From NCBI GenBank assembly GCA_027066365.1, contig JAMONV010000049.1:1-64000 (forward strand): 64,000 nucleotides of DNA, in the 5' to 3' direction. How positions within the stretch are numbered: the first letter of the stretch is position 1; each line of letters begins with the position of its first letter. The DNA is from Flavobacteriales bacterium (GTDB taxonomy: Bacteria; Bacteroidota; Bacteroidia; Flavobacteriales; Flavobacteriaceae). A program made the position numbers and the translations under genes. Below the pieces are notes generated by a model that saw only the letters and a list, made by a program, of their open reading frames with translations, was not told where the DNA came from and did not search any database. Shown here one piece after another: positions 1 through 64,000 of the stretch.

Positions 1-1
1 A

Positions 2-64
2 TGCCTTAAAGGTGGCGACGGTTATTCTTGTTCTTGTGGTGACAGAACCCGTGGATGCGATTAA
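2..64 (+). CDS. C-terminal end of a Cys-rich small protein (possible NVEALA-type peptide), 5' truncated
   Basis: An open frame enters from the window edge and ends at a TAA. The last 20 residues are rich in Cys and Gly, with an SCSCG core and a final GCD. Small exported NVEALA-family proteins of Bacteroidota often have such Cys/Gly-rich ends and are often encoded directly before 6-bladed propeller lipoproteins like the gene that follows here. The family call rests on this context and composition only, because the diagnostic N-terminal part lies outside the window. The frame could also be open by chance. Confidence 0.4.
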   Translation, partial: CLKGGDGYSCSCGDRTRGCD

Positions 65-71
65 TAGTTAT

Positions 72-79
72 TAATTTTG
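72..79 (+). promoter_or_regulatory. Predicted -7 box (TAATTTTG) before the propeller lipoprotein gene
   Basis: The octamer matches the Bacteroidota -7 consensus TAnnTTTG. It lies 21 nt before the ATG and only 7 nt after the preceding stop codon. No clear TTG is seen at the -33 distance, so this may be a weak or secondary promoter. Confidence 0.4.
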
Positions 80-100
80 TAATTAAAAAATAAAATTATT

Positions 101-1237
101 ATGAAAAAATGGGGCCCCGTTTTTTTAGTTTTATTTCTTTTGATTTCGTGTCATCAAACCGGTGAACAAACCACAGTTTACGAAAACGCTTACTATTTCA
201 AAACCGACACACTAAAAAAACAGGAAAAAGAAGTTGCCTACACCGATTTCCTCTCCGATATTAAACTCATTCCTTTGGAAACCAACGATTCCATACTCAT
301 CGGTGAAATAAATAAAGTTTTAGGCGATGAAAATTCCTTTTATATTTTAGATGCATTCAATACCGGACGTATTTTTAGATTCGACAAGCAAGGAAAATTT
401 TTAAATTTTATCGGCAAAAAAGGTAATGGACCGGGAGAGTTTAATACGCCCTTGGATTTTATTGTCTTTAATGACAAGGTGTTGGTATTAAATGAAGGCG
501 GAAAGATTATCGAATTCGATAAAAACGGGAATTATAAAAAGACTTTAAAACTACCCGAACTTTTACCGGTGTTATTTACGAAAGACGAAAGTCATTGGTT
601 TTTTGTAATCGCACAACCGGGAGAAAAAAAACTATGGGTAACGGATGACAAGTTCAAAATAAAAGAGAAATTTTTCAACTACAGAGTGAGACCGCTCGAA
701 AGTCTTCACTGGAGTTCTTTTTTTAAAGATAAAGAAGGCCACATTTATTATTTCCGAAAATACGACAAGGTTTATGCTTGGAACGGTAAAACGTTTTTGC
801 CATATATAACTTTGGATTTCGGGTCGAAAAGTTTTCATAAACTAAAAAAATTTTCCGCGAATATAAAAAAACAAATGGCCGGTTATGCTTTTTTCAGTTT
901 GTTTTATAGGAGCGGAAGCGGTTTTTTTGCCGGCTATATGGACAGTCAAAAGCCTTTTTTACTCATTTATGATTTTAGAACAAATAACTACTTACATTTT
1001 CCTTTTTCCCGGCTGAATAATAACATCACCCGGGATAATATGACCACTTTTCCCGTGGGATATGACGGAGATTTTATTATATTCAAATCGGAAGTGAATC
1101 AAATTTTAAATGCGATAGACAATACGGACAAATCCGAAATACCGGACAAACTGAAAAAAATACGCCCCCGGTTACATCCGGAAAACAACCCGGTTCTTAT
1201 CGCCGGAAAAATTAGTATCGACAACCATGAAAATTAA
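101..1237 (+). CDS. 6-bladed beta-propeller lipoprotein
   Basis: This 378-residue protein has a lipoprotein signal: a basic start, a hydrophobic stretch and a LISC lipobox, so Cys17 would be lipidated after SPase II cleavage. The mature part starts with a segment typical of Bacteroidota 6-bladed propeller proteins (LSDIKLIPLE near residues 51-60). It then has an NHL-like GxxGxGPGEF motif near 105-114 and several alternating beta-strand segments. The family is thought to be cell-surface or periplasmic and its ligands are mostly unknown. The next gene overlaps by 11 bp, which implies translational coupling. A Cys-rich peptide tail lies just upstream, the usual neighbourhood of these propellers. 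No catalytic residues can be named. Confidence 0.8.
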   Translation: MKKWGPVFLVLFLLISCHQTGEQTTVYENAYYFKTDTLKKQEKEVAYTDFLSDIKLIPLETNDSILIGEINKVLGDENSFYILDAFNTGRIFRFDKQGKFLNFIGKKGNGPGEFNTPLDFIVFNDKVLVLNEGGKIIEFDKNGNYKKTLKLPELLPVLFTKDESHWFFVIAQPGEKKLWVTDDKFKIKEKFFNYRVRPLESLHWSSFFKDKEGHIYYFRKYDKVYAWNGKTFLPYITLDFGSKSFHKLKKFSANIKKQMAGYAFFSLFYRSGSGFFAGYMDSQKPFLLIYDFRTNNYLHFPFSRLNNNITRDNMTTFPVGYDGDFIIFKSEVNQILNAIDNTDKSEIPDKLKKIRPRLHPENNPVLIAGKISIDNHEN

Positions 1238-1766
1238 TTCTTCTCTTACTATTATTATAATTTTAATGATTGGCCTAACGGTTTGTTTTTCCCGTTACCG
1301 GCATTATAAAAGTCTGTTTGATCAAAATTTGCCACTAATTTTTTCATTGAAAAACAAACTGAACGCCTTGGAAAATCATTACCGGGAATATCAAACCGGG
1401 AAATTAGTTTACTATCGTGATCTTTATCCGCTTGTGGATTCCGTCCTTCAAACAAAAAAACAAAACATCGCCGTTACCCTTACGGGAAATATTTGTCTGA
1501 AATGCTACGATAAATTTTGGTTGGATCTTGCCGAATATTCAAAACGTCATAAAATCGTCTTTTTTATCGTCAAAGAAAATGAACGTTCGTTAAAAATTAT
1601 GCCCCAACGGAATTTTGAAATTGTTAAAATACAAAAACAATATAACGATAGCATTAATTTTATGGCCCTTCAACTTATACCTCCGAAAAAACATGAAAGC
1701 TTGGTTTGGTTTGTGGATAAAAATCATTTATTTTATGACCGGTGGGTTAAACTGTTCGATAAATGA
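1227..1766 (+). CDS. Membrane-anchored protein with a CxxC motif, function unknown
   Basis: This 179-residue protein has one N-terminal hydrophobic segment (about residues 6-21), with no typical lipobox or clear SPase I site. A linker predicted to be helical (about 35-75) follows. Then a strand-like stretch leads into NICLKCYDKFW, which gives a Cys90-x-x-Cys93 pair. A CxxC after a short beta strand and before a helix is how thioredoxin folds begin, so a thioredoxin-like or heme/metal-binding role is possible, but the rest is too divergent to assign. It overlaps the propeller gene by 11 bp and probably works with it at the envelope. Confidence 0.6.
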   Translation: MKINSSLTIIIILMIGLTVCFSRYRHYKSLFDQNLPLIFSLKNKLNALENHYREYQTGKLVYYRDLYPLVDSVLQTKKQNIAVTLTGNICLKCYDKFWLDLAEYSKRHKIVFFIVKENERSLKIMPQRNFEIVKIQKQYNDSINFMALQLIPPKKHESLVWFVDKNHLFYDRWVKLFDK

Positions 1767-2134
1767 TATGTCAATCTATGCATGTTTGAGTTAAAATAAT
1801 AAAATATTCCGAATGCCTACCTGAAGCATACGAGATAAAGAATCCATCTTATTCCGGATAATTTTTGTTTAGAACCGGCCGAAACCTTATTCAAACGCCA
1901 TAAATATTCCGTGAAATACCGTCCCAAATGCCTTTTGGATGAGTCTCGATTTGAGCGAATTAAGAATAAACAAGCAATTCCACTACTGCTATCCCGGCGC
2001 CTCTTTCTTCCGGTACCGTTCCCGTATAAGGCAAAACCTTTTCATGCCCGTGAGTCTTTAAATACAGTAGAATGACTTGAATCGTTCCGGCTTTTTTAAC
2101 GTCGTGCCGAGGAAAGTTCGATTCGTCATTTCAA
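1767..2134. other. Non-coding stretch with possible degenerate coding remnants
   Basis: This 368-bp gap lies between a plus-strand and a minus-strand gene. On the minus strand an open frame of about 57 codons without an ATG (roughly 2139 down to 1966) has protein-like composition, with the segment VILLYLKTHGHEKVLPYTG followed by VPEERGAGIAVVELLVYS and a stop. On the plus strand a start-less frame of about 75 codons covers much of the same bases. Neither resembles a family I know. The stretch may be decayed coding DNA or chance open frames. I see no RNA gene or clear terminator here. Confidence 0.35.
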
Positions 2135-2596
2135 TTAAAAGGATTTTAGGCTAAATAAGGTAACAAAAGAAAACAACCCTATGAACATGAAAATTAAAGT
2201 AACGAGTATAAGAATGCCGATATAAGTAAAGAAATTTTCCAATTTTGATAAGGCACGGTCAAAATCATTTTGAGATAGATTCGCTATTGCTTTCTTCATT
2301 TTGGCGGAATATTGAACCAAAAAATAAGGAGGAAAAAACAAAATAAGCGCATATATAAGGTAAAATATCCCTATAAATCCGCTCGAAAAATGATTGCCGG
2401 CCTGTGGCAAAGGAATAAAAAACAAAAAAATACCTATCAATGCAATAAATCCTACTTCAATCAGACCGATAATTCCAATAAATTTTGTCCATTTCGACAT
2501 TCGGTTAAGAATAATTTCCGCTTTGGTTGTTATAACCAAACCTCGATTGGATGCGTTTTCCGAAACTTTTTGCGAAGTGTTGTTGATTTCGTTCAT
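2135..2596 (-). CDS. DUF5362-like small membrane protein
   Basis: This 153-residue protein has a polar N-terminus (about 1-35), then four hydrophobic segments near 38-60, 70-100 (two close spans) and 122-148. A charged loop, KMKKAIANLSQNDFDRALSKLENFFTYIG in two parts, lies between spans 3 and 4. This layout, and the Gln/Asn-Asp-Ala type helix before the last span, resemble the Bacteroidota DUF5362 family, whose function is unknown. The gene stands alone and has its own promoter just upstream. The family assignment is from memory of the pattern and is moderate. Confidence 0.6.
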   Translation of the reverse strand: MNEINNTSQKVSENASNRGLVITTKAEIILNRMSKWTKFIGIIGLIEVGFIALIGIFLFFIPLPQAGNHFSSGFIGIFYLIYALILFFPPYFLVQYSAKMKKAIANLSQNDFDRALSKLENFFTYIGILILVTLIFMFIGLFSFVTLFSLKSF

Positions 2597-2610
2597 ATCG
2601 TTTTTTTTTT

Positions 2611-2640
2611 CAAAAATATATTATTATCCGCAAAATTCAA
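2611..2640 (-). promoter_or_regulatory. Promoter of the DUF5362-like gene (TTG-N19-TATTTTTG)
   Basis: On the minus strand TTG (2640-2638) is followed after 19 nt by TATTTTTG (2618-2611), a full match to the Bacteroidota -33/-7 consensus. The predicted transcript starts a few nt before the gene, leaving a short A-rich leader. Confidence 0.7.
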
Positions 2641-2759
2641 AGAATTATTGCAAAATCCTCGTAAATTAATTTTTTAGGTAAAATTGACTTATTGAATTTA
2701 TCTATAATTGTATAGAAAAATAATATTGTTTGTAATCGTTCTAAATAACCGGCTCGTTG

Positions 2760-2767
2760 TAAATTTG
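2760..2767 (+). promoter_or_regulatory. -7 box (TAAATTTG) of the EF-hand lipoprotein gene
   Basis: A full TAnnTTTG match lies 23 nt before the ATG. The -33 element is not obvious: the nearest TTG is too far away. Confidence 0.55.
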
Positions 2768-2790
2768 GAAAAAATTTAAATGGAAGCGAT

Positions 2791-3294
2791 ATGAAAACAA
2801 GAATATTTATTGCGAGAGTGGTTCTCGTATTTGTTGTATTGATGCTATTGAGCGCCTGTTGCGAAGATAATAGCTTTCAATCCGGGCAAACGATTAAAGA
2901 AGAAAAACCGGTTCATACCCAAGTAGCGGAACAACCCTTCAAAACGGATGATCCGGAAAAGCGTGCCGAAAAAAAATTCAGAAAAAAATATTACACATTC
3001 GACCTGAATAAGGACGGTAAAGTGACAAGAGAAGAATTTCTGGAACGCAGCCATGCAGAATTTAAGGAAAAAGATAAAAATCACGACCACATGATTGATA
3101 AGGAGGAGTGTCCCGGATTTGCTATGCTCAATCCCGAAGGAAATCCCGTGAATGAAGATACGTATGTGAAATTGCGTGGCGAACGTTTTGATGATATGGA
3201 CAAAGATCATGACGGGATGATTTCGGAAAAGGATTTTGTGGATTTCAAGATGGATTTTCTTAAGCGTTCGAAGGAAAAGAGATTAGCAAAATAA
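2791..3294 (+). CDS. EF-hand calcium-binding lipoprotein
   Basis: This 167-residue protein begins with a lipoprotein signal ending in LLSACC, so Cys23 is the likely lipidated residue. Three EF-hand loops with Asp/Asn at positions 1, 3 and 5 are visible: DLNKDGKVTREE (71-82), DKNHDHMIDKEE (95-106) and DKDHDGMISEKD (137-148). The first two end in Glu at position 12 and the third in Asp. A periplasmic or surface calcium-binding role follows from the family. Partners are unknown. It has its own promoter and a hairpin terminator, so it is monocistronic. Confidence 0.85.
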   Translation: MKTRIFIARVVLVFVVLMLLSACCEDNSFQSGQTIKEEKPVHTQVAEQPFKTDDPEKRAEKKFRKKYYTFDLNKDGKVTREEFLERSHAEFKEKDKNHDHMIDKEECPGFAMLNPEGNPVNEDTYVKLRGERFDDMDKDHDGMISEKDFVDFKMDFLKRSKEKRLAK

Positions 3295-3331
3295 AACCGC
3301 TGAAATAAGTTTGTTGTTCTTAAGTTTTTTC

Positions 3332-3364
3332 AAAAGAGCCGTCCCGTTTTGAGGATGGCTTTTT
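3332..3364 (+). terminator. Rho-independent terminator after the EF-hand lipoprotein gene
   Basis: GCCGTCC (3338-3344) pairs with GGATGGC (3353-3359) through one G-U pair. The stem is flanked by an A-run before and a T-run after it. Confidence 0.75.
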
Positions 3365-3566
3365 ATGTGGGATGAATAAGAATATTTTAATCCATTTAAA
3401 TTGACAGGACATGGATTATAGAAGCAAATTTAATTCGAATTCGATTTTTATGATTATTAAAATATTGTCTTTATTTGTGTTAAATAATTGAATTATTGTC
3501 AGGTATTAGTTAGGAATTTCTCGATTATTTGAATTTTTGAAATAATTGAGCGGTTTTTCTCGTTTT
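3365..3566. other. AT-rich intergenic stretch, no gene seen
   Basis: About 200 bp of strongly AT-rich DNA lie between the terminator and the MarR operator region. I see no open frame with protein-like composition and no strong hairpin. Confidence 0.5.
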
Positions 3567-3584
3567 ATTATGCATGCATAATAT
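3567..3584. promoter_or_regulatory. 18-bp perfect palindrome, candidate MarR operator
   Basis: TATTATGCATGCATAATA is a perfect 18-bp palindrome that begins 26 bp upstream of the -7 box of the MarR-family gene, so it covers the -33 region. MarR-family dimers usually bind 16-20 bp palindromes that overlap the promoter of their own operon. Autoregulation here is an inference from position and symmetry. Confidence 0.6.
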
Positions 3585-3592
3585 TTTTTTGT

Positions 3593-3600
3593 ATATTTGT
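3593..3600 (+). promoter_or_regulatory. -7 box (TATATTTG) of the marR-fadN-like operon
   Basis: A full match to TAnnTTTG, 20 nt before the ATG. No TTG is found at the usual -33 distance. That position is occupied by the palindrome, which fits a regulated promoter. Confidence 0.65.
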
Positions 3601-3620
3601 AAAGAAAAATTGTATTGGAT

Positions 3621-4064
3621 ATGCCGATGAAAGAAAAAACAATCGATCAAATGCTGCGTGAGACATGGTTGAGTGTGGCGAAATATTATAATGATGAAGC
3701 GGCAAAATTCGACGGGACGATGACTATTGGGTTTACTTTATTAAATATTGATCCGAAAGAAGGAACGCCCTCCACGGTTTTGCCGGCCAAGATGGGGTTG
3801 GAAGTAACCGGCTTGACACGTACACTGAACAAGATGTTGGATCGCGGATTGATATACAAAGAGCCGCATCCGAAGGATAAGCGAAGTGTGATAGTGAAAT
3901 TGACACCGTTGGGTTTGGAGATGCGCAACAAGGCCAAGGAAGTGGTTTTGGCATTGAACGAAAAAATTGCATACTACGCAGGAGAAGATCGGATTAAATG
4001 CATGCGTGAGATGATGGAAATTATTTTGGATTTGACACAACGAAAAAATCAGAAATCGACATAA
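3621..4064 (+). CDS. MarR-family transcriptional regulator of fatty-acid degradation
   Basis: This 147-residue protein has the MarR winged-helix layout: an N-terminal dimer helix, a recognition segment (LEVTGLTRTLNKMLDRGLI, about 68-86), and a wing with the motif KDKRSVIVKLTPLG near 92-105. A close relative of this regulator precedes beta-oxidation genes in many Bacteroidota, where it likely represses them and may respond to acyl-CoA. The ATG at 3621 is preferred. Another ATG at 3627 (MKEKTID) is equally plausible, and a TTG at 3615 less so. Its stop is 3 nt before the next start, so the two genes form one operon under the palindrome-overlapped promoter. Confidence 0.85.
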   Translation: MPMKEKTIDQMLRETWLSVAKYYNDEAAKFDGTMTIGFTLLNIDPKEGTPSTVLPAKMGLEVTGLTRTLNKMLDRGLIYKEPHPKDKRSVIVKLTPLGLEMRNKAKEVVLALNEKIAYYAGEDRIKCMREMMEIILDLTQRKNQKST

Positions 4065-4067
4065 ATC

Positions 4068-6467
4068 ATGAAAAGAAGAATCAGAAATGTTGCCGTGATA
4101 GGTTCCGGGATAATGGGAACCGGCATTGCCGCTCAATTGGCCGGGGCGGGAATCGATGTTCTTTTGTTGGATATTGTTCCTCGCGAATTGACGGAAGCGG
4201 AAAAACAAAAGGGGCTTACGTTGGAGAGCCCCGAAGTGCGCAACCGGATTGCGCGTGAAAATTTAAAAAAAGCACTCGAAAGCAAACCGGCCGTTTTTTA
4301 TCAACCTTCGATGGCCGAACGAATAACAATAGGAAACACGACCGACGATTTGCCGAAAATCAAAGATTACGATTGGATTATCGAAGTGGTGCCGGAGCGT
4401 TTGGATATTAAAAAATCCGTTTTCGATGAAATCGAGAAATACAGGGCGCCGGGTTCATTGGTAAGTTCCAATACTTCGGGTATTCCCATTCGCTTGATGG
4501 CGGCCAATCGCAGTGAGGATTTCCGAAAGCATTTTTTGGGAACGCATTTTTTTAATCCCGTACGCTATTTACGTTTGCTGGAAATTATTCCTACGGCGGA
4601 CACATTGCCCGAGGTAACGGATTTCTTTATGGAATTCGGAGCGATGCGCTTGGGTAAAACTACGGTTTTGGCTAAAGATACGCCTGCATTTATTGCCAAC
4701 CGGATCGGGGTATTCGGGATTATGGATATTTTTCATTTGATGGAACCGCTGGATTTGACCGTGGAAGAAGTGGATAAGTTGACGGGCCCTGTAATCGGTC
4801 GCCCTAAATCGGCTACATTCCGCACGGCGGATATGGTGGGTTTGGATACATTGGCACACGTGGCACAGGGTTTATACGAGAATGTGCCGCATGATGAAGC
4901 GCGGGAATTGTTTCGCTTGCCTTTGTTTGTGGAAGAAATGCTCAAACGACATTGGCTGGGCGAAAAAACGGGGCAAGGTTTTTATAAAAAAGTTAAAAAG
5001 GACGGAAAGAAAGAAATTTTGGCCTTGGATTTGAAAACCTTTGAATACCATCCGAAACGAAAGGCCAAATTCGCGTCGATTGAGGCGGCCAAAACTATTG
5101 ATGACTTGCGCAAACGTTTGAAAATGCTAGTGAAAGCACAAGACAAAGCTGGCGTGTTTTATCGCAAGACTTTTTCCGGTGTTTTTGCTTATGCTTCGAA
5201 ACGTATTCCCGAAATTGCCGATGCGCTCTATCAAATCGATGATGCGATGCGAGCCGGCTTCAATTGGGAAGTGGGCCCGTTTGAAATGTGGGATGCGATT
5301 GGCGTAGCCGAAATGCTTGAAATCATGGAATCCGAAGGGCGAAAACCGGCGAAGTGGGTATATGAAATGCTGGAGGCCGGAAAAACAAGTTTCTATAAAA
5401 TTGATCGCGGCATTAAATATTTCTATGATATACGTCGAAAGAATTATGAAAAAATCCCCGGTCAAGACCGGTATATAGTTTTGGACAATATTCGCAGCGA
5501 AAAGACACTGTGGTCAAATAACGACGCTTCGATTATCGACTTGGGCGACGGCATTATCGATATTGAGTTTCACTCCAAGATGAACACTTTGGGTGAAGGG
5601 GTAATCGAAGGGATAAACCGTGCGATTGATTTGGCCGAAGAAAAATACGACGGTTTGGTTATAGGCAATCAAGGGGCGAATTTTTCCGTAGGGGCCAATT
5701 TGATGTTGGTGTTGATGTTGGCAGCCGATGGAGAATGGGATGAATTGGAATTGGCGGTTCGCACTTTTCAGCAAACGGTAATGCGGGTTCGCTATTCGGA
5801 TATTCCGGTGGTAGTGGCGCCGCACGGTATGACCTTTGGTGGTGGATGTGAAATCACTTTGCATGCGGATAAAGTGGTGGCGGCGGCGGAAACATATATC
5901 GGATTGGTGGAGTTTGGAGTTGGTCTTATTCCCGGTGGAGCCGGTACTAAGGAGATGACTTTGCGCGTTTCGGATCAATATGTTAAGGGCGACGTGGAAG
6001 TGAACCGTTATCAGGAAGCGTTTTTGACAATCGGTATGGCGAAGGTGGCCACATCGGCATTTGAAGCGTTTGATTTGGGTTTTTTGATTAAAGGGCGTGA
6101 TGTGGTGGTGCTTAATAAGGAACGCCAAATTGCCGTTGCCAAAGCGCATGCATTGCAAATGTCGCGTGACGGCTATGCAAGACCCCTTAGGCGCAAAATC
6201 CGTGTTTTGGGTCGAGAGATTTTGGGGATGTTTCGCGTAGGGACAGACAGCATGGTTGCCGGCAATTATATCAGCGATTACGACCGTCATATTGCCAATA
6301 AACTGGCGTATGTGATGGCGGGCGGTGATTTGTCGGGACCGTCGTATGTTACGGAAGATTACATGCTTGATTTGGAGCGTGAAGCATTTTTGAGTTTGCT
6401 GGGCGAACGAAAAACGCTTGAAAGAATCAAGCATATGCTGGATACGGGGAAACCGTTGAGGAATTGA
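4068..6467 (+). CDS. fadN: 3-hydroxyacyl-CoA dehydrogenase / enoyl-CoA hydratase fusion (FadN type)
   Basis: This 799-residue enzyme catalyses steps 2 and 3 of beta-oxidation: hydration of enoyl-CoA and NAD-dependent oxidation of 3-hydroxyacyl-CoA. The N-terminal Rossmann fold starts with IGSGIMGTGIA (about 11-21) and is followed by the VVPERLDIK segment. The 3-hydroxyacyl-CoA dehydrogenase C-terminal domains extend to about 430. A crotonase domain follows at about 480-680, with oxyanion-hole segments ANFSVGANL and GMTFGGGCE and the Glu-containing ETYIGLVEFGVGLIPGG. The domain order (dehydrogenase first) is that of Bacillus FadN/YusL, opposite to E. coli FadB. Thiolase and acyl-CoA dehydrogenase follow downstream. 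Confidence 0.93.
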   Translation: MKRRIRNVAVIGSGIMGTGIAAQLAGAGIDVLLLDIVPRELTEAEKQKGLTLESPEVRNRIARENLKKALESKPAVFYQPSMAERITIGNTTDDLPKIKDYDWIIEVVPERLDIKKSVFDEIEKYRAPGSLVSSNTSGIPIRLMAANRSEDFRKHFLGTHFFNPVRYLRLLEIIPTADTLPEVTDFFMEFGAMRLGKTTVLAKDTPAFIANRIGVFGIMDIFHLMEPLDLTVEEVDKLTGPVIGRPKSATFRTADMVGLDTLAHVAQGLYENVPHDEARELFRLPLFVEEMLKRHWLGEKTGQGFYKKVKKDGKKEILALDLKTFEYHPKRKAKFASIEAAKTIDDLRKRLKMLVKAQDKAGVFYRKTFSGVFAYASKRIPEIADALYQIDDAMRAGFNWEVGPFEMWDAIGVAEMLEIMESEGRKPAKWVYEMLEAGKTSFYKIDRGIKYFYDIRRKNYEKIPGQDRYIVLDNIRSEKTLWSNNDASIIDLGDGIIDIEFHSKMNTLGEGVIEGINRAIDLAEEKYDGLVIGNQGANFSVGANLMLVLMLAADGEWDELELAVRTFQQTVMRVRYSDIPVVVAPHGMTFGGGCEITLHADKVVAAAETYIGLVEFGVGLIPGGAGTKEMTLRVSDQYVKGDVEVNRYQEAFLTIGMAKVATSAFEAFDLGFLIKGRDVVVLNKERQIAVAKAHALQMSRDGYARPLRRKIRVLGREILGMFRVGTDSMVAGNYISDYDRHIANKLAYVMAGGDLSGPSYVTEDYMLDLEREAFLSLLGERKTLERIKHMLDTGKPLRN

Positions 6468-6777
6468 GCCGGACGTTAGCGGCTATTCTTTCACAAGCGG
6501 CAGAAGGAGGAAAATAAGTTATGATCCGGTGAGGAATTTTGGAAAATGTGAGGTCCGAAGCAAGAGCATATATTCGGTTGCTTATTTTTATAAGGTAATT
6601 GTCCGGTTGGCGGAGGATGAAAAAACGGTTTTAGAAGTCAAGTTGCTTCTGCGACCGTCTCGATTCCGGAAAAACATGACGAAAGGAGATTCCGGAAATA
6701 CCGGATTCGAATATTAACGATTAAAAAAAACAAGTTGAATAAGAAAAGCTAAAAGAAAAAGCAAAAAGTTTAAAACT
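6468..6777 (+). other. Intergenic stretch with a repeated GATTCCGGAAA motif and weak hairpin
   Basis: This 310-bp gap lies inside the fatty-acid block. The 11-mer GATTCCGGAAA occurs twice (6662-6672 and 6688-6698). The second copy is followed by a small hairpin TCCGG-AAATA-CCGGA (6691-6705). A 62-codon open frame (6529-6717) has no protein-like features and is not called. No clear -7 box is seen before the thiolase start, so the thiolase may be read from upstream. Confidence 0.45.
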
Positions 6778-7986
6778 ATGAAAGCATACATAATCAGAGG
6801 ATACAGGACGGCGGTTGGCAAGGCCAAGAAGGGTTCGTTCAGGAATTTTCGTCCGGATGATTTGGCGGCGGAAGTGTTGAAATATTTGGTTGAAAAAGTC
6901 AAGGAGGAAAGTGGTGGCAAATTCGATATTGAGATGATAGACGATGTGATAGTGGGAAATGCGATGCCGGAGGCGGAACAGGGATTGAACGTGGCGAGGA
7001 TGATTGCCTTGATGGGTTTGGACACGGATAAGGTTCCGGGCGTTACGGTGAATCGTTTTTGTGCGAGCGGTTCGGAGACGATAGCCATGGCAGTGGCAAA
7101 AATTCAAGCAGGCCAAGCGGATGTGATTGTAGCCGGAGGCACGGAAAGTATGTCGATGGTCCCGATGAGCGGGTTTAAACCTGTTCCGGCCTACAGTGTT
7201 ACGGAAAAAGGTCATGAGGATTGGTATTGGGGCATGGGATTAACGGCAGAAGCGGTTGCGAAAGAATATAAGGTGTCGCGTGAGGATCAGGATGCATTTG
7301 CATATGCATCGCACATGAAGGCGTTGCGAGCCATTGGAGAAGGTCGCTTCAAGGACGAAATTGTTCCGGTGACGGTGGAAGAGGTGTATTTCGATGAAAA
7401 GACCGGCAAGAAAACCAAGCGAACTTTTGTAATGGATACGGACGAAGGGCCGCGGCCGGATACTTCGCCGGAGGCTTTGGCCAAGTTGAAGCCGGTGTTT
7501 GCGGCGGGCGGTACGGTGACGGCGGGTAATTCGTCTCAGACGTCGGACGGGGCGGCATTCGTGATGGTGATGAGTGAATCGAAGATGAAGGAATTGGGAT
7601 TGGAGCCGTGGGCGGAGTTGGTTTCTTATGCGGTTGCAGGTGTGCCGCCTAGGATTATGGGAATCGGTCCGGTTTATGCGGTTCCGAAAGCATTGAAACG
7701 TGCGGGGATAGAATTGCGGGATATCGATTTGATTGAATTGAACGAAGCTTTTGCCTCGCAATCGTTGGCGGTGATTAGGACATTGGGTTTGAACGAGGAG
7801 ATTTTGAATGTGAACGGTGGTGCCATTGCCTTGGGTCACCCCCTCGGGATGACAGGCACAAAGTTAACGGTTCAGCTATTGAACGAGATGCAAAAACGCG
7901 GTTTAAGAACAGGTATGGTGACGATGTGTGTGGGTGCCGGCCAAGGGGCGGCAAGTATTTTCCGGTTGCTTCATAAGAAAGAATAA
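6778..7986 (+). CDS. fadA: Acetyl-CoA C-acyltransferase (3-ketoacyl-CoA thiolase)
   Basis: This 402-residue thiolase cleaves 3-ketoacyl-CoA to acetyl-CoA and a shortened acyl-CoA, the last step of beta-oxidation. The nucleophilic Cys is in NRFCASGSE (Cys95). The GGAIALGHPLGMTG segment carries the catalytic His, and the second catalytic Cys is in CVGAGQGA near the C-terminus. Length and motif spacing are those of degradative thiolases. The start ATG at 6778 gives the standard N-terminus AYIIRGYRTAVGKAKKGSF. It lies between the FadN-type enzyme and an acyl-CoA dehydrogenase, so the four genes make a complete pathway module. Confidence 0.93.
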   Translation: MKAYIIRGYRTAVGKAKKGSFRNFRPDDLAAEVLKYLVEKVKEESGGKFDIEMIDDVIVGNAMPEAEQGLNVARMIALMGLDTDKVPGVTVNRFCASGSETIAMAVAKIQAGQADVIVAGGTESMSMVPMSGFKPVPAYSVTEKGHEDWYWGMGLTAEAVAKEYKVSREDQDAFAYASHMKALRAIGEGRFKDEIVPVTVEEVYFDEKTGKKTKRTFVMDTDEGPRPDTSPEALAKLKPVFAAGGTVTAGNSSQTSDGAAFVMVMSESKMKELGLEPWAELVSYAVAGVPPRIMGIGPVYAVPKALKRAGIELRDIDLIELNEAFASQSLAVIRTLGLNEEILNVNGGAIALGHPLGMTGTKLTVQLLNEMQKRGLRTGMVTMCVGAGQGAASIFRLLHKKE

Positions 7987-8163
7987 GTTCAATAAATTTA
8001 TTGATAGCGGAATTGCGGGGTTTGAGCCAAGCAAGGCTGAATCTGTCGGGGTGAAATTCCGGTCGATTTTTTCTTGGGAGCAGGAAAGCAAGAATTGGAA
8101 AAAACCGTCGGCATGGGGTTAAAAAAAAAAGGTTTTAGTATTTGTTTGTTGACGGTTGGGGGA
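7987..8163 (+). other. Intergenic stretch with a 16-bp palindrome and an A10 run
   Basis: Just after the thiolase stop there is a perfect 16-bp AT palindrome TCAATAAATTTATTGA (7989-8004). Later an inverted pair AACCGTC (8103-8109) and GACGGTT (8151-8157) flanks an A10 run (8121-8130). None has the shape of a standard terminator. Open frames here look random. Confidence 0.4.
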
Positions 8164-8180
8164 GGGGGGGGGGGGGGGGG
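8164..8180 (+). repeat. Homopolymer tract of 17 G
   Basis: An uninterrupted run of 17 guanines, preceded by GGGGGA and followed by TGG. Tracts of this length are prone to slipped-strand changes and are used for phase variation in several bacteria. Here the run is intergenic, about 270 bp before the acyl-CoA dehydrogenase start. Any role is unproven, and its exact length may vary between cells or reads. Confidence 0.85.
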
Positions 8181-8356
8181 TGGAGATGGATTTTGGCGGA
8201 GGGAATGCGCCCCGGGGCGTAGCGGAAATGCGCGGAGTTTTTGCCGAAGGTCCGGCGCGGCGGCGGAGGCGACCGGGGGAAGCCCCACGCACGACGCATG
8301 CCGGCCGAGAGCGGAAACGAGCACATTGCAGCGGAGCACCGGATAAGGCGCCCGAA
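8181..8356. repeat. GC-rich intergenic block with recurring GCGGA motifs, possible dispersed repeat
   Basis: About 175 bp are far richer in GC than everything around them. The block contains CGCCCCGGGGCG (a 12-bp palindrome near 8208-8219), a run of CGG repeats, and the pentamer GCGGA/GCGGC at least six times. It ends near GGCGCCCGAATAATAAT. Frames here translate to low-complexity Arg/Gly/Ala-rich sequence and are not believable genes. GC-rich interspersed repeats next to G-runs occur between genes in some Bacteroidota genomes. No second copy was noticed in this window. Confidence 0.5.
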
Positions 8357-8379
8357 TAATAATGAAAAAGAATATAAGA

Positions 8380-8417
8380 AGCGTTCGCCTTTTGAGGTTG
8401 GAGTGAAGGCGAACGCT
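8380..8417. promoter_or_regulatory. 12-bp perfect inverted repeat upstream of the acyl-CoA dehydrogenase promoter
   Basis: AGCGTTCGCCTT (8380-8391) and AAGGCGAACGCT (8406-8417) are exact reverse complements separated by 14 nt. The repeat ends 17 bp before the -7 box, so it spans the -33 region. It could be an operator. It could also be a terminator for upstream transcription, but no T-run follows on the plus strand. Confidence 0.55.
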
Positions 8418-8434
8418 ATGAAAAAAAACAATAA

Positions 8435-8442
8435 AAACTTTG
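8435..8442 (+). promoter_or_regulatory. -7-like box (AAACTTTG) 7 nt before the acyl-CoA dehydrogenase ATG
   Basis: This differs from TAnnTTTG only at the first base. The spacing to the ATG (7 nt) would place transcription start at or next to the start codon, giving a leaderless or near-leaderless mRNA. Confidence 0.5.
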
Positions 8443-8449
8443 CAAAATT

Positions 8450-10258
8450 ATGAAAACAGGAGGAGATTTTTTAATCAAGCAGACGAGTCCGGAATCGGTG
8501 TTTACATTAACCGATCTTACGGAGGAACAAAAGATGATGGCCGAAGCGGCCACGGAGTTTGTGGATAGGGAGATGTGGCCGTATAAAAGGCGGTTTGAGG
8601 AGAAGGATTATGCTTTCACGGAGGCGTTGATGAAACGAGCCGGTGAGATGGGTTTTCTGGCGATTACGTTGCCGGAGGAATATAACGGCTTGGGAATGGA
8701 TTTTTTGACGGCGATGTTGGTTTGTGACCGTATTTCTGGCGCTTCGGGGTCGTTTGCGACGGCTTACGGTGCGCATACGGGTATCGGGATTATGCCGATA
8801 TTTTTATATGGGACGGAGGAGCAGAAAGCGAAGTTTTTGCCGAAACTGGCGACGGGTGAATGGATTGGGGCGTATTGTTTGACGGAGCCGGGAGCGGGGT
8901 CGGATGCGAACAACGGTAAGACGAAAGCGACGCTTATGGAAGACGGCGAGCATTATTTGATTAACGGTCAAAAGATGTGGATCAGTAATGCGGGTTTTGC
9001 GCATTCGTTTGTGGTATTTGCCAAGATTGAGGAAAACGGGCGGACGGATAGGAAATTGTCGGCGTTTTTGCTGGAATACGATCCGTCGGATCCGAACGGG
9101 ATAACGTTGGGTGAGGAGGAGCATAAATTGGGTATTCGGGCGTCGAGTACGCGAATGGTATTTTTTAGCAATACGAAGGTGCACAAGTCGATGATGTTGG
9201 GCGAGCGCGAGGAGGGGTTGAAGATAGCGTTGAATGTTTTGAATATAGGACGTGCGAAATTGGCGGCGGGGATTATGGATAGCACGCGTCGTGTTTTGGG
9301 TGAGAGTATTCGGTATGCGAACGAGCGGGTTCAATTCGGTCAGCCGATAATCAAGTTCGGGGCTATTCGGGAGAAGATAGCGCGGATGGCATCGAAGATT
9401 TATGCAGCTGAAAATTCGATTTACCGGATGGCGAAGGATGTGGATGATAAGATAGCGGAATTGCGTTCGGCGGGATTGCCGGAGGCGGAAGCCGAGCGGA
9501 AAGCATTTGAAGATTATGCGGTGGAAGCGGCGATTTTGAAGGTTTATGTTTCGGAAATTTCGCAGGAGGTTTCGGATGAAGGCATTCAGATATACGGGGG
9601 GATGGGTTTTTCGGAGGATACACCGATGGAGAGTTTTTGGCGTGATGCGCGAATTACCCGGATTTATGAAGGGACAAACGAAATTAATCGCTTGGTTATG
9701 ATAAGCATGTTGCTACGCAAAGCAATGAAGGGTCAATTGGATTTAATGTCGCCGGCGAAGGAGGTATTGAAGGAATTGAGGGGATTACCGTCGTTTGACC
9801 GTCCGAATTATTCGATGCCATTGAGCCAATCTGCAGCGATGATTGAGAAGATGAAGAAGTTGTTTCACATGGTGGCTGGCGGTGCGGTTCAAAAATGGGG
9901 CGAGAAATTGGTATATCACGAAATGGTTGTGATGGCGGCGGCGGATATTTTGATTCAAATTTATGTGGCGGAGAGTACGTTATTGGCTACAATGAAGAAT
10001 ATGGCGAAGCAACCGGAGCATGATTTCTCGGCTGAACAAGCGATGGTGGATTTGATTGTGGCGGAAGCAGTTGAAACGGCACGCCGAAAAGCGACCGAAA
10101 TTGCGGCGAATATAGCCGATGGAGATGAATTGAAAATCATGCAAACGGGTATTAAACGCTATACGAAATTCGATAAAATGCCTGATTTAGTTGCGTTGCG
10201 TCATACGATAGCGGAACGCGTATCGAAGGATGGGCGTTATGCTTTCAACGGTTATTAG
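8450..10258 (+). CDS. Acyl-CoA dehydrogenase (long, Bacteroidota type)
   Basis: This 602-residue FAD enzyme introduces the trans-2 double bond in acyl-CoA, the first step of beta-oxidation. The N-terminus GGDFLIKQT is typical of the Bacteroidota subfamily. FAD/substrate motifs are seen in order: GAYCLTEPGAGSDA and KMWISNAGFA. The GGMGFSEDTPMESFWRDARI segment, followed by YEGTNEINRL, carries the likely catalytic Glu. A C-terminal helical extension of about 170 residues, as in VLCAD-like enzymes, makes it longer than the usual 380-residue type. It ends with a strong terminator, closing the fatty-acid block. Confidence 0.92.
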   Translation: MKTGGDFLIKQTSPESVFTLTDLTEEQKMMAEAATEFVDREMWPYKRRFEEKDYAFTEALMKRAGEMGFLAITLPEEYNGLGMDFLTAMLVCDRISGASGSFATAYGAHTGIGIMPIFLYGTEEQKAKFLPKLATGEWIGAYCLTEPGAGSDANNGKTKATLMEDGEHYLINGQKMWISNAGFAHSFVVFAKIEENGRTDRKLSAFLLEYDPSDPNGITLGEEEHKLGIRASSTRMVFFSNTKVHKSMMLGEREEGLKIALNVLNIGRAKLAAGIMDSTRRVLGESIRYANERVQFGQPIIKFGAIREKIARMASKIYAAENSIYRMAKDVDDKIAELRSAGLPEAEAERKAFEDYAVEAAILKVYVSEISQEVSDEGIQIYGGMGFSEDTPMESFWRDARITRIYEGTNEINRLVMISMLLRKAMKGQLDLMSPAKEVLKELRGLPSFDRPNYSMPLSQSAAMIEKMKKLFHMVAGGAVQKWGEKLVYHEMVVMAAADILIQIYVAESTLLATMKNMAKQPEHDFSAEQAMVDLIVAEAVETARRKATEIAANIADGDELKIMQTGIKRYTKFDKMPDLVALRHTIAERVSKDGRYAFNGY

Positions 10259-10292
10259 GAAGGACAATGGCAGCCGGTTTTTGGGGGAGGTT

Positions 10293-10323
10293 AACCGCTT
10301 CCGGGAAGGGAGCGGTTTTTTTT
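10293..10323 (+). terminator. Strong rho-independent terminator after the acyl-CoA dehydrogenase gene
   Basis: AACCGCTTCC (10293-10302) pairs with GGGAGCGGTT (10308-10317) across a 5-nt loop, followed by a run of T. Confidence 0.9.
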
Positions 10324-10441
10324 AGGTAAGGATAAATAATTGAGTCCTAAACATTTCTCCGGTTTTTGGGTATGGATCCAACACATTTGGATTCGGAATT
10401 TAAATTTTCTCCGTAAATTGAAAGCAAAAACCCAATGTAGT

Positions 10442-12454
10442 ATGAACGATTTCCAACAAGCCATACGACAAGGGATTCCCGACATACTTCCCGACGCGAA
10501 ACCATATGACCCGGATGTTAATCACGCGCCGCCGCGGCGAAATATTTTGACCAAGGAAGAGAAGAAACTGGCCGTGAGGAATGCGTTGCGTTATTTCAAA
10601 CCGGAATGGCATCCGGTGTTGGCAACCGAATTTGCCGACGAGCTGGATCGCTACGGTCGTATTTATATGTATCGTTTCCGGCCGGATTATCCGATGTATG
10701 CCCGTTCTATCGATGAATATCCGGCACGCACCAAGCAAGCGGCAGCGATTATGTTGATGATTCAGAACAATTTGGATCCGCGTGTGGCTCAACATCCGCA
10801 CGAGTTAATTACTTACGGCGGGAACGGAGCGGTTTTTCAAAATTGGGCGCAATATTTGCTGACGATGAAATATTTATCTGAAATGACCGACGAACAAACC
10901 TTGGTGATGTATTCGGGGCATCCGCTGGGGCTTTTTCCTTCGCATCGGGATGCACCGCGGGTGGTGGTGACCAACGGAATGATGATTCCGAATTATTCGC
11001 GTTTGGACGATTATGATCGCCACAATGCGTTGGGTGTTACGCAATACGGTCAAATGACGGCGGGAAGTTATATGTATATCGGACCGCAGGGCATTGTACA
11101 CGGAACGACCATTACGATACTCAACGCCAAAAGGATTATTACGGAGCGGGGTTTGAAGAAGGAAGGCGATCCGGTGTTGTTTGTTTCGGCGGGATTGGGT
11201 GGTATGAGCGGGGCGCAGCCGAAGGCGGGCAATATTGCCGGAGTGATTTCGGTGGTGTCTGAAGTGAATCCTAAGGCGGCAAGGAAGCGTTATGAGCAAG
11301 GTTGGGTGGATTATTTGACCGACGATTTGGACGAATTGGTATCTCGAGTGCGTCATGCGCTGAAGGAAAACAAACCTGTATCGTTCGGATATATCGGCAA
11401 TACGGTGCGTGTGTGGGAAAGGTTTTGGGACGAAAATATTCATATCGATTTGGGAAGTGATCAGACTTCATTACATAATCCGTATAACGGCGGTTATTAT
11501 CCGGTGGAATTGAGTTTTGAGGAAGCGAACCGGATGATGGCGAACGAGCCGGAAAAATTCAAGGAATATGTTCACAGGTCATTACGGCGGCAAGTGGAAG
11601 CCATCAACCGTCATGCCTCTCGGGGAACCTATTTTTTTGATTACGGAAATGCGTTTTTGCTGGAAAGTAGTCGTGCCGGTGCGGATATTTTGCGCGAAGA
11701 CGGAAGTTTTCGCTATCCGTCGTATGTGGAAGATATTATGGGTCCGTATTGTTTCGATTACGGGTTCGGTCCGTTTCGTTGGGTTTGCACGAGCGGTAAT
11801 CCGGAGGATTTGGATGTGACGGATCATATAGCCATGGAGGTTTTGGAAGAACTGATGAAAAACGCACCGGAACGCATTCGTCAACAGATGCAAGATAATA
11901 TCCGATGGATTAAGGGTGCAAAAGCCAATCGTTTGGTGGTGGGTTCGCAAGCGCGCATTTTGTATGCCGACGCATGGGGCAGGATTGAAATTGCCCGCCG
12001 GTTTAATGAAGCGATAGCCCGGGGTGATATTACGGCGCCGGTGGTTTTGGGGAGAGATCACCATGATGTTTCGGGTACGGATTCACCGTTTAGGGAAACG
12101 TCCAATATTTATGACGGTAGCCGTTTTACGGCGGACATGGCCATTCAAAATGTGATTGGCGATAGCTTTCGCGGTGCCACATGGGTTTCCATTCATAACG
12201 GTGGCGGTGTAGGTTGGGGCGAAGTGATCAACGGCGGTTTCGGAATGGTATTGGACGGAACGCCCGATGCGGAAAGACGATTGAAGCAAATGCTCTATTG
12301 GGATGTGAACAATGGAATTGCGCGTAGGAGTTGGGCAAGAAACGATAATGCTATGTTTACGGCAAGGAGAGCTATGAATGAAAGGGAAGATCTTCAAATC
12401 ACCATGCCTTATTTGGTGGATGATGGAATAATTAACAAGCTTTTTGAGGAATGA
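10442..12454 (+). CDS. hutU: Urocanate hydratase
   Basis: This 670-residue enzyme uses NAD+ as an electrophile to convert urocanate to imidazolonepropionate in histidine breakdown. Recognisable family segments are TYGGNGAVFQNW, LGLFPSHRDAPRVVVTNGMMIPNY, GGMSGAQPKAG and FRWVCTSGNPEDL, plus the SIHNGGGVGWGEVINGGFG region near the end. The protein is longer than the 557-residue proteobacterial form, as is usual in Bacteroidota. The start at 10442 (MNDFQQAIRQG) is chosen because the upstream in-frame codons have no conserved look. No other hut gene is in the window. The stop overlaps the next start by 4 bp (ATGA). Confidence 0.93.
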   Translation: MNDFQQAIRQGIPDILPDAKPYDPDVNHAPPRRNILTKEEKKLAVRNALRYFKPEWHPVLATEFADELDRYGRIYMYRFRPDYPMYARSIDEYPARTKQAAAIMLMIQNNLDPRVAQHPHELITYGGNGAVFQNWAQYLLTMKYLSEMTDEQTLVMYSGHPLGLFPSHRDAPRVVVTNGMMIPNYSRLDDYDRHNALGVTQYGQMTAGSYMYIGPQGIVHGTTITILNAKRIITERGLKKEGDPVLFVSAGLGGMSGAQPKAGNIAGVISVVSEVNPKAARKRYEQGWVDYLTDDLDELVSRVRHALKENKPVSFGYIGNTVRVWERFWDENIHIDLGSDQTSLHNPYNGGYYPVELSFEEANRMMANEPEKFKEYVHRSLRRQVEAINRHASRGTYFFDYGNAFLLESSRAGADILREDGSFRYPSYVEDIMGPYCFDYGFGPFRWVCTSGNPEDLDVTDHIAMEVLEELMKNAPERIRQQMQDNIRWIKGAKANRLVVGSQARILYADAWGRIEIARRFNEAIARGDITAPVVLGRDHHDVSGTDSPFRETSNIYDGSRFTADMAIQNVIGDSFRGATWVSIHNGGGVGWGEVINGGFGMVLDGTPDAERRLKQMLYWDVNNGIARRSWARNDNAMFTARRAMNEREDLQITMPYLVDDGIINKLFEE

Positions 12455-12888
12455 GAAGAATGGGAATGATTATTTTTGCATTGAGCGGAATAATGATTTT
12501 TGAATCCGTGTATAAACCTACGGCAAGCATAGAAGTGAAAATAACACATATCACGCATAAAACCGGTCAAATCGAAGTTTATTTATTTAGAAATCCCGGA
12601 AACTTTCCCGTTCACAAGGATCGGGCGTATCGTCATCAATCGGTTTCTATTGGCTCGGGGGAGGTGAAAGTAATGTTTAGGGATGTTCCATACGGCGAAT
12701 ATGCAGTGAGTGTTTATCAGGATGTTAACGGAAACGGCCGGTTTGACCGGAATTTTATCGGTATGCCTGCGGAGCCTTATGCGTTATCGGGAGAGCCGCG
12801 TTTCAGGTTTGGTCCGCCTTTATTTGGAGATTGTAAAATCCGGGTTGAAAAACCGCTTGTTCGTTTGCAATTAGAATTAAAGGAATAG
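12451..12888 (+). CDS. DUF2141 domain protein
   Basis: This 145-residue protein has an N-terminal hydrophobic segment (about 5-20), probably a signal peptide. Most of the DUF2141 family pattern follows: a strand pair ending in VYLFRNPGNFP, then DVPYGEYAVSVYQDVNGNGRFD, and FIGMPAEPYALSGEPRFRFG. The DVNGNGRFD loop looks like a calcium-binding type turn. The function is unknown in the family, and the protein is presumed exported. It overlaps hutU by 4 bp and is followed 2 nt later by the patatin gene, so the three are likely co-transcribed. Confidence 0.88.
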   Translation: MRRMGMIIFALSGIMIFESVYKPTASIEVKITHITHKTGQIEVYLFRNPGNFPVHKDRAYRHQSVSIGSGEVKVMFRDVPYGEYAVSVYQDVNGNGRFDRNFIGMPAEPYALSGEPRFRFGPPLFGDCKIRVEKPLVRLQLELKE

Positions 12889-12890
12889 CG

Positions 12891-13772
12891 GTGAAAAAGA
12901 TTGGCTTGGCATTGTCGGGAGGAGGTGCGCGCGGGATTGCGCATATCGGGGTGATTGATGTATTGAAGGAGCGAGGTTTTGTTCCGGCGGAAATTGTCGG
13001 CACAAGTATGGGTGCATTGGTGGGTGCCTTATATGCTTCGGGGACTTCGGATGCATTCCGTGATTGGATTTTAGATGCGAACCGGAAAGAAATTGTAAAG
13101 TATTTGGATTTTTCGTTGCATGAGCCGGGATTGATTAAGGGCAAGAAAATCATGAAGAAATTGGCAAGTTTTTTGCCTTATAATCGTATTGAAGATTTAC
13201 CGGTTTCTTATACGGCTATTGCTACGGATATTGTTAATGAACAAGAGGTTGCCTTGCAGCACGGGGATTTAATTTCGGCCATACGCGCTTCCATCTCCAT
13301 TCCGTTTGTATTTACGCCGGTTCATTATCGTGACAAATGGTTGGTGGACGGTGGTGTAGTGAACAATTTACCGCTCGATTATTTGAAAAAACGTACGGAA
13401 ACTTTGTCTGTGGGAGTGTGGGTGAATAGTCCGTACGGTATGGAATTATTGCCTGAAAAAATTCGTTTGAACCAATCTCGTCCCGTACACGAATCGAAAA
13501 AGATTAATGCGTATTTACATAAAATCATACCCCGTTCATCATCGGAATCGAAAGAAGAATCGCCGGGGTATTACGAGATATTGGACGCAAGCTTGCATTT
13601 GATTATGTCTAGAAATACGCAATTGATGATCCGGAAATATCCGCCGGATATCATGATTCACATTCCCAGAAAACTAGCCGGTACGTTTGATTTTTTATCG
13701 TCGGAAAAGTTATACCGTGCTGGAAGATTTTTGGCGGAAAAAGCCTTAAATGCTTATTTTTCGGGAAGATAG
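12891..13772 (+). CDS. Patatin-like phospholipase
   Basis: This 293-residue serine lipid hydrolase begins with a GTG start 2 nt after the previous stop. It has the oxyanion loop GGGARG (10-15), the nucleophile elbow GTSMG (Ser39) and the DGG motif with Asp153, which together form the Ser-Asp dyad. There is no signal peptide, so it is probably cytoplasmic or membrane-peripheral like other RssA/YchK-type patatins. Substrates are likely phospholipids or lysophospholipids, but this cannot be told from sequence. Confidence 0.9.
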   Translation: MKKIGLALSGGGARGIAHIGVIDVLKERGFVPAEIVGTSMGALVGALYASGTSDAFRDWILDANRKEIVKYLDFSLHEPGLIKGKKIMKKLASFLPYNRIEDLPVSYTAIATDIVNEQEVALQHGDLISAIRASISIPFVFTPVHYRDKWLVDGGVVNNLPLDYLKKRTETLSVGVWVNSPYGMELLPEKIRLNQSRPVHESKKINAYLHKIIPRSSSESKEESPGYYEILDASLHLIMSRNTQLMIRKYPPDIMIHIPRKLAGTFDFLSSEKLYRAGRFLAEKALNAYFSGR

Positions 13773-13788
13773 AAAAAATTCGAAATTC

Positions 13789-14262
13789 ATGGCAGCCAAA
13801 CGCAAAACGTGGATAGAGAAATTTCAATCGAAGGAAGATTTACCCAAGATTATTCGCTTGGATGAACAACAGAGGAAAAAATACAAGGCCGAAACCATGT
13901 TGGTTCCTTCGCCCGAAATGGTCTATGATTTGATGCGTATAATTCCCGCAGGGAAGATCATTACGGTTAAGGAGATACGGGAGATTTTGGCGGCCGAGAA
14001 CGGTTCGGATGTCACCTGCCCGCTTGCAACGGGTATTTTTATTTGGATTGCGGCGAATGCATCGGTGGAGATGTATGAAAAAGGTTTGACGGATTGGGTT
14101 ATACCGTATTGGCGCACGCTCAAGCGTTTCGGAGAATTGGTGAGCAAATATCCGGGTGGCATTGAAGCGCAGCGTCGTCAATTGGAAGCCGAGGGAATAC
14201 CTGTAATTGTCAAAGGGAAACGTGTTTACGTAAAGGATTATGAAAAGTTTCTGTTTCATTAG
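13789..14262 (+). CDS. MGMT-family protein without the PCHR active-site motif
   Basis: This 157-residue protein resembles the DNA-binding domain of O6-alkylguanine-DNA alkyltransferases: a VYDLMRIIPAGKIITVKEIREIL segment (in the region of the family's VW..PxGxxxTYxxIA) and a C-terminal RRxLEAEGIPV-type strand with basic residues. The usual PCHRV motif is absent and TCPLATGIF stands in its approximate position, so alkyl transfer to Cys cannot be assumed. Alkyltransferase-like or another DNA-binding role is possible. The ATG at 13789 is preferred because the upstream ATG at 13750 lies inside the patatin gene. Confidence 0.7.
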   Translation: MAAKRKTWIEKFQSKEDLPKIIRLDEQQRKKYKAETMLVPSPEMVYDLMRIIPAGKIITVKEIREILAAENGSDVTCPLATGIFIWIAANASVEMYEKGLTDWVIPYWRTLKRFGELVSKYPGGIEAQRRQLEAEGIPVIVKGKRVYVKDYEKFLFH

Positions 14263-14315
14263 GTCGGAGGTTCTGATGAAAATCCGTAATTTAGCAATTC
14301 GAAAAATGGAGTAAT

Positions 14316-14903
14316 ATGGCAGCTACACCTTCCGTAATGCTTCCACTGGGAACGGAAGCACCGAATTTTTCCTTGCCCGATACGGTGAGCGGAAAAATTA
14401 TGAGCTTTGATGAAGTGAAAGGCGACAAGGGGACTTTGGTGATGTTTATTTGTAATCATTGTCCCTATGTGAAACATGTGAACGAGGAATTGGTTCATTT
14501 GGCGAAGGACTACATGTCGCGGGGAATCGGTTTTGTTGCCATTAGCGCCAACGATGTGGAGCGTTATCCCGATGATGCGCCTGACAGGATGAAAGAAACA
14601 GCCTTGAAGCTCGGCTATCCGTTTCCTTATTTGTATGACGAGAGTCAGGAAACGGCCAGGGCTTATCAAGCGGCATGCACGCCGGATTTTTTCTTGTTTG
14701 ATAACGCAAAGAAATTGGTTTATCGCGGGCAATTGGACGATAGTCGTCCCGGGAACGGCATTCCCGTCACCGGAAAAGATTTGCGACGCGCCATGGATTG
14801 GTTATTGGAAGGCAAGACCGTTCCCGAGGCGGAACAAAAGCCTAGCATCGGTTGCAGTATCAAATGGAAACCTGAAAATCAAGATCTTGGCTTGTTCGAC
14901 TAA
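14316..14903 (+). CDS. Thioredoxin-family / AhpC-TSA redox protein
   Basis: This 195-residue protein lacks a signal peptide. It has the AhpC/TSA-type start LGTEAPNFSLPDT, then the redox motif ICNHCPYVKH with Cys46 and Cys49, and the strand GFVAISANDVERYPDDAP. The CTPDFFLFD segment carries the cis-Pro equivalent. This CNHCPYVK class is widespread and annotated as thioredoxin-family protein, with no defined substrate. A Cys in the C-terminal SIGCSIKW is also typical of the class. The 3' end overlaps the proposed menD start by 17 bp. Confidence 0.88.
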   Translation: MAATPSVMLPLGTEAPNFSLPDTVSGKIMSFDEVKGDKGTLVMFICNHCPYVKHVNEELVHLAKDYMSRGIGFVAISANDVERYPDDAPDRMKETALKLGYPFPYLYDESQETARAYQAACTPDFFLFDNAKKLVYRGQLDDSRPGNGIPVTGKDLRRAMDWLLEGKTVPEAEQKPSIGCSIKWKPENQDLGLFD

Positions 14904-16563
14904 AACGACGGCGCGTTTGATTTTCGATATGGCGGAAGAGTCCGGTATTTCGGATGCGGTTATTTCGCCGGGTTCGCGTAATGCGCCATTGATTATTGAA
15001 GCGGAGTATCGTAAGCATTGGAACAAATATGTCGTTCCTGACGAACGTTCGGCGGCATTTAAGGCGCTGGGCATGGCGCTTCGAATGCAAAAACCGGTGA
15101 TGTTGATTTGCACTTCGGGAACGGCTGTTTTAAATTATTATCCGGCAGTAGCCGAAGCTTTTTATTCGCGGGTTCCTTTGGTGATTGTCAGTGCCGACCG
15201 GCCGCCCTATCGGATCGATAAAGGCGAAGGGCAAACCATACGCCAACACGGGGTTTTGCAAAACCATACGGGATTTTTTGCTACGCTCAATACGGATCAG
15301 GCAAGCGGTGAAGATGTTAAAAAGGTTAAAACAGCATTAGAAACGGCAATCCGGAATCGTCTGCCCGTGCATTTGAATGTGCCGTTTGAAGAGCCTTTAT
15401 ATGAAACCGTTGCGTCGTGTGAAAAGTTCAATGTGAACATACCGACGAAATTTGCCGGCGAAATTTTGGATGACAATTTATTGGACCAAACGGAACGAAT
15501 CTGGAAAAATGCCCGCCGGAAAATGATTTTGGTATCGCAAACCGTTCCCGGTGAAATGCTAGAGAAGCAATTGGAACGTTTGTCACGGTTTTCCGATACG
15601 GTTATTTTGACGGAAAATTTAAGTAATATCGAAAGCGATCGTTTTATCGCTCACATCGACCGGTTGATTTTCCCGATGGACGAAGAGAGATTTGCCGACT
15701 ATTCGCCTGATTTGTTACTTACGATCGGGAATAATATCATTTCAAAGAAAATCAAATATTTACTGAGGCGCAATAAACCTTCGGCCGGGCATTGGCATAT
15801 CGGGGAATCGTCTGTTCGTCCCGATACCTTTGACGCATTGACAGAGCATTTCAGCATGGATCCCGGGGTTTTTTTTTCGCAGTTATTATTCCGGATTTAC
15901 GATACAACACCGGAAAGCGATTATGCCGAAAAATGGGTTAAATTGAAGCAAAAACGCAAAGAACATCATGATATTTTTTTACGGGGTATTCCGTTTGGGG
16001 ATTTGGCATTATATAATATTTTATCGGAATTGTTGGTGGAAATGCATGTTCATTGGGGCAACAGCACGGTGATTCGTTATGCACAATTGTTTGATTTTCA
16101 TCCGGGTGTGAAGCATTATTCCAATCGAGGGACGAGCGGAATTGACGGTTCGTTCAGCACGGCAGTAGGATTTGCCTTGAAATCTCCGGGCGAAAAGGTA
16201 TTGCATGTAACGGGCGATCTTTCTTATTTGTATGATAGCAATGCCATGTGGGGTGATTTTCCGAAGAATTTAAAGGTTTTGGCGGTCAATAATGGAGGAG
16301 GTGATATTTTTCGGTTTATTCCCGGTCCGTTGCAGGTGCCGGAATATGAACGGTACTTTGTAGCCAAACCTGGAGTTGATTTATTATCTTTGGCGAAAGC
16401 GTTCGGTTTGCAAACGATTCGGTTGAAGACGGAAGACCGCCGGGTGGCGAAAGAAATAATTGAAACATTTTTGGCGAATGATTCGCTTCAAGTGATGGAA
16501 GTGGAAACTTCCGGCGTTCCGAATGCTGCGATTTTGAAAAGTTATTTCGCTTCGTTGGAATAG
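14887..16563 (+). CDS. menD: SEPHCHC synthase MenD (menaquinone biosynthesis)
   Basis: This 558-residue ThDP-dependent enzyme condenses 2-oxoglutarate with isochorismate in menaquinone synthesis. The N-terminal PYR domain has VISPGSRNAPL (about 24-34) and MLICTSGTAVLNYYPAVAEA. The C-terminal PP domain has SNRGTSGIDGSFSTAVGFA and LHVTGDLSYLYDSNAMWG, leading into VNNGGGDIF. No ATG gives a sensible N-terminus. A TTG at 14887 gives MACSTKTTARLIFDM, the usual distance to the first motif, and overlaps the previous gene by 17 bp. The menB gene lies downstream beyond an opposing gene. Confidence 0.9.
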   Translation: MACSTKTTARLIFDMAEESGISDAVISPGSRNAPLIIEAEYRKHWNKYVVPDERSAAFKALGMALRMQKPVMLICTSGTAVLNYYPAVAEAFYSRVPLVIVSADRPPYRIDKGEGQTIRQHGVLQNHTGFFATLNTDQASGEDVKKVKTALETAIRNRLPVHLNVPFEEPLYETVASCEKFNVNIPTKFAGEILDDNLLDQTERIWKNARRKMILVSQTVPGEMLEKQLERLSRFSDTVILTENLSNIESDRFIAHIDRLIFPMDEERFADYSPDLLLTIGNNIISKKIKYLLRRNKPSAGHWHIGESSVRPDTFDALTEHFSMDPGVFFSQLLFRIYDTTPESDYAEKWVKLKQKRKEHHDIFLRGIPFGDLALYNILSELLVEMHVHWGNSTVIRYAQLFDFHPGVKHYSNRGTSGIDGSFSTAVGFALKSPGEKVLHVTGDLSYLYDSNAMWGDFPKNLKVLAVNNGGGDIFRFIPGPLQVPEYERYFVAKPGVDLLSLAKAFGLQTIRLKTEDRRVAKEIIETFLANDSLQVMEVETSGVPNAAILKSYFASLE

Positions 16564-17246
16564 AAAATTTCGAGTAGTTTCTGTAAATCGGCGGGATTTT
16601 TAATACGGAGATTTTGTGATTTCGCCCATTTTTTGAGCGTTTTTTTATCCGATTTCAAGAGTTTGGCCAATTTCCCGAATCCACCGTTGAAGGATATCAA
16701 ATCGCCGTTAACTTGAATGTAAATTTGTTTATTGGTTCGCAAGACGTATTCAATGAGTGTCCGGTCGCTTGCATAACTTTGCGATTTATTTTTGGGTTCG
16801 CGAATGCGTTTATATTGAACAAAGACATAAGCTTGTTCGGGATTATCCGTAAAAATTTCGGCGAAAACGGGCAAATTCAAACCTTTGTTCCAAGGCATGG
16901 AATAAAAATATCGTTTTTGATTTTCGTCATATAAAACGATTAATTTAACGTTTTCTGGGAAAATACGGTATAACTCGTTATTGTTTTTAAAGATAAACCA
17001 ATCTTTGGTTCCCAAATAATTGACACTGTCAAGGGTGAATTTTACAGGTTTTGAAGATAAATAAATATCGGCTTTTAGCCATTTCGGGAAAACAAACGGA
17101 TTTCCTTGGGTGTGGGATAGTTTGAGTTTCATACTACCTCGTTTGGTGATATTGTCCAAGAAATATTCGCTTGTGAGGGAAGAGTAATTTTGTGCCAAAG
17201 CTGTGAGAGAAAAAACGATCAGAAGAGATGCGGATAATTTTTTCAT
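16542..17246 (-). CDS. Secreted protein of unknown function
   Basis: This 234-residue protein begins MKKLSASLLIVFSLTALAQN, a clear SPase I signal with an ALAQ-type cleavage site, which is very common in Bacteroidota. The mature part has mixed charge, with strand-like stretches and a C-terminal basic helix pair (KSDKKTLKKWAKSQNLRIKN). No family is recognised. It sits antisense between menD and menB and converges on menD with a 22-bp overlap of the coding ends. The ATG at 17246 is chosen because the signal peptide begins there. A more upstream in-frame ATG at 17273 would add nine residues. Confidence 0.7.
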   Translation of the reverse strand: MKKLSASLLIVFSLTALAQNYSSLTSEYFLDNITKRGSMKLKLSHTQGNPFVFPKWLKADIYLSSKPVKFTLDSVNYLGTKDWFIFKNNNELYRIFPENVKLIVLYDENQKRYFYSMPWNKGLNLPVFAEIFTDNPEQAYVFVQYKRIREPKNKSQSYASDRTLIEYVLRTNKQIYIQVNGDLISFNGGFGKLAKLLKSDKKTLKKWAKSQNLRIKNPADLQKLLEIFYSNEAK

Positions 17247-17260
17247 AAAAAATAATTTTT

Positions 17261-17268
17261 TATGTTTG
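17261..17268 (+). promoter_or_regulatory. -7 box (TATGTTTG) of menB
   Basis: A full TAnnTTTG match, 55 nt before the menB ATG and overlapping the start of a short tandem repeat. A second -7-like octamer (AAACTTTG) occurs at the junction of the two repeat copies. Confidence 0.55.
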
Positions 17269-17269
17269 T

Positions 17270-17314
17270 GCAAGATAAATATATAAAACTTTGCAAGATA
17301 AATATATCAAAACT
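17270..17314. repeat. Two-copy tandem repeat in the menB promoter region
   Basis: The 15-mer GCAAGATAAATATAT occurs at 17270-17284 and 17293-17307, followed in both copies by (C)AAAACT. The period is about 23 nt. It lies between the divergent secreted-protein gene and menB and so may affect promoters on both strands. Confidence 0.75.
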
Positions 17315-17323
17315 ATACCGAAT

Positions 17324-18142
17324 ATGAAACGCGAATGGAAAAAAATCAAAGATTACGAGGATATTTTGTTTGAATTCTTTGACGGGATAGGCAAAATTAC
17401 AATTAATCGTCCGGAGGTGTATAATGCATTCCGGCCGAAGACGAATGATGAAATATTAGATGCTTTGCATATTTGTCGCTATGATCCGTCGATTGATGTG
17501 GTGATTTTAACTGGAGCCGGCGACAAGGCGTTTTGTTCCGGGGGTGATCAGAATGTTAAGGGTCATGGCGGATATGTGGATGAAAACGGTGTTCCGCGTT
17601 TGAATGTTTTGGATGTTCACAAGGCTATCCGTTCATTGCCTAAGCCAGTGATAGCCATGGTGAACGGTTATGCTATTGGCGGCGGGCATGTTTTGCATGT
17701 GGTTTGTGATTTGACGATTGCTTCGGAGAATGCTCGTTTCGGTCAGACGGGTCCCAAAGTAGGTAGTTTCGACGGTGGCTTCGGTTCGTCATATTTGGCA
17801 AGGCATGTGGGTCAGAAGCGGGCGCGTGAAATTTGGTTTCTTTGCGAGCAATATACGGCGCAGGAAGCATATCAAATGGGTATGGTGAATAAAGTGGTGC
17901 CTCAAGAACAATTGGAAGATACGACGGTGGAATGGTGTCGTAAAATTCAGAGCAAAAGCCCCATGGCAATTCGTATGATTAAGCGTGCTTTGAATGCCGA
18001 ATTGGACGGGCAGCGAGGATTGATGGAATTTGCCGGAGATGCAACGCTGATGTTTTATTTGATGGAAGAAGCGCAGGAGGGTAAAAGGGCGTTTTTGGAA
18101 AAACGCGAACCTAATTTCAAACAATTTCCTAAATTTCCGTAA
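17324..18142 (+). CDS. menB: 1,4-dihydroxy-2-naphthoyl-CoA synthase MenB
   Basis: This 272-residue crotonase-fold enzyme closes the second naphthalene ring in menaquinone biosynthesis. Family features are [14 protein letters not shown] near the N-terminus, [19 protein letters not shown] (the SGGDQ motif and the flexible loop), [20 protein letters not shown], and [21 protein letters not shown]. The C-terminal [12 protein letters not shown] tail is typical of MenB. The ATG at 17324 is chosen because [14 protein letters not shown] matches the usual start. An ATG at 17291 would lie inside the tandem repeat. Confidence 0.95.
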
Positions 18143-18147
18143 TAGAA

Positions 18148-18675
18148 ATGATTATTGCGCTAACGGGTTATATGGCCACCGGCAAAACGGCGGTGGGTAA
18201 AGTGTTGGCGGATCTCACCGGGTTTGATTTTGTGGATTTGGATGATTTTATCGAGGCCTTTACGGGAATTTCTTCTGCCGCAATTATTAGAAAATACGGT
18301 GAACGAAGTTTGCGTGTATGGGAAAATAAAGCTTTGAGCGAATTATTGATGGAACGAGACGATTTGGTGTTGGCATTGGGAGGCGGAACGATAACGGAGG
18401 CTTTTAATCTTCATTTGTTAAAAAATTATGCTTTGTTGGTGTTTTTGGATACACCGTTTACGAAAATTATAGCACGCTTGAAGGAAGTTAGGGGCGATCG
18501 TCCGATGTTGATAATGAAGAACGGAAAACTTGACGAGCGCGCCGTTGAAGCGCATTACAGAAAGCGTTTACCGCTATATGAACAAGCGCATGTGCGTTTT
18601 ATCAATGAAGAAAACGATCCGTCAGAGGCGGCCAAACGTTTATTGGAACAATTGAAAAAGCAGTCTTATGTCTGA
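18148..18675 (+). CDS. aroK: Shikimate kinase
   Basis: This 175-residue P-loop kinase phosphorylates shikimate at the 3-hydroxyl in chorismate synthesis, which also feeds menaquinone. Visible motifs are the Walker A segment GYMATGKTAVGK (7-18), the shikimate-binding DLDDFIE, RKYGE and GGGT segments, and the lid with RGDRPML. It starts 5 nt after menB and overlaps tcdA by 8 bp, so the genes are likely one transcript. Confidence 0.95.
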   Translation: MIIALTGYMATGKTAVGKVLADLTGFDFVDLDDFIEAFTGISSAAIIRKYGERSLRVWENKALSELLMERDDLVLALGGGTITEAFNLHLLKNYALLVFLDTPFTKIIARLKEVRGDRPMLIMKNGKLDERAVEAHYRKRLPLYEQAHVRFINEENDPSEAAKRLLEQLKKQSYV

Positions 18676-19402
18676 CCGGCCGGCTTGGATGGCGCGCACG
18701 CGTCTTTTGTTGGATGACGAACAATTGAATCGTTTGCGTGCGTCTCATATATTGATTGCCGGATTAGGTGGCGTGGGAAGTTATGCGGCGGAAATTTTAG
18801 GGCGTGCAGGCATAGGAAAATTTACATTGATTGAAGGCGATACGGTGGATGAAACCAATATCAACCGTCAACTTTTGGCTTTGCATTCTACCGTTGGTCA
18901 GTCGAAGGTGCAATTGATGAAAGAACGAATCGGCGATATTAATCCGGCCGCTGAAATTATTACATTGGAACGTTTTGCCGAACCTTCCGAATTCGAGCAA
19001 ATATTGATGGAGAATCGTTTTTCATACGTAGTGGATGCCATAGACAGTTTGACGCCGAAATTATATTTGATTGCCGCTTCGTTAAAGGCAAAGGTTCCTT
19101 TGATTAGTGCGATGGGAAGCGGCGGAAAAACGGATCCGGATAAAATCGGGGTTGCGGATATTTCGGAGACTTATAATGACTATTTTGCACGAATGATAAG
19201 AAAGCGATTAAAAAAAATGGGTATTTCAACGGGTTTTAAAACGGTTTTTTCGACGGAATTGCAAAATAAATCGAGTTTGGATTATACGGAAGGTACGCCT
19301 TATAAAAATTCATATTACGGCACGGTATCCTATATGCCGGCTTTATTCGGAATCAGGATGGCGGCGGAGGTAATACGCGATTTGACGGGAAATAATGTGT
19401 AA
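18668..19402 (+). CDS. tcdA: tRNA threonylcarbamoyladenosine dehydratase (ThiF/E1-like)
   Basis: This 244-residue E1-like ATPase cyclises t6A to ct6A in tRNA. The ATP-binding Rossmann motif is GLGGVGSYAAE (about 32-42), followed by the conserved ETNINRQL segment and the VVDAIDSLTPKL segment. The ending YGTVSYMPALFGIRMA is typical of TcdA/CsdL rather than MoeB or ThiF, and the Zn-binding Cys pairs of MoeB are not seen. The short overlap with aroK implies coupling. Confidence 0.88.
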   Translation: MSDRPAWMARTRLLLDDEQLNRLRASHILIAGLGGVGSYAAEILGRAGIGKFTLIEGDTVDETNINRQLLALHSTVGQSKVQLMKERIGDINPAAEIITLERFAEPSEFEQILMENRFSYVVDAIDSLTPKLYLIAASLKAKVPLISAMGSGGKTDPDKIGVADISETYNDYFARMIRKRLKKMGISTGFKTVFSTELQNKSSLDYTEGTPYKNSYYGTVSYMPALFGIRMAAEVIRDLTGNNV

Positions 19403-19441
19403 ATTTGAAAAATACAAATGTCAAACTTGCGTTTATATAGC

Positions 19442-20503
19442 ATGAAAAAATTCCGGTTGTTTTTTTTGGGGCTGTGGATAAGTTTTATTTCCCATGCACA
19501 ACAATATGCCAATGCTTTTTTGAATATAGGTATCGATGCCGCATCCATGGCAACGGGCGGTAATGCAGTTTCTGTGATTGATAATGTTAATGCGGTTTAT
19601 TGGAATCCGGCGGGTTTGTTGTCCGTAGAACATAGTGAACTTGCGTTGATGCATTCGGCTTATTTCGGCAATTTGGCCCAAGTGGATTGGGCGGCTTATG
19701 CACAAAAAAGAGATGAAAAAACAGTTTATGGCGTGGGTTTGCTGCGTTTCGGGGTGGATAATATTATGAATACGACCGAATTGATTGATGAGAACGGCTA
19801 TCCCGACTATTCTCGTATCACATATTTTTCCGTAGCAGATTATGCTTTGATGTTTTCTTATGCTCGAAATGATTTGTTTGTCAGAGGGTTACGCTCGGGT
19901 TTTACGGCTAAAACAATTTATCGACATATCGGAAATTTCGCCGACGGTTTCGGATTCGGTTTGGATGCAGGATTGCAATATTCCTACAAAAAATGGCACT
20001 TCGGATTAACATTGAAAGATATTACTACAACAATAACAACCTGGAGTTTTAATCATGAAGCCTTAGAAAAAATTAAGGATGCGGTGCCGGGAAAAAATTT
20101 GGCCGAACCGTCTAAAACCGAAATTAGTCTTCCGCATATGCAATTCGGAGTCAGTCGTTCTTTTACGATTAAGCGAGATTATCATTTGACGGCAAGTTTG
20201 GATTTCAGAGCGTGGTTTGCCGCCCGTTCCGCATTGATTATTTCCGATTATTTCAGTTTGGAACCGGGGTTGGGGATATCGGGTTCGTACAAAAATTCGG
20301 TTTTTTTGCGTCTCGGAGCAAGAGATTTTTATCAAACGGTTTCTTACGATCAAACTTATTGGCACTGGCGTCCTTCGGCCGGATTGGGAATAAAATTGAA
20401 ATATCTTTCATTGGATTATGCATTTACGGGATTCGATTCCGCTTCACTCAATACACATGTTTTTTCTTTTGTTTTGGATTTAAGAATTTTTAATAGTTTT
20501 TGA
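19442..20503 (+). CDS. PorV/PorQ-family outer-membrane protein
   Basis: This 353-residue protein has an SPase I signal ending near SHAQQ. The mature part starts with the family pattern NIGIDAASMATGGNAVSVID, followed by AVYWNPAGL, as in PorV/PorQ-type barrels of the FadL superfamily. The rest alternates short amphipathic strands and ends with an aromatic-containing strand (FVLDLRIFNSF). PorV shuttles T9SS cargo, but this protein is a paralogue and need not do so. A start at 19418 is possible, but the signal peptide begins at 19442. Its stop overlaps the lnt start (TGATG). Confidence 0.75.
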   Translation: MKKFRLFFLGLWISFISHAQQYANAFLNIGIDAASMATGGNAVSVIDNVNAVYWNPAGLLSVEHSELALMHSAYFGNLAQVDWAAYAQKRDEKTVYGVGLLRFGVDNIMNTTELIDENGYPDYSRITYFSVADYALMFSYARNDLFVRGLRSGFTAKTIYRHIGNFADGFGFGLDAGLQYSYKKWHFGLTLKDITTTITTWSFNHEALEKIKDAVPGKNLAEPSKTEISLPHMQFGVSRSFTIKRDYHLTASLDFRAWFAARSALIISDYFSLEPGLGISGSYKNSVFLRLGARDFYQTVSYDQTYWHWRPSAGLGIKLKYLSLDYAFTGFDSASLNTHVFSFVLDLRIFNSF

Positions 20504-22056
20504 TGAAAAAAGCCGTTTTTCTTTCCGTTTTGTCAGGATTACTATTGAGTTTGGCATGGCCCGAAAGAGGTTTTCCTTTATTGATATTTATTGCATGGGC
20601 ACCTTTGTTTTATGTATCCGATGGGGTTTATGAGAAAAAAATCCGTAGGGTTTTTCCTTATTATTTTTTGACATTTTTGATATTTAATTTGGCTGTGACT
20701 TATTGGATATATTTTGCTACACCGGCCGGTGCGTTTTTTGCCGTTATTGCCAATTCCTTTTTGATGAGTTTGACCTTGTGGTTATGGCACCGGAGCCGGA
20801 AGAAATTGCCGCCTGCCATGTATTGGCCGTTTTTGGTTTCGTTATGGATTGCTTTTGAATTTATGCATTTCCGTTGGGATTTGGAATGGCCATGGTTAAC
20901 GATGGGAAATGTTTTTGCCGCGTGGCCTAATGCGGTTCAATGGTATGCATATACGGGCGTTTTGGGAGGAAGTTTGTGGGTTTTGTCGGTGAACATTTTG
21001 TTATATCAATGGTTAAAAAGGCGTAAGAAGAAAATTCTGTATAGGTTGATACTCAGCTTATTGATACCGTTTGCCATTTCGATGTTTATATATTACGGAT
21101 ACGAAGAAAAAGGTCTCGTGTCGAATGTTTTGATTGTCCAGCCGAATGTTGACCCTTGGAGCAAAAAATTCGAACGGGAAAATACGGAAGCCGTTAAGGA
21201 TTTGGAAAATTTTTTACCTTCGGAACCGGATACAATCGATTTGATATTATTGCCGGAAACATATTTGGCGCGCGGTATGGAAATAGCCGATTTGGAACAT
21301 GACAATTCCATTCGTATGCTACAATTGTTGGCCGATCGGATGCAAACGGATATTTTAACGGGTGTCGCTTTTTATCATACGGGCCGGGGCAAGATGCCTG
21401 AGACGGCCAATTTCATGAGAAACGGGAAAGGTTGGTATTTGCTCTATAATTCGGCTCTTTTTATTCGTCCGGATAACCGGCCTGCAGTGTATCATAAATC
21501 CATTTTGGTGCCGGGAGCGGAAAAGATGCCGTACCGGAAAATATTAGAACCGTTATTGGGTGATTTGGTATTGGATTTAGGAGGTATGACGGGGACGCAT
21601 ACGCCGAGTGACAGTGTTATTTTGTTTAATGATTATCGTAGGCGGCTGAAAATTGCTCCGATGATTTGCTATGAGTCCGTTTTCGGTAACCACGTGGCCG
21701 GATTTGTTCGTAAAGGCGCCAATTTGATAGCCGTAATTACCAACGACGGTTGGTGGAAGAAAACCGGCGGTTACCGTCAGCATTTCGATTATGCGCGTTT
21801 GCGGGCGGTGGAGATGAGGCGTGATGTGGTTCGTTCGGCCAATACGGGCAGGAGCGGGCATATCAATCAGCGGGGAGATGTGGTAAAAGCATTGGGCTAT
21901 GGGAAACGAGGCATGTTGTTGGCGGAGGTCCATTTGAACGATACGTTGACTTTTTATGCTCGCTACGGCGATTATTTGGGAAGGTTAGCCGTATTTTTGG
22001 CATTGTTGTTTTTCGTATATTCCATGGGAAGGAAAAAAATAAAATTCGGATTTTAG
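20503..22056 (+). CDS. lnt: Apolipoprotein N-acyltransferase
   Basis: This 517-residue inner-membrane enzyme adds the third acyl chain to lipoproteins. The N-terminal half has about six hydrophobic spans, including the conserved WPWLTMGN region. The C-terminal half is a nitrilase domain in the periplasm with the E-K-C triad in LPETYLARG, YHKSILVPGAEKMPY and MICYESVFG. The start overlaps the preceding stop by one base. Several predicted lipoproteins in this window would be its substrates. Confidence 0.93.
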   Translation: MKKAVFLSVLSGLLLSLAWPERGFPLLIFIAWAPLFYVSDGVYEKKIRRVFPYYFLTFLIFNLAVTYWIYFATPAGAFFAVIANSFLMSLTLWLWHRSRKKLPPAMYWPFLVSLWIAFEFMHFRWDLEWPWLTMGNVFAAWPNAVQWYAYTGVLGGSLWVLSVNILLYQWLKRRKKKILYRLILSLLIPFAISMFIYYGYEEKGLVSNVLIVQPNVDPWSKKFERENTEAVKDLENFLPSEPDTIDLILLPETYLARGMEIADLEHDNSIRMLQLLADRMQTDILTGVAFYHTGRGKMPETANFMRNGKGWYLLYNSALFIRPDNRPAVYHKSILVPGAEKMPYRKILEPLLGDLVLDLGGMTGTHTPSDSVILFNDYRRRLKIAPMICYESVFGNHVAGFVRKGANLIAVITNDGWWKKTGGYRQHFDYARLRAVEMRRDVVRSANTGRSGHINQRGDVVKALGYGKRGMLLAEVHLNDTLTFYARYGDYLGRLAVFLALLFFVYSMGRKKIKFGF

Positions 22057-22057
22057 C

Positions 22058-23014
22058 ATGAAGGAGAATCGTATTACGGATTTATTCGGTATTCGCTATC
22101 CCATAGTTCAAGGCGGTATGGTTTGGGTAAGCGGTTGGCGTTTGGCAGTGGCGGTAAGTGAGGCCGGCGGTTTGGGATTGATTGGAGCGGGTAGCATGTA
22201 TCCCGGTGTGTTGCGTGAGCATATTCGGAAGGCGAAATCGGCTACGAAAAAGCCATTCGGTGTAAATGTTCCTTTGCTTTATCCCGGTGTAGAAGAAATT
22301 ATGCAAATGCTAGTGGATGAAGGAGTGAAAATCGTTTTTACGTCGGCGGGAAACCCTATGAGGTGGACGGGATTTTTACAGTCTCACGGGGTGAAGGTTG
22401 CACATGTTGTGAGTAGTGTTAAATTTGCGTTGAAAGCGGCAGAGGCCGGTGTGGATGCCATTGTGGCGGAAGGTTTTGAAGCGGGAGGACATAACGGAAG
22501 AGAAGAGACAACTACGATGATTTTGATTCCGGCTGTGAGGCGGGTTTTGTCATTACCGTTGCTTGCCGCCGGTGGAATAGGGACGGGGCGTCAAATGTTG
22601 TCAGCGATGATTTTGGGTGCGGATGGTGTTCAGGTGGGAAGCCGTTTTGTGGTGACGGAAGAATCGTCGGCGCATATTTTGTTTAAGGAAGCTGTTTTGG
22701 CTGTGAAAGACGGTGATACGGATTTGACCTTGAAGGAAATTGTCCCGACGCGATTGATCAAGAATAAGTTTTACGAAAAGTTGCAAGCTTTATATCGTAC
22801 ATGTCCAACGGTGGATGAAATCAAGGCCTTGTTGGGTAGGGGTAGAGCAAAAAAAGGGATGTTTGAAGGGGATTTGGAAGAGGGTGAATTGGAAATCGGA
22901 CAGGTGGCGGCATTATTTGACGATATTTTGCCGGCCGGTGAGGTGGTGCGTAGGATGTTGGAAGAATTTAGGCTGGCGCAGATAGAATGCGGGAAATTCC
23001 AAAATTTTGAATAA
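22058..23014 (+). CDS. NAD(P)H-dependent flavin oxidoreductase (nitronate monooxygenase family)
   Basis: This 318-residue TIM-barrel FMN protein has the N-terminal segment YPIVQGGMVWVSGWRLAVAVSEAGGLGLIG, split by the first strand. It also has GVNVPLLYPG, EGFEAGGHNGREETT and the phosphate-binding LLAAGGIGTGRQ and GADGVQVGSRFV. The family includes nitronate monooxygenases and the FabK enoyl-ACP reductases. The EAGGHNG segment with its His occurs in both groups. I cannot separate them by eye. It starts 1 nt after lnt. Confidence 0.82.
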   Translation: MKENRITDLFGIRYPIVQGGMVWVSGWRLAVAVSEAGGLGLIGAGSMYPGVLREHIRKAKSATKKPFGVNVPLLYPGVEEIMQMLVDEGVKIVFTSAGNPMRWTGFLQSHGVKVAHVVSSVKFALKAAEAGVDAIVAEGFEAGGHNGREETTTMILIPAVRRVLSLPLLAAGGIGTGRQMLSAMILGADGVQVGSRFVVTEESSAHILFKEAVLAVKDGDTDLTLKEIVPTRLIKNKFYEKLQALYRTCPTVDEIKALLGRGRAKKGMFEGDLEEGELEIGQVAALFDDILPAGEVVRRMLEEFRLAQIECGKFQNFE

Positions 23015-23316
23015 AACTTACATTTTGGATTAAGTTGATTTTTGTAACTTTCAAAAAAATCTTTACCCGGAAAAATACGGCATTATTCATGCAGGCTTTT
23101 TTCTAATCATGCGGGGTTTTAATGTGGTTATGCATATCGAGTGGTTATGCAAATCAAGTTTCCTGAAGAACTGCGATGCCGAATTGATCAATCAAGTTTT
23201 GTTTTGGTATTCGATTATAATTGCAGGTAAAAGTTTTATAGGAAGGTGGAAGCCTTATTTGATGATAAAGCGGATGGAGTCGGTATAGAAAAATAAAAAG
23301 TGAATATTTATAATCC
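23015..23316 (+). other. Intergenic stretch with a short degenerate tandem repeat
   Basis: About 300 bp without a believable gene. Two adjacent 17-mers starting GTGGTTATGCA (23124-23140 and 23141-23157) match at 15 of 17 positions. A similar TCATGC motif recurs just upstream. No RNA gene is recognised. Confidence 0.45.
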
Positions 23317-23348
23317 AAAAGGAGCCGTCTTACAAGTTGGCTCCTTTT
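23317..23348. terminator. Bidirectional hairpin terminator between convergent genes
   Basis: AAAAGGAGCC (23317-23326) and GGCTCCTTTT (23339-23348) are exact reverse complements around a 12-nt loop. The A-run and T-run at its ends make it a terminator on both strands, serving the flavin oxidoreductase gene and the EF-G paralogue gene. Confidence 0.9.
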
Positions 23349-23366
23349 GGGTTTTCAATTGTTTGT

Positions 23367-25496
23367 TTACTTATCCTCTTCTTCTTTCTGATGTTGTTTA
23401 ATGAGTTCTTCTTGAATATTGGCGGGAACGGGTTCGTAAGCGGCAAATTTGCTGACGAATGTTCCGCGTCCTTGAGTCAAGGAACGTAAGGAGGTTGAAT
23501 AACGATACATTTCGGCCAAGGGAACTCTTGCTTTGATTTTTTGATATTTTCCGGCACTGTCGATGCCGAGGATAATGGCGCGCCGTCCTTGCAGGTCGGT
23601 CATAACGTTTCCGAGAGCGTCTTCGGGCACTTTGACTTCAACGTCCATTATGGGTTCGAGCAATTTGGGTGCGGCGTCCATAAATGCTTTCTTGAAGGCT
23701 TGAGAACCGGCGATTTTAAAAGAAATATCGTTGGAATCCACCGGGTGCATTTTACCGTCGTAAACGATGACTCGAATATCGCGCACCGGGGATGAAGTCA
23801 TGGGACCGGCTTCCATTACTTCCAAAATACCTTTTTTGATGGAAGGTAAGAAACGGGCGTCTATTGCGCCTCCTACAATGGAATTGACAAATACGAGTTT
23901 TCCTCCCCAAGGCAGATCGTCTTCTTCCACACCGCGAACGGGGAAACCTTCGGGATCGGGCATGTTTTCAAACCAAGGTTCGATTTTCAAATGTACTTCA
24001 CCGAATTGTCCGGCGCCGCCGGATTGCTTTTTATGTCTATAGGATGCGGATGCGGGACGCTGAATGGTTTCGCGGTAGGAGATTTTGGGTTTGTTAAATT
24101 CGGCTTTCAGTCCGAATTCTTTTTTTAGCAACCAATCGACGATTTGCAGGTGGAGTTCGCCTTGTGTTCCGATAAGTTGTTGTTTCATTTCGCGGTCGTA
24201 TTGTACGACTACGGTAGGGTCTTGGCTATGAATTCGCTTGAGCGCTTCTTGGAGTTTTTCCTCGTCGTGTTTGGATTCGGCGTGTACGGCTTTACGCAGG
24301 CGGGGCTGAGGGTATTGTATGGGCCGGAATTTGACGGGTTGATCCGGTGAAGCGAGCGTATCGGAAGTTTCGGTGGATTTTAATTTAATGACGGCACCCA
24401 GGTCGCCTGCAGTCAGCTTGTCCACCGGTTCGCGTTTTTTTCCGTTAACGATGTAAAGTTGTCCCAAATTTTCGGTTTCTCCGGTTCGAGTATTGAGTAA
24501 TTTTTCTCCGGTTTTAACTTCGCCGGATTTCACTTTAAAGTAGGTGACTTTACCGACGTTGGGTTCATAGAATGTTTTGTAGATAAACAAAGAGGCGGGT
24601 GTGCCGGGGTCGGGTTCAATGATTTTTCCTTCTTCGGATTGTTCGGCTGGCAGTTCGCTTGCAGCGGGTGCTACGTTGTCAATAAATCCCATTAATCTTC
24701 CACTTCCCATGTTGTTCAGTGCGGAAACGGCAAATACGGGGAACAATTCGAGATTGAGCATTCCTTTTTTGATTCCGACTTTCATTTCGTCTTCGGACAA
24801 TGTTCCTTTGTCGAAGTAAAGTTCCATAAGTTCTTCGTCGTTTTCGGCGGCTTTTTCCACCAGTTCGTTATGAAGTTCTTCGGCTTTGGTTTTTTCTTCT
24901 TCCGGGATTTCGTGTTTTTCGGGTTTTCCGCCTTCGGGTCTGAAAACATACATTTTCATTTTCAATACGTCGATAATGGCCTGCCGTCCGTCTTTGGTTT
25001 TGTAGGGATATTGAATTTTTATTGCATTTTTTCCGGCTAAATCGACGATGCTTTGAAATGCTTTTTCGAAGTCCGCTTCATCGTGATCGATTTGGTTTAC
25101 TACAAAGACGGTAGGGCGGTGAAAACGTTGAATAAAGTCCCAAATAATTTCGGTTCCCACTTCCACACCGTGTTGTCCGTTGATCACCATGAGTGCGGTG
25201 TCGGAAACGCGCATGGCGGAAATTACTTCACCGATAAAATCATCCAAACCGGGTGTATCGATGATATTGATTTTAAAATTTCGCCATTCGGTATGCAGAG
25301 GTGTGGCGAAAACCGATCCTTGACGTTCTTTTTCGATTTCATGGAAGTCCGAAACGGTATTTTTGTCTTCCACTTTTCCGCGCCGGGGGATGAGACCGGC
25401 TTCGTAGAGCATGGTTTCGGCAAGTGTGGTCTTGCCGCTATGGTGGCTGCCGACAAATGCAACGTTTTTAATGTGTTTTTCGTCGTAAGATTTCAT
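23367..25496 (-). CDS. EF-G paralogue with altered GTPase motifs (EF-G2-like)
   Basis: This 709-residue protein has the full EF-G domain plan: G domain, beta barrel (about 300-380), domain III, domain IV (GGAGQFGEVHLKIEP region) and domain V, plus a charged tail. The G domain is unusual. G1 is GSHHSGKTT (16-24). Switch I has EKERQGSVFA where classical EF-G has ERGITI. G3 is DTPGLDDF with Leu84 in place of the catalytic His. G4 is NQID (134-137) in place of NKxD. Bacteroides EF-G2, from memory, supports translocation without GTP hydrolysis and matters in starvation. A similar role here is inferred. No ribosomal protein genes lie nearby. Confidence 0.85.
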   Translation of the reverse strand: MKSYDEKHIKNVAFVGSHHSGKTTLAETMLYEAGLIPRRGKVEDKNTVSDFHEIEKERQGSVFATPLHTEWRNFKINIIDTPGLDDFIGEVISAMRVSDTALMVINGQHGVEVGTEIIWDFIQRFHRPTVFVVNQIDHDEADFEKAFQSIVDLAGKNAIKIQYPYKTKDGRQAIIDVLKMKMYVFRPEGGKPEKHEIPEEEKTKAEELHNELVEKAAENDEELMELYFDKGTLSEDEMKVGIKKGMLNLELFPVFAVSALNNMGSGRLMGFIDNVAPAASELPAEQSEEGKIIEPDPGTPASLFIYKTFYEPNVGKVTYFKVKSGEVKTGEKLLNTRTGETENLGQLYIVNGKKREPVDKLTAGDLGAVIKLKSTETSDTLASPDQPVKFRPIQYPQPRLRKAVHAESKHDEEKLQEALKRIHSQDPTVVVQYDREMKQQLIGTQGELHLQIVDWLLKKEFGLKAEFNKPKISYRETIQRPASASYRHKKQSGGAGQFGEVHLKIEPWFENMPDPEGFPVRGVEEDDLPWGGKLVFVNSIVGGAIDARFLPSIKKGILEVMEAGPMTSSPVRDIRVIVYDGKMHPVDSNDISFKIAGSQAFKKAFMDAAPKLLEPIMDVEVKVPEDALGNVMTDLQGRRAIILGIDSAGKYQKIKARVPLAEMYRYSTSLRSLTQGRGTFVSKFAAYEPVPANIQEELIKQHQKEEEDK

Positions 25497-25751
25497 ATCG
25501 CTTACAAGTTTTTGAAAATTGCACTCAATTTAATAAAAAATCCCGGTTTATTTCCGGATAATTTCCATAAAGGATATAAAAAGTGTTTTCGGTCAGTTTT
25601 TTAATGACTTTGACGTTTTAATACGGGAAAGCCAATAAGTATTTATGTTTCGATTTGTTTTTGTATAATTCTATTGTATATTATTTGATTTTTATTTGTT
25701 GTCGAATTTATCATAAGTACAAATTTTCGTTCGAATATCAAATAAAATTAG

Positions 25752-25759
25752 CATTTTTG
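25752..25759 (+). promoter_or_regulatory. -7-like box (CATTTTTG) before fhs
   Basis: Seven of eight positions match TAnnTTTG. It lies 21 nt before the fhs ATG in the 284-bp region that separates fhs from the divergent EF-G paralogue gene. Confidence 0.4.
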
Positions 25760-25780
25760 TCAGCGGAAAAATTCAATCGT

Positions 25781-27424
25781 ATGGGTGAAATAAAATCCGA
25801 TATTGAAATTGCAGGTTCCGTTTCGCCGTTGCCTATCGGTGAAATTGCCGGTATGATGGGCATAGTTCAAGACGATTTGGAGCCATATGGAAGGTATAAG
25901 GCTAAAATTCCGTTGAAATATATTGATGAAGAGAAGATAAAAGAGAGTCATTTGATTTTGGTTACGGCCATGACGCCTACGCCTTCGGGGGAAGGGAAGA
26001 CGACGGTGAGTGTAGGATTGAACGACGGATTGAACCGTATTGGCAAAGAAGCGATTGTGGTATTGCGCGAGCCTTCATTGGGGCCGGTTTTCGGTATAAA
26101 AGGCGGAGCGGCCGGAGGCGGATATGCGCAGGTGATTCCCATGGAGGACATTAATTTACATTTTACGGGTGATTTTGCGGCTGTAGAAAAGGCTAATAAT
26201 TTATTGTCGGCGTTGATTGATAATCATATTCATCACGGGAATGAGTTGGGTATTGAACCGCGTGCGATTCTTTGGAAGCGTGTTATGGATATGAATGATC
26301 GGAGTTTGCGTCAAGTGGTGATTGGATTGGGCGGAAAAAATAACGGGATGCCGCGTGAAGAAGGATTTAATATTACGCCGGCTTCGGAGGTGATGGCGAT
26401 TCTTTGTTTGGCGGAGGATTTGGTGGATTTGAAAGAACGTTTGGGAAAAATTTTGATCGGTTACAATTTTAACGGGGAACCGGTTTTTGTTTCGGATTTG
26501 AAGGCTGAGGAGGCTATGACCATTTTGTTGAAAGATGCGCTTAAACCCAATCTGGTTCAGACATTAGAACATAATCCTGCGATTATTCACGGAGGACCTT
26601 TTGCTAATATTGCTCAGGGGACCAATTCGATTATCGGGACGAAAACGGGACTTTCGCTACGCAAATATGTTGTGACGGAAGCCGGTTTCGGTGCCGATTT
26701 GGGAGCGGAGAAATTTTTTAATATCAAGAGCGTATACGGCGGATTGAGACCGGAGGCGGTAGTGTTGGTAGCTACATTGCGTGCATTAAAATATCATGGC
26801 GACGGTGATTGGAAAGCCGGAATGCCGAATTTGGAAAAACATATTGAAAACATACGTTTATTCGGATTGGAGCCTATTGTAGCTATTAACCGTTTCCCGG
26901 ATGACACGGAAGAAGAATTAGATGTTTTAGGTCGATATTTGCAAGATTACGGTGTTGAATGGGCGTTGGCCGAAGGTTGGGCAAGGGGCGGAGAAGGCAT
27001 GACCGAATTGGCTCGAAAGGTTGTGGAAAATATTGAAAAAAACGGAAAAAATTTCAAGCCTCTATATGATTATTCGTTACCGCTTAAGGAAAAAATCGAG
27101 TTGATAGCCACTAAAATCTACGGTGCCGGTCAAGTGGTTTATACACGTAAAGCGCAGACGGCATTGAAAAAATTCGAGAAATTGGGCTTCGGAAATTTAC
27201 CTGTGGTAATGGCCAAAACACAAAAATCCTTATCGGACAATGTTTTGCTCAAGGGACGTCCCGAAGGTTTTACGGTTAATGTGCGTGAGGTGGAAATTAA
27301 TACGGGAGCGGGATTTGTGATTCCCATTTTAGGTAAAATAATGCGAATGCCCGGACTGCCTGCGGAACCGGCTTCGGAGAAAATGCATATTGACGTTGAA
27401 GGACGTGTTACCGGTTTATCTTGA
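25781..27424 (+). CDS. fhs: Formate-tetrahydrofolate ligase
   Basis: This 547-residue enzyme makes 10-formyl-THF from formate, THF and ATP. The P-loop-like segment is TPTPSGEGKTT (about 66-76), followed by the family blocks REPSLGPVFGIKGGAAGGGYAQ and NLHFTGDF, and later FNIKSVYGGLRPEAVV. The C-terminus ends in the usual IMRMPGLPAEPASEKM-type block. The ATG at 25781 is chosen because the codons upstream encode an unconserved hydrophobic stretch typical of non-coding AT-rich DNA. Confidence 0.95.
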   Translation: MGEIKSDIEIAGSVSPLPIGEIAGMMGIVQDDLEPYGRYKAKIPLKYIDEEKIKESHLILVTAMTPTPSGEGKTTVSVGLNDGLNRIGKEAIVVLREPSLGPVFGIKGGAAGGGYAQVIPMEDINLHFTGDFAAVEKANNLLSALIDNHIHHGNELGIEPRAILWKRVMDMNDRSLRQVVIGLGGKNNGMPREEGFNITPASEVMAILCLAEDLVDLKERLGKILIGYNFNGEPVFVSDLKAEEAMTILLKDALKPNLVQTLEHNPAIIHGGPFANIAQGTNSIIGTKTGLSLRKYVVTEAGFGADLGAEKFFNIKSVYGGLRPEAVVLVATLRALKYHGDGDWKAGMPNLEKHIENIRLFGLEPIVAINRFPDDTEEELDVLGRYLQDYGVEWALAEGWARGGEGMTELARKVVENIEKNGKNFKPLYDYSLPLKEKIELIATKIYGAGQVVYTRKAQTALKKFEKLGFGNLPVVMAKTQKSLSDNVLLKGRPEGFTVNVREVEINTGAGFVIPILGKIMRMPGLPAEPASEKMHIDVEGRVTGLS

Positions 27425-27516
27425 TTTAAAGAAAGTAAATTTTATGTAAGGTTTATTGAGTTTTCACAAAATTTTGTTGGCTAAATTTTTAATTTATAAA
27501 TTTTAGAATTAATTTC

Positions 27517-27546
27517 TTGTTTTAAGATTCATTTTGTTTAAATTTG
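27517..27546 (+). promoter_or_regulatory. Promoter of the T9SS-exported protein gene (TTG-N19-TAAATTTG)
   Basis: TTG at 27517-27519 and TAAATTTG at 27539-27546 are separated by 19 nt, a full match to the Bacteroidota consensus. The ATG at 27570 follows with a leader of about 17-20 nt. Confidence 0.7.
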
Positions 27547-27569
27547 CAGTAATAATAAAACAAAAGGTG

Positions 27570-30500
27570 ATGAGGAAAATACTATTTGTATTTGCAGTTA
27601 TAATAATGACAGGATTACTTTCGGCGCAATGGAATCCCTTTGCAATGTTCGATCAAGGGGCACGCAACGGCATTACGGATAGAGGGAATAAAATCGAAAG
27701 GATTATCGAACAATCGGACAGGTATTGGAAAACACACGATCGGTTTGCACCGCATTCGGGTATAAAACCATACGAGCGCTGGAAATATCAGTGGAAGCCA
27801 TATATACGAATCGGGGCGGACCCGGTTTCCGCAGGATGGGAATTATGGCGTCAAAGAACGCAGCAGAACCGTCCTCAAACCGATGACAGTGATTGGTATT
27901 TGGTAGGCGATCCCCATTATATTCGGCATATTTCCATGGCGGATAAAGGCAGGGTAAATGCGGTTTTAATTGATCCTACGGATTCGAATATTATTTATGT
28001 GGGAGCGCCGGCGGGCGGATTGTGGAAGTCCACCGACGGAGGACATAATTGGACACCGCTCACGGATTTTTTGCCTTCGATAGGGGTTTCGGCTATCGCT
28101 TTGGACCCAACGGACCATAATACGGTTTATATAGGAACCGGAGATGATGATGCGCGGGTGACCTCTTCATCGGGTGTTTGGAAATCGACTGATGGAGGAA
28201 TTACATGGAGTAATATTACGCCGGGATTGAGCTCGGGATTGGATTATATTTCGGGTATTGAAGTAGATCCTGCCAATTCGCAGCATATCGTGATTGGAAC
28301 TTCGAGCGGGGTTTATGTCACGGCTGACGGCGGGACGAACTGGTCACATCCGTTGACTGCGGAAATTAGAGAAATCAGAATGCATCCATCCGACGGTAAT
28401 TATATTTATGCCGTATCAAGGGGAACATTTTACCGTTCTACGGACGGAGGCAATTCGTTTTCGGCCATAAGGAGCGGTTTACCAAACAGTGCTTCGGTTT
28501 TGGTGTTGGATGTTACGCCTGCCGCACCGAATAATGTTTATGTGATAGGTGTGAACGCTTCATCGGGATTTTTAGGTTTATTTGTATCTACCAACCGTGG
28601 TAATTCTTTTATTCAAACCGGAGAAACCGATAATATTATTGAATCGCGACAATGGTGGTATGATTTGGCCATGGCCGTGTCGGATACGGACCCCAATAAG
28701 ATTTTTATGGGTGAACTCAATATTTGGCGTTCGACCGACGGAGGAAACAATTTCTTGCGTATTAACAATTGGAGCATAGCGGACAGTCGTTTTACGCATG
28801 CCGATATTCATTTTATGAGGTATTACAACGGAAAATTGGCGGTCGGTTCCGACGGAGGGATTTATATTAGCGAAGATGACGGTAATAGTTTTACCGGGCA
28901 CAATAATAATTTGGCCATTAGTCAAGTATACCGCGTTTCCGTGTCGCCGGAAGTGACTTCGGAATTTATTTACGGAGGTTTGCAAGATAACGGAGGAATA
29001 GCGGAATATCAAAACCGATGGACGATTTATCATGGAGCCGACGGTATGGACAATGCGATTGATTTGCATAATAAATTCAAGGCATTTAGTTTTATTTATT
29101 ACGGATACGGATTATATGTTACATTCGACGGCGGCGGCAGTATATCACAAGCTATTCAAGGACCGGAAATCGGGAATTGGGTGACACCCTTGCAAATGAG
29201 TCCTGCAAACGAATTATACGCGGGTTATCGCAAGTTATATAAATTGGATCAAAATGCTTGGTCGTGGCAAAGCGTAACCGGTTCATCGTTTAATTCAGCC
29301 GTTGATGTTTTTGAATTTAATCCTTCGAATGCGAACGAGATTTATTTAGGCGAAGGTTCGGATTTATACAAGAGCATCGATGGAGGTGTTAATTTTACAT
29401 TGATTCACTCTTTCTATCAAGATATTAGTAGTATTGCTATCGATCCCGAAAACGGCAGAATTTGGGTAGCTACGGAGAATCACGTTTACGAGTCTTCGGA
29501 CGGTTCCACTTTTACGGATATTTCCGGCGGTATTCCATCGTCGGTTGCCATACGTGATTTGGTTTATCACCGTTTCAGTCCCGATAGCCGTTTGTATGTG
29601 GGAACCGACATAGGCGTTTATCGACGTATCGGTAACGGTCAATTTGAATTATTTAGTAATCATTTGCCTGTGGTTCCTGTTTACGATTTGGAACTTTCGT
29701 TGGAAGCGGGCACATTGACGGCGGCCACCTTCGGCCGGAGTGTTTGGCAAACAACCGTACCGGTTTATTCGCCCGATTACGATTTGAAAGTGGCAGGAGT
29801 AAGGGATTTTCAAGGACGATTTGTTTGTTCACCTGTTTCGCAATTGGATTTTCTCGTTAAAAATAACGGACAAAATGCAATCGGTTCATTTAATTATCAA
29901 TGGAATATTAATGGAAACGGTGGAAGCCAAACGTGGAGCGGAAATTTAAATCCCGGGGATGAAACCGTTATTTCCATACCTTTAAGCACGAGTATCAATC
30001 TAGGCAAAATCAATGTTGATTTTTCGGTTGAACTTTCCAACGACCGTCTTCAAGCCAATAATGTCTATACCGGATATTTTTTGGTAAATAAGTCCGATTC
30101 GGTATTTTTCAGTTATGATTTCGAGCATTCCAGTCAGGATTTATTAACCGTCTCGACGAATAACGATACGAGCGTTTGGTCACTTGCACAGCCCTCGGGA
30201 AGTGTGCTTAATACGGCATCGTCCGGTTCCCGTGCTTATGTAACGATGGCTTCCGGCAATTACCGCAATGCCGATATGGATTATCTGTATTTGCCATGCT
30301 TGGATTTTTCACGGGTGCTAACGGCCGATATTAGCTTCGATTTGGCCTTTGATATTGAAACGGAGTGGGATGCATTATATATGGAATACTCCACCGACGG
30401 AATACATTGGCAAATACTTGGCTCTGCCGCTGATTCGGCTTGGTATAATAATGCCGTTGTGAACGGCGTATGTAGAGGAGCGCAATGGACTGGAACCCGT

Positions 30501-30905
30501 TCGACCATGCAAACCTATAGGCATTCGCTTGATTTTCTTGCCGGTGAACCGCAAGTTTATCTCCGTTTTGTTATGGCTTCGGATGAATCCGTCACGGAAG
30601 AGGGTGCCGTGATAGACGATTTGGAGATTTCGGGACAAATGGGCGTAGAGCATTGGGTTAATGCATCGGCATTGCGCTTGTATCCCAATCCTGCGGGGGC
30701 TTCTTTGAATTTAAAAAACGAAACGGGTTATCCGGTTCAACAATTAAGTATTTACAATGCATCGGGTCAAATGATGCGGACACAAACCTTGCCCCTGAAC
30801 GCAACCGACTTTTCCGTGGATGTGAGCGGGCTTTCGCCGGGATTTTATTTCATAAAAATTATCATCCGGGATCAAATTATTTCGCTTCCTTTTGTAAAAA
30901 AATAG
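27570..30905 (+). CDS. Large secreted protein with VPS10/BNR-type propeller repeats and a T9SS sorting tail
   Basis: This 1111-residue protein has an SPase I signal (MRKILFVFAVIIMTGLLSAQ). About 700 residues follow with repeated propeller-blade motifs of the BNR/sortilin kind: WKSTDGG, YRSTDGG, VSTNRGNSF, YISEDDGNSF and YKSIDGG. Next comes a beta-sandwich region (about 730-1030), and the protein ends with a T9SS type A sorting domain: LRLYPNPAGASLNLK, then LSIYNASGQ and GLSPGFYFIKI. It is therefore exported across the outer membrane and probably attached to the surface. No catalytic motif is seen. Such proteins are often carbohydrate-active or adhesive, but that is not shown here. Confidence 0.88.
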   Translation: MRKILFVFAVIIMTGLLSAQWNPFAMFDQGARNGITDRGNKIERIIEQSDRYWKTHDRFAPHSGIKPYERWKYQWKPYIRIGADPVSAGWELWRQRTQQNRPQTDDSDWYLVGDPHYIRHISMADKGRVNAVLIDPTDSNIIYVGAPAGGLWKSTDGGHNWTPLTDFLPSIGVSAIALDPTDHNTVYIGTGDDDARVTSSSGVWKSTDGGITWSNITPGLSSGLDYISGIEVDPANSQHIVIGTSSGVYVTADGGTNWSHPLTAEIREIRMHPSDGNYIYAVSRGTFYRSTDGGNSFSAIRSGLPNSASVLVLDVTPAAPNNVYVIGVNASSGFLGLFVSTNRGNSFIQTGETDNIIESRQWWYDLAMAVSDTDPNKIFMGELNIWRSTDGGNNFLRINNWSIADSRFTHADIHFMRYYNGKLAVGSDGGIYISEDDGNSFTGHNNNLAISQVYRVSVSPEVTSEFIYGGLQDNGGIAEYQNRWTIYHGADGMDNAIDLHNKFKAFSFIYYGYGLYVTFDGGGSISQAIQGPEIGNWVTPLQMSPANELYAGYRKLYKLDQNAWSWQSVTGSSFNSAVDVFEFNPSNANEIYLGEGSDLYKSIDGGVNFTLIHSFYQDISSIAIDPENGRIWVATENHVYESSDGSTFTDISGGIPSSVAIRDLVYHRFSPDSRLYVGTDIGVYRRIGNGQFELFSNHLPVVPVYDLELSLEAGTLTAATFGRSVWQTTVPVYSPDYDLKVAGVRDFQGRFVCSPVSQLDFLVKNNGQNAIGSFNYQWNINGNGGSQTWSGNLNPGDETVISIPLSTSINLGKINVDFSVELSNDRLQANNVYTGYFLVNKSDSVFFSYDFEHSSQDLLTVSTNNDTSVWSLAQPSGSVLNTASSGSRAYVTMASGNYRNADMDYLYLPCLDFSRVLTADISFDLAFDIETEWDALYMEYSTDGIHWQILGSAADSAWYNNAVVNGVCRGAQWTGTRSTMQTYRHSLDFLAGEPQVYLRFVMASDESVTEEGAVIDDLEISGQMGVEHWVNASALRLYPNPAGASLNLKNETGYPVQQLSIYNASGQMMRTQTLPLNATDFSVDVSGLSPGFYFIKIIIRDQIISLPFVKK

Positions 30906-30916
30906 GGTTTGATAAA

Positions 30917-30950
30917 AAAAGGCGTTCCCGTGAAGGAGCGCCTTTGTTTT
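30917..30950. terminator. Bidirectional terminator between the T9SS protein gene and dps
   Basis: GGCGTTCC (30921-30928) pairs with GGAGCGCC (30935-30942) with one G-U pair. An A-run precedes it and a T-rich stretch follows, so it can act on both strands. Confidence 0.85.
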
Positions 30951-30966
30951 TGCCGGATGTTTTTCA

Positions 30967-31440
30967 TCAATCGAGGAATGCGGCATACATCCATGCGAGT
31001 TTTTCTTGCTCGCGAATATAATCACTCATCAATGCATTCGTTCCTTCGTCATTGGCTTCATCCGACAAGTCTAAAATTTCTCTTTGCTTGGCAATTAAGA
31101 TTTTTAGTGCATTCATGATAGCTTCAACATCTTTTCGACCGTCGGAAGTTTCGTTGCTTTCACTGATTTCGGCTAATTTGAGATATTCCGAATAACGGTG
31201 TTCCGGGGTGAATCCCAAGGTGAGAATTCGTTCGGCCAATTCGTCGATTTTCAACATCAAATCATCATATAATTCTTCGAATTTAGCATGTAATTCGAAG
31301 AATTTTTCCCCTTTAATATTCCAATGATATCCACGAACATTTTGATAAAAAATCGAATAATCGGCCAGAAGACTATTTAATTTTTCGGCTATTAAGCGAC
31401 TTTTTTTTTGATTTAGTCCTAATTTGTTAATATTGCTCAT
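30967..31440 (-). CDS. dps: Dps-family ferritin-like DNA-protection protein
   Basis: This 157-residue protein has the four-helix Dps fold with GYHWNIKG and HAKFEELYDD. His39, His51, Asp66 and Glu70 keep the spacing of the E. coli Dps ferroxidase residues His51, His63, Asp78 and Glu82, so the inter-subunit iron site is intact. Dps oxidises ferrous iron with peroxide, stores it and can coat DNA. The N-terminal tail is short with a few Lys (KLGLNQKKS), so DNA binding is uncertain. It is monocistronic, with a perfect promoter and a shared terminator. Confidence 0.93.
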   Translation of the reverse strand: MSNINKLGLNQKKSRLIAEKLNSLLADYSIFYQNVRGYHWNIKGEKFFELHAKFEELYDDLMLKIDELAERILTLGFTPEHRYSEYLKLAEISESNETSDGRKDVEAIMNALKILIAKQREILDLSDEANDEGTNALMSDYIREQEKLAWMYAAFLD

Positions 31441-31465
31441 AATTCGTTAATTTTAAATTTCCATA

Positions 31466-31496
31466 CAAAAGTAGGAACGACCCCGGCGAGTTGCAA
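31466..31496 (-). promoter_or_regulatory. Promoter of dps (TTG-N20-TACTTTTG)
   Basis: On the minus strand TTG (31496-31494) and TACTTTTG (31473-31466) are 20 nt apart, both full consensus matches. The transcript would start about 20 nt before the dps ATG. Confidence 0.75.
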
Positions 31497-31524
31497 TTGG
31501 TTTTTATGATAGTTTATTATGGTG

Positions 31525-31543
31525 TTATAAATAAAATTTATAA
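31525..31543. repeat. Short inverted repeat in the dps upstream region
   Basis: TTATAAAT (31525-31532) and ATTTATAA (31536-31543) form an 8-bp stem with a 3-nt loop, with GG/CC flanks. It lies about 30 bp upstream of the dps -33 element and could be a regulator site or chance in AT-rich DNA. Confidence 0.4.
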
Positions 31544-31635
31544 CCATGTTGGTAAGCGACAAAATATAGAATAATTGAACCGGTGATTATTCTTTCGATT
31601 ATTAAATGTTTTCAGGTGAGACAACGAGACGGTTC

Positions 31636-32316
31636 TTAAAGACCGAAATGATAGGCAATGCCGTAGCCCAATCCGAATCCGAATCCGGATATATTGGTTT
31701 GATAAAATCCGGGGATATAAATCAAATCGAAATTTTCGGGTTTGGTACCGGATAAAAATCTTTTGCCCGATATGTAGAGTTCTACATAAAGACGTGGCAG
31801 GATTTCCACTTTGATATTGGCGGTTAATTCCAGCCACTGAGCATGAAGATTCGGCAAAGTTATTCGGGGATAATAGGTGAGTTCTTCCGACGGATTTCGC
31901 GGATTTATAATTTGAATTTCGATAATATGATAATCGAAGTGACTTTTGGCATAGCGAAGTCCTACATTGATTTCATTATGCATATTTCCCCAGTTTTCGA
32001 AAAAATTGTATGCGTATTCTATTTTAAAATATCGTCCGGTGGATTGAAACCGGTAGCGATTGGTAGCGTAGGGCATATTTTCCACTCCGTAAAATATGCT
32101 TAGGGAATGGTTATCGCGGGAGAAGTTCAAATGAATTTCGTCGATGTTTCCATGTTGAAAACGGGACCACATTTTTTTTCCGATATCATAACCTGCACCG
32201 ATTGTCAGCCGGTGCGGTTGCCCGGGAACAGTATCAGAGGTTTGTGCCTTTGCCATATGGATGGTCAGAAACAATACCGGATTAATGATATATTTTAATA
32301 TGCGTAATCGTGTCAT
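31636..32316 (-). CDS. DUF6048-family outer-membrane barrel-like protein
   Basis: This 226-residue protein has a signal peptide ending near MAKAQ. The mature part has alternating amphipathic strands (LTIGAGYDIGKK, IHLNFSRDNHSLSIFYG, YFKIEYAYNFF, INVGLRYAKS) and ends GFGFGLGYGIAYHFGL, as in outer-membrane barrels. The order rlmD - DUF6452 - DUF6048 is one I recall from flavobacterial genomes, which supports the family call. It overlaps the DUF6452 gene by 35 bp. The first ATG is kept because it starts the signal peptide. Confidence 0.72.
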   Translation of the reverse strand: MTRLRILKYIINPVLFLTIHMAKAQTSDTVPGQPHRLTIGAGYDIGKKMWSRFQHGNIDEIHLNFSRDNHSLSIFYGVENMPYATNRYRFQSTGRYFKIEYAYNFFENWGNMHNEINVGLRYAKSHFDYHIIEIQIINPRNPSEELTYYPRITLPNLHAQWLELTANIKVEILPRLYVELYISGKRFLSGTKPENFDLIYIPGFYQTNISGFGFGLGYGIAYHFGL

Positions 32317-32740
32317 TGTCTATGCTGTTGGTTATCAGTCGAATACTGTCGATCCATGAAGTATTTCCGCGGTGCAGTTCGATGTTCGTTTCCGTGAATA
32401 TCATCTTATAGCCGCAGGCTTTACTTACAAACCGGTAGCCGGGGTTATAATTCAATAAAACCGTATCCGCATACTGAAAAGATCCGTTTACCTTTTTAAA
32501 TATCAACGTATCGCCCGATTGGGCTGGATCCGGGACAAAACTTGTGGAATCGGTATGGGTTGCCGGTATTAAAGTATCTTGTGAAGCGGTTATGACCAGC
32601 AGGGAATCCACCGGTGATTTTTCGTTGTTTCCGTTGAGAAAAATCGTATTAATTTTGATAACGGGATTTTGCAGGCATAAATCATCGCGTTCGCATGCCA
32701 ATAAACTTGCAATAGCGAACCAAATCCACCATTTTTTCAT
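32282..32740 (-). CDS. DUF6452-family lipoprotein-like protein
   Basis: This 152-residue protein begins MKKWWIWFAIASLLACERDD, a short signal with Cys16 at a lipobox-like site (LLAC). The ACERDDLC start, the FKKVNGSFQYADTVLLNYNP segment and the RFVSKACGYKMIF block fit the DUF6452 family of flavobacteria. Its function is unknown. Two further Cys (Cys22 and the one in KACGY) may form a disulfide. The start overlaps the rlmD stop by 4 bp and its end overlaps the DUF6048 gene, so all three are one operon. Confidence 0.75.
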   Translation of the reverse strand: MKKWWIWFAIASLLACERDDLCLQNPVIKINTIFLNGNNEKSPVDSLLVITASQDTLIPATHTDSTSFVPDPAQSGDTLIFKKVNGSFQYADTVLLNYNPGYRFVSKACGYKMIFTETNIELHRGNTSWIDSIRLITNSIDNDTITHIKIYH

Positions 32741-34155
32741 TGGTCGGCTGTTTTTCGGTCGAGAATTGCTATATTTTCCATGTGATAAGTTTGCGGAAAC
32801 ATATCAACAGGTTGGATGAAGCGAAGATCGTAAAAATTTTTCATAAGTGCTAAATCGCGTGCTTGTGTGGCGCTGTTGCAACTAACATAAACGATTCGTC
32901 TCGGGGGAAATTTTAAAATATTTTCGATCACTTTTTCGTGCATGCCCTCGCGAGGCGGGTCGGTGATGATAATGTCAGGTTTTCCGTGTTGCCGGATAAA
33001 ATCTTCGTTATATAAATTTTTCATGTCACCTTGAAAAAATTCCACATTATCAATACGATTGATTTCGGTATTGATTTTAGCATCCTCAACGGCTTGTTCC
33101 ACCGCTTCGATTCCTATGATTTTTTTGGCTTGGTCGGCAACAAACAAGGCGATACTTCCTGTTCCGGTATAAAGGTCGAAAACCGTATCATCGGGTTGGA
33201 TTTCCGCATATTCTTTGATTTTTTCGTAGAGTTGTTCGATTTGATAGGAATTGGTTTGGAAAAAGGATTTGGCTTTGATTTGAAATTTTAAGGAACCGAT
33301 TTCTTCGATGATATGCTCTTTTCCTTTCCACAAATGGATTTCCAGGTCATAAATGCTATCATTCGCTTTGGGGTTAATAACATATTGAAGCGAGCTTATT
33401 TCGGGGAAATTTTTTTCCAGAAATTTCAAAATTTTTTTGATGGATTCGGGTTTATTTTCAAAAAAATGCACCAAGAGCATTATTTCACCGGACCGGCTAA
33501 TTCTCAAGGTCAATTGACGGAGCGTACCCGTTCGTTCACGCGGATGAAAAAAGGATATATTTTCTTGTTTGGCAAAATTTTTAAGTGCGTTGCGAATGTC
33601 GTTTCCCGGATGCGGTTGCAAATGACAAGTGTCGATATCAAGAATTTTATCCCAGTGTCCGGGTACGTGAAAACCGATTCCGCGTCGATCGAAATTTTCA
33701 CCGCTTTGAATTTCATCGGAAGTAAGCCATTTAGCGGACGTGAAAGCATATTCCATTTTGTTCCGGTATCCGAAAACTTTTGGAGAAGGTAAAGGATTTT
33801 TTATTTCAAAATTTTCGATTCCGGATATTTTTTTAATGTTGGCGACAATCGCTTGTGCTTTGTAATAAAGCTGTTTTTCGTAGCGGATATGTTGCAATTG
33901 ACAACCGCCACAGATTCCGAAATGCTGGCATTTCGGCACGGTACGTTCAGATGAATATCGGTGCCAGCTAATGGCTTGACCTTCATAGTAGGATTTTCTT
34001 TTTTTCTTTGCCACAATATCTACCGTATCGCCGGGAGCGGTAAAAGGGGCAAATACAATACGTCCGTCCGGCGCTTTACCAACGCCTTTTCCTTTTGCAC
34101 CGATATCGTAAATTTCGATGTATTCCAGCAGTATGGGTTTTCGTTTTTTTGCCAT
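32737..34155 (-). CDS. rlmD: 23S rRNA (uracil-C5)-methyltransferase RlmD
   Basis: This 472-residue enzyme methylates U1939 of 23S rRNA (E. coli numbering) or a related position. A TRAM domain (about 8-65) is followed by the iron-sulfur Cys set CQHFGICGGC (Cys76, Cys82, Cys85). SAM-binding motifs are VFDLYTGTGSIALF and IGIEAVEQAV, and the TDPPREGMHEKV and VYVSCNSATQARDL motifs carry the catalytic Cys and fold back to the uracil site. The ATG at 34155 (MAKKRKPILLE) is chosen. A -7 box lies only 4 nt upstream, which argues for a leaderless transcript. Confidence 0.93.
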   Translation of the reverse strand: MAKKRKPILLEYIEIYDIGAKGKGVGKAPDGRIVFAPFTAPGDTVDIVAKKKRKSYYEGQAISWHRYSSERTVPKCQHFGICGGCQLQHIRYEKQLYYKAQAIVANIKKISGIENFEIKNPLPSPKVFGYRNKMEYAFTSAKWLTSDEIQSGENFDRRGIGFHVPGHWDKILDIDTCHLQPHPGNDIRNALKNFAKQENISFFHPRERTGTLRQLTLRISRSGEIMLLVHFFENKPESIKKILKFLEKNFPEISSLQYVINPKANDSIYDLEIHLWKGKEHIIEEIGSLKFQIKAKSFFQTNSYQIEQLYEKIKEYAEIQPDDTVFDLYTGTGSIALFVADQAKKIIGIEAVEQAVEDAKINTEINRIDNVEFFQGDMKNLYNEDFIRQHGKPDIIITDPPREGMHEKVIENILKFPPRRIVYVSCNSATQARDLALMKNFYDLRFIQPVDMFPQTYHMENIAILDRKTADQ

Positions 34156-34159
34156 GCGA

Positions 34160-34167
34160 CAAAGATA
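34160..34167 (-). promoter_or_regulatory. -7 box (TATCTTTG) 4 nt before the rlmD ATG
   Basis: A full consensus octamer on the minus strand. With the usual distance from -7 box to transcription start, the mRNA would begin at or within a base or two of the rlmD start codon. Confidence 0.6.
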
Positions 34168-34181
34168 TAACAATTGATGTT

Positions 34182-35381
34182 TTATAAAAGAGCCGATGAA
34201 AACGGATCGATATTTAAGAGTTCGCTTGCTTCGATCGCATTCCGAATCAGCTTGGCGGTGTCGATTTTATTACATTGCGACAATACGTAAGCTAAGTGCG
34301 CTTTCGTTTCGGGGTTTTGGGGTGTAAATAGCGAACATGCATCGTCGTGGGGGAGGATGGAGATATCGTAAGTGCCTGTTTTCCGTGCATATTGAATGAT
34401 GAATTTTTTATCCATACCGATCAAAGGCCGAAGCACCGGCATGGAAGTGGCATTCCCTATGGCAATAAGGTTTTCCAGTGTTTGTGAAGCGACTTGACCG
34501 AGGGAATCGCCGGTAACAATGGCTTTGGCTTTTTCGTTTTGTGCTATTTGTTCGGCTATTTTCAACATTAACCGTCGAAGCAAAACGAGTCTTAATTTAC
34601 TGTCGTTATGCCGCGCGATATTTTCTTGAATTTCCAAAACGGGAATTAGATAGAGTTTAATTTTTCCTTGTGATTGGGCAAGAATTCGAGCGAGTTTTTT
34701 TACTTTTTCGATAGATTGAGGCGAAGTTTTTGGGACGGAATGAAAATGCAGGGCAACCAATTCCAATCCGCGATTCATCATCATGCGGGCGGCTACGGGG
34801 GAATCGATTCCCCCGGAGAGCAGTGCTACCGCTCTGCCCGCCGTTCCGGCGGGCAAGCCGCCCGCACCTTCCTCCACACGATCATACAATAAAGCCATGC
34901 CGGGCCTTACTTTGATATGCAGATTCCATTCGGGATGCGTTAAATCCACTTTTGTTCCATAGCGATTCACAATGGCTGCGCCTATTTGGCGTGCCAAATC
35001 CAGTGAAGTGTAGGGAAGGTTTTTTTTCAACCGCTTGGCTGTAACGCGAAAACTTTTGACTTGGTGAATTTTTTCTTCGGCCATGTCCATTGCGGTTTTG
35101 ATAATCGATTCCATATCCGTGGCTGATATGCGAGCAAGGTAAAACTGTGATATGCCCGGTGTGTTTTTCAAAATCGATTCGATTTTTTTCCATTCTTCCC
35201 GTTTAATTGAACGTTTCAGTTCTATAAATAAAGAACCGCCATGCACATGCGAAAAATGAAGTAAATCTTTGAGTGCTTGTAATTTATGTTTTAGATTTTC
35301 TCTCAATTTATTCGAAAAAAACTTTTGATTGGCGCCTTTGAGATAAATTTCTTCAAAATTAATAATGATTAATTCCTGCAT
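34182..35381 (-). CDS. thiI: tRNA 4-thiouridine sulfurtransferase ThiI
   Basis: This 399-residue enzyme makes s4U at position 8 of tRNA and may supply sulfur for thiamin. An N-terminal ferredoxin-like/THUMP region (about 1-165, with LARISATDMESIIKTAMDMA) precedes a PP-loop ATPase domain with LLSGGIDSPVAARMMMNRG (about 190-208). The later HDDACSLFTPQNP segment keeps the conserved Cys near the end of this domain. The C-terminal rhodanese domain of E. coli ThiI is absent, as in many bacteria, so a separate sulfur donor is needed. Confidence 0.93.
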   Translation of the reverse strand: MQELIIINFEEIYLKGANQKFFSNKLRENLKHKLQALKDLLHFSHVHGGSLFIELKRSIKREEWKKIESILKNTPGISQFYLARISATDMESIIKTAMDMAEEKIHQVKSFRVTAKRLKKNLPYTSLDLARQIGAAIVNRYGTKVDLTHPEWNLHIKVRPGMALLYDRVEEGAGGLPAGTAGRAVALLSGGIDSPVAARMMMNRGLELVALHFHSVPKTSPQSIEKVKKLARILAQSQGKIKLYLIPVLEIQENIARHNDSKLRLVLLRRLMLKIAEQIAQNEKAKAIVTGDSLGQVASQTLENLIAIGNATSMPVLRPLIGMDKKFIIQYARKTGTYDISILPHDDACSLFTPQNPETKAHLAYVLSQCNKIDTAKLIRNAIEASELLNIDPFSSALL

Positions 35382-35474
35382 TTCTTTTTTTGAGGTAAAA
35401 ATACATTATTGTATCGAATTTCGCGTAAAACAAAGAAAATATTGCGTTCGATTAATTTGTCTATTAATCAATAA

Positions 35475-35497
35475 AAAACCGGTCACTGAGGACCGGT
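35475..35497 (-). terminator. Terminator after the MBL-fold hydrolase gene
   Basis: ACCGGTC (35478-35484) and GACCGGT (35491-35497) are exact reverse complements with a 6-nt loop. On the minus strand the hairpin is followed by a T-run. Confidence 0.85.
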
Positions 35498-35518
35498 GGA
35501 TTTTATTCATTGACGAGA

Positions 35519-36202
35519 TTATAGTTCGAAAACATCGCCGATTTCGGGTAGAATCAATTCTTTCCCGGCTTTTTTGAAGGTTTCGATTGCTTTTGCATGC
35601 TCGATTTTTATCAACTCGAAGGTGTCGAAGTGATAACCGATGACTTTGTCGATCTTTAAATAATCCGCGGCTACGGCGGCGCTTTCGTATCCCATGGTAA
35701 AATTGTCGCCGATAGGCAAGATAGCAATGTCCGGTTTTGCCATTAGCGGAATGATTTTCATGTCTTCCGTAAGTGCCGTATCACCGGCTATATAAACGGT
35801 TTTTCCTGCGCTTTCCAAAACAAAACCGCCGGGTTGTCCGCCATAACTGCCGTCGGGGAAGGAACTGGTGTGAATGGCATTGACATAGGTTAAGCGTCCG
35901 AAGTCAAAATGCCAGCTTCCGCCGTGATTCATGGGATGACCCGCTATGCCGCGTTGGCCGAAGTAGTTCACGATTTCAAAATTGGAAATGAGTTTGGCGC
36001 CGGGATTGTTGGAAGCAATGCGCTCCACGTCCAAAATATGATCTTGATGTGCATGGGTCACCAAAATATAATCCGCAGGAATTTTATCCGCATCAATTTT
36101 CCCGGAAGCTAGCGGATTTCCGGTGATAAACGGATCCACCACAAGATATTTTCCGTTCGTTTCAATCAATAATGAAGCATGTCCCAAATATTGAATTTTC
36201 AT
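35519..36202 (-). CDS. MBL-fold metal-dependent hydrolase (UPF0173 type)
   Basis: This 227-residue protein begins MKIQYLGHASLLIETNGKYLVVDPFITGNP, split here by the first turn. It carries the metal-binding motif THAHQDH (about 55-61), a His in NHGGSWHF, the Asp in YIAGDTALTEDMK, and a final His in IGYHFDTFELI, which is the metallo-beta-lactamase set. The compact length and the start motif fit the UPF0173 family, whose substrate is unknown. The ATG at 36202 is chosen because the upstream residues are not conserved in the family. Confidence 0.88.
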   Translation of the reverse strand: MKIQYLGHASLLIETNGKYLVVDPFITGNPLASGKIDADKIPADYILVTHAHQDHILDVERIASNNPGAKLISNFEIVNYFGQRGIAGHPMNHGGSWHFDFGRLTYVNAIHTSSFPDGSYGGQPGGFVLESAGKTVYIAGDTALTEDMKIIPLMAKPDIAILPIGDNFTMGYESAAVAADYLKIDKVIGYHFDTFELIKIEHAKAIETFKKAGKELILPEIGDVFEL

Positions 36203-36275
36203 AACGCAATGTTTTTGTTCCAATTTACGAAAAAAACATTAATATACATGTATCTTATCCGGTTTTTTCGATTAT

Positions 36276-36992
36276 TTATGATAATCTCATGGATAAATTT
36301 TCAAACCGGGCATCGAATATTTCTGCAAAATGACGAATGATTTTTGTTTTTACTTCCTCTCGATCGGGGGCGAATCCCAGTTCTTTTTCCATCGAAGTGA
36401 CTCCTTTGTTTTTAATTCCGCACGGGATGATATGATTAAAATAGGTTAGATTCGTTGAAACATTCAAGGCAAATCCGTGCATGGTCACATACCGGCTGGT
36501 CCTAACGCCGATTGCACAAATTTTTCTTGCTCGGGGTGTATTGGGGGCTATCCAAACGCCTGTTTCTCCTTCGCTTCGTTCGCCCATGAGGCTGTATTCG
36601 TCCATCACCCGAATAATAACTTCTTCCAAAAGTCTTATGTAACGAATGATATCAATTCCGAAATTATCCAAATCAATCACCGGATATCCCACAATTTGAC
36701 CGGGTCCGTGATAAGTAATATCACCGCCTCGATCGGTATGAATAAAGCCTATTTGTTTTTGTTTTAATTGTTCTTCGGGCAATAGCAAGTGTTCTTCTTT
36801 TCCGCTTTTTCCTAGAGTATAAACATGAGGATGTTCCGTAAAAATAAAGTAATTGGGTGTAGGGATTTGAACCTCTTCGTTTTTGTTTCGGATTTTAATA
36901 CTTTTGATGATTTCAAAAAAATTTTTCTGCATTTGATAGGCATCATCATATGCCATAATACCGGTGTCAATAAGGAAAATTTTACGGTTCAT
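36276..36992 (-). CDS. lipB: Octanoyltransferase LipB
   Basis: This 238-residue enzyme transfers octanoyl from ACP to the lipoyl domains of 2-oxoacid dehydrogenases and GcvH, the first step of lipoate synthesis. Conserved parts are FTEHPHVYTLGKSG, TDRGGDITYHGPGQIVGYPV, the catalytic Lys in ARKICAIGVRTSRYVTMHG, and the catalytic Cys in IIPCGIKNKGVTSM. The length is normal. A consensus -7 box lies 4 nt before the ATG, which suggests a leaderless mRNA. Confidence 0.95.
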   Translation of the reverse strand: MNRKIFLIDTGIMAYDDAYQMQKNFFEIIKSIKIRNKNEEVQIPTPNYFIFTEHPHVYTLGKSGKEEHLLLPEEQLKQKQIGFIHTDRGGDITYHGPGQIVGYPVIDLDNFGIDIIRYIRLLEEVIIRVMDEYSLMGERSEGETGVWIAPNTPRARKICAIGVRTSRYVTMHGFALNVSTNLTYFNHIIPCGIKNKGVTSMEKELGFAPDREEVKTKIIRHFAEIFDARFENLSMRLS

Positions 36993-36996
36993 GCTT

Positions 36997-37004
36997 CAAA
37001 GTTA
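36997..37004 (-). promoter_or_regulatory. -7 box (TAACTTTG) 4 nt before the lipB ATG
   Basis: A full TAnnTTTG match on the minus strand. Its spacing to the ATG is the same as that found before rlmD. Confidence 0.6.
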
Positions 37005-37044
37005 GCAAGATTTGTCGAGGAATTCTTCGTTTTGCAATGACGGT

Positions 37045-37920
37045 TTAAGCATAATGTATATCGTCCGTGTTCATACGCAGAATGCTTCGTGTGGCCCAAA
37101 ACGAAGTCATAAGCGATATAAAAACGGCAAACAATACCAATGCCGCTAATAATGTGTAGTAATATAAACCTATTCGGAAAACGTCCAATTCGAGAAAGGC
37201 TTGCGCATAATTAAAAATCAGGAAAACGGTGACGGCAGCCAATAGACCGGCCAGGAATCCCGTCAACGAATATTTATACAAAAACGGACGCATGATAAAT
37301 CCTTCGGATGCGCCTACCAATTGCATGGTTTTGATAGTGAAACGTTTATTGTATACACTCAATTTGACCGTATTGCGAATGGCAAAATAAATGATAAAAA
37401 AGAGAAATACTCCGAAAATCAAAATCACCATTCCGATTTTTTGAATGTTTCGGTTTAATAGGTGCATAATTGCTTTTTCATAAACTACATCGTCAACGGT
37501 GGGATTTTGAAGCATTTTTTCTTTGAATTTCCGGGCGATGCTATCGTTGACGTATTGCCCGTAAAAATGTAGTTCTATATTGTCCTGCAACGGATTTTCG
37601 CCCAGCACATTGATAAAATCCTGTCCTAATATTTGCTTGGCTTTTTCGGCTGCTTTTTCTTTGGAAATAAAAATGACGGATTTAACCAAACTATCGTTTT
37701 TGAGTTGTTTCTCTACCGCCTTGATTTTATTGCGCGCTGTTCCTTCCTTAAAATATACGGTCAGCGTGAGTTTTTCCTTGAAATAATTATTGAGATGTCC
37801 GGCATTTAAGGTAATCACCGCAAAAATGCCTAATAAAACAAGCATCAAATATAAATTGATGAAAAGACTTAAGAATAAACGTTGCTTACGGCTCTTGATA
37901 TATTGTTGCTCGATATTCAT
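37045..37920 (-). CDS. ftsX: Cell division protein FtsX-like permease
   Basis: This 291-residue membrane protein has four predicted spans (about 15-42, 166-190, 215-240, 258-282). A large periplasmic loop after the first contains VSKS-like VKSVIFISKEKAAEKAK, typical of FtsX. With FtsE it forms an ABC-type complex at the divisome that controls peptidoglycan hydrolases. The ftsE gene is not nearby, which is usual in Bacteroidota. It is separated from secDF by a terminator. Confidence 0.9.
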   Translation of the reverse strand: MNIEQQYIKSRKQRLFLSLFINLYLMLVLLGIFAVITLNAGHLNNYFKEKLTLTVYFKEGTARNKIKAVEKQLKNDSLVKSVIFISKEKAAEKAKQILGQDFINVLGENPLQDNIELHFYGQYVNDSIARKFKEKMLQNPTVDDVVYEKAIMHLLNRNIQKIGMVILIFGVFLFFIIYFAIRNTVKLSVYNKRFTIKTMQLVGASEGFIMRPFLYKYSLTGFLAGLLAAVTVFLIFNYAQAFLELDVFRIGLYYYTLLAALVLFAVFISLMTSFWATRSILRMNTDDIHYA

Positions 37921-37971
37921 GAGTTTCCAATCGCTTGCGCTAATTTACGTAATTTTTCCGTTATCAAAACA

Positions 37972-38001
37972 AAACCGCCCCACACGTTGGCAGGACGGCT
38001 T
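37972..38001 (-). terminator. Terminator after secDF
   Basis: On the minus strand AAGCCGTCC pairs with GGGCGGTTT through G-U pairs around a loop of 11-12 nt, and is followed by TTG and further T residues. The stem is good and the T-run modest. Confidence 0.65.
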
Positions 38002-38024
38002 TGTCCGGTTGTTAAATTCGTTGT

Positions 38025-40946
38025 TTATTTTTTATTTTTTCCCAAGCCTTTTTTGGAAGATAAATCATACATCACCGGCGTTGCCACAAACAACGAAGAA
38101 TATGTTCCTACAATCACACCGATCATCAAAGCAAAAATAAATCCGCGAATACTGTCACCACCGAACATAAATTCAATAAGCAACACCAGGAAGGTGGTAA
38201 AGGAAGTGTTCAAAGTTCGTGACAGGGTGCTTCCCAACGCCCGGTCAATGGTTTTGTCCATTGACCATGAGAGATGTTGATTGAGGTATTCGCGAATACG
38301 GTCGAATATGACCACCGTGTCGTTGAGCGAATAACCGATTACGGTCAGGATGGCGGCAATAAAGGCCTGATCCACTTCCATGTCGAATGGCATAATGCTG
38401 TAGGTCAGTGAAAAAATACCTAGCACGATTAATACATCATGCACCAACGCGGCCAATGCACCCACACTGAATTGCCAATATTTGAAGCGGAATAAGATAT
38501 AAAGGAAAATCAAAATCAATGAGATGATGATTGCCCAAACCGCACCTTTTTTGATATCGTCGGCGATGGTGGGACCGACCTTGATGGATTGCATGATTCC
38601 GTATTTTTTTTCGCCTTTGATGCCTATAAATTCATCGAGGGTGAATCCTTGCGGTAAAAAGGGTTTTAGACCTTCATAAAGTTTTTGTTGAATTTCTTTG
38701 TCGATTTCTTCGCCGCTTTTGTCGATTTTATATTTGGTGGTGATTTTCAATTGGTTGTCGGAGCCGAAAGTTTTTACTTCGGGAAATACGGGCTTGCCGT
38801 TTTCGTTGACGAAAACTTTGCCGAGTGCTTGTGTTATTTCTTGTGTATTTACGGGTTTATCGAAGCGCACCGTATAGGTTCTGCCGCCCACGAAATCCAC
38901 GCCGGGGTTTAATCCGTGTGTGAAAATGGATATCAAACCGATGATAATAAGTGTTCCGGAAACGGCATAGGCTTTGAAGCGATGCTTAAGGAATGGAAAT
39001 TCCACATCGACCAACCAATTTTTGGTGATTCCGGTAGAAAACGTTATTCGTCTTCCTTTTTCAATCCACCATTCGATCATCAAGCGCGAAAGGAGAATCG
39101 CCGTAAATAATGAAGCCACAATGCCGATTATCAAAGTAGTGGCAAAACCTTGAATGGGACCCGTTCCGAAGAAGAAAAGCACCAAACCGGTTAACAAGGT
39201 GGTTATATTGGCATCGAGGATGGAAGAAAGGGCATTTTTGTATCCGTCGTTAATGGCCGCTTTTAGGTTTTTCCCGTTTCTTAGTTCTTCACGTATTCGT
39301 TCATAGATAAGCACATTGGCATCCACGGCCATACCGATGGTCAAAACAATACCGGCAATTCCGGGAAGGGTCAATACCAATCCCAAGCTGGCTAAAATGC
39401 CGAATACGTATAACAAGTTGATAATCAATACAATGGAAGCTACCACGCCGGCGCCGCCATAGTAGAAAATCATCCAAAGCATAACGATTAATAAAGCAAT
39501 GGCAAAGGCAATTTTGCTCTGGTGAATGGCTTCTTTACCGAGAGTCGGTCCGACAATTTCGGATTGAATGATGTCGGCTTTGGCGGGTAATTTACCGGCG
39601 CGTAAAACGTTCGCCAAGTCTTTGGCTTCTTCCACGGTGAAACGACCGTAGATTTCGGAACGTCCGCCGGTGATAGGTCCGTTGCTTACCGTCGGTGCCG
39701 AATAAACTACTTTATCGAGAACAATAGCAATGGTACTTTTGTTTTGATATGCATCGGTGGTGAGTTTTTCCCATATTTTTGCTCCTTTGGCATTCATTTC
39801 CATGCTTACTGCCGGCTTGCCCATTTGGTCGTAGGAAGGGCGTGCATCGGTGATGACATTACCGCTCAATGGCGGAATCATATCGCGGTTACCATGAATG
39901 ACATAGAGTGGAACCACATCGGATTTGGGGTCGCGTTTACCCCAGAGAAATTGGGCAAAACGCAAGTTTTCGGGACGTGCTTTCGCCACTTCGGGATCGT
40001 GCAGGTAACGATTGATTTTGGCCGTGTCTTTGAGTGCCACTACGCCTAGCCTGGCATAACTGGCACGACCGCTGATTAAAGAAGTGAAAGGATGTGTTTT
40101 AGCCAAGGAATTTTGATCGTCGGCAATAAGATTTTCCGTACTGTCTTGCGTTTGCGTAGTTTGTTTTTGTGACAAAATTCGATCGATAGTTTGGATATAG
40201 GGCATATATTCTTCGGGCTTATAACCGGGCCAGAATTCAAGTTGTGCCGTGCTTTGCAGAAGTTTTTTGATGCGTTCAACGTCTTTGGCGCCGGGTAATT
40301 CCACCAGAATACGTCCGCTATTGCCTAAACGCTGAATATTGGGTGAAGCCACACCGAATTTATCGATACGCTTGCGCAATACTTCAAAAGCGCTAACCAT
40401 GGCTTCGTCCACTTTCTTGCGAATAATTTTTTTGACTTCACTATCGGGCATGTCGAATGTGATGTCGTTGGACAATTTTTTATTACCGAAAATTTTAGGA
40501 TTGCTGAGTTTTTTGCCGGTTTCTTTGGCAATTTCGTCCCATGATTCGAAAAAGAGATCAAGGAATGGTTTATCGCTTGATTTTTGTTTGTCTTCGGCCA
40601 TTTTCAAAGCCCGGTTAAAACCGGGATCGTGGGTGTGATTGGCCAAATCCTTTAAAATATCTTTGACGGAAATTTGTAAAATAACGTTGATGCCACCTTG
40701 CAAATCCAAGCCCAATTTCATGGAGCGGTCTTGCACTTCTTTGTAATTGTATTTAATGCCCAGAAGATTGTATACGGGTTGCTTCTTGAGCGAATCCAAA
40801 TATTGCCTTTCTTTGGCGAAGTCGCCTTGGGCATAAGCATGGGCTTCTTTTTTGATTTTGTTATTGACAAATGTGAATGAAAGCTGATAAATACTGAGCA
40901 ATGCGAGCAAAATCGCAAAAGTCTTGACGAGTCCTTTTCCTTGCAT
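38025..40946 (-). CDS. secDF: Protein translocase SecDF (single-chain fusion)
   Basis: This 973-residue membrane protein fuses SecD and SecF and uses the proton gradient to help Sec-exported proteins leave the channel. The SecD half has the first span (about 7-28), the D1 motif MKLGLDLQGGINVILQI, the periplasmic domain with RVDEA-like and RIDKFGVASPNIQRLGN segments, and the helical motif GMAVDANVLIYERIREELRNG. The SecF half has NPGVDFVGG and IGYSLNDTVVIFDRIRE. The Asp and Arg residues proposed for proton movement are kept in both halves. The fused form is normal for Bacteroidota. Confidence 0.95.
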   Translation of the reverse strand: MQGKGLVKTFAILLALLSIYQLSFTFVNNKIKKEAHAYAQGDFAKERQYLDSLKKQPVYNLLGIKYNYKEVQDRSMKLGLDLQGGINVILQISVKDILKDLANHTHDPGFNRALKMAEDKQKSSDKPFLDLFFESWDEIAKETGKKLSNPKIFGNKKLSNDITFDMPDSEVKKIIRKKVDEAMVSAFEVLRKRIDKFGVASPNIQRLGNSGRILVELPGAKDVERIKKLLQSTAQLEFWPGYKPEEYMPYIQTIDRILSQKQTTQTQDSTENLIADDQNSLAKTHPFTSLISGRASYARLGVVALKDTAKINRYLHDPEVAKARPENLRFAQFLWGKRDPKSDVVPLYVIHGNRDMIPPLSGNVITDARPSYDQMGKPAVSMEMNAKGAKIWEKLTTDAYQNKSTIAIVLDKVVYSAPTVSNGPITGGRSEIYGRFTVEEAKDLANVLRAGKLPAKADIIQSEIVGPTLGKEAIHQSKIAFAIALLIVMLWMIFYYGGAGVVASIVLIINLLYVFGILASLGLVLTLPGIAGIVLTIGMAVDANVLIYERIREELRNGKNLKAAINDGYKNALSSILDANITTLLTGLVLFFFGTGPIQGFATTLIIGIVASLFTAILLSRLMIEWWIEKGRRITFSTGITKNWLVDVEFPFLKHRFKAYAVSGTLIIIGLISIFTHGLNPGVDFVGGRTYTVRFDKPVNTQEITQALGKVFVNENGKPVFPEVKTFGSDNQLKITTKYKIDKSGEEIDKEIQQKLYEGLKPFLPQGFTLDEFIGIKGEKKYGIMQSIKVGPTIADDIKKGAVWAIIISLILIFLYILFRFKYWQFSVGALAALVHDVLIVLGIFSLTYSIMPFDMEVDQAFIAAILTVIGYSLNDTVVIFDRIREYLNQHLSWSMDKTIDRALGSTLSRTLNTSFTTFLVLLIEFMFGGDSIRGFIFALMIGVIVGTYSSLFVATPVMYDLSSKKGLGKNKK

Positions 40947-40972
40947 TATACTTGTTTTTTCTTTACAGAGCG

Positions 40973-41003
40973 CAAATATAGAATATTTATCCTTGATTTA
41001 CAA
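40973..41003 (-). promoter_or_regulatory. Promoter of secDF (TTG-N20-TATATTTG)
   Basis: On the minus strand TTG (41003-41001) and TATATTTG (40980-40973) are 20 nt apart, both full consensus matches. A leader of about 20 nt follows. Confidence 0.75.
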
Positions 41004-41105
41004 TTTTTTTTATATGTCTTACGGTCAAAGTATTTCATGAAAAAGATTTTTTGAAATAATTGTAATGAAAAAAATTGTATGAAAAATAATTTTTATTTAT
41101 TCCGT

Positions 41106-41136
41106 TTGAATAATCTTCGGTTTTGTTATACCTTTA
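41106..41136 (+). promoter_or_regulatory. Promoter of the SlyD-like gene (TTG-N20-TACCTTTA)
   Basis: TTG at 41106-41108 and TACCTTTA at 41129-41136, with 20 nt between them. The -7 box differs from consensus in the last base. Confidence 0.5.
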
Positions 41137-41170
41137 CGAAAAATAATTATTGCACTTAAAATTTAGTTTT

Positions 41171-41659
41171 ATGTCTATTCAAAATCATCAAGTGGTCGCT
41201 ATGAAATATATTTTGCGCGACCCCGAAACCAAAGAAATTATCGATCAATCACCGGAAGGGCAACCTTTGTTTTTTATCACCGGATTGGGGCAAATTATTC
41301 CGGGTTTGGAAGCGGAAATCATGAAAATGAACAAGGGTGATAAAGGAACGGTGCTTGTGAAAGCACGAGATGCTTATGGAGAAGTCAATCCGGATGCGTT
41401 TCAGGAAATCGACAGGGCGCAATTGGAGCATATCGATGGCTTAAAAGAAGGGATGGTTTTATACGGTCAAGATGTAGACGGGAACCAAATTCCCGTTGTT
41501 ATCTCAAAAGTTTCGGATGAGAAAGTAACCGTTGATCTTAATCATCCATTGGCCGGAAAAGATTTGTTATTTGAAGTGGAAATCGAAGATGTGCGCGATG
41601 CCACGCCTGAAGAATTGGAACACGGTCATGTGCACGGTCCGGGCGGGCATCATCATTAA
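41171..41659 (+). CDS. slyD: SlyD-like FKBP-type peptidyl-prolyl isomerase
   Basis: This 162-residue protein has the SlyD plan: a short FKBP core with QPLFFITGLGQIIPGLEAEIMKMNKGDKG (in two parts), the inserted IF chaperone flap (about 70-125, around PDAFQEIDRAQLEHI) and the closing FKBP strand LLFEVEIEDVRDAT. The C-terminus is His-rich (HGHVHGPGGHHH), as in E. coli SlyD, which binds nickel. It likely acts as a cytoplasmic folding helper with metal-binding ability. The ATG at 41171 is chosen from the MSIQNHQVV start. Confidence 0.92.
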   Translation: MSIQNHQVVAMKYILRDPETKEIIDQSPEGQPLFFITGLGQIIPGLEAEIMKMNKGDKGTVLVKARDAYGEVNPDAFQEIDRAQLEHIDGLKEGMVLYGQDVDGNQIPVVISKVSDEKVTVDLNHPLAGKDLLFEVEIEDVRDATPEELEHGHVHGPGGHHH

Positions 41660-41994
41660 ATCAATCTTTGTTTTTTAAAATAACGTATAATTGCTTGGCG
41701 GTACAATTCAAAATCCTTGCCTGAGGGTAGGGATTTTTTTTGCTTAAAGTGCGGCCATCCTTCGTTATCGATATGTGTTTGTTCGAAAATTCCATAAGGT
41801 TCCAATAAGCGGCAAGTAGCCAAATGCATCAGGTTGAGTTTTTCGTCCTTCGTAAAATTGCGGAATCCTTTTCCTAATTCTTGTACACCAATGATATATA
41901 ATATTGTATCGATGGATGGTGTTTCGCCGGCTGTAAATTTATTTCTGAAAAATTCCAGCACTTTTTCCCAATCTTCCGAAGTGTAATTTTTCAT
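41656..41994 (-). CDS. Small conserved protein of unknown function next to mgtE
   Basis: This 112-residue soluble protein is predicted to be mostly helical, with TSEDWEKVLEFFRNKF, ILYIIGVQELGKG, KLNLMHLATCRLLEPYG and the end ELYRQAIIRYFKKQRLI. I recognise no named family. Its stop overlaps the slyD stop region by 4 bp on the opposite strand, and its ATG shares one base with the mgtE stop, so it is probably translated with mgtE. A role in magnesium transport is only suggested by the position. Confidence 0.7.
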   Translation of the reverse strand: MKNYTSEDWEKVLEFFRNKFTAGETPSIDTILYIIGVQELGKGFRNFTKDEKLNLMHLATCRLLEPYGIFEQTHIDNEGWPHFKQKKSLPSGKDFELYRQAIIRYFKKQRLI

Positions 41995-43355
41995 TAGAAT
42001 TTGAGAATTAATTTGGCAATAGTAAAGAAGATGAACAATCCGAAAATATCATTGCTCGTGGTGATGAAAGGACCGGTTGCCACAGCGGGATCGATACCGT
42101 ATTTATGTAGCATGAGGGGTACGAATGTTCCCACCATGGAAGCAATAATAATAACCGACACGAGCGAAACGGCAACAGTCAATGCCATTTTCATATCGAA
42201 GCCGGGAATAATGTGGTCAAGGAAGAGTTTTCCTACAAGAATGAGAATGGCGGCCAGAATAATTCCGTTGAGCAAGCTTAAGAGGATTTCCTTAAGCAGG
42301 CGTTTCAATACGCTCACTTCTACGTGTCCTTTGGCCAAGGCTTGCACCATGATGGCTGAAGATTGAACGCCTACATTTCCGGCGGTTGCCGCAATCAAAG
42401 GGGTAAAAAAGAATAAACTGGCATAACGATTCAATGCGCTTGAAAAACCGTTGAGGACCGTAACGCTGATAAAACCGCCGAGCAGTGCCACAATCAACCA
42501 CGGCAAGCGTGCGCGCATCATGGCACGAATGGAATCATCGGGTTCCACTTCTTCGGTTAAACCGGCGGCCATTTGAAAATCTTTTTCGGCTTCTTCTTGG
42601 ATGTAATCCACTACATCGTCCAAAGTGATTTGCCCGACCAAGTGTCCCATTTCGTCCACGACGGGAAGCACAAAGAGGTTGTATTTTTGCATTAGCCGGG
42701 CTACTTCGTCGGCGGGATCGGTGACATGAACAAAGTGTATATTGTCATTATATACTTCTTTGATTGGTGTTTTGGTGGAAGTAGTCAGCAACCGTTTCAG
42801 CGAAAGGCGTCCTTTGAGTTTGTTTTCGTCATCTACGACATATATGGTGTGAACGCGTTCCACATTTTCGGCTTGTTTGCGCATTTCGGCCACGGCGTGC
42901 AGTACGTTCCAATTTTCGTTCACTTTAACCAGTTCTTTTCCCATCAAACCGCCTGCCGTATTTTCATCGTAGCGTAAGAGGTCTACAATGTCTTTGGCAT
43001 GTTCGGTATCTTCAATAGCGGTGATAACTTCTTTTTTCTGTTCGGCCGGAAGTTCCGAAATCAAATCGGCGGCTTCGTCGGTTTCCAATTCTTCGACGAT
43101 TTCGGAAATTTCTTGTGAGGATAAGCGCTTGAGAATTTCTTCTTGAATATCTTCATCCAATTCGGCAATGACATCGGCGGCTAATTCGTCGGGCAAAAGG
43201 CGGATTACATAGACGATTCGGTCGGTGTCGAGGCCATCCAGCAGGTCGGCAATGTCGGCCGGGTGTTTTCCTTCAATTAAATCGAAGATTTGCGCGTTGT
43301 TTTTTAGTTCAATGGCTTCTTCGATTTTTTTTCGAATGTTTTGGACGTTTTCCAT
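41994..43355 (-). CDS. mgtE: Magnesium transporter MgtE
   Basis: This 453-residue transporter has an N-terminal superhelical domain (about 1-130) rich in Leu and acidic residues, two CBS domains (about 135-255) that sense Mg2+, and five C-terminal spans (about 285-450). The first span contains WLIVALLGGFISVTVL. The last part has the conserved DPAVATGPFITTSNDIFGL, whose Asp lines the pore. The start overlaps the end of rsmA by 52 bp. The ATG gives the standard MENVQNIRKKIEEAIE start, so the overlap looks real. Confidence 0.94.
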   Translation of the reverse strand: MENVQNIRKKIEEAIELKNNAQIFDLIEGKHPADIADLLDGLDTDRIVYVIRLLPDELAADVIAELDEDIQEEILKRLSSQEISEIVEELETDEAADLISELPAEQKKEVITAIEDTEHAKDIVDLLRYDENTAGGLMGKELVKVNENWNVLHAVAEMRKQAENVERVHTIYVVDDENKLKGRLSLKRLLTTSTKTPIKEVYNDNIHFVHVTDPADEVARLMQKYNLFVLPVVDEMGHLVGQITLDDVVDYIQEEAEKDFQMAAGLTEEVEPDDSIRAMMRARLPWLIVALLGGFISVTVLNGFSSALNRYASLFFFTPLIAATAGNVGVQSSAIMVQALAKGHVEVSVLKRLLKEILLSLLNGIILAAILILVGKLFLDHIIPGFDMKMALTVAVSLVSVIIIASMVGTFVPLMLHKYGIDPAVATGPFITTSNDIFGLFIFFTIAKLILKF

Positions 43356-44125
43356 ATCGAGTATGCTTGTTTTAGCATTTGTGCCATCTCGACAAATTGA
43401 TGCGGAGCCAGCGCCTCGGGTCTTGCCACCAGAATTTCCTGCGGTAATTTTTCAATCGGCAAGTTAAGTTTTTTCAGGCTGTTTCTCAAAGTTTTTCGTC
43501 TTTGATTGAAAGCGGTTTTGACGAGTTTTTTCAAAAATTCGTAGTCAATATCCGGTAATTGCTCTTTTCGGGTTAAATGGATTACGGCGGATTGAACTTT
43601 GGGCGGAGGATTGAACACGGTTTCCGGTACGGTAAACAAATAATCGGTTTCGAAATATATCCGGGTTAAAACGCTTAGAATACCATAGGTTTTGTTGCCG
43701 GGAGGAGACACGATACGTTCGGCCACTTCTTTTTGAAACATTCCGGTCATATGGGGTACGAGGTGGCGATTTTCCAGAATTTTAAATAGGATTTGTGAGG
43801 AGATGTTGTAGGGGAAATTGCCTATGATTTCGATTTTTTTCTCCTTGAACAAAGCGGACAAATCCAATTTGAGAAAATCCTCTTCGATAATTTGGATACG
43901 GGGTTGTCCGGAATATTTGTTTTGCAGATATGCAACCGCTTCGGGATCTTTTTCAATTAAAATAAGTTTTGAGGCTTTTTTGATGAGGAAATCGGTCAGG
44001 AAACCGGTGCCGGGTCCCACTTCCAATAGGGGGAATTGTCCGCTTGCTTGACGGGCGATTTTACGTGCGATATTTTTGTCGCGCAGGAAATGTTGACCGA
44101 GATGTTTTTTGGGTTTGACCGGCAT
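43304..44125 (-). CDS. rsmA: 16S rRNA (adenine(1518)-N(6)/adenine(1519)-N(6))-dimethyltransferase RsmA
   Basis: This 273-residue enzyme dimethylates A1518 and A1519 of 16S rRNA. Family blocks are KKHLGQHFLRDKNIA, the SAM motif LEVGPGTGFLT, and NFPYNISSQILFKIL (catalytic NFPY). FNPPPKVQSAV and AFNQRRKTLRNSL follow. The last 17 residues (basic, KTSKTFEKKSKKPLN) extend beyond the usual end and are encoded over the mgtE start. dut lies 5 nt upstream, so dut, rsmA, mgtE and the small gene look co-transcribed. Confidence 0.95.
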   Translation of the reverse strand: MPVKPKKHLGQHFLRDKNIARKIARQASGQFPLLEVGPGTGFLTDFLIKKASKLILIEKDPEAVAYLQNKYSGQPRIQIIEEDFLKLDLSALFKEKKIEIIGNFPYNISSQILFKILENRHLVPHMTGMFQKEVAERIVSPPGNKTYGILSVLTRIYFETDYLFTVPETVFNPPPKVQSAVIHLTRKEQLPDIDYEFLKKLVKTAFNQRRKTLRNSLKKLNLPIEKLPQEILVARPEALAPHQFVEMAQMLKQAYSIWKTSKTFEKKSKKPLN

Positions 44126-44130
44126 GTGAT

Positions 44131-44568
44131 TTAATGTTTTCCCGTGCTGCCGAATCCGCCGCTTCCGCGTTGAGTGTCATCGAGTTCATCTACAACTGTC
44201 CACCGGGCACGTTCGTGTTTGGCAATCACCATTTGTGCGATACGCATGCCGTCTTCGATAGTAAACGTTTGGTCGGATAAATTGACGGCAATCACTTTGA
44301 TTTCGCCGCGATAATCGGCATCGATGGTGCCGGGGGCGTTGGCCATGGTAATTCCGTGTTTGAATGCCAAACCGCTTCGTGGACGGATTTGTGCTTCATA
44401 ACCTTCGGGAAGCGCAATATACAACCCTGTGGGGATGAGTTTGCGTTCCAGAGGTTTCAAAATAACGGGTTCTTCAAGGTTGGCGCGTAAATCCATTCCG
44501 GCGGATAAAGGGGTTTGATAACCAGGAAGCGGGTGTTTGGATTTGTTTATGATTTTTATTTCGACCAT
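44131..44568 (-). CDS. dut: dUTP diphosphatase
   Basis: This 145-residue trimeric dUTPase removes dUTP to keep uracil out of DNA. All five motifs are visible: [46 protein letters not shown] and the C-terminal [11 protein letters not shown], which closes the active site. The ATG at 44568 ([11 protein letters not shown]) is standard. The upstream TTG at 44589 overlaps the -7 box and is rejected. Confidence 0.96.
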
Positions 44569-44586
44569 AGTTGAGCATGTTTTTGG

Positions 44587-44594
44587 CAAATGTA
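44587..44594 (-). promoter_or_regulatory. -7 box (TACATTTG) of the dut operon
   Basis: A full consensus octamer on the minus strand, 18 nt before the dut ATG. A TTG lies 22 nt upstream inside the end of the methyltransferase gene, slightly farther than usual. Confidence 0.55.
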
Positions 44595-44607
44595 AGGATT
44601 ATCGACG

Positions 44608-45405
44608 TTAAAATTTCAAAATAAAATGTTCTTTTTGTTGTTCGGATCTGAGAAAAGCCAATCCGCAGCAAAACAAATCAATGGTGACATGGAAAACGGG
44701 ATCGCGAATAATTTCTTCCCATGCTTTTTCCATTTCTTTGTTCCAATGGATATCGTCGAGCACAATAAAACCGGAAGGATTTAAGCGGTTTTTGATTAAT
44801 TCCACATAATGAAGGGTAGGGGTTTTGCTGTGATTTCCGTCAATGTAGACCAAGTCAAACGTTTGTTCTTTCGATAATTCGGGTAGTAAGTCGTCGAAAT
44901 TTCCTTCGATAATCCGAACGTTTCGAATACCGGCTTCCTTCAATTTTTTTCGTGTAAACCGTATTAAAGCCGGGGCGCCTTCCAAACTGATTATTTTACC
45001 TTCGGGTGCTCCCAAGGCTAATGCCATGGTGCTTTGGCCCAAGTGTGTTCCCAATTCCAGAATGTTATGTGGATTGAAATAGTTGGCTAGCCTGAAAAGC
45101 AATCGTTGTTCTTTGAGTGAACTTCCGCTTGCGCGCGCCATTCGACCGATTTTTCTTCGATTTCCCGAGAAAACAATCGATCCGGATCCTAAATCTTTGA
45201 TTTCCAAATAATTATTATTCTTTATCAAACTTTTTCTATAGATTTTTAGTCGTTCGTATTCGGGATAATCGGTATGATTGCGTAATACATTTTCCATGAA
45301 ATGAAAAACGAATGGTGAATGAACGGCATAACGTGTTTTGGCATGCCTTCGGTAATTCCAATAAGCAATTGCTTGATGAAAAAAAAAGCGAATCGATTGT
45401 TTCAC
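44608..45405 (-). CDS. Class I SAM-dependent methyltransferase
   Basis: This 265-residue protein has a basic N-terminal region (about 1-85), then a Rossmann methyltransferase domain: the SAM motif ILELGTHLGQSTMALALG (about 113-130), KIISLEGAPALIRF with the acidic residue that binds the ribose, NVRIIEGNFDDLLPEL, and FDLVYIDGNHSKTPT. The YIDGNHSK pattern resembles O-methyltransferases of the catechol type. The substrate is unknown. The start overlaps the RelA/SpoT stop by 4 bp, so the two are translationally coupled. Confidence 0.85.
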   Translation of the reverse strand: MKQSIRFFFHQAIAYWNYRRHAKTRYAVHSPFVFHFMENVLRNHTDYPEYERLKIYRKSLIKNNNYLEIKDLGSGSIVFSGNRRKIGRMARASGSSLKEQRLLFRLANYFNPHNILELGTHLGQSTMALALGAPEGKIISLEGAPALIRFTRKKLKEAGIRNVRIIEGNFDDLLPELSKEQTFDLVYIDGNHSKTPTLHYVELIKNRLNPSGFIVLDDIHWNKEMEKAWEEIIRDPVFHVTIDLFCCGLAFLRSEQQKEHFILKF

Positions 45406-47627
45406 AATTTTTCCACTTTATCCACGCCTTCTATTTGTTTCAGATTGAACATCAAATCTTTGAGTTGAACGGTATTTTCAAGTCGCACTCCGATTTTTCC
45501 GTCAAAAATTCCGTTGAAATAATTGAATTCCACATGTTCGAGAGGTATTTTTAAATCGATGGAAATGATTTTGGTGATATCGGCGACAATTCCGGGGCGA
45601 TCGGGACCGGAGATTTTCAAAAAGACTTTGAATTTTTGTTTGGTTGAATCAATCCAAATGGCGGGAATAATCCGGTGGGCGTAATGTGATTGCAGGTATA
45701 TGGCATTAGGGCAGGTTTTTTTGTGTACTTTTATGCCTTCATTAATTGTAACAAAACCGAAAATATCATCGCCGGGCAACGGATTGCAACAATTAGCAAG
45801 GGTGTATTCCAGTCTTTGTTCTTCGGAACCGAATACAATCATATCGTAATTGACTTCCTCATCTCGAGCGGTATGTTGTTTGGGATTTTTTTCTTTGGGT
45901 TTTTCCTTTTTTCCCCAAGAGAGGATTTTTTTGAAGGGATTATTTTGGGCGTTGGCAAAGGATTTGAGATCGGTATTGGTGATTTGCCCCGATCCGATTT
46001 TATAGAATAATTCCCGGCTGTTTTTTAGTTTGAAATATTTTTGTAATTGGTTGATAGTCTGTTCGTTGAGTTTTAGTTTTAGGGTGCGTAATTTTCTTGT
46101 TAAAATTTCTTTACCCAGGTCGGTTATGTTGTTTTCCTGTTGCCTGAGGAAAGTTCTGATTTTGGATCTTGCGCGTCCGGTAATGGCGATATTAAGCCAT
46201 GAGTGGCGTGGATGTTGTTGGGCGGAAGTTAAAATTTTCACTACGTCGCCGCTATTGAGCACATAGTTGAGCGGAACGATTCTACCGTTTACTTCGGCGG
46301 CACGGGTATGCATTCCCACTTCGGTGTGGATATGAAAAGCGAAATCCAGCACAGTGGCCCCTTTGGGAAGGGAAATGACGTCGCCTTTGGGTGTGAACAC
46401 GTGAATTTCTTCACTATAGAGGTCAAGCCGTATGTCGTCAATAAAGTCCAGTGCGTTTGATTGGGGATTGCTGAGGATATCCTGCAATTGATTAATCCAT
46501 TTTTCGATGCCCAATTCTTTGGTTTCGTCTTTGCCTTGTTTGTATTTGTAATGTGCGGCATATCCTTTTTCGGCGATTTCGTTCATTCTTTCGGAACGGA
46601 TTTGCACTTCCACCCATTTGTTTTCGGGGCCCAGAACGGTGACATGCAGGGCTTGATAACCGGTGGAACGCGGGTTGCGTATCCAATCCCGGATGCGTTG
46701 ATTGTTATAATTAAAATAATCGGTGATGACGGAAAAAATACCCCATGCGATTTCTTTTTCCATTTCGGGCGGCGCTTCATAGATAACCCGGATAGCGAAA
46801 ATGTCATAAATTTCGTCAAATTCCACGTTTTTTCGCTTCATTTTCCGGTAAATCGAGTAAATTGATTTGGGACGTCCGAAAATTTCAAATTTGTATCCGT
46901 GTTCGATTAAACCTTTTTTGACGATGTTTGTAAATTTTTTGATGTAGGCTTCGCGTTCGGCGCGAGTTTCCGCCAATTTTTTTTTGATATCGAAATATGC
47001 TTCGGGATCGATGTAGCGAAGTGACAGGTCTTCCAGTTCGGTTTTGATTTTATAGAGCCCCAAACGATGGGCCAGAGGAGCATAGATGTATAAGGTTTCG
47101 GAAGCGATTTTTTCTTGTTTGTGACGGGGCATGCTATCCATGGTGCGCATGTTATGGAGGCGGTCGGCGATTTTAATAAGTACCACCCGGACATCTGCGC
47201 TGAGGGTTAATATTAATTTGCGGAAATTTTCGGCCTGCAGGGAAATATCCTGTTCTTTGGGCATACGTTTTATTTTGGTTAATCCGTTAACGATTTCGGC
47301 GATTTTTTCACCGAATTCGCGCCGCAGAAAATCCACTGTAATATCCGTATCTTCGATGGTATCATGAAGCAATGCCGCTGCTATGGAAGTGGCACCCAAG
47401 CCGATTTCTTCCGCCACGATTTCGGCTACGGCCAACGGATGAAAAATATATGCTTCGCCGGATTTACGGCGTTGAGGCGCATGTGCTTCGCGAGCCACTT
47501 CGAAGGCTTTTCGGATGAGTTTGATATCATCTTCACTCGGCTTTTGATAACCGTTTTGAATGATTTTTTTTAAGTAGGCGTCGGTTTGCTTGATTTCCTT
47601 TTCCGTATAATATGATTGTTTTTGCAT
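45402..47627 (-). CDS. RelA/SpoT-family bifunctional (p)ppGpp synthetase/hydrolase
   Basis: This 741-residue stringent-response enzyme has an HD hydrolase domain with LHDTIEDTDI (about 88-97), then a synthetase domain with RIRDWIRNPRSTGYQALHVT and EVQIRSERMNEIAEKGYAAHY. A TGS domain follows (about 405-465), then a helical part and an ACT domain at the end (about 668-741). The HDxxED motif is intact, so hydrolysis is expected as in SpoT/Rel. The CNPLPGDDIFGFVT segment of the zinc-finger region is present. The ATG at 47627 is chosen over the adjacent TTG. Confidence 0.93.
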   Translation of the reverse strand: MQKQSYYTEKEIKQTDAYLKKIIQNGYQKPSEDDIKLIRKAFEVAREAHAPQRRKSGEAYIFHPLAVAEIVAEEIGLGATSIAAALLHDTIEDTDITVDFLRREFGEKIAEIVNGLTKIKRMPKEQDISLQAENFRKLILTLSADVRVVLIKIADRLHNMRTMDSMPRHKQEKIASETLYIYAPLAHRLGLYKIKTELEDLSLRYIDPEAYFDIKKKLAETRAEREAYIKKFTNIVKKGLIEHGYKFEIFGRPKSIYSIYRKMKRKNVEFDEIYDIFAIRVIYEAPPEMEKEIAWGIFSVITDYFNYNNQRIRDWIRNPRSTGYQALHVTVLGPENKWVEVQIRSERMNEIAEKGYAAHYKYKQGKDETKELGIEKWINQLQDILSNPQSNALDFIDDIRLDLYSEEIHVFTPKGDVISLPKGATVLDFAFHIHTEVGMHTRAAEVNGRIVPLNYVLNSGDVVKILTSAQQHPRHSWLNIAITGRARSKIRTFLRQQENNITDLGKEILTRKLRTLKLKLNEQTINQLQKYFKLKNSRELFYKIGSGQITNTDLKSFANAQNNPFKKILSWGKKEKPKEKNPKQHTARDEEVNYDMIVFGSEEQRLEYTLANCCNPLPGDDIFGFVTINEGIKVHKKTCPNAIYLQSHYAHRIIPAIWIDSTKQKFKVFLKISGPDRPGIVADITKIISIDLKIPLEHVEFNYFNGIFDGKIGVRLENTVQLKDLMFNLKQIEGVDKVEKL

Positions 47628-47742
47628 CAAAGATGATTTTTGCTCAGGGACAAACTTTGATTTTTTTGTAAATTTACAAAAAGCAATTCAATGTGGCATA
47701 ACGAAACTTAATGGAGCAATAAAAAAAAGCAATGCCGCAAGC

Positions 47743-47774
47743 TTGTTATATCGCTTAAGTGTAAGCTATCTTTG
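47743..47774 (+). promoter_or_regulatory. Promoter of the peroxiredoxin gene (TTG-N21-TATCTTTG)
   Basis: TTG at 47743-47745 and TATCTTTG at 47767-47774, 21 nt apart, both full matches. A leader of about 38 nt precedes the ATG. Confidence 0.7.
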
Positions 47775-47817
47775 CTAACGAAAATATTTTAATAACCAAA
47801 TAAAAATTTTATCTATT

Positions 47818-48471
47818 ATGGAAAATGTAAATAAAATGCCACTTTTGGGGGATAAGTTTCCCGAAATCGAAGTGATGACCACGCATGGAAAGATCAAATT
47901 GCCCGACTTTTACAAGGGAAAATGGTTTGTTCTGTTTAGCCATCCGGCCGATTTTACGCCGGTTTGCACGACGGAATTTGTCGCGTTTGCCAAGCGTGCC
48001 GACGAGTTTTACAAATTGGGTATCGATTTGATCGGTTTGTCGGTGGATCAAGTGTTTTCTCATATCAAATGGGTGGAATGGATTGAAGAAAAAATCGGTC
48101 AAAAAATTCCGTTCCCCATTATTGCCGACAGCGCCGAAGGTTTATCCAAAGCTTTGGGAATGATTCATCCCGGAAAGTCGCAAAGCAACACCGTGAGAGC
48201 CGTATTTGTGGTGGATCCCGAAGGAAAAATCCGTTTGGTGATTTATTATCCGCAAGAAATCGGTCGTAGTGTGGATGAAATCTTACGTGCCGTGAAAGCC
48301 TTGCAGACATCCGACAATTACGGTGTGGCTACGCCCGAAAATTGGCCCAATAATGATTTGATAGGCAGTAATGTTATAATTCCGCCGGCAACGGATATGA
48401 AAACCGCATATGAACGGAAAGGACAAGAAAATTGCTTCGATTGGTGGTTCTGCCATAAACCGTTGAATTAA
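47818..48471 (+). CDS. Prx6-type peroxiredoxin with C-terminal cysteines
   Basis: This 217-residue thiol peroxidase has the peroxidatic motif [11 protein letters not shown] (Cys50) and the Prx6-type dimer/arm region. Its C-terminal [11 protein letters not shown] gives Cys206 and Cys212. This three-Cys layout is close to that of the Aeropyrum pernix thioredoxin peroxidase (Cys50, Cys207, Cys213 from memory), so resolution by the C-terminal Cys and reduction by a thioredoxin-like protein is likely. It is a cytoplasmic defence enzyme against peroxide. The gene is monocistronic with a perfect promoter and a strong terminator. Confidence 0.93.
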
Positions 48472-48498
48472 TCGCAGGCGATTTCATAGGGTTAAAAA

Positions 48499-48540
48499 GA
48501 AGGCACGAATCGAAATGGGGTTCGTGCCTTCATTTTTTTA
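48499..48540. terminator. Strong terminator between the peroxiredoxin and HdeD-like genes
   Basis: GAAGGCACGAA (48499-48509) and TTCGTGCCTTC (48521-48531) are exact reverse complements, followed by seven T. Adjacent A residues on the left let it also act on the minus strand. Confidence 0.92.
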
Positions 48541-48557
48541 TACGAATTTAATTGAGT

Positions 48558-49130
48558 CTATTGTTCTATCAGAAGCTCTTCCATTATAATTTTACCGGCA
48601 CCGCGGCTCAATTGGAACAACATCAGTGAATCCGACAAGAGGCTGATACCGACATATAAACCGAGTAACCAAGATCCGGCTAAAGGATTAGGGGCGTAAT
48701 ACAGAAAAATTATACCTAAAATAGCACTGATAATGCCGTTAAAGACAGCCCACAATTTGTTTACCGCAGGTTTTAGGCTGAATGCAAGCCAAAAATTCAA
48801 TACGGCATCGGTGAATAGATACGCCGCCAATATAACGGCTAAGGCAATTACACCGCTAGCGGGATTAAAAATCATGATGAAACCCGTAGCAATCAATAAA
48901 ATGGTTTTAAACCAGCCCGGGATACTTTTTTTGTTTACTTTGAAGGTATAGTAAGCCGTAAATATCCCCGAGAATACCAAAATCCAGCCGGTAAATACGG
49001 CTATCGTTAAACCCGCAAAAGCGGGGAAAAGAATTCCTGCCAGTCCTAAAAGCAGAAAGGCTATGGATAATCTTTTGGTATGTATTATATAGCCTTCATA
49101 ATGCGTTTTAATTTTCGGATAATTAATCAT
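48558..49130 (-). CDS. HdeD-family (DUF308) membrane protein
   Basis: This 190-residue protein has six predicted membrane spans, paired as in HdeD/DUF308. The sequence LLLGLAGILFPAFAGLTIAVFTGWILVFSGIFTAYY, taken in parts, shows the typical GxLxLxxP and GxxLxxxG repeats. The second repeat covers LLIATGFIMIFNPASGVIALA and the third ISAILGIIFLYYAPNPLAGS. HdeD of E. coli is linked to acid resistance at high density, but the function in Bacteroidota is unknown. The gene diverges from recQ. Confidence 0.85.
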   Translation of the reverse strand: MINYPKIKTHYEGYIIHTKRLSIAFLLLGLAGILFPAFAGLTIAVFTGWILVFSGIFTAYYTFKVNKKSIPGWFKTILLIATGFIMIFNPASGVIALAVILAAYLFTDAVLNFWLAFSLKPAVNKLWAVFNGIISAILGIIFLYYAPNPLAGSWLLGLYVGISLLSDSLMLFQLSRGAGKIIMEELLIEQ

Positions 49131-49280
49131 AACGGTTCAATTTTTTAATTCTTTGTATAGCATGGCAATTTTAATGCCTTTATCAATGAAATATGACATA
49201 TTTTCATGACTTTTGATTGGAATTAACATTCGGGCTGTCAATATGAAATAATGGCGAGGGTTTGTCATAAAAAAAAATCT

Positions 49281-49288
49281 TATCTTTG
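49281..49288 (+). promoter_or_regulatory. -7 box (TATCTTTG) of recQ
   Basis: A full consensus octamer 68 nt before the recQ ATG. The nearest TTG lies 16 nt upstream, closer than usual. Confidence 0.5.
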
Positions 49289-49356
49289 AAAAGAAATTTG
49301 GCGTGCCAATAAAAATTTTATAATTTCGAAATAAAAAACTCGGATTAATTGGCTTT

Positions 49357-51552
49357 ATGGAATACACAGAACAGGAATTGAAAGCCGCACTTAAGAAGTA
49401 TTTCGGTTTTAACAGTTTTCGCGGTTTGCAAGAGCAGGTGATACGGAGCATTTTATCCGGTCATCATACGATGGCCATTATGCCCACGGGAGGCGGAAAA
49501 TCATTGACATATCAATTGCCTGCATTGATGCAAGACGGATTGGCTATAGTGGTTTCGCCGCTGATTGCGCTTATGAAGAATCAAGTGGATGTGATGCGAG
49601 GTATTTCGGAATACAAAGGCATTGCACACGTGCTCAATTCGATGTTGAACAAGGGGGAAGTGCGAGAAGTGCGAAGCGACGTTTTATCCGGCCGCACCAA
49701 GTTGCTATACATGGCGCCGGAATCGCTCAATAAAGAAGAAAATATCGAGCTGCTTAGGCAAGCGAAAGTTTCGTTTATTGCCGTGGACGAAGCGCATTGT
49801 ATTTCGGAATGGGGGCATGATTTCAGACCCGAATACCGGAATTTGCGTCAAATTATCAATAAAATCAATCCCGAAATGCCCGTGATGGCACTTACGGCTA
49901 CGGCAACCCCCAAAACACAGGACGACATTTTGAAAAATCTTGATATTCAAAACGCCAATGTATTTAAAGATTCTTTCAACCGTCCTAATTTGTTCTATGA
50001 AGTCAGGCCCAAAACCAAAGATATCGACAAGGAAATTATAAAATTTATTCACAAACATCCCGGTCAATCGGGGATTATTTATGCGTTGAGCCGAAAGACA
50101 GTGGAAGAGTTGGCACAATTGTTACAACTAAACGATATCAAAGCCGTTCCGTATCATGCGGGTTTGAATGCCAAAACACGTGCGGCCAATCAGGATAAGT
50201 TTTTGCGAGAAGAAGCGGATGTTGTGGTGGCCACCATTGCATTCGGGATGGGCATTGACAAGCCCGATGTTCGCTACGTGATTCATTACGATATTCCGAA
50301 GAGCTTGGAAAGTTATTATCAGGAAACGGGACGTGCGGGGCGTGATGGTGAATTTGCTCATTGTTTGGCTTTTTATTCCTACAAGGATATAGAAAAATTG
50401 GAAAAATTCCTTTTTTCCGAAAAATCCAGTTTGGAACGTGAAATCGGGTTGGCATTGCTCAACGAAGTGGTGGCCTATGCCGAAACTTCCATATCGAGGC
50501 GGCAATTTTTGTTGGACTATTTCGGAGAACCTTTTGATCCGTCCAAGGATCCCGGCGGTGATATGGACGATAATATGCGCAATCCCAAGCCGAAAATCGA
50601 AGCGAAAGAGGATGCGGTGAAAGTATTGCGTTTGCTCATCAATGTGAAGGGGAATTATAAAATCAATGATGTGGTTAAAATTTTTACCGGCACCGAAAAT
50701 GCCATGATTAAAACGCATCGAGTGCATTTGGTCGAATATTTCGGTACCGGAAAAGAAAAAGAGCCTGGATATTGGCATGCTTTGGTGCGCCACATGTTGA
50801 TTCATAAGTTGTTATCTAAACAAATAGAGAATTTCGGCGTTTTACAAGTGACTGAAAAGGGCAGGGAATTTGCTCAAAATCCTACGGATTTTTATATCAC
50901 GGAAAATCATAAGTATAACGAGAACGTGAAAGTTACGCCACCGGTGCAAGCTGGTTCGGCTGCGGATCAAACGCTTTTGCGAATGCTTAAGCAGTTGCGT
51001 CGCGATATCGCTCAAAAAAAACAAATCCCTACTTATGTTATTTTTCAGGATGCGTCATTGGAATTCATGGCGATTAAATACCCCGTGAGTATTCAGGAAT
51101 TAACGCAAATTTACGGCGTGGGCGAAGGTAAAGCGCGCAAATTCGGTGGGCCTTTTGTGGATTTGATCAAAAAATATGTGGAAGAGAACGATATTATTCG
51201 TCCCGACGATATTGTGGTTAAATCGTCGCCGAGTCGATCGGCCACCAAAGTTTTTATCATTCAATCCATCGACCGCAAAGTTCCTTTGGAAGATATTATG
51301 CATGCCAAGCGAATGACCATGGAAGAATTGCTTAAGGAGATGGAACAATTGGTGTATATGGGAACACGATTGAATATCGATTATATCATAAATGATTTGT
51401 TTGACGAAGAACAGATTGAAGAATTAACCGATTATTTTATGGAAGCCGAACGGGATAAAATAAGCGATGCCTTGGAGGAATTCGGCGATGAATATGACGA
51501 GGAAGAATTGCGCTTATTCCGGATTAAATTTATTAGCGATATGGGAAATTAA
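49357..51552 (+). CDS. recQ: ATP-dependent DNA helicase RecQ
   Basis: This 731-residue 3'-5' helicase has motif I MPTGGGKSLTYQLPAL, motif II VDEAHCISEWGHDFRPEYR, motif III ALTATATPKTQDDI, and motifs V-VI (ATIAFGMGIDKPDVRYVIHYD and QETGRAGRDG). An RQC-type region follows, then an HRDC domain (about 545-620). The C-terminal winged-helix/HTH part ends LRLFRIKFISDMGN. This length and the extra tail are normal for Bacteroidota RecQ. The Zn-binding Cys set of E. coli RecQ is not evident in the RQC region. Confidence 0.93.
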   Translation: MEYTEQELKAALKKYFGFNSFRGLQEQVIRSILSGHHTMAIMPTGGGKSLTYQLPALMQDGLAIVVSPLIALMKNQVDVMRGISEYKGIAHVLNSMLNKGEVREVRSDVLSGRTKLLYMAPESLNKEENIELLRQAKVSFIAVDEAHCISEWGHDFRPEYRNLRQIINKINPEMPVMALTATATPKTQDDILKNLDIQNANVFKDSFNRPNLFYEVRPKTKDIDKEIIKFIHKHPGQSGIIYALSRKTVEELAQLLQLNDIKAVPYHAGLNAKTRAANQDKFLREEADVVVATIAFGMGIDKPDVRYVIHYDIPKSLESYYQETGRAGRDGEFAHCLAFYSYKDIEKLEKFLFSEKSSLEREIGLALLNEVVAYAETSISRRQFLLDYFGEPFDPSKDPGGDMDDNMRNPKPKIEAKEDAVKVLRLLINVKGNYKINDVVKIFTGTENAMIKTHRVHLVEYFGTGKEKEPGYWHALVRHMLIHKLLSKQIENFGVLQVTEKGREFAQNPTDFYITENHKYNENVKVTPPVQAGSAADQTLLRMLKQLRRDIAQKKQIPTYVIFQDASLEFMAIKYPVSIQELTQIYGVGEGKARKFGGPFVDLIKKYVEENDIIRPDDIVVKSSPSRSATKVFIIQSIDRKVPLEDIMHAKRMTMEELLKEMEQLVYMGTRLNIDYIINDLFDEEQIEELTDYFMEAERDKISDALEEFGDEYDEEELRLFRIKFISDMGN

Positions 51553-51573
51553 ATAATTGTTTGCAGGAATAAA

Positions 51574-52521
51574 TCAGAATAAACCTAAGAATTTTTTCTT
51601 TCTTCGTTTTCTTTTGTTCTTTTCCTTTTGTTCTTTGCGCTTGTTACGCATAAGTTTTTTGCGCATTTTTTCATTGCGTTTGCGGGCTTTTTCTCTTGCT
51701 TTTTGTTGTTTTTTTCTTCGTTTTTTGACCTTTGGCGAATCCACTTCACCGGGACAATTGGCACCGTCGCCAACAAATTTTTTCCTGAAGTACCAAGTGA
51801 ATTGCAAAGCGATATAATCGGCCGGTTGAAAAATTTTTCCTTGTTCGTTGTTTGATGTGCCCGAAAAATCCGCCATATAAAAACCTTCATAATAACCCGA
51901 AAGATTTGATCGGTAGACAATGGCGGTTTCCCACAATGCCCAAGGAAAACGGTAGTACCATCCGGCTTGAATGTAAAACCCGTATCGAAAACCGGGTTGA
52001 TTGACGAAGACGGTATTAAAATACTTGTTGTGTTTTCTTGATTCATTAAAACCCATAGAATAGGAAAGGTCAATGCCACCCCCAAGAAATAAAACATAAT
52101 TTTCGATGAGAAAACTCCGGGCCTCGGGACCTATTTGCAAATGAAAACTTAGCGGCGCATAGTGTGTGCCCGTGATTTGATATAAATCTTTATTTTCATT
52201 TGTGGCTTGAGCGGGAATATGCAAACGGTAGGAATAAACGGGCGTTCGTTCTGTCAGCAGGCGAAATTTCATGCCCCAACGGTTGTTCCAATTCCAGTTT
52301 AAGCTTAAACCCGCCGAAAACCCCCACATGAGATAAGTGCGACGCATCATATCGAATGTCCGGGGTTGATTTTCATATCCGAAGGGATAAAAATTTCCGC
52401 TTAGTGTTATTCCCCAAGGACGGTAAATCCGTGAGAAATTCCAATCTTTTCCCTTAGTGAAATATTGTGCCTGAAGGGATAGACCGATCGCTATAAGAAA
52501 AAGGAAAAAATATCGTCGCAT
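51574..52521 (-). CDS. Outer-membrane barrel-like protein with a strongly basic C-terminal tail
   Basis: This 315-residue protein has a signal peptide (MRRYFFLFLIAIGLSLQAQ). About 240 residues of alternating amphipathic strands follow, rich in Tyr, Trp and Phe, ending with ADYIALQFTWYFRKKF as a last beta strand. After a short linker with one Cys there is a tail of about 50 residues (264-313) that is about two thirds Lys/Arg, with a helix-like periodicity (QQKAREKARKRNEKMRKK). In a barrel with this topology the tail would face the periplasm. No family is recognised. Confidence 0.72.
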   Translation of the reverse strand: MRRYFFLFLIAIGLSLQAQYFTKGKDWNFSRIYRPWGITLSGNFYPFGYENQPRTFDMMRRTYLMWGFSAGLSLNWNWNNRWGMKFRLLTERTPVYSYRLHIPAQATNENKDLYQITGTHYAPLSFHLQIGPEARSFLIENYVLFLGGGIDLSYSMGFNESRKHNKYFNTVFVNQPGFRYGFYIQAGWYYRFPWALWETAIVYRSNLSGYYEGFYMADFSGTSNNEQGKIFQPADYIALQFTWYFRKKFVGDGANCPGEVDSPKVKKRRKKQQKAREKARKRNEKMRKKLMRNKRKEQKEKNKRKRRKKKFLGLF

Positions 52522-52566
52522 GCCGGAAATTTTAATACGTGTAGCGGCAAAAATACGTTTTTTCGT

Positions 52567-54888
52567 TCACACTTCCCGATTCCCCGATTCCATGGATTTT
52601 TTTATGGGTTTATTCAATTTGGCCGAAATTTTCAAAATACGGCGGAAACTATCGATTAAATCGCGGGATTCGTTGAGGATGCTCATATAGAATCCGGAAT
52701 TTTTGACATCCACTTTGTGTTTCCGGACACGTTCGATTTGCCGGTTGAGTGCTTCGTCAACCATTTTGTCCATTTCGGCGGAAGTTTTGTGGGCCAATTT
52801 CAAAGATTGAAAGTCGCGATTGAGATAGGCGTCTTGAACCATCTTCAAATAATCGGAGAAAATGTTTGCAATGGCTTCCAAATCACGGATTTGATCGTCC
52901 AATAGCGGACGGTGATTATTGATGACATAATCTTTTGAGGCTTTGGAAATAAAATGAATGGATTGAATAATATCCTGAACGCGATTGAGCAATTTGATAT
53001 AATTATTTCCTATTTTGGCTTGGCTGTCTTCCAAATGTTGAAGTAAATAATACAGTTGATCACGCAGTTTGTTGGCTTGTTTAAAAAATTTGGTGATGTC
53101 TTTATTGACTTGTGTAAGTTTTTGTTCGTCGTATGCTTTCAAGCCTTCCACAATTTGCACGTAATCGTCTTGTAATTCGGCCAATAATTTGCTCAGGCGG
53201 TCGAAGGTATGTTCCAATACGTTTTTGACATCATCATTGAGTGCTTGTAGAATATTAAGTACTTCGGTTTGGCTTTCGGCTTCTTCTTCCTTGAATTTGA
53301 GATGGTTACGATAAATCAGGTATAAATCGATTAGGAAAACGGGGATGGCGATCCATATGCCCCAAGAAAACATCATGGATGCCAAAAGAGCCGATATGGA
53401 AAAAGCGATGAGTGCGGTCATAAACCAGCCGGCAATGACGTTAATCACACCGGCGATACGATAGACGGCGCTTTCGCGACCCCATGCGCGGTCGGCAAGG
53501 GATGAACCCATAGCCACCATGAAGGTTACATAAGTGGTGGAAAGAGGCAATTTGCGAGCCGTCCCCAAGGAAATAAGAATAGCGGCGACGATCAAATTGA
53601 TAGATGCGCGCACCACATCGAAATCCGGGGCGTTTTTATTGACTTTTTTGGCGTTTAGTTGTTCATAAGGAACTTGGAAACGTTTGTCAATCCAGCGTCG
53701 CACGTTGACGGGAATAAGCACTTCAAAAGCTTTGTTGATTTCGATGGCGGAACGCACAATTCCGCGAGAAACCAAATTGGAATCGAATTTTTCATCGGTT
53801 GCACCTTGTGCCGACAGGTTTAAGGCGGTTTCGGCTACGCGCATAGCTTTTTTGGAAAACCATAAGGTTAAAACCATAATCACTCCGGCGGCAATCAGAA
53901 AAAGGGTGGGTGTGGGCACTTTGTCGGCCAGAGCGTTCATCATGAAGGAGTCTGGCGATTGACCGCTTTGCACAAGTAATTGGTAGGCATTGAAACCGGC
54001 TATGGGAACACCTACGAAATTTACCAAATCGTTTCCGGCAAATGCCAGTGCCAAGGAAAAAGTTCCGGCTAAAATAATGAGTTTAAATACGTTATATTTC
54101 AAAAATTTATTGATGATATAGGCGATAACGGTTCCGGCAATCAAAGTGAGCGAAATGATTTGACGGCTATATTGCTTGATAAAGGGATTAATATCGCCGT
54201 AAAAAGGAGTTCCTTTCAAGCCTTTAAGAATAATGAAATAACCGATGGAGGCAAATGCGATTCCGCCGAAAAGGGCTACCGAAATGTTTCGTTTTCGGAT
54301 ATCGTATTGGAATGTAAAAACCAGTCTGGCCAAATATTGAACAATGGTCGCTACGGTAAATGCTACGATAATGGAGAAGAAAATTCCGCCGATAATTGCC
54401 AGGGCTTTGCTGCTATTAATATATTCGGCCAAGTCGCTTATGTCTTTTCCGTTGTGTTGACTGATTTTCCACAAGCTAACCGCCACAGCCGATCCGAGTA
54501 ATTCGAATACGATGGAAACCGTGGTGGAAGTAGGAAGTCCCAAGCGATTGAAGGTATCCAACATAATAATATCCGTTAACATAACTGCGGCGAAAATAAT
54601 CATGATGTCGTGGAAGGTAAACATCTGCGGATGAAAAATTCCTTTTCGTGCCACTTCCATCATACCGCTAGAAAATATGGCGCCGAAAAATACGCCCAAT
54701 GCGGCGGTGATTAAAATGGTGCGAAAGGAAAACACTTTGGATCCCAAAGCGGAATTGAGAAAATTGACGGCATCATTGCTCACGCCCACAATCAAATCGA
54801 GCACGGCCAGAACGATTAGCATGCCCACAATAATCATATAAATATCCATAAAAATGCGGCTTGGATTTTGATGTTCAAATTTAGCCAT
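52567..54888 (-). CDS. PiT-family inorganic phosphate transporter with a C-terminal PhoU-like domain
   Basis: This 773-residue protein has the two PiT signature repeats, GVSNDAVNFLNSALGSKV near the N-terminus and AFAGNDLVNFVGVPIAGF near 290. About 12 predicted spans run up to residue 545. After a short basic linker (about 545-560) the last 210 residues are soluble and helical with PhoU/DUF47-like heptads (LNILQALNDDVKNVLEHTF, LRDQLYYLLQHLEDSQA). Phosphate uptake by cation symport is the family function. In other bacteria the regulator is usually a separate gene beside pit, so here the two are fused. Confidence 0.9.
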   Translation of the reverse strand: MAKFEHQNPSRIFMDIYMIIVGMLIVLAVLDLIVGVSNDAVNFLNSALGSKVFSFRTILITAALGVFFGAIFSSGMMEVARKGIFHPQMFTFHDIMIIFAAVMLTDIIMLDTFNRLGLPTSTTVSIVFELLGSAVAVSLWKISQHNGKDISDLAEYINSSKALAIIGGIFFSIIVAFTVATIVQYLARLVFTFQYDIRKRNISVALFGGIAFASIGYFIILKGLKGTPFYGDINPFIKQYSRQIISLTLIAGTVIAYIINKFLKYNVFKLIILAGTFSLALAFAGNDLVNFVGVPIAGFNAYQLLVQSGQSPDSFMMNALADKVPTPTLFLIAAGVIMVLTLWFSKKAMRVAETALNLSAQGATDEKFDSNLVSRGIVRSAIEINKAFEVLIPVNVRRWIDKRFQVPYEQLNAKKVNKNAPDFDVVRASINLIVAAILISLGTARKLPLSTTYVTFMVAMGSSLADRAWGRESAVYRIAGVINVIAGWFMTALIAFSISALLASMMFSWGIWIAIPVFLIDLYLIYRNHLKFKEEEAESQTEVLNILQALNDDVKNVLEHTFDRLSKLLAELQDDYVQIVEGLKAYDEQKLTQVNKDITKFFKQANKLRDQLYYLLQHLEDSQAKIGNNYIKLLNRVQDIIQSIHFISKASKDYVINNHRPLLDDQIRDLEAIANIFSDYLKMVQDAYLNRDFQSLKLAHKTSAEMDKMVDEALNRQIERVRKHKVDVKNSGFYMSILNESRDLIDSFRRILKISAKLNKPIKKSMESGNREV

Positions 54889-54939
54889 AATTTTGTTGAT
54901 ACGGGATTGGAAAGTTTAATTTAAATTTAATTTTTAGCT

Positions 54940-54947
54940 TAACTTTG
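54940..54947 (+). promoter_or_regulatory. -7 box (TAACTTTG) 5 nt before the Pif1-like helicase ATG
   Basis: A full consensus octamer in the 64-bp divergent region. The 5-nt spacing to the ATG predicts a leaderless transcript. Confidence 0.6.
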
Positions 54948-54952
54948 TTTTC

Positions 54953-57376
54953 ATGGATTTACGCACGAATAAAGAATTGGATTTGGCTTATCGTTTTTTA
55001 GCCGAAACCTCGCGTCATGTTTTTTTAACGGGAAAGGCAGGCACGGGAAAGACTACCTTTCTAAAAAAAATCGTAGCGGAGCTACCCAAGCAAATGGCCG
55101 TTGTGGCGCCAACGGGTGTGGCGGCCATTAATGCGGGAGGTATGACCATTCATTCTTTGTTTCAACTTCCCCCGGAACTCTTATTACCCGGCTGGGAGAA
55201 GCGGAACCGGGTAAATAAATTTCGATTTTCCAAAGCCAAAAAAGAAATCATCAGGTATTTGGATTTGCTCGTTATTGACGAAATCAGTATGGTGCGCGCC
55301 GACGTTTTGGATGCCATCGATGAAATCATGAAACGCTACCGGAGAGACGATCGTCCCTTTGGGGGGGCACAGGTATTAATGATTGGAGATTTGCAACAAT
55401 TGTCGCCGGTGACACGTGAAAATGAGCGGGATTGGCTAAATCAATTTTATGAAACACCTTATTTTTTCAGCAGTAGTGTTTTTAGCAGGATGCAACCGGT
55501 TGTGATTGAATTAAAGGAAGTTTTTCGTCAGGAAAATGCAGAATTTATCGGGATTTTAAATCAAATCCGGGAGGGAAAAATTTCGGATGAAGCATTGAAA
55601 AAGCTTAATGAGCGTTATCTGCCGGATTTTGAACCGGAAGAAGGTGAAGGTTTTATCCGCTTGACTACGCACAACCGGAAAGCCGATGCCATAAATTTGA
55701 AAAAGCTGAATGATCTGCAAGGTAAAGCGATATGTTACAAAGCGAAAATCGAAGGACGATTTCCTTCCAATGCCTTCCCCACCGACGAAGAATTATGTCT
55801 GAAACCGCAAGCGCAAGTAATGTTTGTGCGGAATGATTCTTCCGGCGCCAATCGCTACTATAACGGGAAAATCGGGCGAGTGGTGAACCTTACCGAGGAA
55901 TATGTGGAAGTGGATACGGGAGATGAGACGGTGGAGGTTACACCGGAGCAATGGGAATACGCCACCTATGAAACAGACCCTGAAACTTTGGAAATTAAAC
56001 GCAAGGTGGAAGGTGTGTTCCGGCAATTGCCATTGCGGTTGGCATGGGCGATTACGGTGCACAAAAGTCAGGGTTTGACTTTCGATAAAGCCGTTATCGA
56101 TTTACAATCGGCATTTGCGCACGGGCAGGCTTATGTGGCATTGAGCCGCTGCCGGACATTGGAAGGATTGGTTTTGAAAGCACCGGTCACGGAGGGGCAG
56201 TTGATTTATGACATGCGTGTAAATCAATTTAACCGGTTTGTTCGTAGCCTTATGCCGGATGAAAAAACATTGCTAAATGCACGCAAGTTATATTTATTGG
56301 AGTGGTTAACGCGTTTGTATGATTATGAAGGGCTCAAGAAAAATTTGCAGAAACTGGTCGATCTTTTATACCAAAATCCTTCGGTTATCCAATCCGACGA
56401 TAAGGATTTACCGGCCGAGATATTGGAAACGAATTTGAAAGAAATTCTTGATATCTCACGCAAGTTTACGGCTGTCATTAAACGGGAAATAGCGAATATG
56501 AAAGACGGTTTTTTCGATAACGCATTCAAACAAAGATTAATTCATTCCGTAGTTTTTTTCGAAACAAAAACAATAGCTGTTCGTGAACGTTTCCTGCGAT
56601 TTGCTTATGATACGGATAATATGGAATTGGCCAAGCGCCTAGACGAATTGGTGATGGAAATATCGATTGAAATGAAGCGAAAAATTTATTTGATGCAGGG
56701 ATTACAAAAGGATTTTTCCACGGAATACTATTTACGATTGAAACATTCCTTTGAAGCAATTCGCCGACAAGAAGAAAAGAAAGAGGAAAAACGAAAGACC
56801 GCAAAAAAAGTTACTTATCCCGATTTGCTTGAAGCATTACGTTCATTGCGATATGAATTGAGCATTGCCGAAAATGTTCCGCCTTACAGGATTTTTACGC
56901 AGGAGACTTTATACGAATTGGCCGAACGCATGCCGGTGACCTTGAAACAGCTCAAAAAAATTCAAGGAATCGGCAAGGCGAGAATGCAAAATTACGGTGA
57001 AGAAATTATTGAAACAATCAAAGCATATTGCATTGCCAACGAAATTTCCATGCATGAGGATGAAAAACCTAAATTGAGTTCGAAAGAAATCAGTTTGCAA
57101 ATGTATTCGGAAGGAAAAAATCCGGAAGAAATAGCTGCGGAACGGGAGTTGACCAAGGAAACGGTAATCGGGCATTTGTTGAATTTTATAGCGAATAACC
57201 GAGTAAAAATAGCGGATTTGATAGATACTGAAAAGTTGAAGGAAATATTAAAACTTATTGAAAATCATGGGGATGAAAGCTTAAGCCTTTTAAAAGAAAA
57301 AGGCGGCGACCGCTTTTCTTATACCGAATTGCGAATTGCCAGGGCTTATTACCGAACGAACTATAAGAAAAAGTAA
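54953..57376 (+). CDS. Pif1-like helicase with RecQ-type HRDC and HTH C-terminal domains
   Basis: This 807-residue SF1 helicase has the Pif1/RecD2-like motif I FLTGKAGTGKTTFLKKI (about 24-40), motif Ia VVAPTGVAAINAGGMTIHSLF, motif II LLVIDEISMVRADVLD, and motif III MIGDLQQLSPV. The late UvrD_C-like block is RLAWAITVHKSQGLTFDKAVIDL and AYVALSRCRTLEGL. The C-terminal third has an HRDC-like segment (about 620-690, with RMPVTLKQLKKIQGIGKAR) and an HTH segment (EISLQMYSEGKNPEEIAAER), as in Bacteroidota RecQ. It likely unwinds replication or recombination intermediates. It diverges from the phosphate transporter gene. Confidence 0.88.
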   Translation: MDLRTNKELDLAYRFLAETSRHVFLTGKAGTGKTTFLKKIVAELPKQMAVVAPTGVAAINAGGMTIHSLFQLPPELLLPGWEKRNRVNKFRFSKAKKEIIRYLDLLVIDEISMVRADVLDAIDEIMKRYRRDDRPFGGAQVLMIGDLQQLSPVTRENERDWLNQFYETPYFFSSSVFSRMQPVVIELKEVFRQENAEFIGILNQIREGKISDEALKKLNERYLPDFEPEEGEGFIRLTTHNRKADAINLKKLNDLQGKAICYKAKIEGRFPSNAFPTDEELCLKPQAQVMFVRNDSSGANRYYNGKIGRVVNLTEEYVEVDTGDETVEVTPEQWEYATYETDPETLEIKRKVEGVFRQLPLRLAWAITVHKSQGLTFDKAVIDLQSAFAHGQAYVALSRCRTLEGLVLKAPVTEGQLIYDMRVNQFNRFVRSLMPDEKTLLNARKLYLLEWLTRLYDYEGLKKNLQKLVDLLYQNPSVIQSDDKDLPAEILETNLKEILDISRKFTAVIKREIANMKDGFFDNAFKQRLIHSVVFFETKTIAVRERFLRFAYDTDNMELAKRLDELVMEISIEMKRKIYLMQGLQKDFSTEYYLRLKHSFEAIRRQEEKKEEKRKTAKKVTYPDLLEALRSLRYELSIAENVPPYRIFTQETLYELAERMPVTLKQLKKIQGIGKARMQNYGEEIIETIKAYCIANEISMHEDEKPKLSSKEISLQMYSEGKNPEEIAAERELTKETVIGHLLNFIANNRVKIADLIDTEKLKEILKLIENHGDESLSLLKEKGGDRFSYTELRIARAYYRTNYKKK

Positions 57377-57406
57377 TAAATTTATGCTGTTTTAAATTTT
57401 CATATT

Positions 57407-57859
57407 ATGGAAGAACAAAAGAAACAATCATATCGAAGTATAAAAGTAGCCGTAGGGACGGGGCGTCCGGGAACACGAATAGCGGAACATGCCGGAAAGA
57501 CGCGATTTTTCAAGGTTTTCGAGATAGAAGAAACCGCTGACGGTTTGCGCATGAAAAAGACCGAAATGATTACATTGGACGAAGGCCAAACATTGCATGA
57601 TGTGTTGCACCGGAATCCTATTGATTTTAGCGGACATCCTTTGGAAGATGCGGAAATTATTCTTACACGAAGCATAGGGATGGGGGCCGTTCAAAAGTTA
57701 TATATGCTGGGGAAAAGAGCCTATATGATTGCGGAAAAAAATCCCGAAGATGCCATTGAAAAACTTATGGCAGGCACGTTAAAAGCTTTGGATCCTTCGC
57801 AACATCACCATCACCACCATGAGCATCATCATCAAGACAAAAATGAACACGAAGATTGA
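57407..57859 (+). CDS. NifX/NifB-like (dinitrogenase FeMo-cofactor biosynthesis) domain protein with a His-rich tail
   Basis: This 150-residue protein has the small ribonuclease H-like fold of the NifX/NafY/NifB-C family: an opening strand SIKVAVGTGRPGTRIAEHAGKTRFFKVFEI in two parts, a central helix TLHDVLHRNP, and ILTRSIGMGAVQKLYMLGKRAYMI with the GxGxxxxL turn. No nitrogenase gene is here, and many such proteins occur in non-fixing bacteria with unknown roles, possibly in metal cluster handling. The C-terminus holds a HHHHHHEHHH segment, a natural metal-binding tail. It follows the helicase gene by 30 nt. Confidence 0.85.
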   Translation: MEEQKKQSYRSIKVAVGTGRPGTRIAEHAGKTRFFKVFEIEETADGLRMKKTEMITLDEGQTLHDVLHRNPIDFSGHPLEDAEIILTRSIGMGAVQKLYMLGKRAYMIAEKNPEDAIEKLMAGTLKALDPSQHHHHHHEHHHQDKNEHED

Positions 57860-57873
57860 GTATAAGAGTGTGA

Positions 57874-58572
57874 TTAAAGATTTTTATTTCGTTTAGCCAG
57901 AATATCCAAAATATACGCCAGTTGTTCGTCGCGAGTCATCCGGCTGTTGTCCAAAATGATAGCGTCGGGAGCTTGAATGAGAGGCGAAGCTTCGCGAGTC
58001 GTATCGATTTGATCGCGTTGACGTAGGTTATTTAAAACTTCTTCTAAAGGAATTTCAATGCCTTTTTGTTTCAGTTCTTCCCAACGCCGGCGGGCCCGTA
58101 TTTCGGGCGATGCAGTCATAAAAATTTTCAATTCGGCATCGGGCATAACAACTGTTCCGATATCGCGACCGTCCATAACGTAGCCTTTTCCTTCCGCCAT
58201 GGCTTGTTGCAATGCGACGAGTTTTTTGCGCACTTGAGGAATTTCGGCAATAAGACTGACATATTCCGATACGGGCATTCGACGAATTTCGTTTTCCACC
58301 TTTTCGTCATTGAGGAAAGTTTCGGCTTGGCCGGTGGTGTTGTTAAACCGGAAATCGATTTTAATTTTATCCAAAGCTTTGAGCAAGGGTTCGATGCGTA
58401 TTTTTCCGTCACGAATCAAATCGTTTCGCAGGGCAAATAAAGTAACGGCACGATACATGGCACCCGTGTCGATGTAAATATAACCGAGTTTTTGAGCTAA
58501 AGCTTTGGCTAGAGTGCTTTTCCCGGTGGACGAATAGCCGTCGATGGCGATATTAATTTTTTTGTTTTGCAT
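57874..58572 (-). CDS. cmk: Cytidylate kinase
   Basis: This 232-residue enzyme phosphorylates CMP and dCMP. Walker A is IDGYSSTGKSTLAKALA (about 10-26), followed by YIDTGAMYRAVTLFA, the VMDGRDIGTVVMPDAELKIFM block and the lid RARRRWEEL. LRQRDQIDTTREASPL is also characteristic. The start overlaps the porQ end by 20 bp, and porQ-cmk is a neighbourhood I know from other Bacteroidota, so the two are co-transcribed. Confidence 0.95.
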   Translation of the reverse strand: MQNKKINIAIDGYSSTGKSTLAKALAQKLGYIYIDTGAMYRAVTLFALRNDLIRDGKIRIEPLLKALDKIKIDFRFNNTTGQAETFLNDEKVENEIRRMPVSEYVSLIAEIPQVRKKLVALQQAMAEGKGYVMDGRDIGTVVMPDAELKIFMTASPEIRARRRWEELKQKGIEIPLEEVLNNLRQRDQIDTTREASPLIQAPDAIILDNSRMTRDEQLAYILDILAKRNKNL

Positions 58573-59575
58573 TCAAGAAAATATTTAATCCGATTAAATG
58601 AGTATTTCCGGCAAAATGATATTGACCGTAGCCGTAGTGCAGCGCGAATCTATTGAGGCGAATTCCCAAACCCGCCGAAAATCCCGATGAGAAATTGATA
58701 TCTTTTAGTCCGAGTTCGGCGGCACGTCGAAAATTAAATCCCAGTCGTAAGTTGAGGCGTTTTCGTGGAAAAATTTCCACGCCGGTGATGATATGGCGGA
58801 AAATATGATGAATAATCGTTATGTTTTCATGTTGAATATTCCCATTGGGATCGGTTTGATCACGTGCGGTATTGATAAAGGCGATTCGTGGTTTTTGGAG
58901 GTTTTCGAGGGTTATGTATAGACGAATCGGGGCATGTTCCAACAATTTGGCATAGGTCAGATCGATTTCAAAGGGCAGCGCTTCCCGGGTTCCGTTGTAG
59001 GTGGTGATTTGTCTTCCTGCATTGCGAAAAACCAGCGCCACTTCATTACCGTTATGACGGTAGGAAATGCCGAGATCGAAGGCGATTCCCTCGGATCGGT
59101 ATGAAGCCAAAACGGAGTGAATCCATTTGAGGTTTAATCCGGCTGACCAACGTTCATTGAAGCGATAGGCATATCCCGCATACAAAGCGCTTTCGGAAGC
59201 GGTAAAAGTGCCTGTCTTTTCGCCGGTATCATCGGCGGCGATAAATTTTCCGTAATTCAAATAGTGTATTCCGGCGAACAGATAACCGGTTTCGGGCAAA
59301 TGAAAAACATAACCTGCTTGGCCGTAGTTGATGTCGGTGAGATGGTTTGCATAATTTAAACCTATGATACCGTTTTGTGTGCTGTCGATAAGCGCAGGAT
59401 TACCGAAGTTTTGCATAATATCATATCCTGTGGAAACAAATTGTTTCCCGCCGAGGGAGGTTTGAAAAGCCGATGGACTAAGACTTAAAAAACGGTATGT
59501 GGCTGTGCCGCCAATTTGTGCTTGAATGGTTAGCGTGAATAAAAAAGAAGTGAACAACCGGGCGGTTTTTTTCAT
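58553..59575 (-). CDS. porQ: Type IX secretion system protein PorQ
   Basis: This 340-residue protein has a signal peptide ending near TIQAQIGG. The mature N-terminus GGTATYRFLSLSPSAFQTSLGG matches PorQ well, followed by GNPALIDSTQNGIIGLNYANH and a series of amphipathic strands of the FadL-like barrel. PorQ works with PorV and PorZ in the T9SS attachment complex at the outer membrane. The partner cmk lies immediately downstream with overlapping ends. T9SS cargo is present in this window. Confidence 0.88.
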   Translation of the reverse strand: MKKTARLFTSFLFTLTIQAQIGGTATYRFLSLSPSAFQTSLGGKQFVSTGYDIMQNFGNPALIDSTQNGIIGLNYANHLTDINYGQAGYVFHLPETGYLFAGIHYLNYGKFIAADDTGEKTGTFTASESALYAGYAYRFNERWSAGLNLKWIHSVLASYRSEGIAFDLGISYRHNGNEVALVFRNAGRQITTYNGTREALPFEIDLTYAKLLEHAPIRLYITLENLQKPRIAFINTARDQTDPNGNIQHENITIIHHIFRHIITGVEIFPRKRLNLRLGFNFRRAAELGLKDINFSSGFSAGLGIRLNRFALHYGYGQYHFAGNTHLIGLNIFLNAKQKN

Positions 59576-59606
59576 GCGGTAAGATTATCTGCTGAAATTA
59601 TATCGC

Positions 59607-59622
59607 CAAAAATACAAAATTA
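59607..59622 (-). promoter_or_regulatory. Two tandem -7 boxes before porQ (TAATTTTG, TATTTTTG)
   Basis: On the minus strand two full consensus octamers lie head to tail (59622-59615 and 59614-59607). The second overlaps the usual position for a start about 25 nt before the porQ ATG. No clear -33 TTG is seen, and the site covers the end of lpxH. Confidence 0.5.
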
Positions 59623-60432
59623 TTGTTTGGGCGGTTTATAAATTGCTTTTCCCGACAAAACGTTTAATTGAATATCCAATCCGTCACTTTCGGCAAATGA
59701 AAACCAGTTGATCCAGTCGCCCAGGTTAATATAACGACTTTTGCGGTTCGACAAAGGATAATCAACGGCATGATGTCGATGGCCGAAAATAAAAAAATCG
59801 TAATGTTTGTTTTGTAAAATGGCTTCGGAAAAAAGCATTAAATATTCTTTGTCGGGGCCGCGAAAACGAGTTACCTGACGGGGCGTTGAAGCACGGCTGC
59901 GGTGCGAGAAAAACGAAGCCAATGGAATACCTATATCGGGATGTAACCAACGATAAAGCCATTGGGAAACCGGGTTTCGAAAAATTTTCTTAAGGAATTT
60001 GTAAGAATGGTCACCGGGGCCTAATCCGTCGCCATGAGCAACGAAAATTTTCAATTGATTGAGTGTTAAATCCACGGCATCGGAGTGAATTTGCATGCCG
60101 ATTTCTTGCCGGAAGTAATCTTTGAGCCACATATCATGATTGCCGAAAAAATAATGAATGCCAATACCTTTGTCGGCCATTCGGGCTAATTTCCCCAAAA
60201 TCCGGGTAAAATATTTGGGAACGGTGTGTCGATAATCAAACCAAAAATCAAAGATATCACCGACCAAAAACAGGGCAAAAACGTTGTTTTCGATTTTGTC
60301 GAGCCATTCCACGATTTTTTTCTCGCGAAGGCGGCTTTGTTCGGCATCGGGCCAACCGAGGTGCCAGTCGGAGAGAAAATAGATTTTTTTTCTTTCGGGA
60401 AGATTGATATTGACCTTATCCGTTTTGATCAT
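59620..60432 (-). CDS. lpxH: UDP-2,3-diacylglucosamine diphosphatase LpxH-like
   Basis: This 270-residue calcineurin-fold enzyme would cleave UDP-diacylglucosamine in lipid A synthesis. Metal-binding motifs are all present: YFLSDWHLGWPD, LVGDIFDFWFDYR, YFFGNHDMWL, VAHGDGLGPGD and IFGHRHHAV. The ATG at 60432 overlaps the queD end by 17 bp. An ATG at 60450 is possible and would add six residues. Bacteroidota often carry several LpxH-like enzymes, so the exact substrate is a family inference. Confidence 0.88.
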   Translation of the reverse strand: MIKTDKVNINLPERKKIYFLSDWHLGWPDAEQSRLREKKIVEWLDKIENNVFALFLVGDIFDFWFDYRHTVPKYFTRILGKLARMADKGIGIHYFFGNHDMWLKDYFRQEIGMQIHSDAVDLTLNQLKIFVAHGDGLGPGDHSYKFLKKIFRNPVSQWLYRWLHPDIGIPLASFFSHRSRASTPRQVTRFRGPDKEYLMLFSEAILQNKHYDFFIFGHRHHAVDYPLSNRKSRYINLGDWINWFSFAESDGLDIQLNVLSGKAIYKPPKQ

Positions 60433-60886
60433 CGGCGTACCATTCGGCATAAGAAGTGCCTGTTTCGTATAATTTTAATGAAAAAAGTTTGACATTTTCG
60501 GGTAAATTTTCGCGAATGCGCGAAGCAATATCCAGAAGCATCATTTCACCGGTCGGCTGGAAATCCACCAATAGAATCCGGTGACCTTTTTCCCGTAAAT
60601 AATCGCCTGTTTCCCGATATCCGCCGTTACGATTCAATAGCAATGCGTGATCATAAATATCCACAACATGTTCTTTAACAATCTTTTTTAAATCGCCGAA
60701 GTCAATTACCATTCCGAATTTAACATGGGCCGGATCGTCGATGGGATGGCCTTGTACAGTAACTTCCAATCGATAGCTGTGGCCGTGAACATGGCGACAT
60801 TTTCCGTCGTATCCGGCAAGCGCGTGTCCTGTTTCAAAATGAAAAATTTTAGTTAGCCTTATGACCGGTTTCTTCGTCTTCTTCAT
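60416..60886 (-). CDS. queD: 6-pyruvoyl-tetrahydropterin synthase / 6-carboxytetrahydropterin synthase family
   Basis: This 156-residue enzyme has the FHFETGHALAGYDGKCRHVHGHSY core: zinc ligands His21, His34 and His36 and the catalytic Cys30. It also has the MVIDFGDLKKIVKE and DHALLLNR segments and a C-terminal KLYETGTSYAEW, whose Glu binds the pterin. The likely role is the queuosine precursor step (QueD), though PTPS activity cannot be excluded. The ATG at 60886 (MKKTKKPVIRLTKIF) lies inside the upstream small gene. The start codon further upstream is not supported. Confidence 0.88.
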   Translation of the reverse strand: MKKTKKPVIRLTKIFHFETGHALAGYDGKCRHVHGHSYRLEVTVQGHPIDDPAHVKFGMVIDFGDLKKIVKEHVVDIYDHALLLNRNGGYRETGDYLREKGHRILLVDFQPTGEMMLLDIASRIRENLPENVKLFSLKLYETGTSYAEWYADDQNG

Positions 60887-61004
60887 CGGGAACGTATTTT
60901 TTTTCCAGAAATTTGAGCACGACAAATGTGATAACAAAGCCTAAAATAACAGGCAATAATGCCGTAAACCAATAGGCTAGATGATATGTCCAATTTTTTT
61001 CCAT
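60849..61004 (-). CDS. 51-residue single-span membrane protein overlapping the queD start
   Basis: The translated product has 51 residues: a short Trp/Tyr-containing start (MEKNWTYHLAYW), one hydrophobic span (about 13-31), a basic KFLEKKY flank that suggests the C-terminus is cytoplasmic, and an acidic end (DEEDEETGHKAN). It has a consensus -7 box 7 nt before the ATG. Its last 38 bp overlap the first codons of queD in another frame, which suggests translational coupling. No named family is recognised. Confidence 0.65.
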   Translation of the reverse strand: MEKNWTYHLAYWFTALLPVILGFVITFVVLKFLEKKYVPDEEDEETGHKAN

Positions 61005-61011
61005 GCAAGTG

Positions 61012-61019
61012 CAAATATA
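61012..61019 (-). promoter_or_regulatory. -7 box (TATATTTG) 7 nt before the 51-residue protein gene
   Basis: A full consensus octamer on the minus strand. It probably drives the small gene together with queD and lpxH as one transcript, and the spacing predicts a leaderless or nearly leaderless mRNA. Confidence 0.6.
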
Positions 61020-61189
61020 GTTTTTTTTGACTCGCTATGAAATTACTATACGGCAAAAAAAAATTTGAAGCGAACAAATGATTGCGCAGGATTGATGGAG
61101 AATGGTGTATGAAAAAAAGTTATGAGAATGATAAAAAACCGAGAGGATAAATCGTGTTGGAAATACTTTTTTTAGTGGTTGGAAAATGG

Positions 61190-61197
61190 TAATTTTG
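61190..61197 (+). promoter_or_regulatory. -7 box (TAATTTTG) of pheT
   Basis: A full consensus octamer 21 nt before the pheT ATG. The -33 TTG is not found at 19-21 nt. Confidence 0.5.
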
Positions 61198-61218
61198 CAC
61201 GTCATAAAAATTTCATGA

Positions 61219-63648
61219 ATGAAGATTTCATACAATTGGCTCAGGGATTACATTGAAACGGATAAACCGGCGGAAGAAGTGGCGTCGATTTTGACCGGGA
61301 CCGGTCTGGAAGTGGAAAAAATTTCGGATTTTCAACCGGTAAAAAGCGATTTGGAGGGAATTGTTGTAGGTGAAGTGTTGGAGGTGAAAAAACATCCCAA
61401 TGCGGATAAATTGTCGTTGACATTGGTGGATTTGGGGCAAGGCGAACCGGTGCAAATCGTATGCGGGGCGCCTAATGTAGCTAAAGGTCAAAAAGTGCCG
61501 GTGGCTACAATCGGAACCAGGTTGGTTACGTTCGGCGGAGAGGAGATCAAGCTGAAAAAGGGTAAAATTCGCGGCGAGTTGAGTATGGGAATGATTTTAG
61601 CCGAAGACGAAATCGGCTTGAGTAATAATCACGACGGAATTATGGTATTGGACGAAGATGCGCCCGTAGGAAAATCGATTAAGGAAGTGCTTAATTTGCC
61701 GCAAGATAAAATATTTGAAATCGGACTTACGCCCAATCGTGCCGATGCGATGAGTCACTTTGGCGTAGCAAGGGATTTACATGCCAAGTTAAATTTTGAA
61801 GGGGAAAAAGTTAGGTTTTCGCCCAGGAGTGTGGGAAAATTTACACCCGACAACCGCGTGCAACCGGTTCAAATAGAAATCCGAGACAAAAAACATTGTG
61901 CCCGTTATACGGGATTGGTTATCAGGAATGTGAAAGTGGAAGAAAGTCCCGATTGGCTAAAACACCGTTTGCTAAGTATCGGATTAATTCCGCGCAATAA
62001 TATTGTGGATATAACCAATTATGTAATGCACGATATCGGTCAACCGATGCATGCTTTTGATTTGAGCAAAATAAAAGGAAACAAAATTATCGTCAGAACG
62101 GCAAAAGAAGGAGAGAAAATCATTGCATTGGATGATAAGGAATATACATTATCGAGCGAAAATTTGGTGATAGCCAATAAAGAAGAACCGATGGCCATTG
62201 CCGGGGTGATAGGCGGAAAAGATTCGGCTATAAATGCAAATACCACGGATATTTTGTTGGAAAGCGCATATTTCGATCCGGTTTCGGTAAGGAAAACCGC
62301 AAAAAAATTGGGGATTGCTACGGATTCCTCTTTCAGGTTCGAGCGTGGAATCGATCCCGAGTTAAGCGAATTTGCTATTAAATATGCTGCCTTGTTGATC
62401 AAGCAAGTTTTGCCTGATGTCATAATCACCGAACCTACTCTTGAAGTTGCCGAACATTTTCAACCCGTAACCCTTTCTTTGTCGTATGACTATTTGAATC
62501 AAATGATAGGAGAAAATATTCCCGTTGAAAAAATTAAGGAAATATTGGCATTGCTCGATTTTCAAATTATTTCGTCCAACGAAGAAAATTTAGCGGTTCA
62601 AATTCCGTTATACCGTGTGGATGTAACTCGTCCGGCCGACGTGGTTGAAGAAATTTTAAGGATTTACGGATATGATACTGTGCCTGTTTCGGAAAAAATG
62701 CATTTTACCATAGCGCATGAAGATGCCATTACGCCCTTGAAAGTGGAAAATGAGATTTCGGGCATTTTGACCCATAGCGGATTTCATGAAACCATGTCCG
62801 TTTCGATGATTTCCGCCAAACAATTTGAACTATTGAAATCCACCGATCGAACAAAAGCGGTGGAATTGCTCAATCCGGTCAGCGCCGATTATGCTTTTAT
62901 GCGACAAAGTTTGCTCGGTTCGGCTTTGCAGAATATTCAATACAATGTCAACCGTCAACGGGAAGATCTGCAATTATTCGAATTCGGCAAAATTTATTAT
63001 AAGGAAAATGAAAATTATATTGAAAAATGGCGTTTGGCAATGGTTCAAACGGGTAATTTACTACCCGAAAATTGGATTGAGAATTCCCGTAAAGGCGGAT
63101 TTTTTCATTTGAAGGGGCAATTGGAAAAGATTTTTCAACGTTGGGGCATAAATTATAAGGAAAAAGCTTATGTACATTCCGATTTAAGCGATTCGGTCGC
63201 TTTTGTGCTAAATAATAAGATTTTGGCGATAGCGGGTTTTGTGAGACCGTCCTTGGTTCGTGCTTATGATATTAAGAAGCCGGTTTATTATGCGGAAATC
63301 GATATGGATTTATTGATAGAAATCATCCGCAAACAAAAGCCGGGAAAAATCAAACCGATTCCTAAATTCCCTTCGATTCGTCGTGATTTGGCATTGGTGG
63401 TGGATGATCATGTTTCTTATGCACAATTGTATGAATTGGCGGTTAAGACCGAAAAAAAATTGTTGGAATCCGTCAATTTATTTGATGTTTACGAAGGAGA
63501 AAAAATCGGTGAAGGCAAAAAATCTTATGCCCTGTCATTGGTTTTTCGATCGACCGATAAAACATTGAATGACAAGCAGGTAGATAAAATAATGAAACGT
63601 TTGCTTAAAGTTTTTGAAAGCGAAACGGGTGCAAGTCTGCGTTCGTAA
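61219..63648 (+). CDS. pheT: Phenylalanine-tRNA ligase beta subunit
   Basis: This 809-residue subunit of the alpha2-beta2 PheRS starts MKISYNWLRDYIETD. Domains in order are B1/tRNA-binding EMAP-like (about 40-150, with KKHPNADKLSLTLVDLG), B3/B4 editing (about 210-390), B5 (about 405-475), the catalytic-like core (about 490-690), and the C-terminal anticodon-binding FDX-ACB domain (about 715-808, with PKFPSIRRDLALVVDD). pheS is not adjacent in the window. An ATG at 61215 is out of frame. The gene ends with a terminator. Confidence 0.96.
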   Translation: MKISYNWLRDYIETDKPAEEVASILTGTGLEVEKISDFQPVKSDLEGIVVGEVLEVKKHPNADKLSLTLVDLGQGEPVQIVCGAPNVAKGQKVPVATIGTRLVTFGGEEIKLKKGKIRGELSMGMILAEDEIGLSNNHDGIMVLDEDAPVGKSIKEVLNLPQDKIFEIGLTPNRADAMSHFGVARDLHAKLNFEGEKVRFSPRSVGKFTPDNRVQPVQIEIRDKKHCARYTGLVIRNVKVEESPDWLKHRLLSIGLIPRNNIVDITNYVMHDIGQPMHAFDLSKIKGNKIIVRTAKEGEKIIALDDKEYTLSSENLVIANKEEPMAIAGVIGGKDSAINANTTDILLESAYFDPVSVRKTAKKLGIATDSSFRFERGIDPELSEFAIKYAALLIKQVLPDVIITEPTLEVAEHFQPVTLSLSYDYLNQMIGENIPVEKIKEILALLDFQIISSNEENLAVQIPLYRVDVTRPADVVEEILRIYGYDTVPVSEKMHFTIAHEDAITPLKVENEISGILTHSGFHETMSVSMISAKQFELLKSTDRTKAVELLNPVSADYAFMRQSLLGSALQNIQYNVNRQREDLQLFEFGKIYYKENENYIEKWRLAMVQTGNLLPENWIENSRKGGFFHLKGQLEKIFQRWGINYKEKAYVHSDLSDSVAFVLNNKILAIAGFVRPSLVRAYDIKKPVYYAEIDMDLLIEIIRKQKPGKIKPIPKFPSIRRDLALVVDDHVSYAQLYELAVKTEKKLLESVNLFDVYEGEKIGEGKKSYALSLVFRSTDKTLNDKQVDKIMKRLLKVFESETGASLRS

Positions 63649-63671
63649 TATTTTAAAGGAAAACAATATAG

Positions 63672-63702
63672 GGGAGGTCGAATATAAGGCTTCCCTTTTT
63701 TT
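63672..63702 (+). terminator. Terminator after pheT
   Basis: GGGAGGTC (63672-63679) pairs with GGCTTCCC (63688-63695) with two G-U pairs and an 8-nt loop, followed by seven T. Confidence 0.8.
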
Positions 63703-63732
63703 GTTTAATTTAGAGCAAGATTTTGTGAGGGC

Positions 63733-64000
63733 ATGGTGAAAGAACAATTTTTAGCACAAATGCAAAAACGTGATCCGGAACGAGTTAAAAAATATTTGGC
63801 GGCGGTTTCCGGAGGTATGGACAGTATTGTATTGGCTCATTTGTTATATGTCAACGGATTCCATTTTGCCATGGTGCATTGCAATTTCGGTTTGCGCGGG
63901 GCGCATAGTGATGCGGATAGAAAGTTTGTGGAAGAATTATCCGCTTCATGGAACGTTCCGTTATACGCAAAGAACTGTCCGGTATCCGAAGGCGAAAATG
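63733..64000 (+). CDS. tilS: tRNA(Ile)-lysidine synthase TilS, N-terminal part (runs off the window)
   Basis: Eighty-nine residues are visible before the window ends. The PP-loop SGGMDS (26-31) and the following VHCNFGLRGAHSDADRKFVEEL block are characteristic of TilS, which makes lysidine at C34 of tRNA-Ile(CAU) using ATP and Lys. The ATG at 63733 gives the start MVKEQFLAQ. The catalytic and C-terminal parts lie beyond the end. Confidence 0.92.
   Translation, partial: MVKEQFLAQMQKRDPERVKKYLAAVSGGMDSIVLAHLLYVNGFHFAMVHCNFGLRGAHSDADRKFVEELSASWNVPLYAKNCPVSEGEN

Follow-up and report, generated by a model that had tools for sequence, protein, structure and literature searches.

The window, the whole 64,000-nucleotide stretch of Flavobacteriales DNA analysed here, carries fusA2, the gene for an elongation factor G2 (EF-G2). 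The gene encodes a complete five-domain member of the EFG II subfamily and a flavobacterial relative of Bacteroides thetaiotaomicron EF-G2, and it is an ordinary member of the known Bacteroidota EF-G2 family. By analogy with the B. thetaiotaomicron protein, the product is probably a translocase for starvation conditions that hydrolyses little GTP or none. The catalytic His of the G3 motif is missing family-wide, and its absence at position 84 alone does not decide whether GTP is hydrolysed.

The gene is intact, with 709 codons followed by a stop (Table 1). All five domains (GTPase, II, III, IV and V) were matched by Pfam models over their cut-offs. The predicted model has a mean pLDDT of 88.7 and a pTM of 0.80, with no residue below 50. 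An earlier note on this DNA had described domains II to V, including domain IV, as intact, and both the domain matches and the predicted model, which is confident throughout, agree with it. The same note had read the G3 motif as DTPGL with Leu84 in place of the EF-G His, the G4 motif as NQID instead of NKxD, and the switch I segment ERGITI as replaced. The translation and the alignments bear out these readings. Leu84 lies opposite His87 of Thermus EF-G (hand-counted numbering), and residues 55 to 63 read EKERQGSVF, compared with EKERGITIT in the EF-G of the same genome. The P-loop, a switch I Ser at the Mg position, DxPG, the G4 Asp and the domain IV tip His are retained.

Substitution rates were compared between the window protein and its relatives. 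The dN was 0.096 for the nearest relative (L079), with saturated synonymous sites (pS 0.75), and 0.170 for L080, with synonymous sites near or at saturation. Domain IV was the slowest-evolving part in all three pairs compared, with domain limits set by us. The gene is under purifying selection, and the low dN with saturated synonymous sites indicates that the protein is in use.

Table 1 Features of the fusA2 gene and its product in the window.
Feature	Position	Strand	Basis
fusA2, elongation factor G2 (EFG II subfamily), 709 aa	23367..25496	-	translation; profile, domain, PDB sequence and Foldseek matches
G1 / P-loop GSHHSGKT, unaltered, residues 16-23; includes Gly16, one of the type I positions of EFG II	25428..25451	-	translation; alignment; table 1 of PMC3150367
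G2 / switch I RQGSV, residues 58-62, replacing RGITI; Ser61 at the Mg-coordinating Thr position	25311..25325	-	translation; alignment
G3 DTPGL, residues 80-84, with Leu84 in place of the catalytic His	25245..25259	-	translation; alignment
G4 NQID, residues 134-137, with Gln135 in place of the Lys of NKxD	25086..25097	-	translation; alignment
Lys489-Lys490, domain IV loop I (HKKQ), EFG II type II positions	24027..24032	-	alignment; table 2 of PMC3150367
Domain IV insertion of 20 residues (508-527), lacking in canonical EF-Gs and in the 14 deep EF-G2s compared	23916..23975	-	alignment
His584, equivalent of Thermus EF-G His573, domain IV tip, kept	23745..23747	-	alignment

Four EF-G subfamilies, EFG II among them, are distinguished in the available parts of Margus, Remm and Tenson 2011 (PMC3150367). 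The marks given there for EFG II are a missing RGITI, a Ser at the Mg-coordinating position and a set of own conserved positions, with YGYSV as the G2 variant in Bacteroidetes and rxhSl in Chlorobi. The window protein has RQGSV in place of RGITI and has Ser61. All six positions of table 1 (Gly16, Leu25, Ser61, Thr291, Gly333 and Lys352; 1WDT numbering) match, as G16, L25, S61, T308, G352 and K371. Six of the seven table 2 positions (D216, V250, L264, K471, K472, E513 and G603) match as well, E513 being Lys554 here. This gives 12 of 13 positions over both tables, with the Thermus numbers transferred by hand from the PDB-match alignment. The table 2 positions are stated to be 84-96% conserved in EFG II, not absolute (same parts of PMC3150367). 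Glu at the E513 position was found in none of the 150 insertion-bearing proteins and in 13 of the 14 insertion-free ones. The same source describes conservation of NKxD within EFG II but does not count it among the defining marks. The window protein departs from it, and since the G4 Lys is missing in 111 of the 164 aligned EF-G2s, NQID is no bar to EFG II membership.

The profile scores agree with this assignment. The NF058620 model (EFG2_Bacteroid) was matched over profile positions 1-717 with 1005 bits, a thin margin over the cut-off of 1000. The canonical EF-G model TIGR00484 (EFG I) gave 566.6 bits, below its cut-off of 659.4; RGITI and the G3 His of that subfamily are also absent. The best PDB sequence match was ribosome-bound B. 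thetaiotaomicron EF-G2 (7uvp/8dmf, 800 bits), and the best Foldseek match of the predicted model was 8dmf (TM 0.91, 51% identity). With VIA-align, 8dmf came 11th, with 706 residues aligned at a Z of 49.0 and an rmsd of 3.3; the canonical ribosome-bound EF-Gs ahead of it reached a Z of 54.6 (rmsd 2.8, 683 aligned). This ranking, obtained with a predicted model, points to the EF-G fold and is silent on the subfamily. Kinship with Bacteroides EF-G2, as the earlier note had proposed, is thus supported by NF058620, the PDB match, the Foldseek match to 8dmf and the tree described below. In the phylum sample, only 15 genomes, the window's included, exceeded the NF058620 cut-off among the 109 matching at E <= 1e-200, so many EF-G2s may carry a plain elongation factor G annotation.

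The PDB sequence table calls the 7uvp/8dmf chain "Tetracycline resistance protein TetQ". This molecule name is the one point in favour of reading the window protein as a tetracycline ribosomal-protection protein. It is contradicted by the title of 8dmf, which names B. thetaiotaomicron EF-G2, and by the resistance models: the window protein reached 147 bits with the TetQ model NF012154 (cut-off 1425) and 286 bits with the general ribosomal-protection model NF012153 (cut-off 775). With both scores far under their cut-offs, the TetQ identity was rejected, and the probability left to it is negligible.

The diagnostic residues were surveyed in an alignment of 171 proteins. It holds the window protein, 29 and 40 proteins from phylum-sample and further stretches, the best 80 of at least 588 relatives, 14 further EF-G2s, six canonical EF-Gs and the genome's own EF-G. 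The 14 further EF-G2s, which are insertion-free, and six of the seven canonical EF-Gs were hand-picked from matches to NF009381, a broad EF-G model. The 164 EF-G2s include the window protein; one entry (L023) was the window itself and was dropped. In the phylum sample, 109 of 296 genomes matched NF058620 at E <= 1e-200, a threshold too strict to include the insertion-free branch; 70 of the 109, the window's included, are in the alignment, and the other 39 stand outside it. The gene was found in 32 of 149 genomes of the window's family (one per genus), or in 25 of the 125 of good quality.

The G3 His is present in all seven canonical EF-Gs and in none of the 164 EF-G2s, where the position holds Tyr (58), Leu (29), Phe (27), Ser (26), Ala (12), Thr (9), Met (2) or Pro (1). 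All 164 retain the P-loop GKT, DxPG, Lys489 and the His of domain IV that corresponds to Thermus His573. At position 61, 157 carry Ser and seven carry Thr. The G4 Lys is kept in 53, and the G4 Asp is replaced by Glu in seven and by Ala in one. The seven proteins with Glu (L112, L126, L138, L141, L145, L156 and L157) read NHxE, one of them NQxE, an unusual motif for a GTPase with guanine specificity; in L157 the domain IV insertion is, in addition, longer still. The His is also missing beyond Bacteroidota: DTPGY is the G3 sequence in the EF-G2-like proteins from Fusobacterium vincentii, Ilyobacter polytropus and Acetoanaerobium noterae and in Mycobacterium smegmatis EF-G2 (9k0z, identified by its title), and Thermus EF-G-2 has DAPGY. 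In canonical EF-Gs from Fusobacterium, Acetoanaerobium, E. coli, Cupriavidus and Nonomuraea the motif is DTPGH; the Ilyobacter record contained an EF-G2 only. The missing His is therefore a family-wide character, found in every EFG II protein examined.

The insertion in domain IV is about 20 residues long in 110 proteins, the window's included, at least 29 residues in 40, and absent from 14. A 26-residue region is reportedly singled out in the abstract of Han et al. 2023, and it may or may not equal this insertion. All 14 insertion-free proteins (L159-L172) lack the His and keep the G4 Lys. They come from the same phylum, outside the window's class, and are strong NF009381 matches that were not among the NF058620 matches at E <= 1e-200.

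Phylogenetic analysis was performed with quick trees that carry SH-aLRT support only. A 74-row tree, with the insertion columns included, took in 44 of the 150 insertion-bearing proteins plus L184, 45 in all. EFG II and canonical EF-G were separated with a support of 100, and also with 100 when the insertion columns were removed. The Fusobacteriota and Clostridia EF-G2-like proteins branch outside the Bacteroidota ones. All 45 insertion-bearing proteins form one clade (support 100) in this tree, to which the insertion columns themselves contribute. The window protein lies in this clade with proteins of Bacteroides bouchesdurhonensis (L140) and Parabacteroides distasonis (L184); B. thetaiotaomicron EF-G2 was compared by alignment and is not a tree row. 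The placement in a tree that the earlier note had proposed as a check thus puts the window protein with Bacteroides-type EF-G2s and apart from canonical EF-G, with a support of 100. Its closest companions are two Flavobacteriales MAGs (86% and 77% identity), followed by Flavobacteriaceae and one Cyclobacteriaceae MAG. Two placements stand out from the taxonomy. An EF-G2 from a MAG titled Deltaproteobacteria (L091, 4001-6106) falls inside the Bacteroidota ones (support 86), as a mislabelled bin or a gene transfer. L030 (G257), from the window's family, joins L018 and a protein of Chitinophagaceae (support 100) and not its family kin, possibly by gene transfer.

Trees excluding the insertion were read as change counts. 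With 676 columns, without insertion, G3 and G4, under a mixture model, the fewest changes were one for the His, one for the insertion, one for its nine-residue extension and four for the G4 Lys. With all 171 rows and 673 columns, the counts were one for the His, one for the insertion, two for the extension, eight for the G4 Lys and 25 for the G5 "SA". The single His change lies between the subfamilies. Its direction is not given by the tree; it is read as a loss because the G3 His is general among translational GTPases and because a 556-aa protein on contig C27 of the same genome, read as RF3 from its sequence, has DTPGH. These counts suggest the order of events: the His was lost, the insertion was then gained, and the G4 motif then changed repeatedly.

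The G4 Lys is labile and changes several times on the tree. L047 reads NKID inside a supported group that otherwise reads NQID, an apparent return to Lys; NKID is also found in L085, L086 and L087. L075 (G128), a lone early branch of the insertion clade, has TKVA at the G4 site. The loss of the G4 Lys showed no link with the loss of the G5 "SA" on independent pairs (same way 1.0, other way 1.2, no difference 4.8; median p 1). The missing link argues against a coordinated loss of guanine specificity and, together with the apparent return in L047, against a simple decay of guanine binding.

The genome (G000) comprises 2.03 Mb in 64 contigs and is 98.99% complete. The earlier note had called for a second, canonical fusA elsewhere in the genome and had weighed its reading against the case of a single EF-G. 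That case fails, since a canonical fusA with AHIDAGKTTT, ERGITIT, DTPGHVDF and NKMD is present on contig C44, and NF009381 counts two EF-Gs in this genome at E <= 1e-100. Beside fusA2 lie a gene for what we take to be a nitronate monooxygenase-type protein and, divergently, one presumably for a formate-tetrahydrofolate ligase, both named from their sequences. Neither adjacent gene was found in any of 80 related loci (tblastn, E <= 1e-10, flanks of up to 4 kb per side, some shorter). When four window genes were sought near EF-G2 in these loci, two adjacent and two farther, the sole match was a menD-like gene in L158. The gene context gives no functional hint. A search of the whole window with the consensus core of the BT4338 (Cur) site, as found in the available parts of PMC6989115 and with up to three mismatches, gave two matches (34176 and 41667) where 4.47 are expected by chance; neither is near the gene, and no BT4338 site was found upstream of fusA2. 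The upstream stretch, inspected by eye, showed no promoter worth claiming. Elsewhere in the window, positions 27534-30905 of the plus strand encode a protein of 1123 aa; read by eye, its start is signal-like, STDGG blades recur in it, and its C-terminus resembles a type IX secretion sorting domain.

The function of the product is best explained by analogy. In B. thetaiotaomicron, fusA2 mRNA rose 238-fold on carbon limitation, mostly via BT4338, and fusA fell 10-fold, according to the available parts of PMC6989115; starvation induction of EF-G2 is also noted in a passage of PMC10994844. Han et al. 2023 is cited in passages of two later papers, as showing that an EF-G paralogue translocates without GTP hydrolysis (PMC12775393) and that EF-G2 enables GTP-independent translation (PMC10294740). 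The window protein probably does the same job, because it shares with B. thetaiotaomicron EF-G2 the G4 Gln, the missing His, the G2 Ser and an insertion in the same place. It would bind a guanine nucleotide, dock on the ribosome as EF-G does, and promote tRNA-mRNA translocation mainly by binding and through domain IV, hydrolysing little or no GTP in each cycle. It would be made when carbon or energy is short, so that slow, cheap protein synthesis could continue while canonical EF-G falls. Its activity could differ from that of the B. thetaiotaomicron protein, with Leu in place of Ser at the His position and an insertion of 20 instead of 29 residues. Two further results count against the analogy, namely the lack of a BT4338 match near fusA2 and the 11th place of 8dmf in VIA-align.

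The non-hydrolysing reading has to be weighed against Thermus EF-G-2, which also lacks the His and is reported to have ribosome-dependent GTPase with low elongation activity (passages of PMC3150367 and PMC9067457). The earlier note had named this case, and the DAPGY of that protein and these reports bear it out. Following this example, the window protein could be a translocase of the EFG II type whose GTP hydrolysis on the ribosome persists, with the role of the His supplied by another group or by the ribosome itself. The retained P-loop, Ser61, DxPG and G4 Asp are in keeping with such an enzyme. However, the closest studied relative, B. thetaiotaomicron EF-G2, is cited as non-hydrolysing in the passages named above, and Thermus has a Tyr where Leu84 offers no polar group; we regard continued hydrolysis as unlikely. 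M. smegmatis EF-G2 points in another direction. It is described in a passage of PMC9067457 as having no GTPase and no part in elongation or recycling, its role being called ambiguous, and it has been seen on the 70S ribosome (title of 9k0z) with DTPGY in G3. A ribosome-binding factor that is not a translocase, and whose task in non-growing cells is to park, protect or recycle ribosomes, could be imagined from it. Against this stand the domain IV residues His584 and Lys489, kept in all 164 EF-G2s, and the cited translocation by B. thetaiotaomicron EF-G2; such a factor is very unlikely here. Thermus EF-G-2 is reported active and M. smegmatis EF-G2 inactive, both with Tyr, and for this reason position 84 is not decisive. 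Of the earlier note's proposal, a low-energy or starvation translocase with weak or absent GTPase, the first part stands as the best reading by analogy with B. thetaiotaomicron EF-G2. Concluding from the missing His that the GTPase is weak or absent is less secure than it seems, because the His is absent from all EFG II proteins examined, active and inactive alike.

A bolder reading joins these results, and we consider it rather improbable. The nucleotide in Bacteroidota EF-G2 would be at most a structural cofactor, neither fuel nor clock. The His would have been lost once, at or before the sampled EFG II root, and the later domain IV insertion would, by conjecture, have taken over ribosome release. 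The G4 motif would then have been free to drift, from Lys to Gln or His in most proteins and from Asp to Glu in seven of 164. The missing link between G4 and G5 keeps the odds of this cofactor reading low. If it were true, the window protein and its relatives might function in the presence of GTP, of GDP or of no nucleotide at all, and (p)ppGpp might leave them unaffected, as would be fitting under starvation; the 14 insertion-free, His-less proteins would then be living intermediates.

A role for the family has already been reported from Bacteroides. Relative to the papers cited, this analysis adds how widely EF-G2 is spread, that the tree needs one His change only, and that insertion-free relatives exist. 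It corrects a tempting shortcut: the missing His marks all EFG II proteins examined and is no proof for or against GTP hydrolysis. The natural proteins that lack both the His and the insertion would allow the two effects to be separated at the bench. Winogradskyella, Robiginitalea and Chitinophaga, which are not known to live in guts, are among the named relatives with EF-G2 (best 80 of at least 588 matches). Its use is therefore unlikely to be tied to gut colonisation alone.

Among known systems, the closest is B. thetaiotaomicron EF-G2 (fusA2, BT2167; 8dmf and 7uvp), likewise an EFG II-type protein beside a canonical fusA, with 51% identity to the window protein. Both lack the G3 His and have NQxD in G4, a Ser in G2 and a domain IV insertion. 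They differ at the His position (Leu in the window protein, Ser in the DCPGS of B. thetaiotaomicron, whose G4 reads NQLD), in G2 (RQGSV compared with YGYSV), in the B. thetaiotaomicron insertion, nine residues longer, and in the BT4338 site, not found at the window gene. Thermus thermophilus EF-G-2 (1wdt and 2dy1), placed in EFG II in the available parts of PMC3150367, shares the missing G3 His. However, it has Tyr at this position, gives only 335 bits with the window protein, and is the one reported to be GTPase-active. M. smegmatis EF-G2 (9k0z, seen on the 70S ribosome) is also an EF-G2 without the G3 His; it differs in its Tyr, in its 31% identity and in its reported lack of GTPase and of an elongation or recycling role. 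Canonical EF-G (EFG I), including the genome's own, shares the five-domain fold, the P-loop GKT and the domain IV tip His. Unlike the window protein, it has the G3 His, NKMD and RGITI, is free of the insertion, and lies on the opposite side of the tree with a support of 100.
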